Of a DNA stretch of 64,000 nucleotides, positions 1-64,000 are shown piece after piece (the first letter of the stretch is position 1; every line of letters begins with the position of its first letter). The DNA lies in NCBI RefSeq assembly GCF_036488675.1, contig NZ_CP133149.1:1-64000 (forward strand). Direction: 5' to 3'. Source of the stretch: Sinorhizobium chiapasense. Lineage in GTDB: Bacteria > Pseudomonadota > Alphaproteobacteria > Rhizobiales > Rhizobiaceae. Under the pieces are notes generated by a model. The model made no database searches and was not told the origin of the DNA. It saw nothing but the letters and a program-made list of their open reading frames with translations. The translations under genes and the position numbers were made by a program.

Positions 1-1176
1 ATGACGCGACACCTCAGCAGCCTTTCCTTCATGGAGAATTTCTCCAGCAAGCTCGAGCTGGCGTTGAACAATTTGAGCATGGCGCAGTTCCCGCCGGATG
101 CGCGGCGCACTATGCGCAAGTTCACATCTACCGAAGTCGCTCAGCTTTTAGATGTCACCGAAGCCTACATCCGGCAGGTTGCCGCAAAGGAGCAGGGCCC
201 TTCCCCCGAAATCTCCAACGGTCGCCGGCTCTATACCCTAGAGCAGGTCCTCGAACTGCGGATGGCGCTCGCCGCCAACGGCCGCAAGAAGTGGATGAAT
301 CCGCGCCGTTCAGGCAACGAACAGTGCCAGATTATCGCAGTCACCAATTTCAAGGGCGGATCCAGCAAGACGTCCACCACCATCCATCTTGGACATTACC
401 TGGCTTTACGCGGTTACCGCGTTCTCGCCGTTGATCTTGACCCGCAGGCGTCCCTGACAGCTCTGCATGGCAACCTCCCGAACTTCGACTACAGAGGCGG
501 GGATACCCTCTATTCGGCGATTCGTTTCGAGGATCCGGTTCCAACAAAGTCGATCGTTCACCAAACGCATATCGCCGGCTTCGACGTGATCTGCGCCGGC
601 CTCGAACTCACCGAATTTGAAACGGCCGTCGCGCTGGAGATGCGACGGGCCGGAGGGACAGGCTTCCTGCTTCGCGTTTCCCAGGCCCTCGAACAGGTGG
701 CGGACGACTACGATTTCATTCTGATGGATTCGGCGCCATCTTTGAACTTCTTGACGCTGTCATCCCTCACTGCCGCGACAGGCGTCGTCATCCCTGTTCC
801 GGCGCACATGCTTGACGTGGACTCGACCGCCAAATTCCTCGAGCTCGCTGCATCATATATGCAGATCCTCGATGAGGTAGGCACATCGGCTCAATGGGAT
901 TTCGCAAAGTTCCTCATCACGAAATTCGAACCCAACGACCATCCCCAGGCGAATATGTCAGCCCTCATGCGGCAGGTGTTTGGTGAAGACCTGCTGTTGA
1001 ACTCTGTCATTAAGTCAACTGCGGTCGCAGACGCCCTAACCTGGAAGCAAAGTCTGTACGAAGTGCAGCGGGCGCGCTTCTCCGCTCCCAAGACCTATGA
1101 CCGCGCCATCGAGTCCATCAATGCGGCCAACGCCGAACTGGAAAGCCTATTCTGGAAGGCATGGGGGAGAGAATGA
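1..1176 (+). CDS. repA: Plasmid partition ATPase RepA (ParA family)
   Basis: RepA is the ParA-type Walker ATPase of repABC plasmids. With RepB it segregates the plasmid, and it represses its own operon. The 391-residue protein has an N-terminal MerR/HTH-like segment (about residues 38-70) that would bind the operator, then a deviant Walker A, KGGSSKTST (118-126), and the ParA-typical DLDPQASL and DSAPSL motifs. Length is normal for the family. The first base of the window is the A of its ATG, so promoter and any upstream parS lie outside. It overlaps repB by ATGA, implying translational coupling. Family assignment is firm from motifs and gene order. Confidence 0.96.
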   Translation: MTRHLSSLSFMENFSSKLELALNNLSMAQFPPDARRTMRKFTSTEVAQLLDVTEAYIRQVAAKEQGPSPEISNGRRLYTLEQVLELRMALAANGRKKWMNPRRSGNEQCQIIAVTNFKGGSSKTSTTIHLGHYLALRGYRVLAVDLDPQASLTALHGNLPNFDYRGGDTLYSAIRFEDPVPTKSIVHQTHIAGFDVICAGLELTEFETAVALEMRRAGGTGFLLRVSQALEQVADDYDFILMDSAPSLNFLTLSSLTAATGVVIPVPAHMLDVDSTAKFLELAASYMQILDEVGTSAQWDFAKFLITKFEPNDHPQANMSALMRQVFGEDLLLNSVIKSTAVADALTWKQSLYEVQRARFSAPKTYDRAIESINAANAELESLFWKAWGRE

Positions 1177-2165
1177 GCCGCAAGGACTCGAAGGGCCTGT
1201 TTGCTAACGTCCTGGGTCAGCTCGAGAGCTCGCCCGAGAGGGGAGGGGGGCAGAGAACGACGTCCCCACATCTTCTGAAAGTGGCGGCTGGGGTCAGGCA
1301 GATCCAGGAGCGCAGCGAATTCGCTGAGCGGCTGCTGAAGGATGGCGGTCAGATCATCGAGATCGACCCAGACGATGTACTGGATTCTGCAATTCCGGAT
1401 CGCTTCGCGTCGGCATACGATGCGGCGAACCTCTCCGAACTCATGCAGTCGATGGGAGAGCACGGGCAGAGTACACCCGGGCTTGTGCGCTCAGTGCAAG
1501 GCGCCGCGAAACCGTTTCAGATCGTTTTCGGTCGCCGTCGCCTCGCAGCCGCCAAACTCTTGGGCGTCAAGTTCAAGGCGATTGCGCGGGATCTCAGTGA
1601 TGAGGATGCGGTCGTTCTTCAAGGCGAGGAGAATAGCAACCGCAATGATCTCTCCTTCATAGAGCGTTGCCTTTTCGCGCATTCGCAAGAGGAGGCCGGT
1701 TTCGGTCGCGACGTGATCTGCAAATCACTGAGCACTGGCAAATCGCATATTTCGGAAATGATCCGGCTCGCCAACGCGTTGCCGCGAGAGATTGTCCTGG
1801 AGATTGGCCCGGCCCCAGAGATCGGCCGCCGGCGCTGGCTAGACTTGGAGGCCCGATGGGCGGCACATGCGGCCCCGCTTCAGGCGGCCCAGGAAGCGCT
1901 TGGCCGAGCCGAAACTCTAAGCGGAGGACGCGCCGCCCGATTTAACGCCGTTTTTGACGTGCTCGGCGCGGAGCAAGACCCCACCCCAGCGACCGTAGAC
2001 GCCACACAGCTCGTAGCCCACGGCCTTGTTTTGGGGCAGGTGAGCCACGCCAAATCCGGCTCCAAACTCGCTTTCAACAAATCCGTACCGGCTGGGTTCG
2101 TCGACTTCGTAGCGGCGCAGATTGAGACGCTGCACGATCAGTTCGTGCAGCGAAAGAAACAGTAG
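1173..2165 (+). CDS. repB: Plasmid partition protein RepB (ParB family)
   Basis: RepB is the centromere-binding partner of RepA. The start is set at 1173 (MSRKDSKGLF, 330 aa), because this ATG overlaps the repA stop as ATGA and the N-terminus matches the usual RepB start; an in-frame ATG at 1161 would add four residues. Visible ParB features are FGRRRLAAAKLLG (a GERR-like box) and EENSNRNDLSFIE, followed by an HTH around GRDVICKSLSTGKSHISEM and the RepB C-terminal domain. It is second in the repABC operon. No parS matching a form I can recall was recognised nearby. Confidence 0.95.
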   Translation: MSRKDSKGLFANVLGQLESSPERGGGQRTTSPHLLKVAAGVRQIQERSEFAERLLKDGGQIIEIDPDDVLDSAIPDRFASAYDAANLSELMQSMGEHGQSTPGLVRSVQGAAKPFQIVFGRRRLAAAKLLGVKFKAIARDLSDEDAVVLQGEENSNRNDLSFIERCLFAHSQEEAGFGRDVICKSLSTGKSHISEMIRLANALPREIVLEIGPAPEIGRRRWLDLEARWAAHAAPLQAAQEALGRAETLSGGRAARFNAVFDVLGAEQDPTPATVDATQLVAHGLVLGQVSHAKSGSKLAFNKSVPAGFVDFVAAQIETLHDQFVQRKKQ

Positions 2166-2184
2166 TTCACAGACTTGGAACTAG
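2164..2184. repeat. Inverted repeat just after repB
   Basis: TAGTTC and GAACTA arms (6 bp) are separated by 9 bp immediately at the repB stop codon. RepABC plasmids often place a palindromic parS in or next to the operon, but the usual parS is an uninterrupted 16-bp palindrome, which this is not. It is recorded only as a candidate protein-binding or RNA structure. Confidence 0.3.
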
Positions 2185-2197
2185 GAGGATAACCGCA

Positions 2198-2255
2198 AAA
2201 GAAAAAGGCCCCCAAACGTTGCCGTCGTGGAAGCCTTCCTCTGATGTAGCGATCT
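2198..2255 (-). ncRNA. incA: Antisense RNA (incA/ctRNA) of the repABC operon, approximate ends
   Basis: Every repABC operon carries a small counter-transcribed RNA between repB and repC that limits RepC translation and sets incompatibility. Here the minus strand has a CTTGAC -35 hexamer (2286-2281), a weak -10 about 17 nt further on, and a terminator: an 8-bp stem (2206-2213 with 2229-2236, two G-U pairs) followed by a T-rich tract on the minus strand (complement of 2198-2205). The 5' end is estimated from the promoter, so the limits are approximate. Position and the terminator are the main support. Confidence 0.65.
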
Positions 2256-2344
2256 GAGAATCGCATTTCCACGAATCCCCGTCAAGAGTCTTTGGCACCG
2301 TTTTTGGTGAGCGGACTTCTTTTGCCTCTTGAAAGGTGAAGGAA

Positions 2345-3559
2345 ATGCAGGTTGGAAATGTGACGACGCCCTTTGGGCGGCGGCCGGTTTCGCTTGCCCA
2401 AATCAGAGGGCAAATGCGGACGGCCGAAATCAGACCCGGTAAGGCAGCCGACAAATGGAAGGTGTTCCGTGACGCTTGCGAGGCGAGGGCTGTTCTCGGC
2501 ATCCAGGACCGCGCTCTGGCGGTCCTCGATGCGCTGTTGACGTTCTACCCGGACAACGAGCTTTGCGAGGAGCGAGGCCTCGTCGTCTTTCCGTCGAACG
2601 ACCAGCTCTCAGTACGCGCGCACGGCATCGCCGGCGCGACGCTGCGCCGGCATCTCGCCGCGCTCGTCGACGCTGGCCTGATCCAGCGCAAGGACAGCGC
2701 CAACGGCAAACGTTACGCCCGCAAGAACGAGACCGGTGCGATCGAGGAGGCGTTCGGCTTCAGCCTGGCGCCGCTACTGGCTCGCGCCGAGGAACTGGCG
2801 CACGCCGCACAACAGGTTGCCGCAGAGCGCAAGCGCTTCCGCATCACCAAGGAAGCGTTGTCAATCTGCCGGCGCGACGTCCGCAAGCTGATCAGCGCGG
2901 CGATGGAGGAGGGGGCTGCCGGCGACTGGGGACGCATCGAGGAGATATTCCTCGGCCTGACCGGGCGCATCCCCCGCACGCCGACGATCGCGGATCTACA
3001 GCAAATCCTCGAGGAAATGGAGATGCTCCGCGAGGAAATCATCAACCGGCTGGAAACTCAGGAAAATTCCCAGAATATGAGCAGCAATGCTGTTCAAAAC
3101 GAACGCCACATACAGAATTCAAATACCGAATCCAGCTATGAACTTGAACCTAGCTCTGGAAACGAGCAGGGGGCGGAGGCGAGCCAGACCAGCCGGCCGA
3201 CGAGCGAGCCGATAAAGGCATTTCCGTTAGGCATGGTGCTGAAGGCCTGCCCAGAGATCAACGATTATGGGCCGGGGGGCGCGGTTGGAAGCTGGCGCGA
3301 CCTGATGTCGGCGGCGGTCGTCGTTCGATCGATGCTGGGGGTTAGCCCGTCGGCCTATCAGGACGCCTGCGAGGTCATGGGACAGGCTAATGCCGCGGTT
3401 GCTGTCGCCTGCATCCTCGAAAGGGCCGGGCACATAAAAAACGCCGGGGGCTACCTGCGTGATCTCACGCGAAAGGCGGCGCGCGGCGAGTTTTCGCTCG
3501 GGCCTATGCTAATGGCGTTGATGCGGGCGAATGCGTCGGCCGGGCGTAAGGCGTCATGA
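2345..3559 (+). CDS. repC: Replication initiator RepC
   Basis: RepC is the essential replication initiator of repABC plasmids and binds an origin inside its own gene. The 404-residue protein starts MQVGNVTTPFGRR; this ATG is preferred over the in-frame GTG at 2336 because it follows GAAAGGTGAAGG and matches the RepC N-terminus. An N-terminal winged-helix region (about 90-160) contains ATLRRHLAALVDAGLIQRKD. A polar, low-complexity linker at about residues 235-275 corresponds to a locally AT-rich DNA stretch. Length and order (repA-repB-ctRNA-repC) are typical. Translation is expected to be controlled by the antisense RNA upstream. Confidence 0.95.
   Translation: MQVGNVTTPFGRRPVSLAQIRGQMRTAEIRPGKAADKWKVFRDACEARAVLGIQDRALAVLDALLTFYPDNELCEERGLVVFPSNDQLSVRAHGIAGATLRRHLAALVDAGLIQRKDSANGKRYARKNETGAIEEAFGFSLAPLLARAEELAHAAQQVAAERKRFRITKEALSICRRDVRKLISAAMEEGAAGDWGRIEEIFLGLTGRIPRTPTIADLQQILEEMEMLREEIINRLETQENSQNMSSNAVQNERHIQNSNTESSYELEPSSGNEQGAEASQTSRPTSEPIKAFPLGMVLKACPEINDYGPGGAVGSWRDLMSAAVVVRSMLGVSPSAYQDACEVMGQANAAVAVACILERAGHIKNAGGYLRDLTRKAARGEFSLGPMLMALMRANASAGRKAS
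3055..3165. other. Putative origin of replication (oriV) inside repC
   Basis: In studied repABC plasmids the origin is an AT-rich segment within repC. The stretch here, coding for the Q/N/S-rich linker, is visibly richer in A and T than the surrounding GC-rich repC sequence. Limits are approximate and the assignment rests on family knowledge plus local composition. Confidence 0.45.
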
Positions 3560-3609
3560 CGGACGCACGATGCCGCTCAAGGCACAATGAGCCAACACAG
3601 CTGCGCGTC

Positions 3610-4791
3610 TCAGATGATCAGCCGTGCCGCTCGTCCTTGCTTGCGTTCGGCGTTATTGTAGTAGCCCGCCGCCTGCGTCACCGACTTGTGCAGTGACTGC
3701 TTCATCGCCTCGGGCAGGGGAATGCCGCGGTTCGCCGCCTCGGTGAGATAGCCGGATCTCAGCCCGTGCGCCGAAAACAGCGCCGGGTCGAGACCAGCCT
3801 GTTGGCAGCGGTTTTTCAGGATCAGATTGACCGACTGCGGCGTCAGCGCCCGCCGATCGACATTGCCCCACTGATCGATGCGGCGGAACACCGGGCCGTC
3901 GGTGATCTTGGCTTCCTCGAGCCAACGTTTCAGCGCCACGACCGGCCGGCCGATTAGGATTACATGTTCATCGTCATCGCTCGTTGTCGTCTTCGTGCGG
4001 CCGAGTCGGATCGACAGGCAGGGCAGGGGAGGGGAGTTCTTGTCATTCGGATCGGCGCGCACCGGTTCTTCGTCGATCAGGTCTTCGACACGCAGCGCCG
4101 CCACCTCCGAACGGCGACGGCCGCCGGAGGCAAAGGCGGTCAGAAGCAGCGCGCGATCGCGCTGATCGACCAGGCGTTCGCCGGCGCACGCGGCCAGCAG
4201 CTTAGCGAGCACGTCGACGGTCACGGCCTTTTTGCTCTTGCGCTGTCGTGGTCGGCTGCTTGCCTTCACCGCCAGTCTCAGCGCACTTTTCAGCGATGGC
4301 GCGCCGAAAGCGCCGGTGAGCCCCCGCCAGCGGGTAAGGATCGACCACGAGGTCAGCCGCCGGCGCACCGTGCCGGGCGCGTGCGGGCCATTGGCCTTGA
4401 GCAGCCCCTCGAGGCGCAATCCAGCCTCCACATCCGCGGGCATGCCGTGGCCGGGATCCTCAGTGCGCTTGACCGGATCCCACAGGTGATGGGCGACGAA
4501 TTTTAAGAGCAGCGCTTCCGGCGCCGGCCAGGGGAGGGGGGACCAGGTCGCTAGCCGACACCAGGCTTCGAGATAGCCGAGGTCCGAGGCAAGCGCCCGA
4601 AGCGTGTTCTCGCCCATGCCTTCGCCCGCGAGATGCTTTAAGGTGGCGACGTCGTCGTCGGTCAGAAGCGCGGCAAGCTGGTCGCGCCGGTCGAACGGCA
4701 GGATGGCGTCGAGGGCGTCGAGCTCTTCGGCGCGCCTCAGCTGATCGTCGCGAACGGACGTCACCTTCGCGCTCTTGTCGGGGTTAGCCAT
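3610..4791 (-). CDS. Tyrosine recombinase/integrase
   Basis: A 393-residue tyrosine recombinase, probably acting in site-specific recombination such as dimer resolution or element integration. Catalytic features are visible: an arginine in SGGRRRSEVAALR (225-227), HGLR (H342, R345), H368, and the nucleophile in GYY (377/378). An N-terminal SAM-like core-binding domain covers about residues 40-175. The ATG at 4791 is used rather than the longer open frame, because it overlaps the stop of the upstream gene as ATGGCTAA, so the two are co-translated. Close to repABC, a role in plasmid multimer resolution is plausible but unproven. Confidence 0.85.
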   Translation of the reverse strand: MANPDKSAKVTSVRDDQLRRAEELDALDAILPFDRRDQLAALLTDDDVATLKHLAGEGMGENTLRALASDLGYLEAWCRLATWSPLPWPAPEALLLKFVAHHLWDPVKRTEDPGHGMPADVEAGLRLEGLLKANGPHAPGTVRRRLTSWSILTRWRGLTGAFGAPSLKSALRLAVKASSRPRQRKSKKAVTVDVLAKLLAACAGERLVDQRDRALLLTAFASGGRRRSEVAALRVEDLIDEEPVRADPNDKNSPPLPCLSIRLGRTKTTTSDDDEHVILIGRPVVALKRWLEEAKITDGPVFRRIDQWGNVDRRALTPQSVNLILKNRCQQAGLDPALFSAHGLRSGYLTEAANRGIPLPEAMKQSLHKSVTQAAGYYNNAERKQGRAARLII

Positions 4792-5068
4792 CGGTTTGCG
4801 GCCGCCAGCATTGGATGATGCTCTCGATCTCGCCGCGATAGTCGGACGGATAGACGGCGCCCTCTGCGCGCGCGAGATACGTGAAGATCGTCGCCATGTC
4901 CTCAGAGACCTCGATGTCGACGGCGAACAGATCGGCGATGTCGAAGCCGCCGTGGACGTCGGCGTTCCACCAGGCGAGCAGGAAGTTGACGACCCGGCGA
5001 CCTTGGCCGGTGTCCTCTTGGGCAATGTTCAGCAGTTTTTCGAGAGCAAATCTGACGCGGTCTTCCAT
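4784..5068 (-). CDS. Small conserved protein, resembles DUF7673 family
   Basis: A 94-residue acidic protein with the pattern FLLAWWNADVHGGFDIADLF, recalled as typical of a small family (DUF7673) found on proteobacterial plasmids and phages. It has no membrane segment or signal peptide. Its stop overlaps the recombinase start by 8 nt, so it is the first gene of that two-gene unit and may be a recombinase accessory factor. The function is unknown; the family name is from memory of the motif. Confidence 0.7.
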   Translation of the reverse strand: MEDRVRFALEKLLNIAQEDTGQGRRVVNFLLAWWNADVHGGFDIADLFAVDIEVSEDMATIFTYLARAEGAVYPSDYRGEIESIIQCWRPQTDG

Positions 5069-5101
5069 GGGATCCTGTCGGGCTTGGTGGGCAATCGTCC
5101 T

Positions 5102-5503
5102 TCAGCCGGATGATGCCGGGTGAATTTTCAGGTCCGTCTGGCCGAAATCGTTTCCCTTGAACAACAGCGGCGCCTTGGCGATCCTCGCAACAGCATAGGA
5201 AAAACAGTCGCCCATATTGAGCGTGGCCGGATGGCGACCTTTACCGAAGCGGTCGAACGCTCGTTCCGCTTCCCGGTAATGCGCCTCGTCGAAAGCAATC
5301 GCCGTGACGTTGGGTAGCTGGACAAGCTGATCGACAATGTCCGAAGAGTTGGGAAATCCCTTGCCGGTCAGCACCATTCGCGCCTCGAGCAAGGTCGGCC
5401 AGCCGATCGCGACCGCCTCCCGACCGACCAACGCGGTGAAGCGTTCGGCCTCCGGCTCTGCCAGCGCCATCGCCAGAATGGCCGACGTATCGACAGCGAT
5501 CAT
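5102..5503 (-). CDS. vapC: VapC-type PIN-domain toxin ribonuclease
   Basis: A PIN-domain toxin of 133 residues. VapC toxins are Mg-dependent endoribonucleases that cut tRNA or rRNA when freed from VapB. The acidic active site is intact: D5 in VDTSAIL, E40, D99 in MGDCFSYA and D119 in KGNDFGQTDL. Its ATG overlaps the vapB stop as ATGA. The pair next to repABC probably stabilises the plasmid by post-segregational killing. Confidence 0.92.
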   Translation of the reverse strand: MIAVDTSAILAMALAEPEAERFTALVGREAVAIGWPTLLEARMVLTGKGFPNSSDIVDQLVQLPNVTAIAFDEAHYREAERAFDRFGKGRHPATLNMGDCFSYAVARIAKAPLLFKGNDFGQTDLKIHPASSG

Positions 5504-5757
5504 CGCGGCAAACCGTGTTCGTCGTAGAAATCGTCATGCGCGGATGTCGTGCCGGCCGGCACTGCGCGCCGGCCTTCGGCCATCAAATCCGACAGGACAT
5601 CGATCGGCGGCCGAGCAGACTGCTGGCGCAGTTCCAGATCATAGTGCTCGAGCGCCAGCTCGACGAGCCTGTTGATCGGCTGACCTGTGCGGCGCGCCAG
5701 CGCGTGCGCCAGATCCCTGGCCTTGGTGCTGCGGACGGAGAGCTGCGGTTCGGACAT
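5500..5757 (-). CDS. vapB: VapB-type antitoxin
   Basis: An 85-residue antitoxin with an N-terminal DNA-binding segment (SVRSTKARDLAHALARRTGQPINRLVELALEHY would form the RHH-like fold described for PSK/Rv0623-type VapB) and a C-terminal acidic/aromatic tail ending HDDFYDEHGLPR that would clamp the PIN toxin. It precedes vapC with a 4-nt overlap, the classical antitoxin-first order. Autoregulation is likely through a site upstream; a perfect inverted repeat lies about 75 bp before its start. Confidence 0.88.
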   Translation of the reverse strand: MSEPQLSVRSTKARDLAHALARRTGQPINRLVELALEHYDLELRQQSARPPIDVLSDLMAEGRRAVPAGTTSAHDDFYDEHGLPR

Positions 5758-5831
5758 TGCGTTTCCTCGATTGAAATCCCATCGAAGATAGCGATTTTGG
5801 CCTGAGATGGCAAGAAAAACGCTTCAGATGG

Positions 5832-5866
5832 CTCACTATCGATACTATTCAAGTATCGATAGTGAG
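5832..5866. repeat. 15-bp perfect inverted repeat upstream of vapBC
   Basis: Arms CTCACTATCGATACT (5832-5846) and its exact complement (5852-5866) are separated by 5 nt. No T-tract follows on either side. It lies 75 bp upstream of vapB, so it may be a VapBC operator, a recombinase site for the neighbouring integrase, or the end of another transcription unit. Confidence 0.75.
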
Positions 5867-6024
5867 ACGCCGTAGAAATCGACGTCCGAATGACGGAAGC
5901 GTGAGGTCAATTGACTTCGGCTTGCGAAATTTAAGACGTTCATTCATATGGTTAAAAAACGTTGAAGAACGTCACGTGCCGCCACGTCGCAACGTCGCAA
6001 CCATGCATCATGGCATCCTCTGCC

Positions 6025-6729
6025 TTAAGGCTTCAGTCTTGCCTTTCCAGCCTCCATGAACCGCGACGTCAATTCCTCCATTGCTTCGAAGGGGTTCGCC
6101 TGCTTGGATGCACGAAGGTTTTCCGCCTGCTCGACGAATTCCGCCAAGAGCTCCTTCAAGGTGTCCGGATTCGCGGCCAATCGTATCAGCGAGTTCACGC
6201 CGTTCTGAGCATAGCCAAGGAATGTTTCGTTCCTCGCCGCGGTCTCCTGAAGCATCTCTTCGGTTATGCGGTCGGCCGGAGCGACGAAGGCCCCATCCTG
6301 CCAATCCACATATAGCGAGGCGTTCTTTGCCCCGTTCGATTTGGCATGAAACTCGACCTGGGTCTTCTGAAACGCCTCGAGCGCCGCTTTCATGTCACCC
6401 CGCTTGCGCGCGTCTTTCTCGTCCTGCGAAGGCTCGAGCATATAGGCGTTCTGTTTGTTCTTGGCCGCGTGATGCCCAAGGGCGGTCAGCGCCTTCTTCT
6501 TATCGACGTCGTGGCCGAGTACCAAGCTGACGGCCCAAGCGCCCAACTTCTCGACCTTCGCGCATTCCTCCAGGGAAATTTGATGGAGACAAAGCGCGCG
6601 TGCTTTGGCGCCAACCCCTGCAAGCACCTTCGCTTCGAGGTACAATTGTTCCGCATTGGTGAACGTCACTTTCGCACCCGCGAGCAGGGTGTCGATCGAA
6701 GTTTCGGCCCTTCCGTCACCATCAGTCAT
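6025..6729 (-). CDS. AbiV-like abortive infection protein (HEPN-like fold)
   Basis: A 234-residue helical protein. The block NAEQLYLEAKVLAGVGAKA followed by LCLHQISLEECAKVEKLG matches the conserved AbiV pattern (NAxxLxxEAxxLxxxGxxxRAxxLxxLxLEElgK). AbiV of lactococci aborts phage infection by blocking translation. The start at 6729 is chosen because GGGAG sits 6 nt upstream; a longer frame from 6801 or 6795 would overlap the preceding gene and lacks a ribosome site. It is second in an apparent two-gene unit with the unknown gene 6776-7630. Defence function is inferred from family and neighbourhood. Confidence 0.65.
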   Translation of the reverse strand: MTDGDGRAETSIDTLLAGAKVTFTNAEQLYLEAKVLAGVGAKARALCLHQISLEECAKVEKLGAWAVSLVLGHDVDKKKALTALGHHAAKNKQNAYMLEPSQDEKDARKRGDMKAALEAFQKTQVEFHAKSNGAKNASLYVDWQDGAFVAPADRITEEMLQETAARNETFLGYAQNGVNSLIRLAANPDTLKELLAEFVEQAENLRASKQANPFEAMEELTSRFMEAGKARLKP

Positions 6730-6775
6730 CGAATACTCCCGCGCTTTCTTGCACCACCCACGCTTGGGTGACGCA

Positions 6776-7630
6776 TCAGTAGATTTCCTTGGCATGATCA
6801 TGAAGGCGGAATTGCTGGACGTAAGGCGGCTTTCGCGATCGGTTCATCGCTTCCCAATACATCGCGACCGCGACCGGCTCGGTGATCTCGGATGGCACGC
6901 GATAGCTGTAGGCCGGAAAATCCGCGCCCGGGATATTGGTCCGATGCCATGACCGTACGAACTCAGGTTGGAGATACCGGTAAATGGCCCACCGAATGTT
7001 GTTCAAATATTCCGCTATCTGGCTTGAATGGTACATGAAGATGTTCTCGTGGAACCATTCACAGAAGGTCTCGACGGCAAGATAACCATCTTGTTCGCTG
7101 ATCGGATGGCCGGCCTCCTCTAGTATTTTCCGGATATGTCGGACGTTCGTGGCGAGCCGGGCGAGATTATGCTTGGCAATATCGCCGCAGATCTTGAGGT
7201 ATCGAAACCGGGCAACGCGCAGGTCGGCGGCCAGATTGATCGAGTGCAGGTTGACGCCTTCGGTGATGAACGATCCCTCCAGCCAGGAGGCAAAAGCCTC
7301 GATCGCGCTGGAAAGTTCGCCCGGCTCCTTGCCGAGTTTTGGCGCCGCACAGACCTGCCGCAGGTGAAACAGGAATGTCAGGTCCGACGGCCGCGCTCCG
7401 CTCGGTGCGTTCCTTAGCCCCAGCGGTACCGGATCGCCCTTGAACGCTTTGATTTCCGAAAGGAAGTCAGCCAGCAGGATCGCGAACAGACGAGCATGCT
7501 GGCGCGTCTCAAAGAGGAGGTTGCTCGTCTCGACCCTGTCGGTCTTCACGAACATCGCCCAATTCACCATGCCGTCGATCATTTCCCACGCCGAGTTGAG
7601 GATGATCGCTTCGCGCTCGGTATCGTTCAT
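6776..7630 (-). CDS. Unknown protein, helical, paired with AbiV-like gene
   Basis: A 284-residue soluble protein starting MNDTEREAIIL after a GGGAG ribosome site. I do not recognise a family. It appears mostly alpha-helical, with a notable charged/aromatic stretch around GDIAKHNLARLATNVRHIRKIL (split here only as a description) and an aromatic C-terminal third (FHENIFMYHSSQIAEYL). No signal peptide, membrane segment or metal motif is seen. It ends 47 bp before the AbiV-like start and shares its direction, so the two are probably co-transcribed, which suggests a partner or sensor role. Confidence 0.7.
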   Translation of the reverse strand: MNDTEREAIILNSAWEMIDGMVNWAMFVKTDRVETSNLLFETRQHARLFAILLADFLSEIKAFKGDPVPLGLRNAPSGARPSDLTFLFHLRQVCAAPKLGKEPGELSSAIEAFASWLEGSFITEGVNLHSINLAADLRVARFRYLKICGDIAKHNLARLATNVRHIRKILEEAGHPISEQDGYLAVETFCEWFHENIFMYHSSQIAEYLNNIRWAIYRYLQPEFVRSWHRTNIPGADFPAYSYRVPSEITEPVAVAMYWEAMNRSRKPPYVQQFRLHDHAKEIY

Positions 7631-7707
7631 CTTTACTCCCAGATCGTTCCCAGCAAACTACTGTAGAACCTTGTCCGAATCCGCCTACCTTGTTCAGGAA
7701 TAGCAAT

Positions 7708-8880
7708 ATGACTTGGGCGCCTATTTACGTCCTGCCGAATATACCGCTGGATGCAGCGATCGGCTGTAATCTGGCGGTGCTCGCCCCGGCCCATGATGAG
7801 CGTGTTACGGCGCTAAAGCGGGCACATCCGAACTTTCGCGCATTCCTCAGGCGGTTCACCGACAATTTCGGCGAGAAGTTCGAACCCTGCGTGCTGCTCC
7901 TGCACGCGTCTGCACCAGAGAGCTTTCGCCATGTCTCGGCGATCGCAAGTTTCCGCGATGCCGTCGCGATTGCTGCGATCAGCCACGCCCGCGCGCATCA
8001 GCTCTCGCATCCCCGTGGGATGCGGGTGCTATTTGGCGAGGCATTCGCCATTTACCCTTGGATGCTCGACCGGAATTTTGAGGACATTATCGGCAGTACG
8101 CCGGCGCTTCTCGGCACGCATCTCGTCTCGAGCTTCAAGGGCCAGTCTTCGCCCTCGGTGTTTCGTACAAACCTCAACCCAAGCGCGGTTGATCAGCCGC
8201 TCCTCGATGCCCTCCTGATTTGCTGGCGACGACGCTATGAGGCGGCAGAACCGGAATGGAAAGATATCGCGCTGATGCGCTCGCTCAACATGGCCTATCA
8301 GGCTTCGCTGCTGCCGGCGGGAACCGAGGCCACTTTCTACGACGTCGGGCGGATCCTGTCGCTCTGGGTCAGTGCCTTCGAGATCCTGGTCCATCCCGGA
8401 GGAAATGGTATCTCCAACAGGGACAAGGTGTTTGACCTGATCGAGCAGGCGCCTTGGCTCATTCGGGCCAGTCGGGATCTCGCCCACGACACGGGCCCTG
8501 CCAAGAAACTCGTCAAACGCACGCTGGCGTCCTGGCTATACCAGAAGCTCAACGACAGTCGTAACGACTTCCTGCACGGCAACCCAGTCGAGCGGGACAG
8601 CCTTGTCCTGGAAATCCCCCAAAGGGGCATATTCGAATATGCCGCTCCGCTCTATCGCATCGCCCTGACCGCCTTTCTGCCGCTCGTCTATGACCGGCCG
8701 CAGCCGTCGGCGGACGAGCCGTCAGCACTGGGCGCCTGGCTCGCCGATCGCATGACCTTCACCGACCCGCAGAGAAGCGCCGAAGCCGCGCTGCAAACCG
8801 TGCTGCAGCCGCCTCTGGATCCACTGGCGGGACATACCCGCGTAACCCGGCCAGCGCCCCAAAATGGTCCTTCGCAGTGA
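7708..8880 (+). CDS. HEPN-like protein with RNDFLH motif
   Basis: A 390-residue protein, divergent from the AbiV unit. Near the C-terminal third it carries SRNDFLHG (R285-H290 from this start), an exact Rx4H motif like the RNase active site of HEPN/Apea-type domains, within a helical context (SWLYQKLNDSRNDFLHGNPV). The N-terminal two thirds are unassigned. ATG 7708 follows AGGA at a usable distance; the longer frame begins with TTG at 7690. The HEPN reading is a motif-level inference; the family is otherwise unrecognised. Neighbourhood suggests defence. Confidence 0.7.
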   Translation: MTWAPIYVLPNIPLDAAIGCNLAVLAPAHDERVTALKRAHPNFRAFLRRFTDNFGEKFEPCVLLLHASAPESFRHVSAIASFRDAVAIAAISHARAHQLSHPRGMRVLFGEAFAIYPWMLDRNFEDIIGSTPALLGTHLVSSFKGQSSPSVFRTNLNPSAVDQPLLDALLICWRRRYEAAEPEWKDIALMRSLNMAYQASLLPAGTEATFYDVGRILSLWVSAFEILVHPGGNGISNRDKVFDLIEQAPWLIRASRDLAHDTGPAKKLVKRTLASWLYQKLNDSRNDFLHGNPVERDSLVLEIPQRGIFEYAAPLYRIALTAFLPLVYDRPQPSADEPSALGAWLADRMTFTDPQRSAEAALQTVLQPPLDPLAGHTRVTRPAPQNGPSQ

Positions 8881-9004
8881 ATCCGGCTTCACCGGCATTT
8901 GGCCATTTGTTCTCGTAAATGCGCTCTTTGTCCTTGCGATCCGTCGCCAAGTTGAATGATATCTTTCATCAATGCTCGGAACTTCTTAAACGACCAGGTC
9001 CCCG

Positions 9005-9664
9005 ATGCTGCTTGAACTTAAAAGCCAACTGGCGGCGGCCGGTTTCGTACTGTTGAATAGCTACCGACCCGGCGCGGACGTCGTCGACGTGGCCGAGGAG
9101 CTCGGCGAAACGCTGACGCCTTGGGAAGGCGGCCTGGTCCAGACGCTGTCGCCGCGTGCGCAAGGGGATCCAAACACCTACAGCGGCAACTTTGGCCTCG
9201 GCGCATTTCCCTTTCATACCGATCTCGCTCATTGGCGTATCCCGCCGCGCTACCTCGTTCTGAGGTGTGTTACCGGCTATGCCGATGTTCCGACGTCGCT
9301 GGTGGACGGGAATTCCCTGGTCGAGGCGCTTTCGCGCAGCTTACTGGCCCGCGCGATCTTCAAACCGCGGCGCCCGCGCGATGGGGCCTATGCCCTGTTG
9401 AGGCTTCTCGAAAACACCGCCGACGGCCGTCACCTGCTGCGGTGGGACGAGCTGTTTTTACAACCCGCCAGCCCGGTCGGGGGAAAGGCCAACGACCTGG
9501 TGCGCGAATGGCTTTCTGACTGCCAACCGATCTCGGTTGCGCTAACGCAGCCCGACGACACACTCATCATCGACAACTGGCGCATGCTTCACGCTCGTTC
9601 GCCCGTCCTTGCGGGGCGGGAAGACCGAGCCATTCAAAGGGTATATTTGAGGGGGTTGAATTGA
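9005..9664 (+). CDS. TauD/TfdA-like Fe(II)/2-oxoglutarate-dependent oxygenase
   Basis: A 219-residue protein with the facial triad of TauD-like oxygenases: FPFHTDLAHW gives H71-x-D73, and IIDNWRMLHARSPV gives the distal H196, followed by an arginine (R208 or R212) suited to 2-oxoglutarate binding. These enzymes hydroxylate small molecules, or occasionally macromolecules, using O2. It is shorter than taurine dioxygenase (about 280 aa). The gene overlaps the next one by TTGA, so the two are translated together. The substrate cannot be read from sequence. In this context it might modify a nucleotide, a phage component or a small signal, but that is speculation. Confidence 0.72.
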   Translation: MLLELKSQLAAAGFVLLNSYRPGADVVDVAEELGETLTPWEGGLVQTLSPRAQGDPNTYSGNFGLGAFPFHTDLAHWRIPPRYLVLRCVTGYADVPTSLVDGNSLVEALSRSLLARAIFKPRRPRDGAYALLRLLENTADGRHLLRWDELFLQPASPVGGKANDLVREWLSDCQPISVALTQPDDTLIIDNWRMLHARSPVLAGREDRAIQRVYLRGLN

Positions 9665-10617
9665 AGAAAACGATAGAGCCGGCCGCGACGCCAGCGGCCT
9701 ATGATCCGGAGGCGCTCTACGCCAAGGCCGAGCGCTACATCCAGCAGATGAGCGATCTCGACAAGGACAATTGGGACTATGCACTCTGGTCGAGCCTCGC
9801 CCTCGAATTCCTGGCGCGTGCGGCTCTCGCCAATATCAGCCCTGTGCTGCTCGCCGAAACAGACAAGGCATCCTGGTCCAGCCTCTGTTTCTCCCTCGGT
9901 TTTACGCCCAAGGAAAAGAAGTTCACTCCTCGCTCGATCGCTATTGGCGAGGTCTTCAAGCGCCTCGAGGAAATCATCGACGATTTCGTCGACGAACATG
10001 TGAAATTCGGCGTGCGCCACACAGGCAAGCGCAATGCCGAGCTTCACTCAGGTGAACCCGCATTCGACGGGGTCAAGGGATCGAGTTGGCAACCGCGTTT
10101 CTATGAAAGCTGCGACGTGCTTCTCGCATCAATGGGGATGACGCTCGCGGACTTCCTTGGCGAGAACGAAGCCAAGGTTGCTCGCAAGCTCATCGATGCC
10201 GCTGCCGACGAGAGCGCGAAGGCCGTGCAAGGCGACATCGAAAAGCACAAGGCACTCTGGGACGCTCTCGATGCAGACGAGCGTGAGAAGCTCGCCGGGC
10301 AGGCTGCGCTCTTGGCTACCCGGCATGCGGGGCATCGTGTCTCCTGTCCTGCCTGCACGTCACAGGCGCTGGTGCACGGCGACCCGATCTCGGATCCGAC
10401 CAGGAAATTCAGTGAAGACGAGATCACCGAGACGCAGGAATATCTGCCGAACCAGTTCGAATGCACCGCTTGCCGCCTGAAGATATCCGGTCTGTCGCGC
10501 CTGGCTGTCGCCGGGGTGAGCGACCGCTACAAGAAAACCCAGCTCTACGATCCCGCCGAATTTTATGCGCCGGCCGATGATTGGTCCGGGTACGAGGACG
10601 ACAATAACGAACGTTGA
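9661..10617 (+). CDS. HEPN-like protein with C-terminal zinc ribbon
   Basis: A 318-residue protein starting at a TTG that overlaps the oxygenase stop (TTGA). It contains RHTGKRNAELHSGEP with R124-N-A-E-L-H129, an Rx4H motif like HEPN RNases. A four-cysteine zinc ribbon follows (SCPACTSQ and FECTACRLK, about residues 228-280), and the tail is acidic. Coupling to the oxygenase argues that the two proteins work together. A HEPN domain joined to a nucleic-acid-type zinc ribbon would fit an RNA- or DNA-triggered nuclease, but the activity is an inference from two short motifs. Confidence 0.68.
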   Translation: MKKTIEPAATPAAYDPEALYAKAERYIQQMSDLDKDNWDYALWSSLALEFLARAALANISPVLLAETDKASWSSLCFSLGFTPKEKKFTPRSIAIGEVFKRLEEIIDDFVDEHVKFGVRHTGKRNAELHSGEPAFDGVKGSSWQPRFYESCDVLLASMGMTLADFLGENEAKVARKLIDAAADESAKAVQGDIEKHKALWDALDADEREKLAGQAALLATRHAGHRVSCPACTSQALVHGDPISDPTRKFSEDEITETQEYLPNQFECTACRLKISGLSRLAVAGVSDRYKKTQLYDPAEFYAPADDWSGYEDDNNER

Positions 10618-10627
10618 CGAGCCGCGC

Positions 10628-11152
10628 TCAAAACTCCCTCAGCGTCGCGAATTCGGTTTGTTCGGACGGTATCCCGAGCGCGGTCATTCCGCTCAGTACC
10701 CCGGCCACGTTGCCGTGGTAGCTGACCTTCCACCGCGCCAAAGATGTCACATTCCTCATCACCTCGTAAAAATAGGGATGATCGACGCTTGAGACGGAGT
10801 GCCCCATGACGAAGATCTCAGTCACGCCGGAAAGCCTGGCGAAAAACGGGGCGTTGGTTTCGATCACCGCCTCGGTCGGCTTGAACGTCTCCTTGAAGTA
10901 ATCGTCGATCAGACCCTGACCTTCGACCACGCGCATGTCCGCATCCTCGGGATCGGCGTAGATCCGGTAGGGATCGAGATTCGCCTCCGGCTCCCAGCCA
11001 TGACCAAGGATCAACGTTTCGGTCGGGTTCGCCGCTGACCCATGAATGTGCAGCACCTGGCTGTCCGGAACGCCATAGAGCTGCTGCAGCGACGACGTGT
11101 AGTTGAAGTTCAGGAAAATCGCTGACCGCCGGTAGGAATTCCAAGACGACAA
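10628..11152 (-). pseudogene. AbiH-like abortive infection protein, N-terminally truncated
   Basis: 174 residues matching the C-terminal part of AbiH proteins: FLNFNYTSSLQQLYG, QVLHIHGSA and LILGHGWEPE are the characteristic successive motifs, ending in a region with IFVMGHSVSSVDHPYF. Full AbiH proteins are about twice this length and begin with a GNGFDL-type nucleotide-binding motif, which is absent; the preceding 60 bp contain no continuation in any frame that I can see. It is therefore probably a remnant, although a shorter functional variant cannot be excluded. It converges with the HEPN-zinc ribbon gene. Confidence 0.7.
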
Positions 11153-11212
11153 ATCTTATGGCATCTCATTGAAACCTGCCGTCTATTAGAAGACTGTATA
11201 GCTACCATTTTG

Positions 11213-14200
11213 TCATCGCCTTTTGAGATTTACGCGTATCTCATCACCTAGGAACCAACCACCTCCCTCGCTCCACGACGAGATGATTCCGCGCGTCTCA
11301 AGCCATTGGACCAACGCACGATTTTCATCTGATGTTGGCAATCTTGGAGTGTGATATCCTGTCGTGATCTCAGAAAAAGGCTCTGCAAGCGCCGCAAGCA
11401 CTTCGCGCACTTCGTCGACCGTCATAGTCGAGTGAAACTTGTTGAACAGCGAAATCTGCGTCCCAACGGGCCTTGAATTCAGTATCAGTGATCGCGCTCT
11501 AGCCGCGTCAAGGCCGGATATACGAGCGTTGGTGCGGTCAAGAATCGGGCCGATGAGTGCCGCTCGTTTTGGCAGTTCCGTCAGCGTATTCAGATCGATT
11601 AGGTCGATTATCGCGCGCTTATCGTCATCTGTTATGTCGGCTTGAAGGAGCCCTTCTCGGAAGACGTCGTCGAGACCGAACATGTCGGGATCGGCGAGAT
11701 AAGCTTCGATGTTTTCTGCCACGAAAAGGACCGGCAAGTCTGTACTGACGTCCAGGCTGTCAAGGTTCTCCTTTGAAAAGGTGATCTTCCGCTCTTTTAT
11801 GAGAGTAGTGAGCTTCGAAGAATCGAGGCTCTTGGGAAAATTCTTGAACGTATTGGGCAACGCTCGGACATATTCCCGGTAGCCGTCATCGCTCAATGCA
11901 TTCGCGTTAACAAGGAATTGGCGTAGCAGCAGCGTCTCCGGATCGTTAGGCAGACGGTGGTTCAGAATTGCCGCGCGCACATCTTTCCGATCAAGATAGG
12001 CCACCAGGATTTCCGCCGCGAAGCCACTGCCTGCCATGAACGAGATACAGTTCTGCCATGTCGGCACGATACGTCGCAGCCCAAACACCATGGCGTGCAA
12101 TTTCTCCGGAACACCCTCCAGCGTTGGCAGGAGAGCCGTCTGTCGACCGAGAAACTCACGAAGATTGTCGTCGTCAAGTTCCGCCCGGCCGAGGAGATCG
12201 GTTATGGCTGCGGCATCTTCCTCAGCATTGTCATGAAGCTCGAGGAGCACGTCGCTAAGATAGAGATCAAGGTCGCGTTCAACCCTCGTGATCAAGGCAC
12301 GATCTGTGAGCGAACGCAGCGTAGTGTAATTACGCTCGCGAAACGCTACGAGATTGGTCTCGCCCAGAACTTCGGAAAAGACATGTTCCAGATTGGCAAC
12401 CGAGAGTTCGAAAAGGCCTCGTCTTACCATGAAGCTCACGATGCCGTGGGATCTCCCGATTGCCGGGAGGTCTCGAACCTCGAAGCCAATGCACTCGAGG
12501 CGTTCGGGTGCCAAGTCAGATGCAAGTGCCAGAATTTCAGGAAGTCTCGCCGCGACGAAATCAGGCAACTCGTCGCCACCGCGTGCTAGGGTTTCTAGCG
12601 CCCTTTCCGGCAGGTTGGTTACCAACTGTGTGATATGGGAGAGATTGCGCTTGCTGGCGATTGCCGTCGTAACGAACTGCTTCCATCCGTCAGCGAGGCG
12701 CGAAAGCAATTCGGGGACAGCGCGCCCCGTTGCGTAATAGGCCTCGAAGAAATCTCCGCAGACTTCAAAATGAGATGCGATGAACTCTAAGAGCTTACGA
12801 GTCTGCTCGCTGTAGCGGGTCGCCTCGCTCAGAAGGCAGTCAACTAATTTGACGTTAAGGACATAGCTTTGCCCGAAGTCCGCTTCGCGCATCGCTGCGA
12901 TGACCTCATTCGGGTTGTCAATCTGAAAGCCGGGATCGGGAGTATAGAACGCCCGTACCTGTCTCAGAAACTTGTTGTCATTGGGTGAGAGCCGACCAGA
13001 ATGAAACAGCGATGTATATTGATAATACGTATCGTCAAGATGACCTTCTAGAATCAAGAAGCGAGCCAGCTCTCCCTTTTCGCCGAAGCCGTCGAAAAGA
13101 TCGGTTACACGCTCGGCGCCTGAACGCACAAGTTCATTGAATTTGGTTGTTCGAAGAGTCGCGATCTTCGCTCTAAGCTCACGAATTTGTCGCAAGCTCT
13201 CGCTCTTGTTGGCCTCAGTTTTGTTTTCGATCTCTACCATGCGCTGCAAGTAGGTCTTCTGGCTATCGACCTCGTTCTGCAAGGTGGAGATATCGATCCG
13301 CTGTCGGTGATTATAGATGTTGCGGTAGCTGATATGCGGAGTTGAGAATAACTGCTCAAACCCGTCTTGCCCAACAAGCTCCGGAAGTGTGATCCAAGAT
13401 TGCCCGCCAAGGCTGACGCCAGTGACGTCCGCGGGCAGCCGCTCGATAAGCGCCATTGCGTAGATTCGACGCAATTCTTTCAGGTCAGAAGGTGTCTGCC
13501 GTTCGGCAATGTCGATCTTTTGTTCGAGTTCCGCTATCTCGGCCTTACAAGCGGCCTCTCCGTGTGTAACAAGTTCATCGTGGCGGCCCAGAATATCAGC
13601 GAGATTTCCCTCGCCCCGGTGGAGCTGTTCGAAATCTTTGGGGTAGACGTTCTTATAGATCAAGATCGCAAGCAGCTTGTTGGCGTCCAGCGTATTTTCG
13701 TCGTCGGTTTCCAGGTTGGCGACGTAGATGGCATATTCATTGAAGATATTCTGAATGAGCCTCAAGTCATTTAGATATCTTGATACCTCTCGTAGGAACT
13801 GCCGATCAAGGCGCCCGTCTAGTTCAAGCCTCTTTCCCTGTTCCAGCACCATGTCGATCGAGTTCGAAGCGTTGATGATCGGAATGACGGGAATGATGAA
13901 TTCAAAGAACTTAGTCCGATCCGTATTAACAAACACGTCGTCGCGTAGGGCGTAAAGAAATCTAATCGTTCGTTTGACTCCCGCATTCTCATTCACCAAA
14001 CTGTTTATTTCACGCAATGTCACAAATATTTCGGCATCTTCGAAGCGATCCAGATCCTCAATGATTACGAGATCATAGTCTGTTGACTGGAAGAAGTAGA
14101 TAATCTCATCCAAATGACGGTTAAGTATTGAATCTAGATTGTCTGACGCAGGCCTTATTTCTATGTCTTTTAGAGAGATGCTTTTGAGTGACAGCCCAAA

Positions 14201-14854
14201 GCTGGCGACATAAAAGTTGTGCAACACAACCCACAAAAAAAGCAATGAAAACGCGAAGACTCCAAAATTAGGCCAATTGCTGAATGCGAGTGGATCGAAA
14301 AAGGTGCCGCTGATTATCGGTTCCCGCTTTGTGAACACGTACCAGAGCGAAAGTAGGCCGAACATGATGTACAGCGATTTGAAGATCGACAAGACGTCAG
14401 GGGATTGAATTCGCTTAAATCGCGACAGTGGAAGTTTGTTGGCATCTGCGCCGTACAGCATTTGCTGTAGTATGCTTCTTTCAATCTCTTGCCGACTCAC
14501 TTTGAGACTTGGGGCGCTAGTTTCTTTGTCGCTTGGCGGGCTGGCTTCTTTCACGAACGCGGCGAGAGATATATGAAGTGCAGGTCTTCGGTATCTTTTC
14601 AGGAACGACTGGATGATGCTGCTTTTTCCTGAACCATAAGGCCCCGTCAGCGCTATATTGTTTACCTTCGGGTCAGTCGTGGCGAAGAGCAAAGCTTCGG
14701 AATATACACCATCCTTGTCAGCTTGGTCGGTCGGGGCGAGATTTACAAATTTTGCTTTTGTGACGGCTGGGCGACCAATACCTTCCAAAAAGGCGCCGAA
14801 ACTAGTGAACAAGCCACCCAGCCAACTTGTTAATGTTGTAATGCGTTCGCCCAT
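11213..14854 (-). CDS. YobI-like membrane-associated P-loop NTPase
   Basis: A very large protein (1213 aa from the ATG at 14854; the longer frame starts with TTG at 14872). The N-terminal domain has a Walker A, GPYGSGKSS (about 71-79), and a Walker B, LVIIEDLDRF (about 262-271), the arrangement of YobI/KAP-type NTPases. Two hydrophobic segments lie between them (about 157-176 and 197-218), as in KAP ATPases, which insert membrane helices in the P-loop domain. A coiled coil (about 440-580) and a long helical repeat-like C-terminus follow. Related NTPases occur in defence islands; its job here is inferred from that. Base composition is more AT-rich than its neighbours, suggesting separate acquisition. 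Confidence 0.8.
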   Translation of the reverse strand: MGERITTLTSWLGGLFTSFGAFLEGIGRPAVTKAKFVNLAPTDQADKDGVYSEALLFATTDPKVNNIALTGPYGSGKSSIIQSFLKRYRRPALHISLAAFVKEASPPSDKETSAPSLKVSRQEIERSILQQMLYGADANKLPLSRFKRIQSPDVLSIFKSLYIMFGLLSLWYVFTKREPIISGTFFDPLAFSNWPNFGVFAFSLLFLWVVLHNFYVASFGLSLKSISLKDIEIRPASDNLDSILNRHLDEIIYFFQSTDYDLVIIEDLDRFEDAEIFVTLREINSLVNENAGVKRTIRFLYALRDDVFVNTDRTKFFEFIIPVIPIINASNSIDMVLEQGKRLELDGRLDRQFLREVSRYLNDLRLIQNIFNEYAIYVANLETDDENTLDANKLLAILIYKNVYPKDFEQLHRGEGNLADILGRHDELVTHGEAACKAEIAELEQKIDIAERQTPSDLKELRRIYAMALIERLPADVTGVSLGGQSWITLPELVGQDGFEQLFSTPHISYRNIYNHRQRIDISTLQNEVDSQKTYLQRMVEIENKTEANKSESLRQIRELRAKIATLRTTKFNELVRSGAERVTDLFDGFGEKGELARFLILEGHLDDTYYQYTSLFHSGRLSPNDNKFLRQVRAFYTPDPGFQIDNPNEVIAAMREADFGQSYVLNVKLVDCLLSEATRYSEQTRKLLEFIASHFEVCGDFFEAYYATGRAVPELLSRLADGWKQFVTTAIASKRNLSHITQLVTNLPERALETLARGGDELPDFVAARLPEILALASDLAPERLECIGFEVRDLPAIGRSHGIVSFMVRRGLFELSVANLEHVFSEVLGETNLVAFRERNYTTLRSLTDRALITRVERDLDLYLSDVLLELHDNAEEDAAAITDLLGRAELDDDNLREFLGRQTALLPTLEGVPEKLHAMVFGLRRIVPTWQNCISFMAGSGFAAEILVAYLDRKDVRAAILNHRLPNDPETLLLRQFLVNANALSDDGYREYVRALPNTFKNFPKSLDSSKLTTLIKERKITFSKENLDSLDVSTDLPVLFVAENIEAYLADPDMFGLDDVFREGLLQADITDDDKRAIIDLIDLNTLTELPKRAALIGPILDRTNARISGLDAARARSLILNSRPVGTQISLFNKFHSTMTVDEVREVLAALAEPFSEITTGYHTPRLPTSDENRALVQWLETRGIISSWSEGGGWFLGDEIRVNLKRR

Positions 14855-14941
14855 GAGTAACCTAACTATCAAAAATCCAAGCGATAAATATCACTGACGA
14901 GCCGGAAAAACCTACTTTTTAACCGCCAAGAAATCCGCATT

Positions 14942-14960
14942 TGGGAATCCTAGATTCCCA
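14942..14960. promoter_or_regulatory. Palindrome upstream of the YobI-like gene
   Basis: TGGGAATC-CTA-GATTCCCA is a perfect 8-bp-arm palindrome, 88 bp upstream of the NTPase start on the minus strand, in a 370-bp stretch (14855-15224) that otherwise holds no gene I can support. It is a good candidate operator for this long gene. No cognate regulator lies next to it. Confidence 0.4.
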
Positions 14961-15224
14961 CCATCCGCAATCATAGCGGGAAGTCGCCATTGGTAATAGT
15001 CTCGATGATTGGCAGCATTCCTGCGCTCACGGTATCAGCCGCAACGGCCGAGATGGGGGCGCAACGCTGTCCTGGGCTTAAGCGTGGACACGCCCCTTAC
15101 GGGCCGTGCAGAATTGTGCTTCCGCGAGCCCTGCGAGCCTTGTTGCTGCGATGTTCACCCTTTGGGCCAAAATGATCGCATAATGTATCGTCGGGAACTA
15201 CGGTCGCGTTGTCGCGGTATTGGA

Positions 15225-15857
15225 TCAACCCTGGCGTATATGACGTGAGATTACGTCCTTGTAGGTCTCGGTCTTGCCTCCGGTAATCGCGTCGATCATT
15301 TCATGATGCTCCCTGGACGATTGCTCGATGCGCGCCCGCGTTTTCCATTGCGCCACGGGGGCGGAGGAGGTGCGCTGGCGGATTTCCGTCACGAGGTTGA
15401 CGAGCTCCTGATTGCCGCAGAGCGCAAGCAGGCGATGGTGAAAGGCGAGATTGGCCTCGTAAAGTTCAATCGGCGTTCCTTCGAGGATCATCCGGTCGAA
15501 GCGCGATGCGAGGTCGCGTAGCGACTCGACGTCCGCGGCAGACGCATTTGACACGATCTTATCCGCAACGCCGGTCTCCAGCAGGATGCGAATTTCGGTG
15601 ACCTCGGCCGCCTGCCGTCCGTCCGGCTCGAACACGTGGTAGCCGCGGTTCGGTACGTGCTCGACGAGGCGTCGCTGGGCGAGCCGGTCGAGTGCGCGGC
15701 GCACTTCCGGACGGGTACACTGATAACGCCGCTCAAGGTCGATCTGCTTCAGCCACGCGCCGGCGGCGAGCACGCCTGTCTGGATGTCGTGCAGAATCAA
15801 ATCCGTGACGTCGACCGCCTTAGCATCGCTCTCTTCCCGCGGTTTCACCTTGTTCAT
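15225..15857 (-). CDS. GntR-family (FCD) transcriptional regulator
   Basis: A 210-residue FadR/VanR-type regulator. An N-terminal winged helix (IQTGVLAAGAWLKQIDLERRYQCTRPEVRRALDRLAQRRLVEHVPNRGYHV, described in pieces: LERRYQ, RPEVRRALDRL, NRGYHV) is followed by an FCD effector domain with TEIRILLETGVADKI, NLAFHHRLL and the metal/ligand histidine SSREHHEMIDAI. It is divergently oriented to the M20/M28/ABC importer operon and so probably controls it in response to the imported amino-acid derivative. A perfect 16-bp palindrome in the shared intergenic region is its likely operator. Confidence 0.88.
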   Translation of the reverse strand: MNKVKPREESDAKAVDVTDLILHDIQTGVLAAGAWLKQIDLERRYQCTRPEVRRALDRLAQRRLVEHVPNRGYHVFEPDGRQAAEVTEIRILLETGVADKIVSNASAADVESLRDLASRFDRMILEGTPIELYEANLAFHHRLLALCGNQELVNLVTEIRQRTSSAPVAQWKTRARIEQSSREHHEMIDAITGGKTETYKDVISRHIRQG

Positions 15858-16027
15858 GTGGCCTCCTTCAGATCTCGATCATTCTGCCATTGCCCGTGGT
15901 CGCTCTCCAAGATGCGGCGGCGTGGAAAATGGAAGGCAGGCGTGTGGATAAACCGATTCATACCTCTCCGACGCCCTCTGTCATAAAATTCGCTTGATCT
16001 CACTTGCGCATTTCAAAATGTTATCAT

Positions 16028-16043
16028 AAATTGGCGCCAATTT
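16028..16043. promoter_or_regulatory. 16-bp palindromic operator candidate
   Basis: AAATTGGCGCCAATTT is a perfect 16-bp palindrome, 31 bp upstream of the M20 hydrolase start and about 170 bp upstream of the divergent GntR gene. Position and symmetry fit binding of the dimeric GntR/FCD repressor over the promoter of the catabolic operon. Confidence 0.55.
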
Positions 16044-16074
16044 TGGATATCATTGTTTGGGAAGTCAGTAAACG

Positions 16075-17499
16075 ATGAAAAATTCGGACGCCGTCTGGGA
16101 CCTCGTCGACAGGAAGCGTGAAGCGTTCTTCTCGCTGAGCGATCGGGTGTGGGACACGCCGGAAACCAACTACGAGGAGTACCGGTCGTCGGCCGAGCAC
16201 GCCGCGATGCTGGAGGCGGAAGGCTTCCGGGTCGCACGCGGCATTGCCGGCATGCCGACGGCGCTGATGGGCGAGGCGGGCGAGGGCGGCCCGGTCATCG
16301 CCATTCTCGGTGAGTTCGATGCGCTTCCCGGTCTCAGCCAGCAGGCGGGTCTGGCCAGTGAGCGGCCGCTGGTTCCGGGCGGCAATGGCCACGGCTGCGG
16401 GCACAACCTGCTCGGTGCCGGTTCGATGATGGCGGCGACCGCCGTCAAAGATTATCTCGAAGCCAGCGGCATCAAGGGGCGGATCCGTTATTACGGCTGC
16501 CCGGCGGAGGAGGGCGGCTCCTCCAAGGGCTTCATGGTACGCGCCGGGGTCTTCGACGACGTGGACATCGCCATTTCCTGGCATCCAGCGCCCTTTGCCG
16601 GCGTCAATAACCCGATCTCACTCGCCTGCAACGAGATCAACTTCCACTTCAGCGGCCGCGCCTCGCATGCCTCCGCTTCGCCGCACCTCGGCCGCAGCGC
16701 GCTCGATGCCGTGGAGCTGATGAATGTCGGCGTGAACTACCTGCGCGAGCACATGCCCTCGACCGCCCGCATCCACTATGCCGTGACCGACACGGGCGGC
16801 CACGCGCCGAACGTCGTGCAGGCGCGCGCGACGGTGCGCTATCTGATCCGGGCGCGCAGCCTGCCGGAACTGCTTGACCTCCTGGGTCGCGTCAAGAACG
16901 TGGCCGAAGGCGCGGCGCTGATGACGGGAACGACCGTGCGCAGCGAAATCGCCAGCGGCGACGCCAATCTCGTCGGCAACACGCCGCTGGAAGCGCTGAT
17001 GCATTCGCATCTCGAGCGGCTGGGCCCGCCCGTCTTCGACGACGCCGACCGGGCGATCGCCGCGAAGTTCCAGGAGACCTTCAGCGCCGAGGACATCGCC
17101 GCCTCGTTCGAACGCTTCGGCCTCAAGCTGCGCAAAGGTCTGGCGCTTTGTGACATGATCTTCCCACCGGAAAGCGGCAATGGCACGCTCGTCGGCTCGA
17201 CCGATGTCGGCACGGTGAGCTGGGTGGTGCCGACCGTGCAGATGCGCGGCGCGACCTACGCGATCGGAACGCCCGGGCACTCCTGGCAGCTCGTGGCCCA
17301 GGGCAAGCTGCCCGCAGCCCACAAGGGCATGGAGCACGCGGCAAAGATCATGGCAAGCACGGCGCTGGACCTCATCACCAACCCCGACCTCATCGCCTCC
17401 GCCAAGGCCGACCATGCCGCGCGGCTCGATGGCACGCCCTTCGTCAACCCGATCCCCGACGAAGTCGATCCACCGCTGCCGGAGAAGCGCGATGGTTAG
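16075..17499 (+). CDS. M20-family amidohydrolase (AbgB-like)
   Basis: A 474-residue M20 metal-dependent amidohydrolase, the length of AbgB (p-aminobenzoyl-glutamate hydrolase subunit B). Metal-site motifs are present: GNGHGCGHNLLGAG, YGCPAEEGGSSKGFMVRAG with the catalytic glutamate pair, AISWHPAP, and a late GTPGHSWQ histidine. The dimerisation insert (FSGRASHASASPHLGRSALDAV) is typical. It would release an amino acid from an N-acyl or peptidic conjugate in the cytoplasm. It is the first gene of an operon that continues into an M28 hydrolase and an amino-acid importer, so the substrate is presumably what the importer takes up. Confidence 0.88.
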   Translation: MKNSDAVWDLVDRKREAFFSLSDRVWDTPETNYEEYRSSAEHAAMLEAEGFRVARGIAGMPTALMGEAGEGGPVIAILGEFDALPGLSQQAGLASERPLVPGGNGHGCGHNLLGAGSMMAATAVKDYLEASGIKGRIRYYGCPAEEGGSSKGFMVRAGVFDDVDIAISWHPAPFAGVNNPISLACNEINFHFSGRASHASASPHLGRSALDAVELMNVGVNYLREHMPSTARIHYAVTDTGGHAPNVVQARATVRYLIRARSLPELLDLLGRVKNVAEGAALMTGTTVRSEIASGDANLVGNTPLEALMHSHLERLGPPVFDDADRAIAAKFQETFSAEDIAASFERFGLKLRKGLALCDMIFPPESGNGTLVGSTDVGTVSWVVPTVQMRGATYAIGTPGHSWQLVAQGKLPAAHKGMEHAAKIMASTALDLITNPDLIASAKADHAARLDGTPFVNPIPDEVDPPLPEKRDG

Positions 17500-19183
17500 C
17501 TTCACGCTCGAACCGGATCGCGATCGTCTGGCCGCCCATATCGCGGAGTTCGGCCGACGCATCAAGCTTTCGGGAACGCCGCAGGAACTGGAGAGCTTCC
17601 GTTATCTCGAGCGTGAGATGACGTCCTACGGCTACCGCACTGAGCTTCTCACCCACGACGCTTATATCAGCCTTCCGGGGCATGCACGCGTCGAGGCAAA
17701 CGGCGACGCCCTTCGTTGCATCACGCATTCCATGTCGGCCCCGACGTCGGGCGGCGGCATCAGCGCGCCCCTTGTCTATGTCGGCGAGGGCGACGAGGCG
17801 GCGTTCGCAAAAGCCGACGTCAAGGGCAAGATCGTGCTTGTCGACGGGATCGCCACCGAGGAAGTGACTGCGCTCGCAAGCGCGCACGGTGCCGCTGGCC
17901 AGCTTCACGTCAGTCCGAACGAACATCTCTACGACATGTGCGTCTCGCCGGTATGGGGCAGTCCCTCGCAGTACACGCGCGCGATGCTGCCGACCACTGT
18001 CGTGTGCACGATCGCGCGGGACGACGGAGCAAACCTGCGCGCACAATGCCTGGTGGGAGAGGACGTGCGCGTCTCGCTCTCAGCAGAGGTGGACACCGGC
18101 TGGCGAAAAACGCCGATCCTCGCCGCCGAACTGCCCACGGAAGAGGAGGCGGGCGACGACGCGCCGTTCGTATTGTTTTCCGGCCATCACGATACCTGGC
18201 ATTACGGCGTGATGGACAATGGTGGCGCCAACGCCACCATGCTCGAGGCGGCACGGCTACTCGCAGAGCGACGCAGCATGTGGAAGCGGGGTCTGAGGCT
18301 CTGCTTCTGGTCGGGCCACTCGCATGGGCGTTACTCCGGGTCGGCCTGGTATGCGGACGAATATTGGGACGAGCTCGATCAGCGCTGCGTCGCCCATGTG
18401 AATGTCGACTCCACGGGCGGCGAGGGGGCGAGCCTGCTCACCAATTCGGCGGTCATCGACGAATTGAAATCCGTTGCCGCGGAAGCGGTCGAGGCCGTAA
18501 GCGGCCAGCGCCATGCCGGCCGCCGTCACGGCCGTGCCGCGGACCAGTCGTTCTGGGGCATCGGCATACCGTCGATGTTCGGCAGTCTCAGCCATCAGCC
18601 GCCTGGTCCGGTCAAGATGCTGACGGCGCTCGGCTGGTGGTGGCATACGCCGCACGATACGGCGGAACACATCGACCTCGACAATCTGCAGCGAGACACG
18701 ACGATCGTGCTTCGCGTGCTGTGGCGCTTGCTGACGTCCTCCGTACTGCCGCTCGACTACGCCGCCGTTGCCGCCTCGATGCGCGAAGAACTGCGCGGCC
18801 TTCAAGAGCGGCTGGGCGAGCGGATGGATGTGACGAGCCTGCTTGCGCGTCTCGATGCGCTCGAAGCGGCGGCGCAGGCGGTAAACCGGATGGCGAGCCA
18901 TGCCGAGGGCGATGCGGCGCGGGGGATCAATCGCGCCCTGATGCGTGCCTCGCGCATGCTCGTGCCGCTCAACTACACGAGCGGCAACCGCTTCGCCCAC
19001 GACAGCGCTCTGCCGCATCCGGCCTGGCCGTCGCTCGACGGTCTGCGCGAGCTCGCGAAGCTGCCGCAAGGCTCGCCCGACCTGCCGTTCTACGCGGTCG
19101 CCGCAAGGCAGAGTCGAAACCTGGTCGCTTATGCATTGCGCGAAGCACACGCTGCGCTGGCAGCCGTCGCGGAGGCGGACTGA
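17492..19183 (+). CDS. M28-family metallopeptidase with variant metal site
   Basis: A 563-residue M28-like protein. The start at 17492 overlaps the previous stop by 8 nt (ATGGTTAG) after GGAGA. It has a PA-domain-like N-terminal half (VKGKIVLVDG) and then VLFSGHHDTWHYGVMDNGGANATMLE, which supplies the first zinc ligands (HxD and D). Where standard M28 enzymes have DGEELGLLGS with two glutamates, this protein has SGHSHGRYSGSAW. This looks like a subfamily feature rather than decay. A C-terminal helical domain follows. It has no signal peptide, so it is probably cytoplasmic and acts on the same imported compound as the M20 enzyme. Confidence 0.8.
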   Translation: MVSFTLEPDRDRLAAHIAEFGRRIKLSGTPQELESFRYLEREMTSYGYRTELLTHDAYISLPGHARVEANGDALRCITHSMSAPTSGGGISAPLVYVGEGDEAAFAKADVKGKIVLVDGIATEEVTALASAHGAAGQLHVSPNEHLYDMCVSPVWGSPSQYTRAMLPTTVVCTIARDDGANLRAQCLVGEDVRVSLSAEVDTGWRKTPILAAELPTEEEAGDDAPFVLFSGHHDTWHYGVMDNGGANATMLEAARLLAERRSMWKRGLRLCFWSGHSHGRYSGSAWYADEYWDELDQRCVAHVNVDSTGGEGASLLTNSAVIDELKSVAAEAVEAVSGQRHAGRRHGRAADQSFWGIGIPSMFGSLSHQPPGPVKMLTALGWWWHTPHDTAEHIDLDNLQRDTTIVLRVLWRLLTSSVLPLDYAAVAASMREELRGLQERLGERMDVTSLLARLDALEAAAQAVNRMASHAEGDAARGINRALMRASRMLVPLNYTSGNRFAHDSALPHPAWPSLDGLRELAKLPQGSPDLPFYAVAARQSRNLVAYALREAHAALAAVAEAD

Positions 19184-19247
19184 CGGAGCGCCCGATCAAC
19201 CACGACCGGCCAGTAAAAGACCGGCAAAAACCAAAGGGAACAGAAAA

Positions 19248-20093
19248 ATGAAACAAAGCAGATTTATTGCAGCCGTAGTGGTGGCTGGTCTTTCGTTCAG
19301 TGCGTCGGCCGTTCTGGCAAAGGACTGGACCCACGTCAGAGTCGGTATCGAAGGCGCCTTCCCGCCGTGGAACGCGCTTGACTCCAAGGGTGAGCTGACC
19401 GGTTTCGACGTCGACCTCATCAAAGATCTCTGCACGCGCGCCAAGGTGGAATGCGAGCTGATGACCGGCGAGTGGACGAGCCTTATTCCCAGCCTCAATG
19501 CGGGCAAGTTCGATCTGATCATGACGCTCGGGATTAATGAGAAACGCAAACAGGTCGTCGATTTCACCGTCCCCTATGCGAGCGGTGTCGCGACATTCCT
19601 GATCGCCAAGGACGGTCCCGTGCCCGAACTGCCGATGACCGGCGAAAGGCTCAACCTCAACGACAAGGAAAAGGCCGATCCGGTCATGAAGACGATCGCC
19701 GGAGCCCTGAACGGCAAGGCGATCGGCGTGGTGCAGGCCACCAGCCAGGAGCAACTGATCCGAGCTTACTTCGGAGATACAGTCACGGTGCGCACCTACA
19801 AGACCTCTGGCGAGCGCGACCTTGATTTGAAGGCCGGGCGAATCGATGCGGGTTTTGACAGCGGCGTCTACGGAACCTCGATCCTCGCCAAGCCGGGCAA
19901 CGAGGACCTCGCCATGACCGGGCCGCTCGTCAAGGGAGCGATGCTGGCGACCGAGGTCGCCATGGGCATGCGCAAGGGCGAGACGGAGCTCAAGAAAAAG
20001 TTCGATGCCGCGATCAAATCGGCCGCGGCCGACGGCGTCATCCGTTCGCTTTCCGAAAAGTGGAGCAAACTCGATCTGACCCCATCCTTCTAA
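19248..20093 (+). CDS. Polar amino-acid/opine ABC transporter, periplasmic binding protein
   Basis: A 281-residue family-3 solute-binding protein. A signal peptide (MKQSRFIAAVVVAGLSFSA, cleaved after AVLA) leads into VGIEGAFPPWNALDSKGELTGFDVDL and SLIPSLNAGKFDLIM, the pattern shared with NocT/OccT-type opine and HisJ/ArgT binding proteins. ATG 19248 has AAAGGGAA upstream; the open frame begins earlier inside the M28 gene. It is followed by a GC-rich hairpin and then two permeases, a common way to keep binding-protein mRNA more abundant. Opine-like specificity is a likeness, not a proof. Confidence 0.88.
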   Translation: MKQSRFIAAVVVAGLSFSASAVLAKDWTHVRVGIEGAFPPWNALDSKGELTGFDVDLIKDLCTRAKVECELMTGEWTSLIPSLNAGKFDLIMTLGINEKRKQVVDFTVPYASGVATFLIAKDGPVPELPMTGERLNLNDKEKADPVMKTIAGALNGKAIGVVQATSQEQLIRAYFGDTVTVRTYKTSGERDLDLKAGRIDAGFDSGVYGTSILAKPGNEDLAMTGPLVKGAMLATEVAMGMRKGETELKKKFDAAIKSAAADGVIRSLSEKWSKLDLTPSF

Positions 20094-20102
20094 CAGAGAC
20101 GA

Positions 20103-20130
20103 GGCGGGCGGGCGCTCCTGAATGCCCGCC
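20103..20130 (+). repeat. Intercistronic GC-rich hairpin after the binding-protein gene
   Basis: GGCGGGC (20103-20109) can pair with GCCCGCC (20124-20130), ten bases after the stop codon and without a T-tract. Such stems often protect the upstream message from 3' decay and favour binding-protein expression over the permeases. Confidence 0.45.
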
Positions 20131-20205
20131 GGCCACGCGCAGCGGATAGCCAGTCATGAACAGACAGGTAATTGCCGGGCCATTTGGAAGAGGAAGACCC
20201 TCCCC

Positions 20206-20925
20206 ATGAACAGTCCCGGTTTCTTCGACATCATCAGCTTCGGGCCTGATGGCTGGGGTCATGCGCTCGCGGCCGGCGCATGGATGACGATCCTCATTGC
20301 GCTTGCAGGCTTTGCGATCGGCAGCGTCATCGGCACCTTCGGCGCCTGGGCGAAGATTTCCGGCGGCCCGATCCCCCGCGTGATTGCCGACGCCTATACC
20401 ACCATCCTGCGCGGCATTCCGGACCTGCTCGTCATCTATCTCTTTTATTTCGGGGGTAGCGCGGTCGTCACCGCCGTCGGACAGTTCTTCGGGGCGGAAG
20501 GCTTTGTGAGCTTCCCAGGCTTCGTCGCTGGCGCGCTTGCCGTCGGCGTGACCTCGGGCGCGCAGCAGACCGAAGTTTTCCGTGGCGCGTTTCGCGCAGT
20601 TCATCCGGGCGAGCTCGAGGCGGCGACGGCCTGCGGCATGGGGCGGGTGCTCAAATTCCGTCGCATCACCGCGCCGTTGACGCTGCGTCATGCGCTACCG
20701 GGGCTTGGCAATGTCTGGCAGGTGGTGTTGAAGGAGTCCGCACTCGTCTCGGTCACGGGTGTGGTTGAGCTGTTGCGCCAGGCGCAGATCGGCGCCGGAT
20801 CGACCAGCCTGCCGTTCGATTTCTATTTCATCGCCGCGATGATTTATCTCGCGATCTCCACCGTCTCGGGCGCCCTCCTCAACGCCTCGGAACGGCGGTT
20901 TTCGCGCGGCGTCAGGAGGGGTTGA
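20206..20925 (+). CDS. Polar amino-acid/opine ABC transporter permease (HisQ type)
   Basis: A 239-residue inner-membrane permease with about five hydrophobic segments and the EAA-loop signature [24 protein letters not shown]. IVxGxP-like text ([20 protein letters not shown]) is typical of the HAAT family. ATG 20206 follows GGAAGAGGAAG; the longer frame from 20122 lacks one. The next gene starts at its stop (TGATG). Family knowledge puts it in a heterodimer with the second permease. Confidence 0.9.
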
Positions 20926-21647
20926 TGGATTTCGCCTTTGCCTCCGAAACCCTCGTGAGCCTGCTGTCGGCGCTGCCGCTGACCCTGGAGCTTGCCGTGA
21001 TGGCAATCGCGCTTGGCTCGGTTCTCGCTCTCGCTCTCGCGCTGGCACGTCTGTCGGGCATCCTCGTGCTGGACTGGTTCGCCCGTGCCTATGTCTTCGT
21101 CTTTCGCGGAACGCCGCTGCTCGTTCAGATCTTCCTGATCTATTACGGCCTCAGCCAGTTTCCCGCCGTGCGGCACAGCATCCTTTGGCCGGTGCTGCGC
21201 GAACCCTATTGGTGCGCGGTGCTGGCGCTGATGCTGAACACCGCGGCCTATGCGAGCGAGATCATTCGCGGCGGTCTGCTGTCGGTGCCGCACGGTCAGG
21301 TCGAGGCGGCGCGCGCCTGCGGCATGCCTCGCTTCATGATCTTCCGCCGCATCGTCATGCCGCTCGCCATCCGCCAGGCGCTGCCGGGCTACGGCAACGA
21401 GATGATCTCGATGGTCAAGGCGACGTCACTCGCCTCGATCATCACGCTGATGGAGATCACCGGCGTCGCCGCCCGGATCATTTCGGAAACCTACAGGGTG
21501 ATCGAGGTCTTTGTCGTCGCCGGCGCGATCTATCTCGCCATCAATTTCCTGCTCACCCGGCTCATCGCCTTCGTCGAATACCAGTTGAGCCCGCATCAGC
21601 GCCAGCCACTGCCCGTAACCGGCAGGCTGAAGGGAGAAACCCATTGA
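20925..21647 (+). CDS. Polar amino-acid/opine ABC transporter permease (HisM type)
   Basis: A 240-residue second permease with [20 protein letters not shown] and the EAA loop [36 protein letters not shown]. The ATG at 20925 overlaps the stop of the first permease (TGATG) and follows AGGAGGGG; an in-frame TTG at 20922 is less likely. With the first permease it forms the channel. Confidence 0.9.
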
Positions 21648-21649
21648 AC

Positions 21650-22426
21650 ATGTCCGCACAAGCCGCTCCGCCCATCGCCATCAGCGTCCGCGACCTCTAC
21701 AAGAGCTTCGGCCCGGTCGAGGTGCTGAAAGGCATATCGATCGACGCCCTTGAAGGCGAGGTCATCTCCATTCTCGGCTCGTCCGGCTCCGGGAAATCGA
21801 CACTGCTGCGCTGCATCAACATGCTCGAAGTCCCGGACTCCGGCACGATTGCGGTAGCCGGCGAGGCCATCCGCCTCAAGACTCTCAGTGGTGGAAAGAG
21901 CCGACCGGCCGACCAGAAGCAGGTCGACCGCATCCGCTCCGAACTCGGCATGGTGTTCCAGAGCTTCAATCTCTGGTCCCACAAGACGGTGCTGGAGAAC
22001 GTCATCGAGGCGCCCGTTCACGTGTTGAAGCGGCCGCGAAAAGAGGCAACCGAGGAGGCCGAGGCGCTGCTTGCCAAGGTCGGCATCGCCGACAAGCGCA
22101 ATCACTATCCGGCCCATCTCTCCGGCGGCCAGCAGCAGCGCGCCGCGATTGCCCGCGCGCTCGCGATGCGGCCGAAGGCGATGCTCTTCGACGAGCCCAC
22201 CTCGGCGCTCGACCCGGAGCTCGTCGGCGAGGTGCTGCGCGTCATGCGCGGGCTCGCCGAGGAAGGCAGGACAATGCTGGTCGTCACCCACGAGATGGGC
22301 TTTGCCCGCGACGTATCGAGCCGCGTCGTCTTCCTGCACAAGGGCGCGATCGAGGAGGAGGGCGCGCCGCACGAAGTCTTCACCAATTCGAAATCCGAAC
22401 GTTTCCGGCAGTTCATCAGCAACTGA
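21650..22426 (+). CDS. Polar amino-acid/opine ABC transporter ATP-binding protein (HisP type)
   Basis: A 258-residue ATPase with Walker [10 protein letters not shown] (43-51), signature [15 protein letters not shown], Walker [12 protein letters not shown] and switch [10 protein letters not shown]. It belongs to the HisP/GlnQ/OccP group. An alternative in-frame TTG lies two codons upstream; the ATG at 21650 is preferred. It completes the importer core and is followed by a second binding protein that probably uses the same channel. Confidence 0.92.
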
Positions 22427-22491
22427 AGCGTCCACCAACGGGGACGTACCGCGAAAGCTCACCCAACCACCAAGCAAAGGGGAACAGCAGA

Positions 22492-23346
22492 ATGAAGAAA
22501 TCAACCGCGATCATCGCGGCGGCGGTCGCCGCCGTCGGTCTTCTGGCCGCGACCGCGCAGGCGGAAGAGAAGAAGTGGACGAAGATCACCATTGCCACCG
22601 AAGGCGCCTTTCCGCCCTACAACCTGACGAGGCCGGACGGAACGTTGGACGGCTACGAGATCGAGCTCAGCAAATATCTCTGCGAGCACATGAAGGTCGA
22701 GTGCACCCTCATCCCGCAGGCCTTCGACGGCATGATCCCGGCGCTGAACGCCGGCAAGTTCGACGCCATCATGGCCGGCATGTCGGCGACGGAGAAGCGC
22801 AAGGAAGTGATCGACTTCTCGATGTCCTACGGCAGCACCGGCCAGGCCTTCGCGACGCTCAAGGGCAGCGACCTCGAAACGTTGCCGATGAAGGGCGAGC
22901 TCTTTTCGCTGGCCTCCAACGAGGCGGGCGCACGCAAGGCGGCAGAGGAACTGAAGCCGCTGATCGAAGGCAAGACGATCGGCGTGCAGAGCGCTTCGAT
23001 CGCGGCGCGCTTCATCGACGAATACCTGAAGGACGTCGTCGACGTACGCGAATACAAGACGACCGAACAGCACGACCTCGATCTCGTCGCTGGCCGCGTC
23101 GATTTCGTCATGGCCTCGATGGGATATCTCAAGACCGCCGTCGAAAAGCCGGCGAATGCCGACATGACGATCGTCGGTCCGCGCTTCCAGGGCGGCTTCC
23201 TCGGCGCCGGCAGCTCCGTCGGGCTACGCAAGAGCGACACCGAGCTCAAGGCCATGTTCGACGGTGCGATCGCCGCCGCCAAGACGGATGGCACCATCAA
23301 GCGCCTCTCGGAAAAGTGGTTCGGCTTCGACCTGACCCCGCGATAA
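22492..23346 (+). CDS. Second periplasmic binding protein of the amino-acid/opine importer
   Basis: A 284-residue family-3 binding protein with a signal peptide (MKKSTAIIAAAVAAVGLLAA, cleaved after AQA), IATEGAFPPYNLTRPDG and MIPALNAGKFDAIMAGM. It resembles the first binding protein of this operon and NocT/OccT-type proteins. Two binding proteins on one permease set suggest uptake of two related ligands, for example a conjugate and its amino acid. It is the last gene of the operon and is followed by a strong hairpin. Confidence 0.9.
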   Translation: MKKSTAIIAAAVAAVGLLAATAQAEEKKWTKITIATEGAFPPYNLTRPDGTLDGYEIELSKYLCEHMKVECTLIPQAFDGMIPALNAGKFDAIMAGMSATEKRKEVIDFSMSYGSTGQAFATLKGSDLETLPMKGELFSLASNEAGARKAAEELKPLIEGKTIGVQSASIAARFIDEYLKDVVDVREYKTTEQHDLDLVAGRVDFVMASMGYLKTAVEKPANADMTIVGPRFQGGFLGAGSSVGLRKSDTELKAMFDGAIAAAKTDGTIKRLSEKWFGFDLTPR

Positions 23347-23376
23347 GGCGCCAACGCCATTCCTGAAACTTGAGAA

Positions 23377-23406
23377 ACGCCGCGTATTCCTTCGAATGCG
23401 CGGCGT
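23377..23406 (+). terminator. Hairpin/terminator at the end of the importer operon
   Basis: Stem ACGCCGCG (23377-23384) with CGCGGCGT (23399-23406) is extended by a T-G pair and ATTC/GAAT, with loop CTTC, 30 bp after the last binding-protein gene. There is no clean T-run, so it may be a weak or Rho-assisted end. The rest of 23347-23673 holds no gene I can support. Confidence 0.55.
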
Positions 23407-23673
23407 CTTCGCGCCGCGCCTCATGTCTGCGGTTCAAATCCCCCCTCATATGAGAAATTCAGTCAAGATTTATCACGATGGCATTGCCTTGTTCCTGGTA
23501 AGGATCCGGTTTGAGCCCGATATCTATCTGGGGGCAAGCTTTCCCTGCGACACCGTGCCCGGACAAATTGGTGCGCCGCGCATTCTTGATTACGAACGGG
23601 GGCCGCATGGCGCCCTTCTCGGCTTTCCCGCGCAACGTTCGCGGGGTAGTTTCATCTAAGCATGGAGGTCGAG

Positions 23674-24699
23674 ATGGGAGCGACGAAACTTGCAGGAGTA
23701 ATGAAGCTAGCGCTTATGCTTGGGGCGCTGCAGCTCGGCTCGATCGGCCTCGTTCTCGCCGATACGACGATCCTGAACGTGTCCTTTGACTCTACGCGGA
23801 ATCTCTACAAGGCATTCAATGCCGCCTTCGCTGAGAAATGGCACGTGGAGACCGGCGAGACAGTGACGATCGATATGTCACACGGCGGTTCCGGCATGCA
23901 AGCGCGATTGGTGATCGATGGCCTTGAAGCGGATGTGGTGACGTCGGCGCTCGAGGCCGATATCGATGCGATCGCCGTGGCGACCGGCAAAATACCGGTC
24001 GATTGGAGAAGCCGACTGGAAAACAACAGTGCCCCTTACACGTCGACGATCGTCTTTCTGGTCCGCAAGGGCAATCCGAAAGGAATCGAGGATTGGGGTG
24101 ACCTGTTGAAGGACGGCATTCAGGTCATCACGCCGAACCCGAAGACCTCGGGCGGCGCCCGCTGGAACTTCCTAGCGGCGTGGGCCTGGGCACGGGATGC
24201 TAACAACGGCGACGACGCCAAGGCGCGGGAATATGTGGGGCGACTTTTCAAGCATGTCCTCGTTCTCGACACCGGCGCGTGGGGAGCGCTGACCACCTTC
24301 GTCCAGCGCGGTTTTGGCGACGTGCTGCTCGCTTGGGAGAATGAAGCCTACCTCGCGCTCGAGGAACTTGGCCCAGGCAATTTCGACATCGTCACGCCGT
24401 CGATGTCGATCAAGGCCGAACCGCCTGTGGCGCTCATCGACGCCAATGTCGACAGCAAGGGCACGCGCAAGGTGGCGGAGGCCTATCTCGAATATCTCTA
24501 CAGCGATGTTGGGCAGAAGATCGTCGCCAAGCATCACTACCGGCCCTACAAGCCAGAACTTGCCGATTCTGATGATGTTGCCCGTTTCGCCGATCTCAAG
24601 CTGGTGACGATTGACGAATTCGGCGGTTGGAAGGAAGCTCAAGCGAAATTCTTCGCTGATGGTGGGATCTTCGACCAGATCTACAAACCGGACCGATAG
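23674..24699 (+). CDS. Periplasmic sulfate-binding protein
   Basis: A 341-residue Sbp/CysP-type protein with a signal peptide (MGATKLAGVMKLALMLGALQ, cleaved near VLA-DTT). Family motifs are LNVSFDSTRNLYKAFN, SHGGSGMQARLVIDGLEADVVT, TPNPKTSGGARWNFLAAWA and LAWENEAYLAL. It would bind sulfate or thiosulfate in the periplasm. ATG 23674 is chosen because GGAGG lies 5 nt upstream; the in-frame ATG at 23662 lacks a ribosome site. It is followed at 89 bp by a CysA-type ATPase, but the usual CysT and CysW permease genes are absent. Confidence 0.9.
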   Translation: MGATKLAGVMKLALMLGALQLGSIGLVLADTTILNVSFDSTRNLYKAFNAAFAEKWHVETGETVTIDMSHGGSGMQARLVIDGLEADVVTSALEADIDAIAVATGKIPVDWRSRLENNSAPYTSTIVFLVRKGNPKGIEDWGDLLKDGIQVITPNPKTSGGARWNFLAAWAWARDANNGDDAKAREYVGRLFKHVLVLDTGAWGALTTFVQRGFGDVLLAWENEAYLALEELGPGNFDIVTPSMSIKAEPPVALIDANVDSKGTRKVAEAYLEYLYSDVGQKIVAKHHYRPYKPELADSDDVARFADLKLVTIDEFGGWKEAQAKFFADGGIFDQIYKPDR

Positions 24700-24788
24700 G
24701 ATTTCATGCCGGTCGACAGCCGAGCGATGAGCTTCACTACATCGACGCGATTGCTGCCAGCGGCAGGCATTGAAAGGACGAGACATAC

Positions 24789-25832
24789 ATGGAGGTCCGC
24801 GTCCAAAACCTGCACAAGGAATTCGGCCGCTTTCCGGCGCTCGTCGATGTCACCCTCGATATTCACTCCGGCGAGCTGATCGCGCTGCTTGGTCCCTCCG
24901 GCTCGGGCAAGACGACGCTACTCAGGCTGATCGCCGGGCTCGAGAGCCCGACCGAAGGCATGATCTTCTTCGATGACGCGGATGCATCGAAGAAGACGGT
25001 CCAGGAGAGAAACATCGGCTTCGTCTTCCAGCACTACGCTCTCTTCCGGCACATGACGGTGCTTGACAACGTCGCATTCGGATTGAAGGTGCGGCCCAGT
25101 AGGAAGCGTCCGCCGGGCGAAGAGATCCGCCGCCGGGCGCTCGATCTCATCGACTTGGTGCAGCTCTCGGGGCTTGAAAAGCGCTATCCGGCCCAGCTTT
25201 CCGGCGGCCAGCGCCAGCGGGTGGCGCTCGCCCGTGCCATGGCAGTCAAACCAAGCGTGCTGCTGCTCGACGAACCCTTCGGTGCGCTCGACGCGCAGGT
25301 TCGCAAGGAGCTCCGTCGGTGGCTGCGCGAAATTCACGACCGCACCGGTTACACGACGGTCTTCGTCACCCACGATCAGGAAGAAGCGCTCGAGCTCGCC
25401 GACCGCGTCGTCGTGATGAGCAACGGCGCGATCGAACAGGTGGGCACGCCGGATGAAATCTACGACCATCCCGTTTCGCCCTTCGTCTACGGTTTCATTG
25501 GCCAATCGAACTGCCTGAAGGTCACATTGGCAACCGGCGAGATCTGGTTCGAGGACCGGCCGATCGGCCTGCGCGCAGCAAACGAACCGGATGGACCGGC
25601 AACCCTCTATTTCCGCCCGCACGACGTCGAGCTCATCGAGGGTTCCGGTGGCTGTCTCGCCGGCGGAGTGACGGCGAGCCGGCGCGTGGCGGGCACGCGC
25701 CACCTCGAATTGGATATCGGCAAGGCACACCGTTCGATCGAGATTGAGTTGCCGCCCGAGCAGGCTTCCTCGGCCGACCGCGCGCGTATCGCGTTCCGAC
25801 CCACCAGGTGGAAGCTGTTTCGCGGGGAGTAG
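24789..25832 (+). CDS. cysA: Sulfate/thiosulfate ABC transporter ATPase (CysA type)
   Basis: A 347-residue ATPase with Walker A GPSGSGKT (35-42), signature [15 protein letters not shown], Walker [12 protein letters not shown], switch [14 protein letters not shown] and a C-terminal TOBE-like domain ([16 protein letters not shown]). This is the normal CysA plan. Permeases CysT/CysW, which usually sit between the binding protein and CysA, are missing, so it must work with permeases encoded elsewhere, or the cluster is a deletion remnant. Confidence 0.88.
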
Positions 25833-26023
25833 ACTGGAGTGTGCAGTCCAGGGTGCGCGATCAGAGCTGGTTTCCAAGGTGGGCAAGAAATTCTCGGATG
25901 GAGGTCAAAGAGAATAGGTCATTCCCAAGATCACGTCCGCCGCGTCAACTGTTTGCGTTATGATAGTCGATTAAAATTTTGCCCTCGCTGCGTACCATCT
26001 TCGCAACATGGCGGCACGCGTTC

Positions 26024-26332
26024 TTAAATCCCTGACCCGTAGAGTTCTTGGTCGTCATCGCCTTCCCAGGGTGAGGGCATGGAGGTGCGATTGAGATTGG
26101 CCGACGGCATCGGCATCCAACACTTCAGTTCGGGTTCGGCGTATTCGATGATGCGGCCGGGTGAAGAATCAGCGGCGCGCCAGCCTTCTGGGCCGTACTG
26201 ATCGCCATTCGACCAATACGCGAGGTCAACTTCTGCCGCCCCCTGTTCGGACGGGCGGATCGTGACGAGGATCCGACTACCGTTTTTCGGCGCGCTTGCC
26301 ATGTGGCGCCAGTGGTCTGGCTCGGCCATCAT
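26024..26332 (-). CDS. Small hypothetical protein (WRxxxxAPKNG type)
   Basis: A 102-residue soluble protein starting MMAEPDHWRHMASAPKNGSR. The opening WRHMASAPKNGSRILV followed by aromatic residues and a late CWMPMP resembles small phage/plasmid proteins of the DUF551 sort (WxPIxTAPKDGTxIL...HWMPLP). Start at 26332 follows GGAGGAAAA; the longer frame to 26371 lacks one. Role unknown. Confidence 0.6.
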   Translation of the reverse strand: MMAEPDHWRHMASAPKNGSRILVTIRPSEQGAAEVDLAYWSNGDQYGPEGWRAADSSPGRIIEYAEPELKCWMPMPSANLNRTSMPSPWEGDDDQELYGSGI

Positions 26333-26371
26333 TTTTCCTCCTGCCTTGCTGCAGAAGTGTCGCCTCGCCAT

Positions 26372-26610
26372 CGAAAACGGTCAACTCCAACCTTGCACAA
26401 TGCATTGTCTATCGATTGACTGGGTCGCGTCCCCACAGGTGGTGTAATAGGTGGTAGCGAAGCCGCTCGCGAGTGCGCCCTCGACAGCGCGGTAGCGAGC
26501 GAGCGGCGTGCCGGAGGTGGGTATCTTTTTTTTACAGATTTCTGGGCCGGTGTGACCTGTTCTGCCGACCTCTTTCGCGTTGCCAAAGTCTGCCTTGGCT
26601 TCTATTCCCA
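26372..26610. other. Intergenic stretch with no supported gene
   Basis: Open frames cross this stretch on the minus strand but are low-complexity or lack ribosome sites. Nothing else was recognised. Confidence 0.4.
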
Positions 26611-26823
26611 TCAGTCTTCTGGCCTGTGATACTGCGGTGACCACCCACGCGTGAGGCCGCGGCTCATGAACTGCTCAGCGAGCGCAAGCTGCTCGCGCAG
26701 ATGCTTGCAGTCGAGCAGCAGTGTGGCGATCGTTGCCCGCGGATCTTCATCGTGCCAGGCAAGGGCGGCTTCGACCTCCCAATCGAGATCGGCGCTCTTC
26801 GCCTTCATTTCCGCGGCGGTCAT
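26611..26823 (-). CDS. Small hypothetical protein, probable coiled coil
   Basis: A 70-residue protein with MTAAEMKAKSADLDWEVEAAL and a leucine-rich helix TLLLDCKHLREQLALAEQF. It overlaps the upstream 56-residue gene as ATGA, which supports both. Unknown function; it sits in a string of small accessory genes. Confidence 0.55.
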   Translation of the reverse strand: MTAAEMKAKSADLDWEVEAALAWHDEDPRATIATLLLDCKHLREQLALAEQFMSRGLTRGWSPQYHRPED

Positions 26824-26990
26824 TGTAATTTCAGGCTTAGCTGGATGCCGCGTCGGGGCATCGTCAAGGGTTTGCCGGTCCCAATCCGCCCAAACAGCTC
26901 CTTGCGCCGCGCTGCCTCGCGTTCTCTTTTTGCGTGCAACGCCGCCACGATGGAGTGAGCGCGCTCGATCACTTCTTCCGCATTGGTCAT
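26820..26990 (-). CDS. Very small hypothetical protein (56 aa)
   Basis: The frame encodes 56 residues beginning MTNAEEVIERAHSIVAALHA, a charged amphipathic helix, and ends QLSLKLQ. A strong GGAGG ribosome site lies 6 nt before the ATG at 26990, and the stop overlaps the next start as ATGA. The arrangement supports a real two-gene unit. No family recognised. Confidence 0.55.
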   Translation of the reverse strand: MTNAEEVIERAHSIVAALHAKREREAARRKELFGRIGTGKPLTMPRRGIQLSLKLQ

Positions 26991-27099
26991 GAGAACCTCC
27001 GTCTATGTTCTCATTTTGTTCTCATCTGCGGATGACGTCAAGGGCTGACTCTCGCCGGCATTTGGTGCGGCAGAATTTATGTCCGAGGGCATAGGTATG

Positions 27100-27389
27100 T
27101 CACAGGATCCGTTCCAAGAGGAGTTTCAGTGTCCTGATGACATCGGCTGCGTCCACCAGGGCATCCCTGACCTCCTCCGCCGAAAGGTTGCGAGCCCGCT
27201 CCGACGATATTCGGAGATCGATCAGGACGTCTCGTGCGCGATGGGTCTCTATGGCGCCAGTCTGCTCGCGCATGTCACGGATAGTGTCTATCGCGCGGTC
27301 AAGAGCCGGCTTATCTCATAGTGTGTCAGCCGGTCCGACTCGTTTGCGGCCCTAATCAGCTCTGAGATGAATTCGGTCGTAAGACTCAT
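27100..27389 (-). pseudogene. Small helical protein gene with an apparent frameshift
   Basis: The frame starting MSLTTEFISELIRAANESDR ends at a stop at 27288. A different frame carries straight on with DRAIDTIRDMREQTGAI...LKLLLERIL to the stop at 27100. A one-base shift near 27297-27300 would join them into a single helical protein of about 96 residues. The second part has no ribosome site of its own. This looks like one gene broken by a frameshift, or a sequencing error. Confidence 0.45.
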
Positions 27390-27501
27390 CGTACTGTGCA
27401 GCAAGCTGCTCCTGGATTGGTGGCCTTCCATAGTTCGAGCATTCGGGTACAGCCCGTGGCTTGCCGAGGACTCGCCCAACCAATCGCTGGGCGCTTAGGC
27501 C

Positions 27502-27693
27502 TCAAGCCCAACCCACGTGCTTGCGCTTCGCCAGCTTCAGGAAAAGTCCAAACCAGAAGCGGTACTCTGGCGTGTCCACGCCGCGGTACGCCTCAAGAGC
27601 GCAGTAGGCGACCGATGTGGTGGCGTCTTTGCCGTGCTCGTCCACCGCCACGTTGATAGCATCTTCTTCGGTCAGGTCTCGCCAGTCGACCAT
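27502..27693 (-). CDS. Small hypothetical protein (63 aa)
   Basis: 63 residues beginning MVDWRDLTEEDAINVAVDEH, acidic then aromatic (PEYRFWFGLFLKLAKRK). AAGGA lies 8 nt before the ATG at 27693; the open frame to 27738 has no better start. No family recognised. Confidence 0.5.
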   Translation of the reverse strand: MVDWRDLTEEDAINVAVDEHGKDATTSVAYCALEAYRGVDTPEYRFWFGLFLKLAKRKHVGWA

Positions 27694-27753
27694 TTGGTTG
27701 TCCTTTCGTTGCCGACATGCTCGTTTGCGATCAGCCAAGCTCGGGCATCGTCA

Positions 27754-28227
27754 TCAGCCGAACTTCAGGCCTACCTTCTTGCGAACAGGAGTGGGGGTTT
27801 CAGCAGGCACCGATGCCGGTTTCCTTCCCAGCCCCATCGTGCGTGCGAGCTCCGAGCGCTGTCGCGCATAGTTCGGAGCTGTCATCGGGTAGTCGGCCGG
27901 GAGCTTCCACTTTTCGCGATACTGTTCCGGCGTCAGACCGTAGCTCGCCATGAGGTGGCGCCTCAGCGATTTGAATTTCTTGCCGTCTTCCAGGCAGATG
28001 ATGAAGTCGTCTGTCACGGATTTCTTGACCGGGACGGCGGGGCGTTGCTCCTCGGCCGCGGACTCGGCTTTCGCTGGTGGAGCAGTCCCATTCAGCGAGT
28101 CGTAGGTCTGCTGGATAAGAAGCCGCAGATCGCCGGCGGGAATGACGTTGCGGCTCAAATAGGCGGACACGATGCGGCTGGTGAGCTCAAGTCTGCGTTC
28201 TTTTATCTCTGAGCGCGATTCCGTCAA
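27754..28227 (-). CDS. MucR/Ros-family transcriptional regulator
   Basis: A 157-residue member of the Ros/MucR zinc-finger family, which in rhizobia controls exopolysaccharide, motility and symbiosis genes by binding AT-rich DNA. Recognisable parts are the N-terminal oligomerisation region (LTSRIVSAYLSRNVIPAGDLRLLIQ), FIICLEDGKKFKSLRRHLMASYGLTPEQYREKWKLPADYPM and the tail NYARQRSELARTMGLGRK. The finger keeps the cysteine of CLEDG and H of RRHL but lacks the first conserved cysteine, a variation known in MucR proteins. The start is a TTG (28227) preceded by GGAG. The 255 bp upstream hold its promoter only. Confidence 0.9.
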   Translation of the reverse strand: MTESRSEIKERRLELTSRIVSAYLSRNVIPAGDLRLLIQQTYDSLNGTAPPAKAESAAEEQRPAVPVKKSVTDDFIICLEDGKKFKSLRRHLMASYGLTPEQYREKWKLPADYPMTAPNYARQRSELARTMGLGRKPASVPAETPTPVRKKVGLKFG

Positions 28228-28482
28228 TGTTCTTCTCCGCAGCCTGCCAACTATAATCGATCCATGTAAAGTGCAGCTATTTCGGTCGGAAGGAAGGCGG
28301 CGGGAGAGAAAGAGCGCTAATTATCGACGTTTTTTGACGTCCTTTGTTCTTCAATTCGGAGGTCCTTGCGGAATTGGGCCACAGAGTCTCTCCAGTTTTC
28401 TGTCGTGATTGCATGTTCGGATTCTCTCTATTCTCGACCTCCTTCCCGCGGCGCGGGGAGGGGAAGCATTGAACTTCAGAGA

Positions 28483-28734
28483 TCAACAGCACGGTTGGGG
28501 GCTGTAACCGCGCGCTCGCTTCTGGCGAGCCAAGACAAGGAAGTGCCCGATCGCTTGACGCTCATCCTTAAACAGATCAATGCGCTCTTTGCCGCGAGTG
28601 CCGATCCGGCCCCAACGGCGGACGAGCGAAGCGCCGCCGAAGAGATCCGGTTCGATCGACATCGCGTAAAAGCGCGCCATGTTCTTGGTCGCGTCAATTC
28701 GCAGAACATACAGGCGGAACCAGTGCTGGGTCAT
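28483..28734 (-). CDS. WGR-domain protein
   Basis: 83 residues, essentially one WGR domain: RFYAMSIEPDLFGGASLVRRWGRIGTRGKERIDLF followed by a basic helix (QAIGHFLVLARQKRARGY). Stand-alone WGR proteins are common on rhizobial plasmids; the domain binds nucleic acid in PARPs and related proteins. No clear ribosome site is visible before the ATG. Function unknown. Confidence 0.75.
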   Translation of the reverse strand: MTQHWFRLYVLRIDATKNMARFYAMSIEPDLFGGASLVRRWGRIGTRGKERIDLFKDERQAIGHFLVLARQKRARGYSPQPCC

Positions 28735-28993
28735 GCCCGCGAGCTTGGCCGGTCGAGGATTCGCCGTCCAATGACATTTATGAATCGATCACCGCTGACC
28801 GATTCAAGAATTTGATTGCAGCGCTGGAGTTGGCACCATCGGAACAACGGTCGAATTGCTGATGGTCATCTTGTCTGCAAATGTCGTGCTGAATTGCTCT
28901 CGTGATGTTGCTTCTTGGTACCGGGATTCTGGGCAAGCAGGCGCTTGTAAGGGGCGCCTGAACAGAAAAGTTCCGGGCCGCTTCCGTTTTCCA

Positions 28994-29013
28994 CTCCGCC
29001 CCTTTGGGCGGAG
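28994..29013. repeat. Perfect 8-bp hairpin upstream of the IS element
   Basis: CTCCGCCC-CTTT-GGGCGGAG lies between the WGR gene and the IS110 element. There is no T-tract. The remainder of 28735-29070 shows no gene. Confidence 0.4.
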
Positions 29014-29075
29014 CGAAGCAGGCGGAGGCCTGAACGCGCTTTCTCATTGCGCCGAAGAGAAGGCCGGAGATGGGG

Positions 29076-30506
29076 TATTCGGCTTGAGCCAGCCTCTGAT
29101 GACGGAGTGAATGTGCTGCGCTTCGAGCTGAAGGTGTAACGTGGTGGTGTTGGACCTGCCCACGAACCTCACGAAAGGAAGCGCAGCATGAGATATTATG
29201 CCGGACTCGATGTATCGGTGAAAGAGACCACCGTATGCATTGTTGATCAAACGGGCAAGATTTGCCACGAAGTGAAGGTCGTCAGCCATCCTGACGACCT
29301 TATCGCGGTACTGAAGGCTCCTGCCTGGCAAATGCAGCGGATCGGACTTGAGGCTGGGCCCTTGTCGCAGTGGCTGTTCGAGGGATTGGCCAGAGCCGGA
29401 CTGCCGGTTATCTGCATTGAGACCCGCCACACCAAGGCATTTTTGAAAGCGCAACCGAACAAGAGCGATCGCAACGACGCGCGGGGCATTGCGCAGATGA
29501 TGCGCGTGCACCTGTATCGACCGGTGCACGTGAAGACGCTGACCAGCCAGAGGCGACGAGCGCTGCTGACGGCACGCAAGCTCATGCAGGACAAGGCGAT
29601 CGCCATTGAGAACGACCTGCGCGGATTGTTGCGCAATTTCGGGCTTAAGGTCGGTGTGGCGTGGTCCGGCAAATTCGAAGCTCGAATTCTCGAGCTGGTG
29701 GAGGGCCATATTGAGCTGGCAGAGATCGTGGAGCCTTTGCTTGATGCGCGCCGGAAGCTGCGGCAACACTTTGCTGCTTTGCATCGAAAGGTGTTGATGA
29801 TTGCACGGGATGACGGGATTTGCCGGCTGCTGATGACGATCCCAGGCGTGGGACCGGTCGTTTCCGTGGCCTATACCGCGACGATCGACATTCCGCAGAG
29901 GTTCAGGAATTCCAGGGCGGTAGGACCAATCCTTGGGCTGACGCCTGCTCTGAACCAGTCGGGTGAAAGTTGCCGTGTCGGCCGCATCTCGCGATGTGGC
30001 GACGGAATGATGCGGACGCTGCTCTACGAGGCCGCGCAGGTTCTTCTGACGCGGGTCACGAAATGGTCGTGGCTGAAGGCTTGGGCGATGAGCATCGCCA
30101 AACGGCGTGGCCTGCAAAAGGCGATCGTGGCTCTCTCGCGTCGTCTGGCCGTGATCATGCATCGCATGTGGAGCGACGGCACTGAATTCTGTTGGTCCAG
30201 GGAGGCGCACCCGGCCAGCGCCTGACCGGCAACGATCGAGCGCGCTGACGAGCGCCAGACCGCATACCGCCGCCGGCGGAAAGATGTCCCTTGCGGGACG
30301 GAGAACAGGCGAGTTCGCCCCACAGGCCGTACCCTTGCCCGCCATCATGGGTGGAGGACGCGCCGGAGATTGTTCCGCCTGTTCCATCTGAACCCATCGT
30401 GGAAGGGCCAGCGAGTGCCGATTCCGGAGAGAAGCGCGAGCCTGCAAGGACCATCTGAGACGTCGACGAACTACGCTTGAAGCACTTGACCTCAACACGC
30501 CGAATA
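29076..30506 (+). mobile_element. IS110-family insertion sequence (limits approximate)
   Basis: The element surrounds the transposase gene. TATTCGGC at 29076-29083 recurs as its complement GCCGAATA at 30499-30506, each next to TTGAG/CTCAA-type sequence, consistent with imperfect terminal or subterminal inverted repeats. The roughly 1.43-kb size is normal for IS110/IS1111 elements. No target duplication is seen, as expected for this family. About 280 bp after the transposase carry no gene. Confidence 0.65.
29188..30225 (+). CDS. IS110-family transposase
   Basis: A 345-residue DEDD transposase. The N-terminal RuvC-like domain shows YYAGLDVSVK, GLEAGPLSQWL and NKSDRNDARGIAQMM; the C-terminal IS116/IS110/IS902 domain shows LMTIPGVGPVVSVAYTA and LTPALNQSGESCRVGRISRCGD. 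The serine of this region is present. Length is typical and the frame is intact, so the element may be active. AAAGGAAGCGCAGC precedes the ATG. Confidence 0.95.
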   Translation: MRYYAGLDVSVKETTVCIVDQTGKICHEVKVVSHPDDLIAVLKAPAWQMQRIGLEAGPLSQWLFEGLARAGLPVICIETRHTKAFLKAQPNKSDRNDARGIAQMMRVHLYRPVHVKTLTSQRRRALLTARKLMQDKAIAIENDLRGLLRNFGLKVGVAWSGKFEARILELVEGHIELAEIVEPLLDARRKLRQHFAALHRKVLMIARDDGICRLLMTIPGVGPVVSVAYTATIDIPQRFRNSRAVGPILGLTPALNQSGESCRVGRISRCGDGMMRTLLYEAAQVLLTRVTKWSWLKAWAMSIAKRRGLQKAIVALSRRLAVIMHRMWSDGTEFCWSREAHPASA

Positions 30507-30591
30507 GAGAAGCCTGTGGTAAACGGGAGTGGGGCGGCCGCCGTTTTTCTTCCTGGCTGCACGGACCACCGATGTTGAAGGAGGGGCCGCT

Positions 30592-31089
30592 TTAGTGGCC
30601 TTCCCTCATGCTGGGGGCAACAGCTTCCGCTGCTTGCTCCCCAGGCGTCATGCGCTTCAGGAGACGAATTAAATCGCGCACAGTGTCAGGCGGCAATCGT
30701 TCGATAAGCTTCGTCAATGTCAGGCGATCCTCTGCTTCTTCCGGCGTCTTGCCCCACAAGTGCGGCGCGGTGTCAAAGATCATATCAAGGGGCATGAAGC
30801 CCATGATCTCACAGAGATGAATCAGGCGCGGGACCGACATCCGAGCTTCTGAGCCTCGCTCGTACCTGCTGTAAACAGATACCGAGAGTCCTAGCAAATG
30901 CGCCAGATCGGCGCGGGAGATCCCTATAGCCTCGCGCGTTTTCTTCAGGCAGGCGGAGATCTTTTCATCCATCTCCTTTGCGGTAAGGATGCCGTCGAAA
31001 CCCGACTGGCGGAAGACCGGCCTGTCAAATTCCGAATCGGTTACTTCAACCAAACCTCGTGCGCTCATCAAGCTGACTGCATCCGTCAC
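30592..31089 (-). CDS. XRE-family transcriptional regulator
   Basis: A 165-residue protein with a central Cro/CI helix-turn-helix (TREAIGISRADLAHLLGLSVSVYSRYERGSEARMSVPRLIHLCEIMG, about residues 50-97; fragments SRADLAHLLG and YSRYERG). Its C-terminal tail is helical. It lies just past the right end of the IS element. A paired 18-bp inverted repeat upstream could be its operator. Targets unknown. Confidence 0.85.
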   Translation of the reverse strand: MTDAVSLMSARGLVEVTDSEFDRPVFRQSGFDGILTAKEMDEKISACLKKTREAIGISRADLAHLLGLSVSVYSRYERGSEARMSVPRLIHLCEIMGFMPLDMIFDTAPHLWGKTPEEAEDRLTLTKLIERLPPDTVRDLIRLLKRMTPGEQAAEAVAPSMREGH

Positions 31090-31141
31090 CGACCTTACCC
31101 TTTTTGTAGATCCCGCCCTCAGCGATCACTATGCACCACAT

Positions 31142-31249
31142 TGAAGCATTTTGATTCAAGCCTCTCGGAAGAATTACAGCGATTTTCCCTACTTATTTGG
31201 GGGAATTCCGATCGCAAGCTCCTTTGGGGCGTTGAATCAAAATGCTTCA
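31142..31249. repeat. 108-bp element with 18-bp perfect terminal inverted repeats
   Basis: TGAAGCATTTTGATTCAA (31142-31159) is repeated exactly as its complement at 31232-31249, separated by 72 bp containing TTTTCCCTACTTATTTGG. No reading frame is carried. This form fits a MITE-like element or a pair of distant operator sites upstream of the XRE gene; no convincing target duplication is visible. Confidence 0.75.
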
Positions 31250-31316
31250 GCACGCGCCCCGAGCATTCGGGCAACAAACTTGGCGCTTAAAACGGCGAAG
31301 CAGCCGAGAAAAGCGA

Positions 31317-31691
31317 TTAGCGATTCTTTGCCGCTATCATCTTCCAGTCGCCGTCTTTCCCTTGAAAAACCGCCTCAATTCGAGTGTCGCCGTCGATCCA
31401 CCTGAGCTGCGCAGATAGCTCGCAAGCGATCTCCGTATTTGCAAGTCGGATGCAACGATTGACGATGACGTTGGATCCGTTGCCATGCTTATTTAGGTCC
31501 CATTTGGATAGTTCGAACAGCTGGACCTTGGCCTGATCGTCTGTCGGCCACGTACCCTTTTCGGGTACCGCTCTCGCTATATTCACTTGAGGCAAAATGC
31601 TTTGAGAAACGTTTTCCATCCCGACCATCGGCCGGCCGATATGGGGAGCAACATACACGCCGAGGACGCAACCAACCAACGGCCACGCCAA
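31317..31691 (-). CDS. Hypothetical membrane-anchored or secreted small protein
   Basis: 124 residues from a TTG at 31691. The N-terminus (LAWPLVGCVLGVYVAPHIG) is a hydrophobic anchor or signal, and the rest is soluble (FELSKWDLNKHGNGSNVIVNRC, then LRWIDGDTRIEAVFQGKDGDWKM). Start is uncertain, since a stop closes the frame just upstream. Position after the ParA/RHH genes suggests a mobilization-linked role, but no family was recognised. Confidence 0.5.
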   Translation of the reverse strand: MAWPLVGCVLGVYVAPHIGRPMVGMENVSQSILPQVNIARAVPEKGTWPTDDQAKVQLFELSKWDLNKHGNGSNVIVNRCIRLANTEIACELSAQLRWIDGDTRIEAVFQGKDGDWKMIAAKNR

Positions 31692-31716
31692 GAAGAAAGC
31701 CGCGACCTAACATCGA

Positions 31717-32151
31717 TCAATAGCCGTTGTCTTTGAGGAACTGATCGATCGCGGCCTTCATGATGGCCGTCATCTTCACGTCGTTCTCGAGGGCGGCCTT
31801 TTGCAGCCGCATCTTCGTGTCATAATCCAGCGGGCAGTTGACGTAGTGCTTGGATTCTCGATCGCGCGCCCTTTTCAGGTCGCGCAAGCGAATTCTCGAA
31901 TCTTCGCGCTGCAATGCTCTCGTGGTGGCCCGTTCGCGCCGAGCTTCTTCTGTCGGGGCGATCAGCCGATTAACTGGCTTATCAGCCTCAGGCCCAAGTG
32001 CCGCTTCTTGAGACTGATTTGTATTCCTCGTCTCCGTCGGTAGCTCAGCCGGCTTGGTCCCTGAGTCTGCCGGTGTCGCGGATTGCTCCACCGGACGGCT
32101 GCGACGGGGCGCGACTGCAAAGTCAGAAACTGTCGTTTGACCCTTAGCCAT
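31717..32151 (-). CDS. RHH-like DNA-binding protein paired with a ParA homologue
   Basis: 144 residues: a disordered Pro/Glu-rich N-terminus (to about 85) and a C-terminal basic domain with RESKHYVNCPLDYDTKMRLQKAALENDVKMTAIMKAAIDQFL, which reads as a ribbon-helix-helix (YVNCPLD strand, two helices). It overlaps the upstream ParA-like gene by 8 nt (ATGGCTAA). A ParA/RHH pair is the plan of VirC1/VirC2 and of type Ib partition systems; next to a relaxase, a VirC2-like role in relaxosome/oriT enhancement is likely. Confidence 0.7.
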   Translation of the reverse strand: MAKGQTTVSDFAVAPRRSRPVEQSATPADSGTKPAELPTETRNTNQSQEAALGPEADKPVNRLIAPTEEARRERATTRALQREDSRIRLRDLKRARDRESKHYVNCPLDYDTKMRLQKAALENDVKMTAIMKAAIDQFLKDNGY

Positions 32152-32890
32152 TCGCTGCTACCTCTTTCCTGCCTGCCAAAAGCGCTTCGATGTCCCGAAC
32201 TAAGCTCATAACTTCCGCCCTCGCTTTTTTCACCGACTCGGTGAGATCGAGCATTTGCACGGTGCCATAGCCGTTTCGAATTTCGCGGTAGCAATTTCGC
32301 TCCATAAGCTCCGTTTGGAGCAGATAGGAGTCGTAGCCTCCTTCCTGCAGGTTCTGCACGAACGGCCTGATCAGGCGGTAGGCCTCCAGCAGTTTCGCCG
32401 GCATGGTGATCCTGGTGACGAAGTTGGCGTGAGGAATTTCCCGCCCTACCTTGTCAGAAATCTCGGCCGTGTCAGCCGCCGCCTGTCCGGCCGCCTTGAT
32501 CTCGTCCTGGTTCGGCTGGATCGGCGTGAGCACAATATCGGATCCGGCGATGATCGTGTCCCTTAGAACCGTATCCTGGCCGGGGGAGTCCATCAAAACG
32601 ACATCGAACTTGCTCGCCTCGTTCTCCAGGAGTTGCTGAACGGTCGTTTGACGGGCAGCGGTTATAAGCTCGATGTTGTCAGGCAGGTTGTCCTTCGCCT
32701 CACAGCGCTTCCACCATTCCTGCAGATTTTGGCGGCCGTCTGCGTCGATGAGGAGCACACGCTTTCCCTGCAAGGCATATTCGCCGGCGATCAAGATTAC
32801 TGCTGTCGTCTTCCCGGCCCCACCTTTGCCGCTCACGGCAGAAATAAATTGTGGCAAACGTCGCAACTCCCTTTGTTGGTCCGAAGTCAT
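32144..32890 (-). CDS. ParA/VirC1-like ATPase of the mobilization region
   Basis: A 248-residue ParA-family ATPase with deviant Walker A SGKGGAGKTTA, LLIDADGRQNLQEWW, and VVLMDSPGQDT. ATG 32890 (MTSDQQRELRR) is preferred to the open-frame GTG at 32938, which would run into a repeat. It is the first gene of an operon with the RHH protein and points away from the MobC/relaxase genes. VirC1 and similar proteins promote relaxosome assembly and recruit the complex to the pole. It is clearly distinct from RepA of this plasmid. Confidence 0.82.
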   Translation of the reverse strand: MTSDQQRELRRLPQFISAVSGKGGAGKTTAVILIAGEYALQGKRVLLIDADGRQNLQEWWKRCEAKDNLPDNIELITAARQTTVQQLLENEASKFDVVLMDSPGQDTVLRDTIIAGSDIVLTPIQPNQDEIKAAGQAAADTAEISDKVGREIPHANFVTRITMPAKLLEAYRLIRPFVQNLQEGGYDSYLLQTELMERNCYREIRNGYGTVQMLDLTESVKKARAEVMSLVRDIEALLAGRKEVAANG

Positions 32891-32934
32891 TCGGAGTTCG
32901 CCTTGTGCTTGCTTGCACGTAGGTTCCACGTTGC

Positions 32935-33086
32935 ACACGATGCGAACAATTGCTGATGCGATGAGGAATCATCGCACTACCACACCGTGCAGTCAATCGA
33001 ACTAACTAAACCAATCATACATGATGTGAACAATTTTCCCCAAGATAGGAAACCATTTCGCTATCGGCAGACAAACACATGATGTG
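32935..33086. repeat. Iterated motif ACAYGATGYGAACAATT
   Basis: The 17-mer at 32935-32951 and the one at 33019-33035 differ at two positions; a third partial copy, ACATGATGTG, lies at 33077-33086 inside the palindrome CACAT-G-ATGTG. They lie directly upstream of the ParA/RHH operon, where RHH proteins of such pairs usually bind for autoregulation or as a centromere/overdrive site. Confidence 0.6.
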
Positions 33087-33576
33087 CAAAGCGCGTGCTG
33101 CTAACTCGTGTGAAATATCAACACGACGTAGGCTTGTGACTACCGGAGGCGCAGCCTAACTCATTGTCTGCCCTCGTTGTCAGGGCGATCCCGATGCGGC
33201 GTCGACCAAAACGCCCCGCCAGATTAGTGAACCCCGGAGCCGCGTAAAGGCCGGCTCTGCCGCTCGTACTCAGCCGCAATGGCGAAGAGCGGAGCGTCCC
33301 TTGCGGCTGAGTACGAGGGGCAGACAAAGGTCTTTAGAAGCGGATTTCGGAGGTGAACCCTGGTGAGCGTTCACTCGTTCTATGACCGGGGCAACGTCCC
33401 GGTCCGCAAAAGCAGAGGCCGAGCGCAGCGAGGGGCAGCTCGAAATTTTTTCGTTGAATTTCCCCTTACTATTTGGAGAGGCAGGATACGGAAAAATGTG
33501 CTACGCCCTTTTCCTGCAATCGAGGGACGAACCCTCGATCATCTGACGCAAGCGCCAGTAGGGGGCCAACGCCCAA
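32952..33576. other. Putative oriT region between divergent mobilization operons
   Basis: This gene-free stretch contains the iterons, the 24-bp-arm hairpin, ACCGGG-7-CCCGGT (33385-33403) and ATCGAGGG-ACGAA-CCCTCGAT (33519-33539). Immediately before the last, TTTTCCTGCAATC (33509-33521) resembles the TCCTG/C nic core of MOBP-type origins. Relaxase genes normally sit beside their oriT. The open frame at 33363-33584 is treated as non-coding. Limits are approximate and the nic site is a guess from family likeness. Confidence 0.5.
33256..33324. repeat. Long imperfect hairpin (24-bp arms) in the oriT candidate region
   Basis: Arms 33256-33279 and 33301-33324 are complementary at 23 of 24 positions (17 contiguous: CTCGTACTCAGCCGCAA with its complement), with a 21-nt loop. 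No T-run follows. It sits midway between the divergent ParA and MobC genes. Confidence 0.75.
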
Positions 33577-33978
33577 ATGGATGACGTGAAATTCAATGCT
33601 CCTCTGGAGCTGGCGAAGAAGGATCGCACTGTTCATGTTCGCGTGACGGGTGACGAACATGCGGCGATCGAGAAGGCCGCCGAGGATGCCGGCATGACGG
33701 TGTCCAGCTTTTTCCGGTCGCTGCTACTGGAGGGGGCGGGGGTTCGGCCGATGTTGACCGGCGATGACCGCCTAATCATGGCGGCTCTGCTCGAAGACAT
33801 GAGGATGATCGGGATCAATCTGAACCAGGTTGCGAGGGCTCTCAACAGCGGCCGGGGTGTCCACCCAAGCGAGTTGGACATCAACCTTGAGAACGTGCAG
33901 CGTGTTCAAGCGGCCGTGATGAGCGAGTTACGTGCTCTGACGCGGCGAGCTGGTTATCAGCGTCGAGGGGAGAAGTAG
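33577..33978 (+). CDS. MobC-like relaxosome accessory protein
   Basis: A 133-residue protein with an RHH-type N-terminal domain (RTVHVRVTGDEHAAIEKAAEDAGMTVSSFFRSLLLEGAG; fragments HVRVTGDEHAAIEKAA and TVSSFFRSLLL) and the MobC-typical IGINLNQVARALNSGRG. MobC proteins melt or bend oriT DNA for the relaxase. It ends 3 bp before the relaxase start, so the two are one operon. Confidence 0.85.
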   Translation: MDDVKFNAPLELAKKDRTVHVRVTGDEHAAIEKAAEDAGMTVSSFFRSLLLEGAGVRPMLTGDDRLIMAALLEDMRMIGINLNQVARALNSGRGVHPSELDINLENVQRVQAAVMSELRALTRRAGYQRRGEK

Positions 33979-33981
33979 CCT

Positions 33982-36411
33982 TTGGAAATCTTCTTCGGCG
34001 CATTCACCAGCGAATGGGAGCAGCGGCGCGCAGCGCTGCTGCACGAAATGTCGTCTGGCGGGCGAGGCGCTTCGGCAGAAGAAGAGATGCGAAAGCGCCT
34101 GAAGCAGTTGGCTCAACTCGGCGCTGCAGGTGGCGGCGGAGGCTCAAGCGGCGCACCCGGTGGACGTGGATCTGCATCGAAGGGCAGGGGGACTCCTCGA
34201 GCGCAGGTGACGACGGGCGCCCGACCGATGGAGGCGCGGCTAGCGGCCGTCGCAAAGGGAAGCCAGCCGGCAGTCGTCAAAATGGCTTCCTACGGCGGCG
34301 GTGCTCGGGTCGGTGCGATGCTGAATTATGTCTCCCGTGGCGGCGAGCTGAAGGTGGAGAATGAAAGCGGCAGAATCCTCGAGGGGCGGGAGGAACTGGC
34401 GCGCATCCGTGGCGATTGGCACCACCTTTTTCAGAACCGCGCAGAAAGCCGCGACATCGGGAGTTTTTCAGTCGAAATCGCGGCGTCCGGCTTTGCATCG
34501 GACGAGGCATTGCACGAGCAGGTGCGGAGCGCGCTGACGAGCGGCTTTGGCGACCGGCGCTATGCCTATGCGATCGCGAAAAATGACGGCGGCTCCGTGA
34601 CCGTTCAGGGGCTTGTCGTATTGCGAAGTGGGCAGGGGGAGCGGCTAACGGGCGACGTGAAGGCGGCCGGCATCATCCAGGGCCGATACGACGCCAGCGC
34701 GGCCGCGGGCGAGGCTGCGGCGAAGTTCTCCTTTCATGGCTACGGAAATGGCGTCGAGTTCGGCGCCAGCCGCTTGCGCGGGCTGGTCGATCGGCATGAC
34801 GACGTTCGCGACGATCGCGGCCAGTCGATAGCGAATGAGAAGGTCGCGGGCGACCTGGTGCAGAAGGAGTGGCGCGGCGAGCTCCACAGCCGCAAGAGCC
34901 GCGACGTGATGCACGTCATCATGTCGGCTCGGGCCGGAACCGATGTTGCCGCATTCGAAGGCGCTGTTCGCGACTTCCTGGCGCATCAGTTTGCTGGGCA
35001 TCGGTATGTCTTCGCCATGCACGATCCTGCCAGCGATCCGAAAGAGGCGGGGGAGGGGGGAAAGCGTCCGCATGTGCATGCCCATGCGATCGTGGCGATG
35101 AAATCGGATTCCGGTGATCGCATTGAGACGACGCCTGCCGTGTTTCGCGAATGGCGATCCGTCATGGCAGAGAAGGCGCGGGAGCACGGCATTGAGATGG
35201 AAATGACCGACCGGCGCGAGTTTGCCGCCCCGCCGGCATTCACGCGCACCCAGGTCCGGCCGGTGAGCCGCGAAGGCCGCACAGAGCATGTCGGGACGAG
35301 CGAGGCTGCGCAGGCGCGATACGACGCCAAGCGTAGCGGCCGACGCACGATCGCGAAGAGCGATCGGAGCCGGCAGTACATCATAAAGGCGCAGGAAACC
35401 TGGCAGAGGGTCGCCCTTGCGGGTGCCGACCGCCAAGTCGCGGCCTATGCCGCGCAGCATCGAGAATACTTAGAATCCGGGCTTTCGACTGCACAAACGG
35501 AGACGAGCGGAACTGTCATTCGCGCGGATTTTGGATCGAACTTCCGCATCAATTTGGCTACATTGCAGGAGATGGTTTTGGAGGGTCAGGAATTGCGCGA
35601 AATGTCACGAGCAGAGTTTGAGACCTACGAGAAGAAGGTCGAGACGGCCTTGTTCAAGTTGGAGCGGTCGGTCTCGGCAGACGATCGGGCGGACTTTGAC
35701 GAGGTAGCCGGCCTCGCCCGCGATTTCGTCAATCAGAAGCGTGAGCTGGTGGACCTCTACGAGCGGCGCAAGGAGGCATTGGCGGAGCAAAGTGGCGAAG
35801 CGCCTCGCAGCGAGCCGCGTGATTCAGCGAACGACCAGTGGGACGCTGCGGTCGCCAAGCACGGCGAGGCTGTTGTTGAGGCCGGCAACGAGGCCATGAT
35901 CGAAATCGAGCACTACCGAGAGGGACTTGATCGGATCGAGGTCGGCGAGTTTTCGGCGGACCGCAAGGAAGGATTCCAGAACGGTCTTAATCAGGCAATT
36001 GAGCGAGCTGCGCAATTGGCTATCGAAGGTAACAGCTACATTCGAGAAGTTGCCGAGCAAGACCCTGATTTGCAACGCGCGATCGATCAGGCGGAAAACA
36101 TATCGGATCGTCCGGAAGAAGCGAAGGCGCCGAGCGTCGACACTGCCGACGAACAACAGCGCGGTTTGCGGGCAGACGAGGAAGATCGGCAGCCGAGCGA
36201 CAACGAGACGGGCGAGGCTCACGAGCTTGCATCCACGGTCGATGCTACAAATCGCCTGCAAGATCGTCTAAATAAGGATAGGGAAGCCGCACAGCGTAGC
36301 GGAGAAACGACACGGACAGATCCCGCACAACAGCATATTCCTCGACTCGAGGAGCTGGAGCGTGAACAGATCGAACAGAGGGAACGCGACCGCGACGACC
36401 GCGAAAGTTAA
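33982..36411 (+). CDS. Relaxase (VirD2/MobZ-like, MOBP type)
   Basis: An 809-residue relaxase starting at TTG behind GGGGAG. It has a glycine-rich low-complexity N-terminus (residues 50-75), then MASYGGGARVGAMLNYVSRGG with a candidate catalytic tyrosine (Y116), and the metal-binding three-histidine motif HVHAH (H364, H366, H368). The C-terminal half is a long charged coiled coil. The enzyme would nick oriT, bind its 5' end and lead transfer. No type IV secretion genes are in the window, so the plasmid is mobilizable or its mating genes lie elsewhere. The MobZ likeness is from memory of rhizobial plasmids. Confidence 0.88.
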   Translation: MEIFFGAFTSEWEQRRAALLHEMSSGGRGASAEEEMRKRLKQLAQLGAAGGGGGSSGAPGGRGSASKGRGTPRAQVTTGARPMEARLAAVAKGSQPAVVKMASYGGGARVGAMLNYVSRGGELKVENESGRILEGREELARIRGDWHHLFQNRAESRDIGSFSVEIAASGFASDEALHEQVRSALTSGFGDRRYAYAIAKNDGGSVTVQGLVVLRSGQGERLTGDVKAAGIIQGRYDASAAAGEAAAKFSFHGYGNGVEFGASRLRGLVDRHDDVRDDRGQSIANEKVAGDLVQKEWRGELHSRKSRDVMHVIMSARAGTDVAAFEGAVRDFLAHQFAGHRYVFAMHDPASDPKEAGEGGKRPHVHAHAIVAMKSDSGDRIETTPAVFREWRSVMAEKAREHGIEMEMTDRREFAAPPAFTRTQVRPVSREGRTEHVGTSEAAQARYDAKRSGRRTIAKSDRSRQYIIKAQETWQRVALAGADRQVAAYAAQHREYLESGLSTAQTETSGTVIRADFGSNFRINLATLQEMVLEGQELREMSRAEFETYEKKVETALFKLERSVSADDRADFDEVAGLARDFVNQKRELVDLYERRKEALAEQSGEAPRSEPRDSANDQWDAAVAKHGEAVVEAGNEAMIEIEHYREGLDRIEVGEFSADRKEGFQNGLNQAIERAAQLAIEGNSYIREVAEQDPDLQRAIDQAENISDRPEEAKAPSVDTADEQQRGLRADEEDRQPSDNETGEAHELASTVDATNRLQDRLNKDREAAQRSGETTRTDPAQQHIPRLEELEREQIEQRERDRDDRES

Positions 36412-36417
36412 AGGGAT

Positions 36418-36630
36418 ATGCTGAACGATAACCGCCAACAATATGTCATCCAGAGCAACGACCCAAAAGGCGACGAAGGATTCGGGAAGTTCTTGGGTGT
36501 AATTATCGTGTTTGTGATGTTTTTAGGCGTCGTCCAGGTCGTCTATGACTCGGCTATGGCCTGGTATCGCGACACGATGATTTGGCTGAATGATACCGCA
36601 TCCTATCTTGCCGGTTTCTGGCCCTTCTAA
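36418..36630 (+). CDS. Small single-pass membrane protein
   Basis: 70 residues with a polar N-terminus and one transmembrane helix (FLGVIIVFVMFLGVVQVVY, about 27-45). It starts 6 bp after the relaxase stop with AAAGGG upstream, so it is in the relaxase operon. Function unknown; it might help dock the relaxosome to the membrane. Confidence 0.6.
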   Translation: MLNDNRQQYVIQSNDPKGDEGFGKFLGVIIVFVMFLGVVQVVYDSAMAWYRDTMIWLNDTASYLAGFWPF

Positions 36631-36694
36631 AGCTCACTTCTTTTTTCGAGATCGGCGTCAATCGCGCCGATCTTATCGTCCACCTGACTGCTTT

Positions 36695-36717
36695 GGGTGG
36701 AAAGCGGAGATTGGAAA
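36695..36717. repeat. GGGTGGAAAGCGGA dispersed repeat, copy 1
   Basis: GGGTGGAAAGCGGAGATTGG appears here and, nearly identically, at 62243-62265. Each copy precedes a fragment of the same SDR gene. Similar GGGTGGAAAGC sequences are familiar as abundant intergenic repeats in alphaproteobacteria. Confidence 0.6.
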
Positions 36718-36829
36718 GAAGCACGATGAACGACCGCAATCGGATCGATTTTTATCGGTTCAGATCACGTCGCAACAAGGTGGAGGCGGAGGTTCAGCGC
36801 TAGCAACAACCGTGGTTGCAGGGAAAGTG

Positions 36830-37118
36830 TCTTTGCGCTGTCGCTGACTCCCGACGTGCCTTGGCCAGTTTCATCAATCGGTCGCCGCTATGGCGCATTG
36901 GAATTTGGGCATGCACCACTGCCTTCGTCTGCTCGATCATTTCCTTGCTCATCGCGCGAGGTCCGTATCGATGTAGCCAGGTGCCAAGGCATTCAACCCC
37001 GAATCCCTTCTCGTTCAGTTCCGCGGTGTGCGACCGAGCCAGCGAGCGAGTGGCCTCCTTCGTCGCCGAATAGACGCTGACATAAGGACGGCCTTGCGTG
37101 CTAAGGGTCGAGGTGTTC
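36830..37118 (-). pseudogene. Short-chain dehydrogenase (SDR) fragment, 3' part
   Basis: The minus strand reads NTSTLSTQGRPYVSVYSATK, then RSLARSHTAELNEKG, the SDR active-site YxxxK region. After that the frame shifts: another frame gives LNALAPGYIDTDLAR and then the original frame gives AMSKEMIEQTKAVVHAQIPM. The N-terminal half and the C-terminal end are missing. It is a decayed gene. The 87 bp at 37032-37118 recur at 62360-62446. The region 37119-37253 holds nothing else recognisable. Confidence 0.7.
37032..37118. repeat. 87-bp direct repeat, left copy
   Basis: Matches 62360-62446 in the same orientation at 80 of 87 positions by eye. Both encode the SDR active-site segment on the minus strand. 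Confidence 0.75.
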
Positions 37119-37253
37119 CCCTGGAAGTCATGATAGGTACGAGTCGATCATTCGTACCCCACGTCCATCCGGACATTTCCGCGGAACACCGACCAGCCCG
37201 AACATCAAGCCGACGCGGGGTGACACTGCGCGCTCTGCTTCCTTGGCTGTTGG

Positions 37254-37649
37254 TCAGTGTTGCATTTGCAAGTCCATCATTTCGCCATGTGACATCATAT
37301 TCTCATTCAAGTTGGCCATGATCACGAGCGACCCTGCGAGGACCAGGAATACAATGAGCACACCAAACGCGAGCGCTAGGACATTGTGGGTGCTGTCCGG
37401 TCCCGTAGTGATGTGTAGAAAGAAGACCAGGTGCACTCCCATCTGAGCGATGGCAAGGACAGCGAGTCCGGCCGGCACGCCAGGAGCCCAGATCGCCGAG
37501 GTGCTCGCCACCCAGAAGGATGTGACCGTGAGGATCACCGCCAGCAGCAAGCCAATCGAGTACACCAGAAAGCCAGAAGAAACTTTTTGCTCCGAGGCCG
37601 GGATCGCTGGCCTGTCTCCCGGTGCAACATCCCAACGAATTTCGGTCAT
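37254..37649 (-). CDS. cyoD: Cytochrome bo3 quinol oxidase subunit IV (CyoD)
   Basis: A 131-residue membrane protein with three hydrophobic segments (FLVYSIGLLLAVILTVTSFW; GLAVLAIAQMGVHLVFFLHI; ALAFGVLIVFLVLAGSLVIM). VHLVFFLHI is the CyoD signature. The start at 37649 overlaps the cyoC stop as ATGA. It is the last gene of the ctaB-cyoABCD operon and assists copper-site assembly. Confidence 0.92.
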   Translation of the reverse strand: MTEIRWDVAPGDRPAIPASEQKVSSGFLVYSIGLLLAVILTVTSFWVASTSAIWAPGVPAGLAVLAIAQMGVHLVFFLHITTGPDSTHNVLALAFGVLIVFLVLAGSLVIMANLNENMMSHGEMMDLQMQH

Positions 37650-38278
37650 GGAAGGACTCCCATCAGATAGACGATCGTTAATATCAGGACCCAGATGATG
37701 TCGAGCGCGTGCCAGAAGAGGGAGAAGCAGTGCAAACGACGCACCACAACCTGTTGGAACCCCCTTATCGACAGCTGAACCATCATCAGAGCCAGCCATG
37801 CAAGCCCGATTGCCACGTGCAGCCCGTGACAGCCGAGCAACGTGAAGAAGGCAGAAAGAAACGCACTACGTTGCGGGATCGCCCCCACCGCGATCATGTC
37901 CTGGAATTCGCGCAGCTCTAGATAGAGAAACGCCGCACCCAAGAGGAACGTAACCGCGGCACCAAAGAAGGTGCCGCGATAGTGCCGGGAATTGATGGCC
38001 AGTGACATCAGTCCACAGCTGTAGCTGGAGAGCAGGAGAAAAGCGGTCTCCATCGCGGCGTTGCGCAGATCAAACAATTGAGCACCGGTCGGACCGCCCG
38101 CACTTGCTTTTGCGAGCACGGCATAGCTCGCAAATAGCGCCGAAAACATCACGATGTCGCTCAGCAGGAAGATCCAGAACCCAAAGCCAGCGATAATCCT
38201 CTTGGGTGCGGGACCCGCCTCACTGACGCTCAGCCGTTCGCCTTGGAGGGCAGCATCTGTCTCAACTAAAACGTTCAT
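37646..38278 (-). CDS. cyoC: Cytochrome bo3 quinol oxidase subunit III (CyoC)
   Basis: A 210-residue membrane protein with five hydrophobic segments. [24 protein letters not shown] and [14 protein letters not shown] are characteristic of CyoC/COX3. ATGA overlaps bind it to cyoB upstream and cyoD downstream. It is a structural subunit of the proton-pumping quinol oxidase. Confidence 0.94.
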
Positions 38279-40260
38279 AGGGATACCTCCACCGAGCGCG
38301 TCCGATCGAACTCGCGGACCTGTTCTGCTGTGATCTCAACCTCGTCCTCCGAGCGAAACATGAAGGCAAGCCACGTCACGGTCGCGCAGAGAAGTCCAAC
38401 GCCGGCCATCCACCAGATGTGCCAAATCAGCGCGAATCCGGTGATCACAGCGAAGAACGCGGTCACGAAACCCGTCGGACTGTTCTTAGGTACTTCGATT
38501 GGTTTGTATTCGTGCCGCTCGCGCTGTTCCTGCGTTGCGAGCCCGCGCTGCTTTTTTGCCCAGAAGGCGTCGATCTCATCTACACGAGGCAGGACCGCAA
38601 AATTCCAGGCTGGCGGCGGCGATGCGGTTGCCCATTCCAACGTGCGGCCGTTCCACGGATCGCCGGTCGTGTCGCGGAGCTGTTCACGGTTGCGAATAGA
38701 AACCACGAGCTGGACGACTTGGCAGATAATTCCGGCCAGAATGATCACTGCGCCAACCTCGGCGACCAATAGCCAAGGCTGCCAAGCCACGACATCGTAG
38801 TGCTGCAAACGGCGGGTCATGCCCATCAGCCCGGTCACGTAGAGCGGCATGAAAGCGAGATGGAAACCGATGAACCAGCACCAGAACGAGGCGGCGCCCC
38901 AGCGGTCGTCAAGCTTGAAGCCGAATGCCTTTGGAAACCAGTAATTATAGCCAGCGATGGCCCCGAACAGGACGCCCGGGATGATGACGTGATGGAAATG
39001 AGCGATCAGGAAGACACTGTTGTGTACCTGCCAGTCGACCGCCGGCAAGGCCAACAGAACCCCGGTCAGGCCACCGAAGACGAACGTCACCATGAAGCCA
39101 ATTGTCCAAAGCACCGGCACAGTGAACCGCACGCGACCGCCGTACATCGTGAACAGCCAATTGAAGACTTTGACGCCCGTCGGCACAGCGATGATCATGC
39201 TTGTGATGCCGAAGAAGGCATTGACGCCCGCACTTGCGCCCATGGTGAAGAAATGGTGCAGCCACACTGTGTAGGAGAGCACACAGATCGCCATGGTCGC
39301 ACCGACCATGGACCGATAACCGAACAGGGGCTTGCCGGAAAATGTCGCGCTCACCTCCGAATAGATGCCGAATGCCGGCAGGACCAGGATGTAGACTTCG
39401 GGGTGCCCCCATACCCAGAACAGGTTCACGTACATCATCGCGTTGCCGCCGGCGTCCATCGTAAAGAAGTGAAAACCGAGATAACGGTCGAGCAGTAACA
39501 TTGCGAGAAGCGCGGTGAGCACCGGAAATGCGGCCACGATCAACAGATTCGAAGCGAGCGCGGTCCAGCAGAAAACCGGCATGCGCATGTAACTCATGCC
39601 AGGGGCTCGCATCTTCAGAATCGTAGTGACGAAATTCACACCACTCAACAAAGTCCCAATGCCCGAGATTTGCAGGGACCAAAGGTAATAGTCGACGCCG
39701 ACGCCGGGCGAGAATTGCAATTCGCTCAGCGGAGGGTACGCGACCCAGCCGGTCTTTGCGAATTCGCCGATGGCGAGCGATACGTTCGTCAGGAGAATGC
39801 CTGCCGCTGTGAGCCAAAGGCTGACTGAGTTCATTGTGGGAAATGCCACATCGCGGGCCCCGAGCTGTAGCGGCACGGCAAAGTTCATCAGTCCGATCAC
39901 AAGCGGCATGGCCACGAAGAAGATCATGATCGTGCCGTGTGCCGTGAAAATCTGATCGAAATGCTCGGGCGGCAGATATCCCTGCGCGCCGCCGGCGGCG
40001 ACTGCCTGTTGCGTGCGCATCATGATTCCGTCCGCGAAGCCGCGCACAAGCATGAGCAGTGCAAGCACGAGATACATGACGCCGATACGCTTATGATCGA
40101 CGGATGTGAGCCATTCGCGCCAAAGATATGGCCAGTATCCCTTAACCGTAACCCATGCCAGAACCGCCAGGATGACAGCGCCGACGCTCGCCACTGTGCC
40201 CACGATGATCGGTTCATTAAGGGGAATGGCGGCCCAGCTGAGTTTGCCCAATAGGTTCAT
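38275..40260 (-). CDS. cyoB: Cytochrome bo3 quinol oxidase subunit I (CyoB)
   Basis: A 661-residue heme-copper oxidase catalytic subunit. Heme and copper ligands are visible: [22 protein letters not shown] (low-spin heme histidine), [17 protein letters not shown] (CuB histidine with cross-linked tyrosine), and [12 protein letters not shown] (CuB histidines). The start at 40260 ([12 protein letters not shown]) overlaps the cyoA stop; an open frame continues upstream but inside cyoA. It reduces O2 to water with electrons from quinol and pumps protons across the inner membrane. Confidence 0.97.
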
Positions 40261-41135
40261 CGTTCTGCCCTCATGAATTCGGGATTGGTGACACAGAGAT
40301 CTTCGGATGAGCGCAATCCGGCATTCAGGATGTCGGCAAATAGCCCGCTGGCAATCGACCCATAGGTAGAGGGCGCGACCGCCTTGCTCGGCTTGACCAG
40401 AGCAGCGTACGTTTGTGAGTCCAACATGGGGCCGGCGCTGCGCGTTGAGGCTGCCCATTGCGCAAAGTTGTCTGGCGCTACTGCGTCCACCTTGAAGTGC
40501 ATATCGGAGAAGCCCGCGCCGCTGTAGTTCGCCGACATCCCGCGGTAGGTTCCGGAATAGTCAGCCCGCAGGTTCAGGCGCGTCACCATTCCGGCCATCG
40601 TGTAGATCTGGCCGGCGAGCTGCGGCACAAAGAAGCTGTTCATGACGCCCGAGGACGTCAGTTCGAAGCTGACCGGCGTGCCGACCGGAATCGTCAGATG
40701 ATTGACGCTGGCGACACCTTGCTCCGGATAGATGAACAACCATTTCCAGTCGAGCGAGACGACCTGAATCTTGAGAGGCTTGGTGGAGGAAGCAATCGGC
40801 CTGGGCGGATCAAGATCGTACGCACCGATCCAGGCCACGGTGCCCACCAGGAGCACGGTCATCAGTGGCACCGACCAGACGAGCAACTCGATGCGACCGG
40901 AATAGGTGAAATTCGGCCGATAGCGCGCGCGCTTATTCGATGCACGGAACCAGAAGGCAACGCCAAGGGTCGCAATCATGACCGGGATCACGATCGCCAG
41001 CATGATGCCGGTTGCGTTCAACAGAATTTGCCGTTCGGCGAAGGCGATGGGTCCCTTTGGATCGAGCACGCCGCCAGTGCAGCCACCGAGTACCGAGGCC
41101 GCGATCAGGACTACAATAAGCAAACCGTATCGCAT
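40257..41135 (-). CDS. cyoA: Cytochrome bo3 quinol oxidase subunit II (CyoA)
   Basis: A 292-residue lipoprotein subunit. The signal [19 protein letters not shown] gives a lipobox LGGC; two transmembrane helices follow, then a cupredoxin-like periplasmic domain ([40 protein letters not shown]). The CuA cysteines of cytochrome c oxidases are absent, confirming a quinol oxidase. ATG 41135 lies 1 bp after the ctaB stop. Subunit II helps form the quinol site. Confidence 0.95.
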
Positions 41136-41136
41136 A

Positions 41137-42174
41137 TTACACCTCGCGCATGCCGAGGTTGATGAGATCGCTTCCGCTGCGACCGGCGCCCGGTAGGGCC
41201 TCGGCATGTTTCCATTCGATGCTGCGGCCAGCCTGCGAGCCAGGCACTCGGGAGAAACCACTACGATGGTCAACCAGGAGTGCCGCGAACAGCACGAACA
41301 AATAGGTGATAGAGAACAGGAACAGCCTACGAGCGGCGCGACGATCGGCTCCCGTGCTCTTGTTCAGCTGAAGTGCGAACAAAAGGAAAAGTGCGCCGCA
41401 GATCGCGACGATCATGCCATAGAGAACTCCAGCAAATCCAAGGCCCCAGGGCAGCTCCGAAGCGAGAACGAGGAGGCCGCTGTAGATCAGGATCTGCCGA
41501 CTTGTTTCAGCGCGTCCTGCAACAACCGGCAGCATTGGGATCCCGGCACGGGCATAATCATCAGTGCGATTGAGCGCGAGAGCCCAGAAATGGGGCGGCG
41601 TCCAAAGGAAGATAATGAGGAAAAGAGCAAGCGGCTCGAGCCCGGATTGTCCGGTCGCCGCGGCCCATCCGATCACGGGGGGCAGTGCGCCGGCAGCACC
41701 TCCGATGACAATATTATGCTGCGTCGCCCGCTTCAGCCACATCGTGTACACGACCACATAGAAGAGGATCGTACAGGCCAGCAACGCGGCTGCGGTGAAG
41801 TTCGTCGCCAAAGCGAGAGCCGTGATTGCGATGACGCCCAAGACGAGCCCAAAGACAAGCGCCTCGACCTTCGAGACCTTGCCGCGGGGAATTGGCCGCA
41901 TCGCCGTGCGAGCCATGACTGCGTCGATATCGGCGTCGTACCACATGTTCAGCGCGCCGGCGGCTCCGGCGCCGGCTGAAATTGCGAGAATTGCAATGAA
42001 GCCAAGGAGTGGCTCGAGGCGTGTCGGAGCGATCGTCAATCCGACGAACGCGGTGAAAAGCGCCAGCGCCATAACGCGCGGTTTCACCAACGTGAAGAAG
42101 TGGGGTAGCCGCTCCATCAAGCTGGGACGTGAGGCCATCGATGGGTGCGATAACTGGATCGCGCTGGTGCTCAT
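41137..42174 (-). CDS. ctaB: Protoheme IX farnesyltransferase (heme O synthase)
   Basis: A 345-residue UbiA-type prenyltransferase with two Asp-rich motifs, [21 protein letters not shown] and [10 protein letters not shown], and about eight membrane helices. It makes heme O, the high-spin heme of bo3 oxidase. It is first in the operon, whereas in E. coli cyoE is last. The C-terminus carries about 35 extra polar residues after the last helix. GAGGAAG precedes the start. The 254 bp upstream hold the operon promoter and no gene I can support. Confidence 0.94.
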
Positions 42175-42428
42175 GGTCGTCGCTTCCTCGAGCTAGAGTT
42201 CGATTGTGAAGTCCGCTAATTCGCCGTCGAAGGGATCTTGCGGTTCCTCTGATAGCTAAACTCAAGGGAGCGACGAGAACGAGTAAACGCTGCCAAATCC
42301 CTGCAAATCCTTCAAAAGCAGAGGGCTGGGCTCCCAGACCAATACGCGAGCATCGCCATCGCGACGCGGTGCGTGTGCGGTCGTCCCATTCGTGTTGAGG
42401 CATCGCTGCATGCGCGTTGAGCACATGC

Positions 42429-42872
42429 TCAATGGTCGTTGAGTGCCTGCAATTCGGCCCTGCACGCCTCGCTGAAAGCTTGCAGTGGATTGACGGCGTG
42501 GCCGTTCATCAGCTCGCGAACTTCAGAAAAGGTCGTGTTGGGCGCGAAATATGTGTCAACGATCAAATGTACGACCGCCTCGGCCTTCTCGATCACTGTC
42601 GAGCTCGATACGACACGCATTTGGCTGATCAGCGCGTAGACGCTCACCAGTGCCGAGACTTCCGCTTGATCATGGACCAGCGCGTCGGCGTAGAGCTTCG
42701 ATGATTCGTCGATGAATCGCTTGTATAGTTTTTGCCGCTTGGCCTTTTCCCCCGAGATCTGCGCTGCGCGGTTCTGACGCTGCTGCGTGAGCCAGGCCGA
42801 CGCGAACGACGTTAGTCCGCCGATCACGGACCCCGCCAAAGCCGCGAGCGCGGGAAGGTAGGAAGTGTTCAT
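42429..42872 (-). CDS. Hypothetical membrane-anchored protein
   Basis: 147 residues with an N-terminal hydrophobic helix (LPALAALAGSVIGGLTSFASAWL) and a helical, probably coiled-coil, remainder. Its ATG overlaps the NADH dehydrogenase stop (ATGA), so it is the second gene of that operon. No family recognised; perhaps a small accessory protein. Confidence 0.65.
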   Translation of the reverse strand: MNTSYLPALAALAGSVIGGLTSFASAWLTQQRQNRAAQISGEKAKRQKLYKRFIDESSKLYADALVHDQAEVSALVSVYALISQMRVVSSSTVIEKAEAVVHLIVDTYFAPNTTFSEVRELMNGHAVNPLQAFSEACRAELQALNDH

Positions 42873-44233
42873 GGAACAAGCGGTCGCTCAGCAGTCAGAT
42901 CCGGATCAGCTTCCCGCGGCGGTTCTGGGATCAGCCGCGAACTGCGCTGACCGGTGAAATACGACCAGAGCCATTGGCGCTGCACACGCAGGCGGTTCTG
43001 TAGCTGCGGCAGGGCGAGAATGTGGACGAAGGCCCACACCAGCCACGTCAGGAACCCGCTTGTGCGCAGCCAGCCCCGCTCCAGCACAGCGTAGTTCTTG
43101 CCAACGACGGCCATGTTGCCCTTGTCGAAATAGCGGAATGGACGTTTGACTTTCCGCCCCTTCAGCTCCTTCGCGATCAACCTTCCAACGTATTGTCCTT
43201 CCTGGATCGCCGCTTGCGCCACGCCGGGCACCGGGTGCTTGTCCTGCATGACCGACGCCGCATCGCCCACGACGAATACACCGGGCGCGTCCACGACCTT
43301 CAGGAACGGATCAACGAGCGCGCGCCCCGCGCGGTCGGTGTTGGTGCCGAGCATCTTTGGAATGGGGGATGCCGCGACCCCAGCGGTCCAAAGCACGGTG
43401 GCACTGGGAATTCGACTTCCGCCGGCGACCACTCCCTGTGCGTCAACCGTTTCGACCTTCGCCCCGGTCAATACCTTTACACCGAGCTTCGTCAGCCGAC
43501 GGGTCACCCTGCGGGACAGTGACTCGGCAAAGGTCGGAAGAACCCGCTTGCCGGCGTCGAGAAGAACGATGCTGGCCCGTGCCGGATCGATTCGACGAAA
43601 GTTTCCGCGCAGCGTGCCCCGCACCATTTGCGCCAGGGACGCTGCGAGTTCCACGCCGGAAGGACCTGCGCCAACCAGCACGAACGTCATCTGCCGCGCG
43701 CGCTCACCGTCATCCTCGGTCGCTTCGGCGAGTTCGAACGCGGCTAGAATTTTGCCTCGGATTGTCTCGGCGTCACTCAGACTTTTGAGGCCCGGCGCAT
43801 GCTGCGCAAACTCGTCATGCCCGAAGTAGCTCGGACGCATGCCGGTCGCGACCACCAGATAGTCGTAGGCGATTTTGCGGTCACCCACGCCGGGGAAAGA
43901 GGCTTCAATCGAGCGGGAAGCGATATCGACGTCCGTGACCTCGGCCAATAGCACGTTCAGGTTTCGCTGCTTCGCCTCGAGTTGCCGGATCGGCGCGGCG
44001 ATCTCCGCAGGCGAGAGGACCGCCGTCGCCACTTGGTAGAGCAGGGGCTGGAAAATATGGTGATTGCGGCGGTCGACTAGCACGACATCAACATCGGCAT
44101 GCCGCAGCGCTCGCGCCGCAGCGATCCCGGCAAAGCCGCCCCCGACGATGACGACACGCTTTCGTTCATGGTGGGACGCATCGACAACGGCGGTTGCCTT
44201 GTCAGCCCGGGTCCAAACTAACGTCACACTCAT
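42869..44233 (-). CDS. Type II NADH dehydrogenase (NDH-2-like FAD oxidoreductase)
   Basis: A 454-residue flavoprotein with two Rossmann folds: VVIVGGGFAGIAAARAL (FAD) and FVLVGAGPSGVELAASL (NADH). FQPLLYQVATAVLSPAEIA and PGVFVVGDAA are typical of NDH-2. An amphipathic C-terminus (WLVWAFVHILALPQLQNRLR) would attach it to the membrane. It passes electrons from NADH to quinone without proton pumping, feeding the adjacent quinol oxidase. GAGGTGAACT precedes the ATG. Confidence 0.9.
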   Translation of the reverse strand: MSVTLVWTRADKATAVVDASHHERKRVVIVGGGFAGIAAARALRHADVDVVLVDRRNHHIFQPLLYQVATAVLSPAEIAAPIRQLEAKQRNLNVLLAEVTDVDIASRSIEASFPGVGDRKIAYDYLVVATGMRPSYFGHDEFAQHAPGLKSLSDAETIRGKILAAFELAEATEDDGERARQMTFVLVGAGPSGVELAASLAQMVRGTLRGNFRRIDPARASIVLLDAGKRVLPTFAESLSRRVTRRLTKLGVKVLTGAKVETVDAQGVVAGGSRIPSATVLWTAGVAASPIPKMLGTNTDRAGRALVDPFLKVVDAPGVFVVGDAASVMQDKHPVPGVAQAAIQEGQYVGRLIAKELKGRKVKRPFRYFDKGNMAVVGKNYAVLERGWLRTSGFLTWLVWAFVHILALPQLQNRLRVQRQWLWSYFTGQRSSRLIPEPPREADPDLTAERPLVP

Positions 44234-44269
44234 AGTTCACCTCGTTTGTGCTCTTTGTCATTGACGGCT

Positions 44270-44407
44270 TCAGCAGGTCTTGTCGGAAACGGTGCGCGCA
44301 ACGCTCCAGCCGTCCGGTTCCTGAACCCATGGCTTCAACGTGATAAGGAAAATCACGGGGCACCAGGCTCCCATCACGAACGTCACCATGCTCAGCACGT
44401 CCGTCAT
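44270..44407 (-). CDS. Candidate 45-residue membrane peptide
   Basis: The frame MTDVLSMVTFVMGAWCPVIF continues LITLKPWVQEPDGW and stops 36 bp before the NADH dehydrogenase start. It has one hydrophobic helix and a tail. No strong ribosome site is seen. It could be a small accessory subunit or chance; low confidence. Confidence 0.3.
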   Translation of the reverse strand: MTDVLSMVTFVMGAWCPVIFLITLKPWVQEPDGWSVARTVSDKTC

Positions 44408-44450
44408 GGGAGACCGGATGCATTACCTGCTTCTTGGGACCGCTATGGGC

Positions 44451-45977
44451 TCAACGCCCCAGCCATTCGGGTTTGCTCGAGCCGCGCGGCACCAGCACCG
44501 TCCTGAAGGAGCCGGGGGTCCGCGACAGGACCACCTGGTCTGTCATCCCCTGATAGGTTCCAAGCGGCGTTTCCGCGGTGAACAGGTCGGGCGCAACATT
44601 CGCGTGCTCGTCCGATGAACCGGCTGTCGCTCGGGCATAATCCTTGTCGAATATGCCGAGTGACATCAGCCACAGCACAGTTCGTGTCAGGGAAACAGTG
44701 ACCCGATAGCTACCGCCCTCTGACGCGCGCCGTCGCAGTGCCGCGAGAACCCCAATTGTCCCCAGCCAGGCCACGATGTTGTCGACAATGGGGATGATCG
44801 GCGGCGATTTGGGACGGGCGGGCGTACCTTCGATGGCGAACACGCCCGTTACGGCTGCGCCGATTTCATCGAATCCGGGACGATTCTTCCAGGGGCCTTT
44901 GTCGCCGTGGAGCAGGACCTGAGCGTGAATAAGGCCTGGCTTTTTCGCACAGAGCGTTTCGGCGTCGAGACCGTGGCGCTCTAGATAACCCGGGCGCTTG
45001 TTGGCAAAGAAAATGTCGGCATCCTTCAGCAGCTCGTCGAATTTCGCGCGATCCTCTTTGGAGGTATCCAGGAACGTCGAACGCATCCCGACCTGTGCGT
45101 CCCAGGCCAGCCCGTCGACCTCGGTATCGTCAGGCCGCCAGATATTGAGGACATCGGCGCCGTAGCAGGCGAGGTCTCTGCCGATAGCGGCTCCGGCAAT
45201 CACGTGCCCCATTCCGAACGCGCGAATGCCATCCAGCGGGCTGTTTCCATCCTTCGTGAAGGGGATCGGTTGGCTTTCGCCGATCTTCTCCACCGTAATC
45301 AGCGGCATTTTGGAGAGAACTTCGGTGTATTGAGCCTCCTTCCGGAATTCGTCAAAAGTGCGTACTTTCGCGAAGATGAGCCCCGCTTCTGCGGCCGCGT
45401 TCTCCAACTCGTCGGCTTTCCACTGCAGGATCGCGTTATTGAGGGATTCAACACTGACGCCACATCTCAAAAAGCTGAGAGCACGGGCTCCAGACTTGGG
45501 ATAGATGTTCAGGGCGACAACATGTCGTCCATCGCTCGTCTCGCGGAAGAGGGGCATTTCGAGGAACGGATTCATGGGGTCGGTCAGGGCTGGTGGGCGG
45601 CCATTGATCGTCTCCCATTTCCGGTCATAGAAGCCGGCGAAGCGCCGAAGCGCCTTGCGCACATCCACTTCGATATCCTGTCCCTCACCGGTCCGGTCTC
45701 GCCATAGTGCCGAGATCGCGACCGCCTTGGCGGCGAGACTGACCGCGGCCACCGTGCCAAACCGAAACGGGCTGGGAATGATCGGGTCACGGCCGTAGAA
45801 GGTGAGTTTGCCGCCGCTGTCCGCAGTCGACATTTCGACGTCTTTCAACACATGATTGACGGCGCCGTGCATATCGAAATCCGAGCTGCGCTCCGGATTA
45901 TCGAGCTTGGATTGGATCGTCTCGGTGAGCAGATCCGGTTGAGACTTTTCTGTTTTCAGGGTTGTCGCGATGTTCAT
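44451..45977 (-). CDS. CoA-transferase family III (CaiB/BaiF-like) protein
   Basis: A 508-residue class III CoA-transferase-like protein. The usual order appears circularly arranged: an N-terminal part with RTGEGQDIEVDVRKALRRFAGFY and a C-terminal part with LACYGADVLNIWRPDD, DIFFANKRPGYLERHGLD and NRPGFDEIGAAVTGVFAIEG. ATG 45977 follows AAAGGA. These enzymes move CoA between carboxylic acids, for example carnitine or formyl/oxalyl compounds. It is the last gene of a three-gene operon with a hydroxyacyl-CoA dehydrogenase homologue and a YWTD propeller protein. The substrate is unknown. Confidence 0.85.
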   Translation of the reverse strand: MNIATTLKTEKSQPDLLTETIQSKLDNPERSSDFDMHGAVNHVLKDVEMSTADSGGKLTFYGRDPIIPSPFRFGTVAAVSLAAKAVAISALWRDRTGEGQDIEVDVRKALRRFAGFYDRKWETINGRPPALTDPMNPFLEMPLFRETSDGRHVVALNIYPKSGARALSFLRCGVSVESLNNAILQWKADELENAAAEAGLIFAKVRTFDEFRKEAQYTEVLSKMPLITVEKIGESQPIPFTKDGNSPLDGIRAFGMGHVIAGAAIGRDLACYGADVLNIWRPDDTEVDGLAWDAQVGMRSTFLDTSKEDRAKFDELLKDADIFFANKRPGYLERHGLDAETLCAKKPGLIHAQVLLHGDKGPWKNRPGFDEIGAAVTGVFAIEGTPARPKSPPIIPIVDNIVAWLGTIGVLAALRRRASEGGSYRVTVSLTRTVLWLMSLGIFDKDYARATAGSSDEHANVAPDLFTAETPLGTYQGMTDQVVLSRTPGSFRTVLVPRGSSKPEWLGR

Positions 45978-46025
45978 TTGTAGGTTCCTTTCGGTTTGAA
46001 GCAATTGCCCGCTGCAGCCGCTTGG

Positions 46026-47000
46026 TTACTCGGCTACGGCCGTATTCGAACTTCCGGTCTCCTGCCGTTTGTTGCGCAGTTGCACGAGGCCGATCAGAAG
46101 CTCGTCACGCTCCGCCGCCAGCTCTTCGATGCTTCGTGATCCAACTTCGAGATGGACGCTGTCGATGAGCTTGCGTTGGAACTCCGGTGTCATTTCCGGT
46201 GAGCCGAGCGTCTTCCACCAGGCCGCCATCGGGCCGCCCAGCTGCTGCAGGGCATGCTCGATGCCGCCAGGGCCGCCGGCGAGATGATTAAGCATCATGT
46301 TGCCCATGATGCCCCAGCGCAGGCCCGGTCCCCATGACAGGGCCGTGTCGACGTCAGCGGCGCTCACCACATCCTCGGCGACCAAGTAGTAGACCTCCCG
46401 TGCCAGGGCGGCCTGCAGACGGTTGGCGATGTGGCCCTGCATCTCCTTTTTGACGCGCACCGTCTTCCTGCCGATCGACGTATAAAATGCATCGGCTCGC
46501 TGGATGGTCTCTGCCGAGGTCTTAGCTCCGCCGACGATCTCGACCAACGGGATCAAGTGTGGGGGATTGAAGGGATGGCCGATCACGCAGCGCTCGGGAT
46601 GCGTGAGGGCGCCCGGCTGGATTTGGCTCATCGGGATTCCCGACGAGCTCGAGGCGATGATCACATCGGGCGGCAGCAATTCGTCGAGTTGACCATAGAG
46701 CTTCTGCTTGAAATCGACCCGCTCGGGACCGTTCTCCTGCACGAAGTCGACACCCGCCAACGCTTCGGCGAGGTCGGTGGTGAACGTCAAATTAGACAGC
46801 GACGCGCCGGGCGAGAGGCCCAGGCGGCTGAGTGCCGGCCAGGCGCTTGCCACGAATTCCCTGAGCCTGCTTTCCGCGTTGGGTGCTGGGTCAGTCGCAA
46901 CGACCTCTAGTCCCTTGGCGAGAAACAGCGACGTCCAGCTCGCGCCGATCACACCCGTGCCGACGACGGCAATGCGGTGAATGGGTTTGTTGTTCGACAT
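46026..47000 (-). CDS. 3-hydroxyacyl-CoA/L-carnitine dehydrogenase family protein
   Basis: A 324-residue NAD-dependent dehydrogenase with the Rossmann start RIAVVGTGVIGASWTSLFLAKG, SSSSGIPMSQIQ, the catalytic GHPFNPPHLIPLVEIVGG and a C-terminal helical domain with NRLQAALAREVYYLV. It resembles lambda-crystallin and L-carnitine dehydrogenase more than bifunctional FadB. AGGAGAG precedes ATG 47000; the longer frame begins with no ribosome site. With a CaiB-like neighbour, a carnitine- or beta-hydroxy-acid-type substrate is plausible. Confidence 0.87.
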   Translation of the reverse strand: MSNNKPIHRIAVVGTGVIGASWTSLFLAKGLEVVATDPAPNAESRLREFVASAWPALSRLGLSPGASLSNLTFTTDLAEALAGVDFVQENGPERVDFKQKLYGQLDELLPPDVIIASSSSGIPMSQIQPGALTHPERCVIGHPFNPPHLIPLVEIVGGAKTSAETIQRADAFYTSIGRKTVRVKKEMQGHIANRLQAALAREVYYLVAEDVVSAADVDTALSWGPGLRWGIMGNMMLNHLAGGPGGIEHALQQLGGPMAAWWKTLGSPEMTPEFQRKLIDSVHLEVGSRSIEELAAERDELLIGLVQLRNKRQETGSSNTAVAE

Positions 47001-47022
47001 GGTGTACTCTCCTGTTCGGTTC

Positions 47023-47937
47023 TCAGATTTCGGCGTAAGCGATGCCGGTGAGATTGCCTTGGGCGTAGAGGAAGTTGCGCTCATTCTTCCCTTGGAGATC
47101 GGCGGAATAGACCGAGCCGGCGAAGTCGGTGACGAACATCCGGTTGCCGGGCACGTCGAGGGCGATGCCGATGCCCTCCATCAAATGCGTGGCCAGGATC
47201 TCTGGCTCAGCCTTTGTGTCGATCGGCACACGATTGACCGTATTGCCACGCGGAGGATCGCCGCGGTCGGTCCAGTAGAGGATACGGTTCGCCAGATCGA
47301 GCTCGAGGTCGATCGGCTCGGGCAAGTGATCGAACAGCACCTCGATGTCGGAGCGGTTCGTCGCCGTCTCGCCCTTCGGGATCTCAATACTGGCGCGCAG
47401 GATGCGGCCCAATTCGCCATTATCGGGCCCCTTTTGCGTCCAGTAGATTTTCCCGGATTTGGGATCGACGGTAATCCCGACACACCACTTGGTCTGATCG
47501 CGCGCATCCCTGTCGCCGCGACCGGTCTCGACCAGCGTTTCGACCTGCGAGCCGTCGAGGTTCGCGCGCATCACGCGCATGCCCTCGCGATCGCTCCAAT
47601 AGAGCTTGCCGCTTCCCTTATCGAGATGGAGCTGTTTCGGTGTATGGGTGACACCTTGCGGGATGATAACCCTGCGGTTCCCTCCGTCGAGGTCGGCGCG
47701 CTCGATCGAGCCGTCGTTGAGGTTGGGTATGCCCATGTTGGTCCAATAGATGTGACCAGCCGCAACATCTGCGACAATACCATCGGGAAGGCGGCAATTG
47801 CTGACGATGGTCCTGCGGTCGGAACCATCGGGATTCATCGAGTGAATGCGGTCGCCGCTCAATTCGAGGACAAACAGTCGCCCGTCGCGGGTGAAGCCCG
47901 ATGTGTTTTTCGGTTTGGCTGCTTCAAGTGCTGTCAT
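47023..47937 (-). CDS. YWTD-repeat beta-propeller protein
   Basis: A 304-residue protein built of YWTD/LDL-receptor-type repeats: GHIYWTNMG, GKLYWSDREG, GKIYWTQKG and RILYWTDRG each begin a blade. No signal peptide is seen. GAAGGAAAGACA precedes ATG 47937. It is the first gene of the operon with the dehydrogenase and CoA-transferase. Such proteins may act as lactonases or scaffolds; the role here is unknown. Confidence 0.82.
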   Translation of the reverse strand: MTALEAAKPKNTSGFTRDGRLFVLELSGDRIHSMNPDGSDRRTIVSNCRLPDGIVADVAAGHIYWTNMGIPNLNDGSIERADLDGGNRRVIIPQGVTHTPKQLHLDKGSGKLYWSDREGMRVMRANLDGSQVETLVETGRGDRDARDQTKWCVGITVDPKSGKIYWTQKGPDNGELGRILRASIEIPKGETATNRSDIEVLFDHLPEPIDLELDLANRILYWTDRGDPPRGNTVNRVPIDTKAEPEILATHLMEGIGIALDVPGNRMFVTDFAGSVYSADLQGKNERNFLYAQGNLTGIAYAEI

Positions 47938-48027
47938 TGTCTTTCCTTCGGTGTACTCTCGCCTTGACACGCGTTGCCTTGGCTTGCCTCAACGTGCCTC
48001 ATCAGCGTTCTTCGGCGTGAGTAAAGG

Positions 48028-48061
48028 CCGGCAAATCGCGCCAAATTGCTGCTAAGGAGAG
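48028..48061 (+). repeat. Dispersed 34-bp repeat, copy A
   Basis: CCGGCAAATCGCGCCAAATT followed by GCTGCTAAGGAGAG. The reverse complement at 62736-62769 matches 32 of 34 positions; a more diverged relative lies at about 60301-60335. Function unknown. It lies in the 280-bp divergent promoter region 47938-48217, which has no other gene. Confidence 0.65.
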
Positions 48062-48217
48062 CGCGGAACGAGGCACTTTGGATCAGACAGGACGATCAGA
48101 CAGCTGGCATTTCTCAGGCGATGCGGTACGATTTCTGCAAGCCCGAGAGAGGCTGGGCGCTGACGCAGCTAGAGCGCGCCTGGTCGGACTGGGCGCCCGG
48201 ATGCCGGAGTCTGACAG

Positions 48218-51200
48218 ATGGGGCCGCATTCGCAGAACGTCGCGTACCCGAACGGTGGCTCTGAGGTCTTGTGGGAGGACGGTGAACGCGCATTTCGTCG
48301 TGGCTGGCGGCTGGACGATGAGGGCAAGCGGCGCGCCGTGCTGCTTGTTGCTCCTAGCGCCGAGCACCCATCCCGCTCAAGCCTCGATCGCCTCGCGCGC
48401 GAATATGAACTGAAGGACGAGCTCGACGGGGCGTGGGCGGTGCGTCCGCTGGACCTCGTGCGCGACACCGGTCGGACGATGCTGGTGCTCGAAGATCAAG
48501 GCGGTGAGCCGGTCGAGTGGCTGATCGGCAGGCCCATGGAGATTGGACCGTTCCTGCGCCTTGCCGTCGCCATTGCCATGGCTCTCGGCAAACTTCACCA
48601 GCGGGGGCTCGTTCACAAAGATATCAAGCCGGCCAACATTCTGCTCATCGGAGCATCTGGCCAGGTGAGGCTGACCGGGTTCGGCATCGCCTCGCGCTTC
48701 GCACGTGAACGTCAATCGCCTCACCCGCCCGAAATCATTGCCGGCACGCTCGCCTACATGGCGCCCGAGCAGACCGGACGGATGAATCGCTCAATCGATT
48801 CCCGCAGCGACCTCTATGCTCTGGGGGTTACCTTCTACCAGATGCTCACCGGCGACCTGCCGTTTATCGCTAGGGACCCTATGGACTGGGTGCACTGCCA
48901 CCTTGCCAGGCGCCCAGTAGCGCCCGCCGAGCGGCTGAAGGAAATCCCAGGCGCCATCTCGGCGGTCGTGATGAAGCTGCTCGCAAAGAGGGCCGAGGAC
49001 CGCTATCAAACGGCGGCTGGCCTTGAAAGCGACCTTCGCAGCTGCCAGGCCGAGTGGGAGGCCCAGGGCCGGATAGGCGACTTTCCGCTCGCCGAGCACG
49101 ACACGCCCGACCGGCTGCTGATCCCCGAGAAACTCTACGGCCGGCGAAGCGAGGTCGAAACCTTGCTCGCCTCCTTCCATCGCGTCGTCAATGGCGGCGC
49201 GCCGGAACTGGTCCTGGTTTCCGGCTATTCAGGCATCGGCAAATCGTCGGTTGTCAACGAGCTGCAGCCGATGCTGGTCCCGCCGCGCGGCTTGTTCGCT
49301 TCCGGAAAGTTCGATCAGTACAAGCGCGACATACCCTATTCGACGTTGGCTCAGGCTTTTCAAAGCATGGTTCGTCCGCTGCTCGGCAAGAGCGAAGCAG
49401 AGCTTGCGCCGTGGCGCGACACTTTGCGAGAGACCTTGGGTCCTAACGCAGGACTGATTGTGGATCTCGTTCCCGAGGTGAGGCACATCATTGGAGAACC
49501 GCCGCCGGTTCCCGAGCTTCCGCCACAAGACGCGCAACGGCGCTTTCAGCTGGCGCTTCGGCAGTTCATCGGCATCTTCGCTCGTCCTGAACATCCCCTG
49601 TCGCTCTTCCTCGATGACTTGCAATGGCTCGACGCGGCGACGCTCGATCTCCTGGAAGACCTGTTGAGCCGATCCGATCTCCGCAATCTGCTCCTCATCG
49701 GCGCCTTCCGCGATAATGAAGTCACCGCGGCACATCCGCTCGCGCGCAAGCTGGAGGCGATCCGGGCAACCGGAAGTGTGCAGGACATCAAACTTGGCCC
49801 ACTGACAGCCGAGGACCTGGAAGAGCTTGTCGGGGACTCGCTCCACTGCGACAAGGCGCAGGCCGCCCCGCTCGCCGGGCTGGTGCACGCGAAGACCGGC
49901 GGAAATCCGTTCTTTGTGATCCAATTTCTTGAGGCGCTCGCCCGCGATGGTCTTCTGTCCTTCGCCCAAGAGCGATGGTCCTGGGACCTCGACGGAATCC
50001 ATGCCAGAGGTTACACGGACAACGTCGTTGAACTCTTGGCCGCGAAGCTGACGCGGTTGCCGCCCGGCACGCAGGAAGCGGTGCAGCAGCTTGCCTGCCT
50101 TGGCAATGTCGCCGACGTCGCGATGCTTTCGATAGTTATGGGAGCGGCCGAGGAAGAGGTGCACGCGGCTCTGTGGGAGGCCCGCCGCGAACAATTGATT
50201 GACCGTGTCGATCGCTCCTACAAATTCATTCACGACCGGGTCCAGGAAGCCGCCTATGTGATGATCCCGGAAAACTCGCGCAGCCAGGCGCACTTGACTA
50301 TCGGCCGCCTGCTGCTGGCCCAGACACCACCGGAAAAACGCGACGAGGCAACCTTCGAGATCGTCAACCAGCTCAATCGCGGCGCACCGCTGGTCACGTC
50401 ACAGGAGGAGCGCGAGCAGCTCGCAGAGCTGAACCTCGTCGCGGGCAAGCGCGCGAAGGCGTCGACTGCTTATGCATCGGCGCTTAGCTACCTCACTACC
50501 GGCGCAGCGCTGCTGGCAGAAGACGCAGTAGAGCGCCGAGACGTGCTCTCGTTTGCGCTGGAGCTGAATCGCGCCGAATGCGAGTTCCTGACCGGCGCGC
50601 TGGCAGAAGCGGAGCAACGCCTGAATGCACTGTCGAAGCGGGCCGCAACGACAATCGAACGTGCCAGCGTCACCTGCCTGCTCGCAGATCTGCACACGAC
50701 CCTTGGTCAGAGCAGCCACGCAGTCGCGGTCGGTCTCAACTACCTCCGGCATCTGGGCATCGAGTGGTCGCGACATCCAACGCAAGAGGAGGCGCGGCGC
50801 GAGTATGAGCAGGTCTGGTCGCAGCTCGGCAGCCGAGCGATCGAGGACCTGATTGACCTACGCTTGATGAGCGATGCGGCTTCGCTCGCAACACTGGAGG
50901 TGCTAACCAGGATCATTCCGCCCGCGTTCTTCACGGATGCGAATCTATATGCGTTGATCGCTTGCCGCGCAGTCAATCTCAGCCTTGAGCAAGGCAATTG
51001 CGACGGCTCGTGCTTCGCCTATGCCACGCTCGGCGTAGTGGCTGGCGCGCAGTTTCACGATTACCAGGCCGCATTTCAATTCGGCCGGCTCGGCTGTGAT
51101 TTGGTCGAACAACGAGGCTTGAAGCGGTTCGAAGCACGCACTTTCATGCTTTTTGGCAACCTTATTATGCCGTGGACGAGACACGTGCGGGCTGGCCGCG

Positions 51201-54091
51201 ATTTCGTTCGTCGCGCCTTTGAGGCCGCCAATCTCAGCGGCGACCTCACTTACGCTGCCTACTGCGGCAATCAATTGAACACGAACCTTCTTGCGGCGGG
51301 CGATCCGCTCCCCGAGGTGCAGCACGAGGCCGAGCAGGGCCTCATGTTCGCACGGAGGGCGCGGTTTGACTTCATCACTGACATCATCGCTACGCAGCTC
51401 GGCCTGGTGCGCACGCTTCGCGGGCTCACACCGACATTCGGTTGCTTCGACGATGGACAGTTTGACGAGCGTCAGATCGAGAGTCTTTACTCCAGCAACT
51501 CGGACTTGGCGCTTGCCGAATGCTGGTATTGGTGCCGAAAGCTCCAAGCGCGCTTTCTTGCCGGGGACTATAGGAGCGCTCTCGATGCCTCGGATAGGGC
51601 GCAACGGCTGCTGTGGACATCGGCGTCCCTCTTCGAAACCGCAGAGTATCATTTCTACGGTGCTCTCTCGCACGCGGCGGCCTGCGACACCGCTGCTGCA
51701 GGGCAGCGCGGGGAGCATGTTCGGGCTTTGACTGCGCACCACCGCCAGCTAGAAATCTGGGCGGAGCATTGCCCTGAGAATTTCGAGAACCGTGCCGCGC
51801 TGGTCGGCGCTGAGATTGCCCGTGTCGGAGGGCGCCCGCTCGATGCCATGGAGCTATACGAACGCGCCATTGCGTCGGCACGCGCCAACGGATTTGTCCA
51901 CAATGAGGCGCTCGCGAGCGAACTTGCGGCCCACTTTTACGCTGCCCGCGGCTTCGAGGAGATCGCGCACCTCTATCTAAAAAACGCAAGGGATGGCTAT
52001 CTTCGATGGGGAGCGGATGGAAAGGTGCGGCAACTGGATCGGCTCCATCCGCGGCTGCGGCAGCACGAGCGCGAGCCGGAAGCAACGGGAACGATCGAAG
52101 CGCCGGTCGAATATCTCGACCTCATGGCGATGATCGAAGTCTCTCAAGCCGTCTCTGGTGAGATGGTTTCGGAGAGGCTGATCGACAGGCTCATGCGCGT
52201 CGCCGTTGAGCATGCGGGCGCCGAGCGTGGTCTCCTGATTTGCGCGCAAGGTGAAGACGTGCGGGTAGACGCGGAAGCAACAGAAGCCGGCCAGGACGTC
52301 GCCGTCCACGTGCGGGAACGCGGCACAGGGCTTGCTGTCCCGCTACCGAACTCGCTCATTCGATATGTCATGCGCACCCAGGAAACCGTCATTCTCGATG
52401 ATGCAGCGTCTCTAAACCCGTTTTCGAATGATGCTTACATCGTTCAGCGTAACGTCCGTTCCGTTCTGTGCTTACCATTGATCAATCAGGGAGAGCTTAT
52501 CGGAGCCCTCTATCTCGAGAACAACCTCACTCCCAACGTGTTCACCCCCCGCCGGGTCGCTTCGTTGAAGTTGCTTGCATCGCAAGCTGCGATCTCGCTC
52601 AAAAATGCGGCTCTTTATCAAGAACTCGCGGACCGCGAATGGAAGATTCGGCGTTTGGTCGACTCCAACATCATTGGCATCTTCGTTGCCGATCGCGAGG
52701 GCCGGATTCTGGAGGCCAACGACGCGTTTCTCCGTATGGTGGGATACGATCGGGAGGACTTGGTTTTGGGTCGCGTTCGCTGGACCGAGTTGAGCCCGCC
52801 GGAATGGCGCGAGCGCGACGTGCTCACCCAGGCAAAACTAAACTCAAGCGGGATCCTTCATCCTTTCGAGAAGGAATATGTCCGAAAAGACGGCAGCCGC
52901 GTTCCTGTGCTGATCGGCGCAGCGCGGTTCAAAGAGGGCGGTGATCAGGCTGTCGCGTTTGTCCTCGATCTGACCGAGCGCAAGCGGGCCGAGGAGGCAT
53001 TGCGTGAAAGCGAGCGAAGTTTGCGCTCGGCAATTGACGGGATACCGGGTCTCGTTGCCGTCCTAGCCCCGGATGGTGCGGTCGACGCCGTCAATCGCCA
53101 AATCCTCGACTATTGTGGGCGATCGCTGGAGGAGCTGAAGGATTGGGACACAAACGGAACGATTCACCCTGATGATCTTGTCCATCTCGCTGAAGTATTC
53201 ACAAAGTCAATCGCCGCCGGTGTTCCCTATGAGACCGAAACACGCCTGCGGCGCTTCGATGGCGAATACCGGTGGTTTGACAACCGAGGCATCCCGATTC
53301 GCGATGACTCTGGACGTGTTACGCGTTGGTACGTTCTCCTGACGGACATCGAGGATCGCACACAGGCGCTGGCGCGGCTGCAGCAGATGCAATCGGATTT
53401 TGCCCACATGAACCGCGTCAGCATAATGGGAGAATTGGCCGCCTCATTGTCCCACGAAATCACGCAACCCATCGCCAGCGCGCGCAACAACGCTCGCGCG
53501 GCCCAGAATTTTCTGGAAATGCAGCCGCCAGATTTGGGCGAGGTGAGGGAAGCACTCTCCTGTGTCGTTGGCGATACTGACCGAGCCGGGGACATCATCG
53601 GCCGTATTCGTGAGCAAATGAAGAAAGCACCGCCGCGAAAGGAGCATTTCGATCTGAACGCTGCCATAAACGAAGTGATTGCATTGGCGCAAAGCGTGAC
53701 AGTCAGGAATGGTGTTTCGGTCCAGACCCGGCTTGCCGACGGGTGTCTTGTTGAGGGGGATCGGATTCAACTACAGCAAGTCGTCCTCAACCTGATCCTG
53801 AATGCGGTTGAAGCGATTGAGGCGGTCGAGATGGGGCCGCGGGAGCTGTTGATCAGCACCGAACAAGACGGCACAGAAATCGGCGTGGCAGTCCACGATT
53901 CCGGGCCGGGTATCGATCCGACGCATCTCGAACGCGTCTTCGAGGCCTTCTACACCACGAAGCCTAGTGGAACGGGCATGGGCCTATCGATATGCCGCTC
54001 CATCATCGATGCTCATGGGGGTAAGCTGTGGGCGGAGGCAAACGAGCCTCGCGGCACGGTATTTAGGTTCACCTTGCCTGGCGCGGCGTGA
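48218..54091 (+). CDS. Trifunctional Ser/Thr kinase - AAA ATPase - PAS/GAF sensor histidine kinase
   Basis: A 1957-residue multidomain signalling protein. Order: a Ser/Thr kinase-like domain (about 15-280) with HKDIKPANILLI (133-144) and MAPEQTGRMN; an AAA/STAND ATPase with GYSGIGKSS (336-344) and LFLDDLQWLD; a long TPR-like helical region; GAF (about 1310-1450); two PAS domains (from about 1468 and 1594); HisKA with H1746 in LSHEITQP; and HATPase ending DSGPGIDP and GTGMGLSI. The kinase DFG is GFG (LTGFGIASR), a feature of this family that questions kinase activity. It overlaps the response regulator opposite by 23 bp. Input signal unknown. Confidence 0.93.
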   Translation: MGPHSQNVAYPNGGSEVLWEDGERAFRRGWRLDDEGKRRAVLLVAPSAEHPSRSSLDRLAREYELKDELDGAWAVRPLDLVRDTGRTMLVLEDQGGEPVEWLIGRPMEIGPFLRLAVAIAMALGKLHQRGLVHKDIKPANILLIGASGQVRLTGFGIASRFARERQSPHPPEIIAGTLAYMAPEQTGRMNRSIDSRSDLYALGVTFYQMLTGDLPFIARDPMDWVHCHLARRPVAPAERLKEIPGAISAVVMKLLAKRAEDRYQTAAGLESDLRSCQAEWEAQGRIGDFPLAEHDTPDRLLIPEKLYGRRSEVETLLASFHRVVNGGAPELVLVSGYSGIGKSSVVNELQPMLVPPRGLFASGKFDQYKRDIPYSTLAQAFQSMVRPLLGKSEAELAPWRDTLRETLGPNAGLIVDLVPEVRHIIGEPPPVPELPPQDAQRRFQLALRQFIGIFARPEHPLSLFLDDLQWLDAATLDLLEDLLSRSDLRNLLLIGAFRDNEVTAAHPLARKLEAIRATGSVQDIKLGPLTAEDLEELVGDSLHCDKAQAAPLAGLVHAKTGGNPFFVIQFLEALARDGLLSFAQERWSWDLDGIHARGYTDNVVELLAAKLTRLPPGTQEAVQQLACLGNVADVAMLSIVMGAAEEEVHAALWEARREQLIDRVDRSYKFIHDRVQEAAYVMIPENSRSQAHLTIGRLLLAQTPPEKRDEATFEIVNQLNRGAPLVTSQEEREQLAELNLVAGKRAKASTAYASALSYLTTGAALLAEDAVERRDVLSFALELNRAECEFLTGALAEAEQRLNALSKRAATTIERASVTCLLADLHTTLGQSSHAVAVGLNYLRHLGIEWSRHPTQEEARREYEQVWSQLGSRAIEDLIDLRLMSDAASLATLEVLTRIIPPAFFTDANLYALIACRAVNLSLEQGNCDGSCFAYATLGVVAGAQFHDYQAAFQFGRLGCDLVEQRGLKRFEARTFMLFGNLIMPWTRHVRAGRDFVRRAFEAANLSGDLTYAAYCGNQLNTNLLAAGDPLPEVQHEAEQGLMFARRARFDFITDIIATQLGLVRTLRGLTPTFGCFDDGQFDERQIESLYSSNSDLALAECWYWCRKLQARFLAGDYRSALDASDRAQRLLWTSASLFETAEYHFYGALSHAAACDTAAAGQRGEHVRALTAHHRQLEIWAEHCPENFENRAALVGAEIARVGGRPLDAMELYERAIASARANGFVHNEALASELAAHFYAARGFEEIAHLYLKNARDGYLRWGADGKVRQLDRLHPRLRQHEREPEATGTIEAPVEYLDLMAMIEVSQAVSGEMVSERLIDRLMRVAVEHAGAERGLLICAQGEDVRVDAEATEAGQDVAVHVRERGTGLAVPLPNSLIRYVMRTQETVILDDAASLNPFSNDAYIVQRNVRSVLCLPLINQGELIGALYLENNLTPNVFTPRRVASLKLLASQAAISLKNAALYQELADREWKIRRLVDSNIIGIFVADREGRILEANDAFLRMVGYDREDLVLGRVRWTELSPPEWRERDVLTQAKLNSSGILHPFEKEYVRKDGSRVPVLIGAARFKEGGDQAVAFVLDLTERKRAEEALRESERSLRSAIDGIPGLVAVLAPDGAVDAVNRQILDYCGRSLEELKDWDTNGTIHPDDLVHLAEVFTKSIAAGVPYETETRLRRFDGEYRWFDNRGIPIRDDSGRVTRWYVLLTDIEDRTQALARLQQMQSDFAHMNRVSIMGELAASLSHEITQPIASARNNARAAQNFLEMQPPDLGEVREALSCVVGDTDRAGDIIGRIREQMKKAPPRKEHFDLNAAINEVIALAQSVTVRNGVSVQTRLADGCLVEGDRIQLQQVVLNLILNAVEAIEAVEMGPRELLISTEQDGTEIGVAVHDSGPGIDPTHLERVFEAFYTTKPSGTGMGLSICRSIIDAHGGKLWAEANEPRGTVFRFTLPGAA

Positions 54092-54485
54092 GATCACGAC
54101 TGTCTCCAGGTGTTGTTCCGCCTATCGTAAGAACTGCGGCAACACACCGCTTGAGTTTCTCGTCATCCACCGGCTTACGCAGGTAACAGACAACCCCGTC
54201 GTTCAGGGCGCGAACCCGGTCAGCATCAATGGGAAACGCGGTCACGAGGATCGTCGGAATCGCATGGCCGGTGTCAACAAGGCGCCGGTGGAGTTCGAGC
54301 CCAGTCATCGCAGGCATGTGGATGTCGCCAATGAGGCAGGCCGTTTCGGGCAGGCGAGGGGATGCCAGGAAATCGGCCGCCGATGAAAACGTCTCGACGG
54401 TGTAGCCCAGCGACCTCATGAGCCTTCGCATGGACTCGCGAAAGTGCCGATCATCGTCGACGACCGAAACCAACAGGCTTTTCAT
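54069..54485 (-). CDS. Single-domain response regulator (CheY/FixJ receiver)
   Basis: A 138-residue receiver-only protein: VSVVDDDRHFRESMRRLM, phosphoacceptor in LIGDIHMPAMTG, TILVTAFP and the lysine in YLRKPV. ATG 54485 is used; the longer open frame is not coding. It is convergent with and overlaps the hybrid kinase gene, whose histidine kinase it probably serves. With no output domain it may relay phosphate to another partner such as the LuxR-type regulator downstream. 54486-54935 holds no gene I can support. Confidence 0.85.
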   Translation of the reverse strand: MKSLLVSVVDDDRHFRESMRRLMRSLGYTVETFSSAADFLASPRLPETACLIGDIHMPAMTGLELHRRLVDTGHAIPTILVTAFPIDADRVRALNDGVVCYLRKPVDDEKLKRCVAAVLTIGGTTPGDSRDLTPRQAR

Positions 54486-54935
54486 TGTGCCGCCTTTGGC
54501 TTTTTGCTGGAGCACGCGCGGGCGCCCGTCTAGCGCACTCACATGGAATTGCCGATGCCATGCAAAGAATGCCATCGGTGCGATGCCGCTGTCCCCTAAA
54601 TTTTGGCTTATTTCGACGACGAGTGCGAAGCCGAGCCGCCATGGCATGTGACTGAGGACTTCGGCTGAGCAAACCGGTCGCTGGAATCATGGCCGACCTC
54701 CGTTGCATGATCGCTTAAATCGAGCCGACCCAAGAAATTCAAAGGGTTACGGCGACCTTGGCGCGTCCAATTGGACTCGCGGCGCTGTAGGAGCAAATCC
54801 GAGCCCCATAAACCTTCGTATCGTCGTCTGTCACCTTTGGGTACCCGACGTCGACCAGTGCTCAATTGAGCCGCTGGTGACGATTCTCTTAGTCTGCTGC
54901 ATCCGAAAATGCGCACAGGCAAGTAGGAAAGAGCA

Positions 54936-55220
54936 ATGGCCTATCATTCGGAAGATCGCGGGCCTGGCAAGGTCATGCGATGCGCAATCTGTGATGGCAA
55001 GTTTGGTCTTGTCCGCTATTACTCGTGGCGAACCCAGCTTTGCTCCAGGAAGTGCGTCGATCGCTTCAGAGCTCGCCGGGCAACTGACGGCAATTGGCTG
55101 TTTTCGCTCCGGATCGCCTTCAACCAGCTCTGCCAGAGAGCCGCGCGAAGGCGTCTTGACGTTTCGGGTGCTCCGCGCCGCTCAAACCATGACCGACCGA
55201 GCGATTGGGGGTCAGCCTAA
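54936..55220 (+). CDS. Small zinc-finger-like protein
   Basis: 94 residues with MRCAICDGKFGLVRYYSWRT followed by QLCSRKCVDRFRARR: CxxC and CxxxC pairs that would bind zinc, in a basic context. AGGAAAGAGCA precedes the ATG. Similar small proteins occur in rhizobia and bradyrhizobia without known function. The C-terminal 40 residues are basic and low in structure. Confidence 0.6.
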   Translation: MAYHSEDRGPGKVMRCAICDGKFGLVRYYSWRTQLCSRKCVDRFRARRATDGNWLFSLRIAFNQLCQRAARRRLDVSGAPRRSNHDRPSDWGSA

Positions 55221-55431
55221 GTCCCTTGCCGACGTCTATCAGCGGAGACGGCAAAGCATTCATTCGCGCGGCGTCTAGCGCTGAATGCTACTTTGGTGAA
55301 CCCCCGCGCGCGTCATCTGGAGTAGAGGTGGGCTGTTCAAGTTCAGCGATCAGCGCTAAAAATGCACGATCTGGCCAAACTGCAAAACCAAGATGAAGGC
55401 CGATTTTCGCGATCTTTTCCGAGTAGCAGCG

Positions 55432-56067
55432 ATGTCTGACGCAACCTCCACCGTGTTGGTCATAGACGACGATCCGGATCTCCGCGCCTCGGTCGGGCGC
55501 CTGTTGCGATCGCTCGGCATTAACGTTCAGCTATTTGCCTCCATTTCCGAGTTCTTTACGTCCGAAGCGCCGGACTGCCCGACCTGTCTGGTGCTCGACA
55601 TCAGGTTGCCGGGCCAAAGCGGCCTCGATCTCCAGCGGGAGCTCGTTGCAGCAAACAGGGAAATCCCGATCATCTTCATAACGGGGCACGGCGACATACC
55701 GATGTCCGTGCAGGCTATGAAAAGGGGCGCCATTGAGTTCCTGACAAAGCCGTTCCGCGATCAGGATTTGCTCGACGCCATTCAGCTCGGTCTCACTCGC
55801 GATCGTGCAAGGCGCGAAAACGAGAGGGATTTGGCCGTTCTCAGGGAGCGTTTCGGGTCGCTAAGCCCCAGGGAGCGTGAGATTGTGATTCAGGTTGCTC
55901 GTGGCCGCTTGAGCAAACAGATTGCCCACGATATCGGCATCGCCGAAGCCACGGTGAAAGTGCATCGCAGCAGGGCGATGCAAAAGATGAAGGCCGGTTC
56001 GCTTCCCGAACTCGGCCGGATGGCTGACAAGCTCAAGCTGGTACCCGACGCACCGCAAAGATCCTGA
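55432..56067 (+). CDS. FixJ/NarL-type response regulator
   Basis: A 211-residue two-domain regulator. The receiver has VLVIDDDPDL, D56 in LVLDIRLPGQSG, IIFITGHGDIPMSVQAMKRG and FLTKPF. The LuxR-type HTH has LSPREREIVIQVARGRLSKQIA and EATVKVHRSRAMQKM. Start at 55432 (MSDATSTVLV) fits the family; 55393 is an alternative. It is likely the DNA-binding output of the nearby hybrid kinase and may control the efflux operon downstream. Confidence 0.9.
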   Translation: MSDATSTVLVIDDDPDLRASVGRLLRSLGINVQLFASISEFFTSEAPDCPTCLVLDIRLPGQSGLDLQRELVAANREIPIIFITGHGDIPMSVQAMKRGAIEFLTKPFRDQDLLDAIQLGLTRDRARRENERDLAVLRERFGSLSPREREIVIQVARGRLSKQIAHDIGIAEATVKVHRSRAMQKMKAGSLPELGRMADKLKLVPDAPQRS

Positions 56068-56297
56068 ACTACATGCTTCGGCCTGATCAGTCAGGCGCAG
56101 TTGCAACACCAGGCGTCGCGGACGCCTCGGTGGAAGCCGCACGGCGCCGCGGCCCGTAAACCTAGGTTTAGATAGCGGAACCAAATCTGTAGCCAGGCGC
56201 CACCGCCGTCGAATAGCGTCTGGTGTCCCAACCCGTCAAATTATGCCTCACGAAGATCCTTGCCGGGCTAAGCCCTGCCGAAGCACGTGAGGTTATC

Positions 56298-56744
56298 ATG
56301 CTACGATCAGCATCGACGGCACTTTTCGGACCCTTGGAGCAATTCCATCTTCAGCCCGGACGTGACACAGAAGGCGCTGTCCGAGGTTCGGAAACGGAAA
56401 AGCCGTTCACCGAGAAACCAACCGACGTTTCATTTGGACCGTTTCGCCTTTTTCCAACCCAGTTTCTTCTACTGGAACGCGACACGCCCGTGCCACTTGG
56501 GAGCCGGGCCCTGGAAATCCTGATTGTCTTGCTTGAACGCCGGGGCGAACTGGTCAGCAAGCAAGATTTGATGGCTCGCGTCTGGCCCAATATTTTCGTC
56601 GAGCCTGCAAATCTCACGGTCCATATGTCAGCGCTACGCCGCGCACTGCGAGACGGCCACGAAGGCAATCGGTTCATCATCAACATCCCCGGGCGTGGCT
56701 ATTGCTTCGTCGCCTCAGTCGAGGTGGCGGGACACAAGAACTGA
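56298..56744 (+). CDS. OmpR/CadC-type winged-helix DNA-binding protein
   Basis: 148 residues with one winged helix: FGPFRLFPTQFLLLERDTPVPLGSRALEILIVLLE, KQDLMARVWPNIFVEPANLTVHMSALRRAL and FIINIPGRGYCF. There is no receiver, transmembrane or sensory domain, though many relatives are fused to ATPase/TPR parts. GAGG lies 5 nt before ATG 56298. It stops 40 bp before the FUSC gene and probably regulates that operon. Confidence 0.85.
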   Translation: MLRSASTALFGPLEQFHLQPGRDTEGAVRGSETEKPFTEKPTDVSFGPFRLFPTQFLLLERDTPVPLGSRALEILIVLLERRGELVSKQDLMARVWPNIFVEPANLTVHMSALRRALRDGHEGNRFIINIPGRGYCFVASVEVAGHKN

Positions 56745-56784
56745 CTGCGAGCGGCGGCGCATCCGCCAATTTCCGGAGGAAAAT

Positions 56785-58728
56785 ATGCTGGTTGCGACAA
56801 AATCTCGGCAGCCCTCCAGTTTCGCCAAGATACCGATCAGTTCCTGGTCATTCGCTATCCGCGTTTGGATTGCGACGGTTCTGGCGTTACTCGTAAGCTT
56901 CTGGCTGCAGCTCGAAGCACCTTCCACGGCGGCGCTGACCGTAGCAATTCTTGCGGAACCAACCCGCGGTCAGGCGTTGGAGAAGGCGGGCTTTCGAATG
57001 CTCGCCACTATCGTGGGCGTGATCGCATCAATCGCGATCACCGGGCTCTTCTCCCAGACGAGGGATCTGATCCTCGCTGCATTCGCGGTGTGGTTGGGAG
57101 TTTGTGTATTTGCAGCGAAGCTTTTGGACGGCAACCGAGCCTATGCAGCCGTTCTGTCGGGTTATACCGTTGGACTTATTGCGACACAGCAGATCGATTA
57201 TCCGCAAAATGTATTCGAAGTTGGCATGTCGCGCGGCGCGGCAATCACGATAGGCATTCTTGCGACGGCAGCCGTCAATGACCTGATGTTTGCCCCCAAT
57301 CATTATCCAGGATTCGTCGTGCAACTCGCTGCACTTCATCGCCGCGTTCGCGCGTATGCGCGCGCATCCTTGAATTGCGACCCGGGCAGTTCGCCGATCT
57401 TCCTGCAATTGCTGCGCGATATCGTAGCCTTACGTCCCGCAATCGCCAGTATCGCTCTCGACTCGGGCAGCGGCTCCGTTAGGAGCGCCGCTGGGCGAAG
57501 CGCCGTTGTCGCATTGGTCGCAGAGTTGCAGGCCGCACGAATCATGAAAGTAGCTCTATTCGATGTCGCCACGCGCGATCAGAAAACCAATATCGCGTAC
57601 AATCGGGTCGATCATTCCGGTTTCGATGAGCGCGTGCGAGCGCCGCGCGCCGACGCCCAGCTGTGCGAATCCGGCGCCGAGACCGAAACTTCTGCGTGGG
57701 CCATCAAAGAATTGCTGCGGCGAAAGGACGAGGTTCGCGAAAATCTGTTGGCCCTGAGGTCGGGCAGAGGGCCGCTGCGAACCTGGCGCGCGCCTTTGTA
57801 TCTCCCCTACCGAACTGCTGCTGAAAGTGGTGTTCGCGCTGCAATATGGGTTGCAGTCGCCTCGGCGTTCTTCGTTTGGACCGGGTGGCCGGCGACGAGC
57901 GTTTCATTGTCCTTTGTCGTGCTGATAGCGGCGCTAGGGGCCACGACTCCGAACCCGCGCGGCTTCACTGCGATGGCTCTTATTGGTGCGCCCATCGCTG
58001 CTGTCTTGGCCGGTATCCTCGAGTTCGTAATTCTCGATGGCGTCGATGCCTTCCCGTTGTTGGCAATCGCGATGGCCCCCTTTTTAGGCGGAGCGGCGCT
58101 TCTCATGACGTCGCAGAATCTTCTTTGGTCGTCACTTGGTCGCGTCAATCTGCCTTTCATCACGATCTTCCTCGCGCCAAGCAATCCGCAGACCTACAAC
58201 CCGCAGATATTTCTCTTCATATTCGTGTTCATTCTCGCAGCAGCGGCGATTCTGCTGGCGGCACAAACGCTCATACCGCCCGTCTCGGATCACCAGCGCA
58301 GGACGCGGCTGGTCGCGGCAGCGCGCGCGGAACTAGAGCGGCCGCGGCCCCTGAAACGAGGATCTCCCGAGGAAGCAATGTTTCGAGACGCGTCACGGCT
58401 TGAGCAATTTATTTCCGCGGGGGGAGCTGAAGACAGTGCCGCTCTCGCTGAGATGCTCTCCTGTTTGGATCAGTCGGCAATGATACGGTTTTGCGATGCA
58501 AAGCTGACACAACTTGCCGATGGGCCTCTCGCTTCTTTGGCTCACGAAGCGCGCAATGCGATCGTCACGCACAACGCAGAGGCACTCCGCGCTGTCGCAG
58601 GCAGGATGCGTGAGAAGGCTTCATCAAAGAGCTCGATCGAAGCAGATGTTTCGACCAGTCTCCTCATCGCCAGCGAGCTCATCGATCGCGGCAGCCGAAT
58701 CGAGCACTTTCGAGAGGCATCCCGATGA
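56785..58728 (+). CDS. FUSC/AaeB-like aromatic acid efflux transporter
   Basis: A 647-residue inner-membrane protein of the FUSC (PET) family. Two clusters of hydrophobic helices (about 20-170 and 360-510) flank a soluble region, the AaeB plan. Motifs include AILAEPTRGQALEKAGFRMLAT and SLSFVVLIAALGATTPNPRG. GGAGGAAAAT precedes the ATG. It is the first gene of a transporter operon with a DUF1656 protein and an HlyD-like adaptor. The family exports hydroxylated aromatic carboxylic acids or similar toxic compounds. Confidence 0.9.
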   Translation: MLVATKSRQPSSFAKIPISSWSFAIRVWIATVLALLVSFWLQLEAPSTAALTVAILAEPTRGQALEKAGFRMLATIVGVIASIAITGLFSQTRDLILAAFAVWLGVCVFAAKLLDGNRAYAAVLSGYTVGLIATQQIDYPQNVFEVGMSRGAAITIGILATAAVNDLMFAPNHYPGFVVQLAALHRRVRAYARASLNCDPGSSPIFLQLLRDIVALRPAIASIALDSGSGSVRSAAGRSAVVALVAELQAARIMKVALFDVATRDQKTNIAYNRVDHSGFDERVRAPRADAQLCESGAETETSAWAIKELLRRKDEVRENLLALRSGRGPLRTWRAPLYLPYRTAAESGVRAAIWVAVASAFFVWTGWPATSVSLSFVVLIAALGATTPNPRGFTAMALIGAPIAAVLAGILEFVILDGVDAFPLLAIAMAPFLGGAALLMTSQNLLWSSLGRVNLPFITIFLAPSNPQTYNPQIFLFIFVFILAAAAILLAAQTLIPPVSDHQRRTRLVAAARAELERPRPLKRGSPEEAMFRDASRLEQFISAGGAEDSAALAEMLSCLDQSAMIRFCDAKLTQLADGPLASLAHEARNAIVTHNAEALRAVAGRMREKASSKSSIEADVSTSLLIASELIDRGSRIEHFREASR

Positions 58729-58928
58729 GACACACCTTTTTTGAGCTGGTCATTGAAGGCGTACTAGTTGCGCCGTTTGTAACCTACTTGCTCGCGGCTC
58801 TGGTTGTTGTGGTCTTCCTTCGCCCAATCCTTCATCTTGTCGGATTTGCGAAGATCTTTAGCCACGCGCCTATGGCGGAGCTCAGCCTATACGTGACGAT
58901 TCTTTGTCTCTTGATGCTACTGTTCTAG
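58725..58928 (+). CDS. DUF1656 small membrane protein (AaeX-like)
   Basis: 67 residues with two hydrophobic helices (GVLVAPFVTYLLAALVVVVFL and LSLYVTILCLLMLLF). It overlaps the transporter stop as ATGA and precedes the adaptor gene, exactly the AaeX position. Function is not known beyond membership of the efflux complex. Confidence 0.88.
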   Translation: MRHTFFELVIEGVLVAPFVTYLLAALVVVVFLRPILHLVGFAKIFSHAPMAELSLYVTILCLLMLLF

Positions 58929-58939
58929 AGGAGTCCTCC

Positions 58940-60121
58940 ATGGAAGCGATCGTTGGTGATGAGGTTGTTCAACAAGGCGACACCACCGTCGCGCGCGCCT
59001 TGCCGCTTGCAGAGAAGATGTCGACAGCTGAAACGAGTGAGGTCAACGATCTCGCGCGAACGACATCCCGGGGGGCCCAGGATACACCGATAGCCTCGCC
59101 CACGGCAAAATCCCAGTTGCGATGGCCAAGCGCCGTCTTGCGAACGCTGCGGTTCTTGTTGCGCAGGTTAGCCACGATCGCCTTTGCGGGTGCCGCTGTG
59201 TTGATCGCGCTAATGACCTGGGATGTTTACAACTCTGCACCCTGGACGCGCAATGGACGTCTGCGCGTTCAAGTTGCGAGTGTGGCGCCCCAGATTTCTG
59301 GTCAAATCAAGGAGCTCCGGGTCGTTGACAATCAATTCGTTCACAAGGGGGACATACTATATGTCATCGACCCGTTCGATTTCGAGGTCGCGCTACGCGC
59401 CAGCAAGGCCGCCTTACAGCAAAAGGCGGCTGATCGGGACGTCAAGGAATTGCAGTCAGAACGCCGTCGCCGTTTGTCTCAAGACCTGGTGGCCAGCGTC
59501 GAGGAGCATCAAATCTACGAAGGAGCTGCAATTCAAGCAAAGGCTGCCGTTAACGCAGCTCAGGAGCAACTCGCCCAGGCGGAAACGAACCTGCGGCGCA
59601 CCGAAGTGCGCAGTCCCGTCAATGGAATTGTCACCAATCTCTTGCTCCGAGAAGGTGACTACGCGCGCGTCGGTGCCACTAACGTCTCGATCATCGATAC
59701 GGACAGCTATTGGATCGACGGCTATTTCGAGGAAACAAAACTGGCACGGCTGTGCGTAGGCGACCGCGCCGAGGCAAAATTAATGGGCTATTCAGCGCCC
59801 ATTATTGGTCACATCGCGACGGTAACGCGTGGCGTCAGCGTTTCTAACGCGACGGCCGCTACGCAAGGGCTGCCCAATGTGGATCCGGTTTACACCTGGG
59901 TACGTTTGGCGCAACGAGTGCCGGTTCGCATCTCGATCGACAAGGTGCCGCCAGGCGTGCCGCTGGTGTCCGGCTTGACCGCAACCGTGACGATCCGCAA
60001 CGGCCCTGACGCTCAACATGAAACGCGGTTTCATAAACTGCGCGCAGATCTCGAGGCCAGCTTTTTGGGATTGTTTGGCGAAGCTTCGATGCGGCCGGGC
60101 TGCATTCCCAGCCCCTCATGA
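58940..60121 (+). CDS. HlyD/AaeA-family membrane fusion protein
   Basis: A 393-residue periplasmic adaptor. A long polar N-terminal tail (about 70 residues) precedes one membrane helix (LATIAFAGAAVLIALMTWDVY), then the biotinyl-lipoyl half (APQISGQIKELRVVDNQFVHKGDILYVIDP), a coiled coil (KAALQQKAADRD to AETNLRRTEVRSPVNG) and a beta-barrel (YFEETKLARLCVGDRAEAKLMG). ATG 58940 follows GAGGAGTCCTCC. It links the FUSC pump to an outer-membrane channel encoded elsewhere. The N-terminal tail is longer than in AaeA. Confidence 0.9.
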   Translation: MEAIVGDEVVQQGDTTVARALPLAEKMSTAETSEVNDLARTTSRGAQDTPIASPTAKSQLRWPSAVLRTLRFLLRRLATIAFAGAAVLIALMTWDVYNSAPWTRNGRLRVQVASVAPQISGQIKELRVVDNQFVHKGDILYVIDPFDFEVALRASKAALQQKAADRDVKELQSERRRRLSQDLVASVEEHQIYEGAAIQAKAAVNAAQEQLAQAETNLRRTEVRSPVNGIVTNLLLREGDYARVGATNVSIIDTDSYWIDGYFEETKLARLCVGDRAEAKLMGYSAPIIGHIATVTRGVSVSNATAATQGLPNVDPVYTWVRLAQRVPVRISIDKVPPGVPLVSGLTATVTIRNGPDAQHETRFHKLRADLEASFLGLFGEASMRPGCIPSPS

Positions 60122-60300
60122 GTCGCCAGCGTCCCGCTTCGCGTGGGATCGCATCGAGAGGCTCGACGGGATCATATTGGCGAAGCGGCGTCGGATGCTC
60201 ATGTCCTGAACTTCCCCAACTAGAGCTGGAATGCGCAGGTCAACTGCGTGGCTGCGTTCAGGCAATTTCTCAAGATGTAGTGGAACCACTGGGGAGGCAT

Positions 60301-60335
60301 TTGCCACGATTTGCCGAGATTTGGGCCGCTTCACT
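60301..60335 (-). repeat. Dispersed repeat, copy B (diverged)
   Basis: ACGATTTGCCGAGATTTGGG with GCTTCACT resembles the flank and core of copy C at 62736-62790. It lies between the efflux operon and the candidate small RNA. Confidence 0.4.
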
Positions 60336-60361
60336 CCCATGCTCGTTCCTTCTCGGATACC

Positions 60362-60472
60362 ATTTTACTTGTGGAGGCAGACAGCTCCACAAGTGCTCGG
60401 CGCCCGGTGCTCCCCTGCCGTGGGTCGCCCGCGGCCGGTCCTTTCCCTCCCGAGGACCGGCCGCCCCTTTTT
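60362..60472 (+). ncRNA. Candidate structured small RNA or leader upstream of hemA
   Basis: Three structures follow one another: a perfect 10-bp stem ACTTGTGGAG/CTCCACAAGT (60367-60394), a middle stem (GGCG-CCC with GGG-CGCC, about 60400-60430), and a terminator (60431-60464) with a T-run. The terminator loop TTCCCTCCCG is pyrimidine-rich, like anti-Shine-Dalgarno loops of known alphaproteobacterial sRNAs. No convincing promoter was recognised, so the 5' end is a guess. It could also be an attenuated leader or simply the distal end of the efflux operon. Confidence 0.45.
60431..60472 (+). terminator. Rho-independent terminator upstream of hemA
   Basis: GCGGCCGGTCCT (60431-60442) pairs perfectly with AGGACCGGCCGC (60453-60464), a 12-bp stem with a 10-nt loop, followed by CCC and TTTTT (60468-60472). 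It is 310 bp past the adaptor gene and 78 bp before hemA. Confidence 0.85.
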
Positions 60473-60549
60473 AGGCAGGCTGGACTGATGGCCAGGTTCT
60501 TGGATCGTGAAACTCGCAATCGTTGAACATTGGACGTGGATTTTGCTCG

Positions 60550-61779
60550 ATGACCTATGATCGTTTCTTTTCCGCGGCGCTTGCTCGCCTGCATGCCGAA
60601 CAGCGCTATCGCGTGTTTGCCGATCTCGAGCGCGTCGCCGGACGTTTCCCGCATGCAATATGGCATTCCCCGGACGGACCACGCCCGGTCGTGATTTGGT
60701 GCTCGAACGATTACCTTGGCATGGGCCAGCATCCGAAGGTGATCGACGCTATGGTTGAAACCGCCACTCGTCTGGGCGCTGGCGCCGGCGGCACCCGCAA
60801 CATTTCAGGCACCAATCATCCGTTGGTCGAGTTGGAGCGCGAGCTCGCCAACCTCCACGGCAAGGAAGCGGCGCTGGTCTTCACCTCAGGGTACGTCTCC
60901 AACGAGACCAGCATCGCGACTATCGCCAAGCTGCTGCCAAATTGCGTGATCCTGTCGGACGCCTGGAACCACAATTCGATGATCGAGGGTGTGCGGCGTG
61001 CCGGCGTGGAAAAGAAGATCTGGCGCCACAACGACGTCGATCATCTCGAAGAATTGCTGGCGGCGGAGGCGCCCGAGCGACCGAAGCTGATCGTATTCGA
61101 GGCTCTCTATTCGATGGACGGCGACATCGCGCCGGTGAACCGCATCTGCGATCTGGCAGAGCGCTATGGCGCGATGACCTATATCGATGAGGTCCATTCG
61201 GTCGGCATGTACGGGCGGGCCGGCGCCGGCGTCGCTGCGCGTGAAGGCGCCCAGCACCGCATCGACGTGATAGAGGGCACCCTGGCGAAAGCATTCGGCT
61301 GTCTCGGCGGCTATATCGCGGCGAATGCCGACATCATCGATGCGGTGCGCTCCTATGCGCCGGGATTCATTTTTACGACCGCGCTGCCGCCGGCAGTCTG
61401 CGCCGCTGCGACGGCCGCAATCCGGCACCTGAAGACTTCGCAATGGGAGCGCGACCGCCATCAGGAACGCACGGCGCGGGTGAAGTCCGTGCTCAATGCT
61501 GCAGGCGTGCCGGTAATGCCCAGCGAGACGCACATCGTTCCGGTAATGGTGGGTGAGCCGGAGAAGTGCAAGGACGCGAGCGACCTCCTCCTTGCTGAGC
61601 ACGGCATCTATGTCCAGCCGATCAACTATCCGACCGTCCGGCGTGGCACCGAACGGCTGCGCATTACGCCGACACCCTATCATGATGACGCGCACATCGA
61701 CGCGCTCGCTGAAGCGCTCATCGATGTCTGGGGGCGACTTGGATTGCCGCTGCGACATTACAGGCTCGCGGCAGAGTGA
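60550..61779 (+). CDS. hemA: 5-aminolevulinate synthase
   Basis: A 409-residue PLP enzyme that condenses glycine and succinyl-CoA to 5-aminolevulinate, the first step of heme synthesis in alphaproteobacteria. Motifs: [54 protein letters not shown] (D213, H216) and the Schiff-base lysine K247 in [13 protein letters not shown]. The start MTYDRFF at 60550 is used; a TTG-started frame extends 9 codons upstream. As a plasmid copy it is probably additional to a chromosomal hemA and would supply heme for the plasmid-encoded bo3 oxidase and the DyP peroxidase. Confidence 0.96.
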
Positions 61780-62242
61780 CTTGCCATCGGAACCTCGCTC
61801 GAAAATTCAATGCAAAGGGCGGCTCTTGGTCGGACGCTCGGTCGGAATCTCTTCGCGCGACACGCTTCCGTATTTGTCGTTCAATCCATCGCAAGAACCG
61901 GGTGTTGCTGCAGGTCGAACGACAGGAGCGCAATGCAGCGCCAACAAGGGCCGTCTCCAACGGAGTCCCTCACTCGCTGTCCCGGCGCTCAGGCCAGCCG
62001 GAATCTGGCCGCGCGCTGAGCACAAGGTTGTCGCGCAGTCGATCGGAGATGAGAGATCTAGTTCTACCAGCCGTCTGGTGCCGATGATGACAACGCTATC
62101 TCACCGGGAACCGCAAATACCGCATTGCGGCCACCACCGGACTTTCCGAGTGTTATCCGCGTATGGCCGCTCAGGGTCGAGAATTCGCCTTCATCAGCGT
62201 CGCGGGGTGGGTCGATCTTTCCGGTTCCCATCCGTCGCGAGT

Positions 62243-62265
62243 GGGTGGAAAGCGGAGCTTGGAGA
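62243..62265. repeat. GGGTGGAAAGCGGA dispersed repeat, copy 2
   Basis: GGGTGGAAAGCGGAGCTTGG, differing from the copy at 36695 by one base in the first 20. It has the same orientation relative to the SDR fragment. Confidence 0.6.
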
Positions 62266-62347
62266 GCAACCCTCTGAGTGATAGCAATGCGCGCGAGAAG
62301 CCGACATATCCATGACCGAGCGCCAAGAGTGTGGTTGTGCTAGGCCG

Positions 62348-62530
62348 TCAACCGGTGAGCGACCGTGCCAGCGAGCGAAGGGCCGCCTTCGTCGCCGAAT
62401 AGACGCTGACATATGGACGGCCTTGTGTGCTCAGGGTCGAGGTGTTCAGGATTATCGAGCCGCCGGAAGTCGTGAGCGGCAACGCCATCGCCCGACAGAT
62501 CAATCCTTGCGCACACGCATCTCGCCGTAG
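62348..62530 (-). pseudogene. Short-chain dehydrogenase (SDR) fragment, middle part
   Basis: The minus strand encodes GLICRAMALPLTTSGGSIIL, then NTSTLSTQGRPYVSVYSATK and AALRSLARSLTG before the match stops. This is the SDR segment with the serine strand and catalytic YxxxK. Sequence upstream in the same frame is not SDR-like. It shares 87 bp with the fragment at 37032-37118 and extends further in the N-terminal direction. Confidence 0.7.
62360..62446. repeat. 87-bp direct repeat, right copy
   Basis: Matches 37032-37118 in the same orientation at 80 of 87 positions by eye. Confidence 0.75.
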
Positions 62531-62735
62531 CGCCGCGTCATTGAGCAAACATTGCCTACAGCGGCGAGGCGGTGGCTCGCCGACCCGGCGCGGGATGGAC
62601 GGGGAGCACGCAAGGCACACTAGGCACCTGCGAAAGCTGTCTTAATCGGCGGAGCATTGGCGTGCGACACCCGCGTCGGTGCGCGTGAAACAATCCAAAT
62701 CTCGGCGAATAGTGGCGAATGCCGGTCCGCCGGCC

Positions 62736-62769
62736 CTCTCCTTAGCAACGATTTGGCGCGATTTGCCGG
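62736..62769 (-). repeat. Dispersed 34-bp repeat, copy C
   Basis: Reverse complement of copy A (48028-48061) with two differences. Similarity to copy B at about 60301-60335 extends on the outer side through GCTTCACT. Confidence 0.65.
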
Positions 62770-62914
62770 GCTTCACTGGCATCGGGAACGGCATGCGGGT
62801 CAATTGAGAGGGCATCGCGGGGCAAGAAATCCACGATGGCAACTCAAAACTGGCCATGCGCCAATCGGCCGGGCCGTCGGACACGATTGAAGAAGACCGA
62901 AAGGAAAATGCGCC

Positions 62915-63532
62915 ATGACGACACAAACACTGACGAGAGCCAAGGAAGACGAGGCAGAAAAAAGGATCCAGAAGCTCCGGGAGCTTTACGCCGACGCGCC
63001 GCAGTTCGCGAAAACGGCACTCGAGAACACGATCCGGGACTTGGCGGCGGCGGCCGCGCAGCCGCGATCGCGGATGGAAAGCGCAGGCCGGACCGGCGTC
63101 CGCCAGGGCACGGTCTCGGAGTTGACCGTGATCGCCCCGTTCGCACCGGGTGGCGCGGCGCGACTTCGTGCCTTATTGCAGTTGCGCAACGGCAACTTCG
63201 ATGACACGGACCGGGTTGGCACCGTCCACGACATGCGTTTCGTGTTTCTGGACAACGACACCAAGCTGCTTTTCGCCACTGCCTATGACGGCGACTGGGA
63301 CATCTACATCGAAGACTTTGTGGCGAAGATTCCCAACGAAATGGATGTCCTCTTTTCGTGCTGGGTGGGCTGGCCGGGGATTCACAGCCCGAAGGTGAAA
63401 GACTGGATCGCGGAGCACCAGGTCACGGCAGAAGGCTGGTACGTCGCCCATCCGGATCTGACGGTACGGGACATCCACCGCGTGAAGCGCGTCGCCAAGG
63501 CCGCCGAGGAATTCCTCGACAAGATTCAGTAG
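62915..63532 (+). CDS. Unknown protein encoded upstream of a DyP peroxidase
   Basis: A 205-residue soluble protein. After a charged helical N-terminus (to about 65) it has SELTVIAPFAPGGAARLRALL, HDMRFVFLDNDTKLLFATAY and WDIYIEDFVAKIP, which look like alternating strands and helices of a ferredoxin-like fold, the fold also used by DyP peroxidases and chlorite dismutases. No heme ligand motif is evident. It ends 65 bp before the DyP gene and is probably co-transcribed. No named family recalled. AAGGA precedes the ATG. Confidence 0.7.
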   Translation: MTTQTLTRAKEDEAEKRIQKLRELYADAPQFAKTALENTIRDLAAAAAQPRSRMESAGRTGVRQGTVSELTVIAPFAPGGAARLRALLQLRNGNFDDTDRVGTVHDMRFVFLDNDTKLLFATAYDGDWDIYIEDFVAKIPNEMDVLFSCWVGWPGIHSPKVKDWIAEHQVTAEGWYVAHPDLTVRDIHRVKRVAKAAEEFLDKIQ

Positions 63533-63597
63533 CCGACGCTCACCGTTCGCTCCGGGTCCGGTCCAGAATGGACCGGGACCCCTGAAAGGAGGCTCAC

Positions 63598-64000
63598 ATG
63601 TTGTCCATCAAGGAATCCCTCGGCGAGGCACTTTCGACGCGCCCGCCGGCGCTCGAAACGAGCGACATCCAGGCAACGGTTCTGCGCCCGCGCCCCAATC
63701 CCTACTGCGGAGAATACATCATTCTGCGCATCGGCAACGCCGAGCAAGGACGGGAGATGATACGTAGGATCCTTCCTCATGTCGCGCCCGCTGACGAATG
63801 GTGGGAGCCATCTTTGCCCGGCTGGTTGGGGATCGCGTTCACGTTCGAGGGGCTCAAGGCGTTGGGCGTGCCGCAGGCGTCTTTGGATAGTTTTCCAATT
63901 GAATTTCAACAGGGAATGGCGGCGCGAGCCGCGATACTGAACGATTTCGGTGCCAATGCGCCAGCCAATTGGGAATATCCGTTCGGCACACCGGAGGCGC
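63598..64000 (+). CDS. DyP-type peroxidase, N-terminal part (cut by window end)
   Basis: The frame starting MLSIKESLGEALSTRPPALE is open to the last base (134 residues seen). The segment FTFEGLKALGVPQASLDSFP then FQQGMAARAAILNDFG and PANWEYPFGTPEA matches the N-terminal region of DyP-type heme peroxidases, which typically read GLxALGLPxxxLxSFPxEFxxGMxxRAxxLGD. AAAGGAGG lies 5 nt before the ATG. The GxxDG heme-site motif lies beyond the window. The enzyme would be cytoplasmic, with no signal peptide. Confidence 0.82.
   Translation, partial: MLSIKESLGEALSTRPPALETSDIQATVLRPRPNPYCGEYIILRIGNAEQGREMIRRILPHVAPADEWWEPSLPGWLGIAFTFEGLKALGVPQASLDSFPIEFQQGMAARAAILNDFGANAPANWEYPFGTPEA

What the first reader, a model, noticed from the sequence alone, without database searches (positions are those of the whole stretch)
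6025..10617. HEPN-rich cluster with an oxygenase: candidate undescribed defence system
Within 4.6 kb there are an AbiV-like protein, an unknown partner, and two further proteins each with an exact Rx4H motif (RNDFLH and RNAELH) as in HEPN RNases, plus a TauD-like Fe(II)/2OG oxygenase. An AbiH remnant and a YobI-like NTPase follow directly. Several HEPN-type proteins beside known Abi families is a strong defence-island signature, and I know of no named system with this gene set. The HEPN calls rest on short motifs; the rest is context.
Basis: partly seen in the sequence, partly recalled or inferred. Interest (0 to 1): 0.75.

Follow-up and report, generated by a model that had tools for sequence, protein, structure and literature searches.

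The report
Oxygenase paired with HEPN-like nuclease
Inside a cluster of anti-phage genes on a bacterial replicon sits a two-gene unit, an iron-dependent oxygenase translationally coupled to a probable RNA-cutting protein, which recurs in distant bacteria beside known phage-defence genes and may be an undescribed defence switch.

Summary
In 54 of 54 loci with usable upstream DNA (a few near-duplicates) the conserved unit is the last two genes: a TauD-like oxygenase (9005-9664) and a 318-aa HEPN-like/zinc-ribbon protein (9661-10617, 'HZ'). They mostly overlap by 4 nt and stay paired down to ~25% identity, Streptomyces included. The oxygenase keeps its HxD...H...R site; HZ keeps RNxxLH and CPxC...CxxC and ends in a conserved Asn-Asp/Glu tail. 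The oxygenase's best solved relatives are amino-acid hydroxylases. Neighbours elsewhere include Gabija, McrBC, BrxL, Lamassu, Mokosh, Argonaute and Shedu genes; a chromosomal control gave far fewer defence matches. AbiV (plus an overlapping unknown), the RNDFLH protein, an AbiH remnant and Tmn are separate island genes; none was found near the pair in 37 other loci. My reading: an oxygenase-controlled HEPN toxin, working like HEPN-MNT but with another partner enzyme. HZ has no match above cut-off in Pfam or NCBIfam and none in PADLOC; ten searches of the held papers found no such pair. HEPN fold support is weak; toxicity, hydroxylation and defence are untested, and one locus keeps HZ beside a broken TauD.

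The parts
9005..9664 (+). TauD-like Fe(II)/2-oxoglutarate oxygenase, 219 aa; first gene of the pair
   Evidence: PF02668 E 1.9e-12, 48.1 bits against a cut-off of 27; best solved relatives by profile include clavaminate synthase and L-Lys, L-Arg and L-Asn hydroxylases
9215..9223 (+). H71-T-D73, HxD part of the iron-binding site
   Evidence: H71 and D73 identical in 43 of 43 TauDs; in the 25-row alignment A6 H71 invariant, D73 at 90% or more (Glu in L062, L063)
9590..9592 (+). H196, distal iron-binding His (with R198, R208, R212 downstream)
   Evidence: identical in 43 of 43 and invariant in A6
9661..10617 (+). HZ, 318 aa: HEPN-like helical domain + zinc ribbon + acidic Asn-bearing tail; second gene, TTGA overlap with TauD stop
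   Evidence: 725 relatives at E<=1e-3; no Pfam/NCBIfam family above cut-off, no PADLOC family at E<=1
10030..10047 (+). RNAELH, R124-N125-x-x-x-H129 motif
   Evidence: R124, N125, L128, H129 identical in 41 of 41; 118 of 120 listed relatives RN[AST]ELH; R replaced by Q in L066
10345..10473 (+). Zinc-ribbon cysteines C229-P-x-C232 ... C268-x-x-C271
   Evidence: identical in 41 of 41 and in the 24 rows of A5; weak matches of several members to zinc-ribbon Pfam models
10594..10614 (+). C-terminal tail EDDNNER; conserved Asn-acidic end
   Evidence: Asn within the last 4 residues in 120 of 120 listed and 23 of 24 diverse relatives; N[DE] in the last 5 in 119 and 22
7708..8880 (+). Separate island gene: ~390-aa protein with RNDFLH (start at 7690 or 7708)
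   Evidence: 968 relatives, four of the listed ones named Apea-like HEPN by UniProt; no Pfam match at E<=1; weak best structural matches Csm6 and MtlR
6025..6801 (-). Separate island gene: AbiV-family protein
   Evidence: PF18728 E 2.7e-27; TIGR04498 E 3.6e-25
6776..7630 (-). Separate island gene: unknown protein (P2) overlapping AbiV by 26 nt
   Evidence: no family above cut-off; 7 plasmid relatives, no AbiV beside the 4 inspected
10628..11152 (-). AbiH C-terminal remnant
   Evidence: PF14253 profile 140-260/260, E 9.3e-36
11213..14872 (-). Tmn / YobI-like NTPase
   Evidence: PF20693 E 4.5e-122; PADLOC Tmn E 2e-85

Best explanation
The functional unit is a two-gene operon, TauD-like oxygenase then HZ. 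HZ is a HEPN-type RNase toxin (RNxxLH active site) carrying a zinc ribbon; the oxygenase is its dedicated enzymatic controller, most likely keeping HZ off by hydroxylating it, in the manner in which MntA keeps HepT off by adenylylation. When the controller is lost or starved of iron, 2-oxoglutarate or oxygen, or blocked by a phage, HZ cleaves RNA and infected cells stop growing (or a plasmid-free daughter cell is killed). Shown by sequence: regular pairing, overlapping reading frames, intact catalytic residues in both, mobile and defence-rich setting. Inferred: HEPN fold and RNase activity, the direction of control, hydroxylation, and the anti-phage outcome.
Confidence: 0.42

Rival explanations
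1. Signal-and-effector defence: the oxygenase makes or senses a small molecule (for example a hydroxylated amino acid) during infection, and HZ is the effector that the molecule switches on, as in other signal-based defence systems.
For: Nearest solved relatives act on free amino acids (their substrates from recall and entry names); same pairing and setting evidence as above. HZ has a zinc ribbon and tail that could bind a ligand.
Against: No ligand-binding domain recognised in HZ. Tight coupling and matched divergence fit a physical complex at least as well.
Confidence: 0.15
2. RNA modification and restriction: the oxygenase marks cellular RNA and HZ cuts RNA lacking the mark, a restriction-modification logic at the RNA level.
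For: Modifier + nuclease gene order and regular pairing; most HEPN proteins are thought to be RNases (PMC3710099, abstract and passages).
Against: The oxygenase profile groups with amino-acid hydroxylases; none of its 35 solved-structure matches is named as acting on nucleic acid.
Confidence: 0.1
3. Plasmid or island maintenance module (addiction) without a direct anti-phage role.
For: Carried by 45 plasmid records; close to repABC here, to RepC and ParB-type genes in L005 and RepA/ParA in L066.
Against: Also on long genome contigs among defence genes of several different kinds.
Confidence: 0.15
4. One reading: one multi-gene HEPN-rich system of AbiV, partner, RNDFLH protein, TauD and HZ.
For: Contiguity in this window only.
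Against: No AbiV, P2, RNDFLH or Tmn relative near the pair in 37 other loci; RNDFLH relatives in 4 other genomes lack the pair in the 11-20 kb fetched; the 4 inspected P2 relatives of 7 lack AbiV and the pair; divergent transcription at 7630/7690.
Confidence: 0.03
5. Not HEPN and not defence: a coupled metabolic or RNA-processing pair that happens to ride on mobile elements.
For: Weak HEPN fold evidence; single metabolic genes among the neighbours.
Against: Sparse distribution (7 of 398 phylum genomes), no recurring metabolic partner among the neighbour clusters, strongly conserved RNxxLH.
Confidence: 0.15

Closest known systems
HEPN-MNT (HepT/MntA) type VII toxin-antitoxin module
   Same: Two-gene operon, HEPN RNase toxin (Rx4H) with an enzyme partner that covalently modifies it (PMC7641770, passages; PMC11586414, abstract start in a search listing); HZ model's best structural match is a chain of 7bxo, a code that occurs once in PMC7641770
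   Different: Partner is an Fe(II)/2OG oxygenase, not a nucleotidyltransferase; HZ lacks the RX4HXY tyrosine and has a zinc ribbon and acidic tail; modification not shown
HEPN superfamily defence proteins (AbiA, AbiD, AbiF, AbiJ, AbiU2, AbiV, ApeA and others; PMC3710099, passages)
   Same: R-[polar]-x3-H style motif; mobile, defence-rich setting; zinc-ribbon fusions are listed for other HEPN families
   Different: oxygenase, dioxygenase and TauD have 0 occurrences in that survey's main text; HZ matches none of the Pfam HEPN models among the families shown
Clavaminate-synthase-like amino-acid hydroxylases (clavaminate synthase, L-Arg beta-hydroxylase, asparagine oxygenase)
   Same: HxD...H...R site and profile similarity
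   Different: Shorter (219 aa against 324-364 for these) and paired with HZ in all 54 loci counted
Tmn, AbiH, AbiV (PADLOC/Pfam defence genes in the same window)
   Same: Same island
   Different: Independent genes, not parts of the pair

Membership tests
HEPN RNase superfamily (HZ) | Conserved Rx4-6H motif with polar residue after R | tested here: met
   R124, N125, H129 in 41 of 41; 118 of 120 RN[AST]ELH; one of 24 diverse members has Q for R
HEPN RNase superfamily (HZ) | Four-helix HEPN fold | tested here: inconclusive
HEPN RNase superfamily (HZ) | Match to a curated HEPN profile | tested here: inconclusive
   None among the 25 of 35 families shown for 24 members at E<=10; none for the window protein
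HEPN RNase superfamily (HZ) | RNase activity | not testable with these tools
   needs biochemistry
HEPN-MNT toxin-antitoxin | Partner is an MNT nucleotidyltransferase (GSx10DxD) | tested here: not met
   Partner is a PF02668 TauD in the window and a TauD relative in the other loci counted
HEPN-MNT toxin-antitoxin | RX4HXY with modified Tyr | tested here: not met
   The window HZ reads RNAELHSG; no Tyr at that place in the 24 rows of A5 or the rows of A1 shown
TauD/CAS-like Fe(II)/2OG oxygenase | Pfam match above curated cut-off | tested here: met
   48.1 bits vs cut-off 27
TauD/CAS-like Fe(II)/2OG oxygenase | HxD...H iron triad and 2OG-binding Arg | tested here: met
   H71, D73, H196, R208, R212 in 43 of 43; Glu for D73 in two diverse members; which Arg binds 2OG is from recall
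Toxin-antitoxin module (enzymatic, type VII-like) | Toxin harmful alone, neutralised by partner | not testable with these tools
   needs expression tests; L065 with broken TauD and intact HZ motif speaks mildly against
Known defence system in PADLOC-DB 2.0.0 | Match of TauD or HZ to any model | tested here: not met
   0 families at E<=1 for both
ApeA (RNDFLH protein) | Pfam ApeA HEPN match | tested here: not met
   0 Pfam families at E<=1; some relatives are named Apea-like HEPN by UniProt
AbiV | PF18728 / TIGR04498 above cut-off | tested here: met
   96.3 and 89 bits vs 27.1 and 27
AbiH | Full-length PF14253 | tested here: not met
   only profile 140-260 of 260; remnant

The most novel reading that the evidence does not exclude
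A bacterial counterpart of oxygenase-gated signalling: the clavaminate-synthase-like enzyme hydroxylates the conserved Asn-Asp/Glu tail at the C-terminus of a HEPN nuclease, holding it inactive; when oxygenase activity falls (phage inhibitor, loss of the enzyme, shortage of iron, 2-oxoglutarate or oxygen) unmodified nuclease accumulates and shuts the cell down. That would be an oxygenase antitoxin, and an abortive-infection switch read out by protein hydroxylation.
Probability: 0.12. Interest if true: 0.92.

Novelty: new variant of a known kind. Interest (0 to 1): 0.62.

Why it matters
A small, mobile gene pair found in two phyla couples an oxygenase to a probable RNA-cutting toxin and has no name in the libraries searched. 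If the oxygenase controls the toxin, it would add hydroxylation to the short list of covalent ways to silence a toxin, and would link phage defence to iron, oxygen and 2-oxoglutarate status. It is cheap to test: two genes, a clear catalytic motif in each, and a predicted +16 Da mass shift on a defined tail.

Tried and rejected

Neighbour survey limits: 366 ORFs within 6 kb of the pair in 43 loci (one duplicate) collapsed to 285 clusters. I passed 218 of these 285 representatives on (98 in A3, 120 in A4), chosen by hand; the 67 left out are many short ORFs but also some large ones, among them metabolic-type genes of L005, so the share of defence genes may be overstated. Tallies count families, not genes, and show only the first 25 families. 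The 20 neighbours scanned one by one were also hand-picked, by size. The control used 120 of 183 ORFs, drawn at random, from 15 chosen stretches of three genomes. It held what looks like one HamA gene (15 of its 20 families) and single matches to mad3, AriA, mad8, CARF and HEC-02A; mad3 and AriA matches among the neighbours are therefore not counted as evidence. The control is chromosomal, so it does not show enrichment over other mobile DNA. Counts include duplicates (L051) and leave out the broken L005 HZ and the cut HZ of L037 and L039; one search left out L005, L014 and L024 from the correlation.
Full report
WHAT IS THERE. The window starts at repABC-type replication genes (1-3559; my reading of the ORFs, not searched), followed by an integrase (3610-5025, PF00589), a VapBC-like pair (PSK_trans_fac 5500-5757, PIN 5102-5503), AbiV with an overlapping unknown gene, the RNDFLH protein, TauD, HZ, an AbiH remnant and Tmn. 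The motif by itself means little: 4 of 37 larger ORFs in the window carry R[ND]xxxH.

THE CONSERVED UNIT IS THE PAIR. A profile of HZ found 33 genome loci. TauD sits directly upstream in 32; the remaining contig (L038) begins near or inside HZ. Of the 38 non-window loci compared, 37 have the pair, and none of these has an AbiV, P2, RNDFLH or Tmn relative at E 1e-3; the 38th, L006, was fetched for its RNDFLH relative and lacks the pair. A search of 398 genomes of the phylum gave 7 with HZ, and a more diverse profile gave the same 7. A search of 385 genomes of the class gave 6: three already seen, two new intact ones and one decayed copy, G814. The intact ones have TauD upstream. In G814 no TauD was detected in the short stretch held; it is left out of the count. 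Plasmids: 45 records carry HZ, down to 25.6% identity in Streptomyces; in the 14 regions opened (4) TauD is present, in two of them unannotated. In sum 54 of 54 loci with usable upstream DNA, the window included and L051 (same contig as L011) not counted twice; L013/L014, L023/L024 and L003/L018 look like near-duplicates, so independent events are fewer. The two genes overlap by 4 nt in 42 of 49 loci and lie within -8 to +2 nt in six more; L005 is broken (the start codon nearest the TauD stop was used, which favours short distances). Pairwise distances of the two proteins correlate at 0.95 over 46 loci; that shows co-inheritance, and shared phylogeny alone would also raise it.

THE REVERSE TEST. 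A TauD profile in the same 398 genomes gave 8 strong matches (E 3.8e-62 or better) and then a gap to E 1.4e-20. Seven are the HZ genomes. The eighth (G038) ends 108 bases after the TauD stop, in what reads, from recall, like the start of an insertion-sequence transposase, so whether HZ follows is unknown.

ACTIVE SITES. TauD keeps H71, D73, H196, R198, R208 and R212 in 43 of 43 sequences; in a more diverse set of 25, two have Glu for D73. HZ keeps R124, N125, L128, H129 and C229, P230, C232, C268, C271 in 41 of 41; in the diverse 24, of these positions only R124 varies, Q in L066. Both proteins therefore look like enzymes under selection. HZ ends in an acidic stretch with Asn within its last four residues in 120 of 120 listed and 23 of 24 diverse relatives: DDNNE-type ends in one group and YGND-type ends in another. 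The last residues have pLDDT of about 43 in the model.

WHAT THE OXYGENASE DOES. With a profile of 25 members the best solved relatives include a non-heme iron hydroxylase (6daw), clavaminate synthase, L-lysine 3-hydroxylase, L-arginine beta-hydroxylases and asparagine oxygenase. These act on amino acids (recall and entry names). The 219-aa protein is shorter than these, so a more open pocket is conceivable. A conserved Asn-bearing tail on the regular partner makes the partner the natural candidate substrate. This last step is inference.

SETTING. Neighbours within 6 kb of the pair include McrBC, an OLD-like ATPase and a UvrD helicase in the L003 type of island, with homologous genes in L018, L019, L020 and, for the helicase, L039; the PADLOC GajA and GajB matches fit these by inference. 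GajB-type in L013, BrxL in L010, LmuB in L031, MkoC in L016 and Argonaute in L054 were assigned one by one; two SduA genes appear in the tallies. System names for the gene symbols (Gabija, Lamassu, Mokosh, Shedu) are partly from recall. Annotated plasmid regions add TrlF AAA ATPase, GIY-YIG nuclease, SIR2, AbiEi and restriction genes. Of 20 hand-picked large neighbours, 8 had PADLOC matches (2 of 10 at E<=1e-10, 6 of 10 at E<=1e-8), two of these only to methyltransferase or candidate (HEC/PDC) models. Family matches at E<=1e-10: 218 families over 98 neighbours and 102 over 120, against 20 over 120 control ORFs, 15 of the 20 being HamA models. Metabolic and phage structural genes also occur among neighbours, as expected on mobile elements. 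Sampling limits are under Tried and rejected.

RECURRING THIRD GENES. A GHKL ATPase, with a weak HSDR_N-like region in the one tested, follows the pair by 24-62 nt in 7 distinct loci (8 with the duplicate L051). TrlF precedes it in pAMI8, pSinA and an A. vitis plasmid, and follows it in a P. aeruginosa plasmid. So the pair may be a core that couples to different ATPases, or merely a frequent island neighbour.

AGAINST A STRICT ANTITOXIN. B. quebecense L065 has a frameshifted TauD beside an HZ with intact RNAELH. L005 has a split HZ. A second copy of the pair elsewhere in the L065 strain was not looked for.

VERDICT. Partly confirmed, and narrowed: the interesting object is the oxygenase-HZ pair, a probable new variant of the enzyme-controlled HEPN toxin kind, in a real defence island. 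Mechanism inferred, function untested.

Noticed in passing
L007:11016-13055 and counterparts in L008, L009, L011, L012, L016, L017: A ~680-aa GHKL ATPase (weak HSDR_N_2 region in the L007 copy) follows the pair by 24-62 nt in 7 distinct loci; possible third component.
   Followed up: partly
L062:3328-8454, L063:3334-8478, L064:3316-8460, L069:6286-10970: TrlF-family AAA ATPase directly upstream (downstream in L069) of the pair, with a GIY-YIG nuclease gene downstream in three plasmids; TrlF of L063 matches PADLOC Ppl at E 1.7e-29.
   Followed up: partly
window 3610-5025 and 6776-7630; L092, L093: The window's integrase is 60-65% identical to one beside P2 relatives near repC in Rhizobium ZX09 and A. 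tumefaciens MWF001 plasmids: a possible repC-adjacent hotspot for defence cargo.
   Followed up: partly
window 6776-7630: P2 overlaps AbiV by 26 nt here, but no AbiV relative was found beside its 4 inspected plasmid relatives; one lies beside AbiEi/AbiEii genes (L090).
   Followed up: partly
L065:6100-7960; L066: TauD frameshifted with HZ intact in B. quebecense; in B. septentrionale TauD intact but the HZ motif reads QNAELH.
   Followed up: partly
G814:C27, L112: Decayed HZ copy with several stops, no TauD detected in the short stretch held.
   Followed up: no
L054:2516-3004: A small MltR-like gene with RNHFAHH follows a divergent TauD-HZ pair, next to an Argonaute; the MltR label is from recall.
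   Followed up: no
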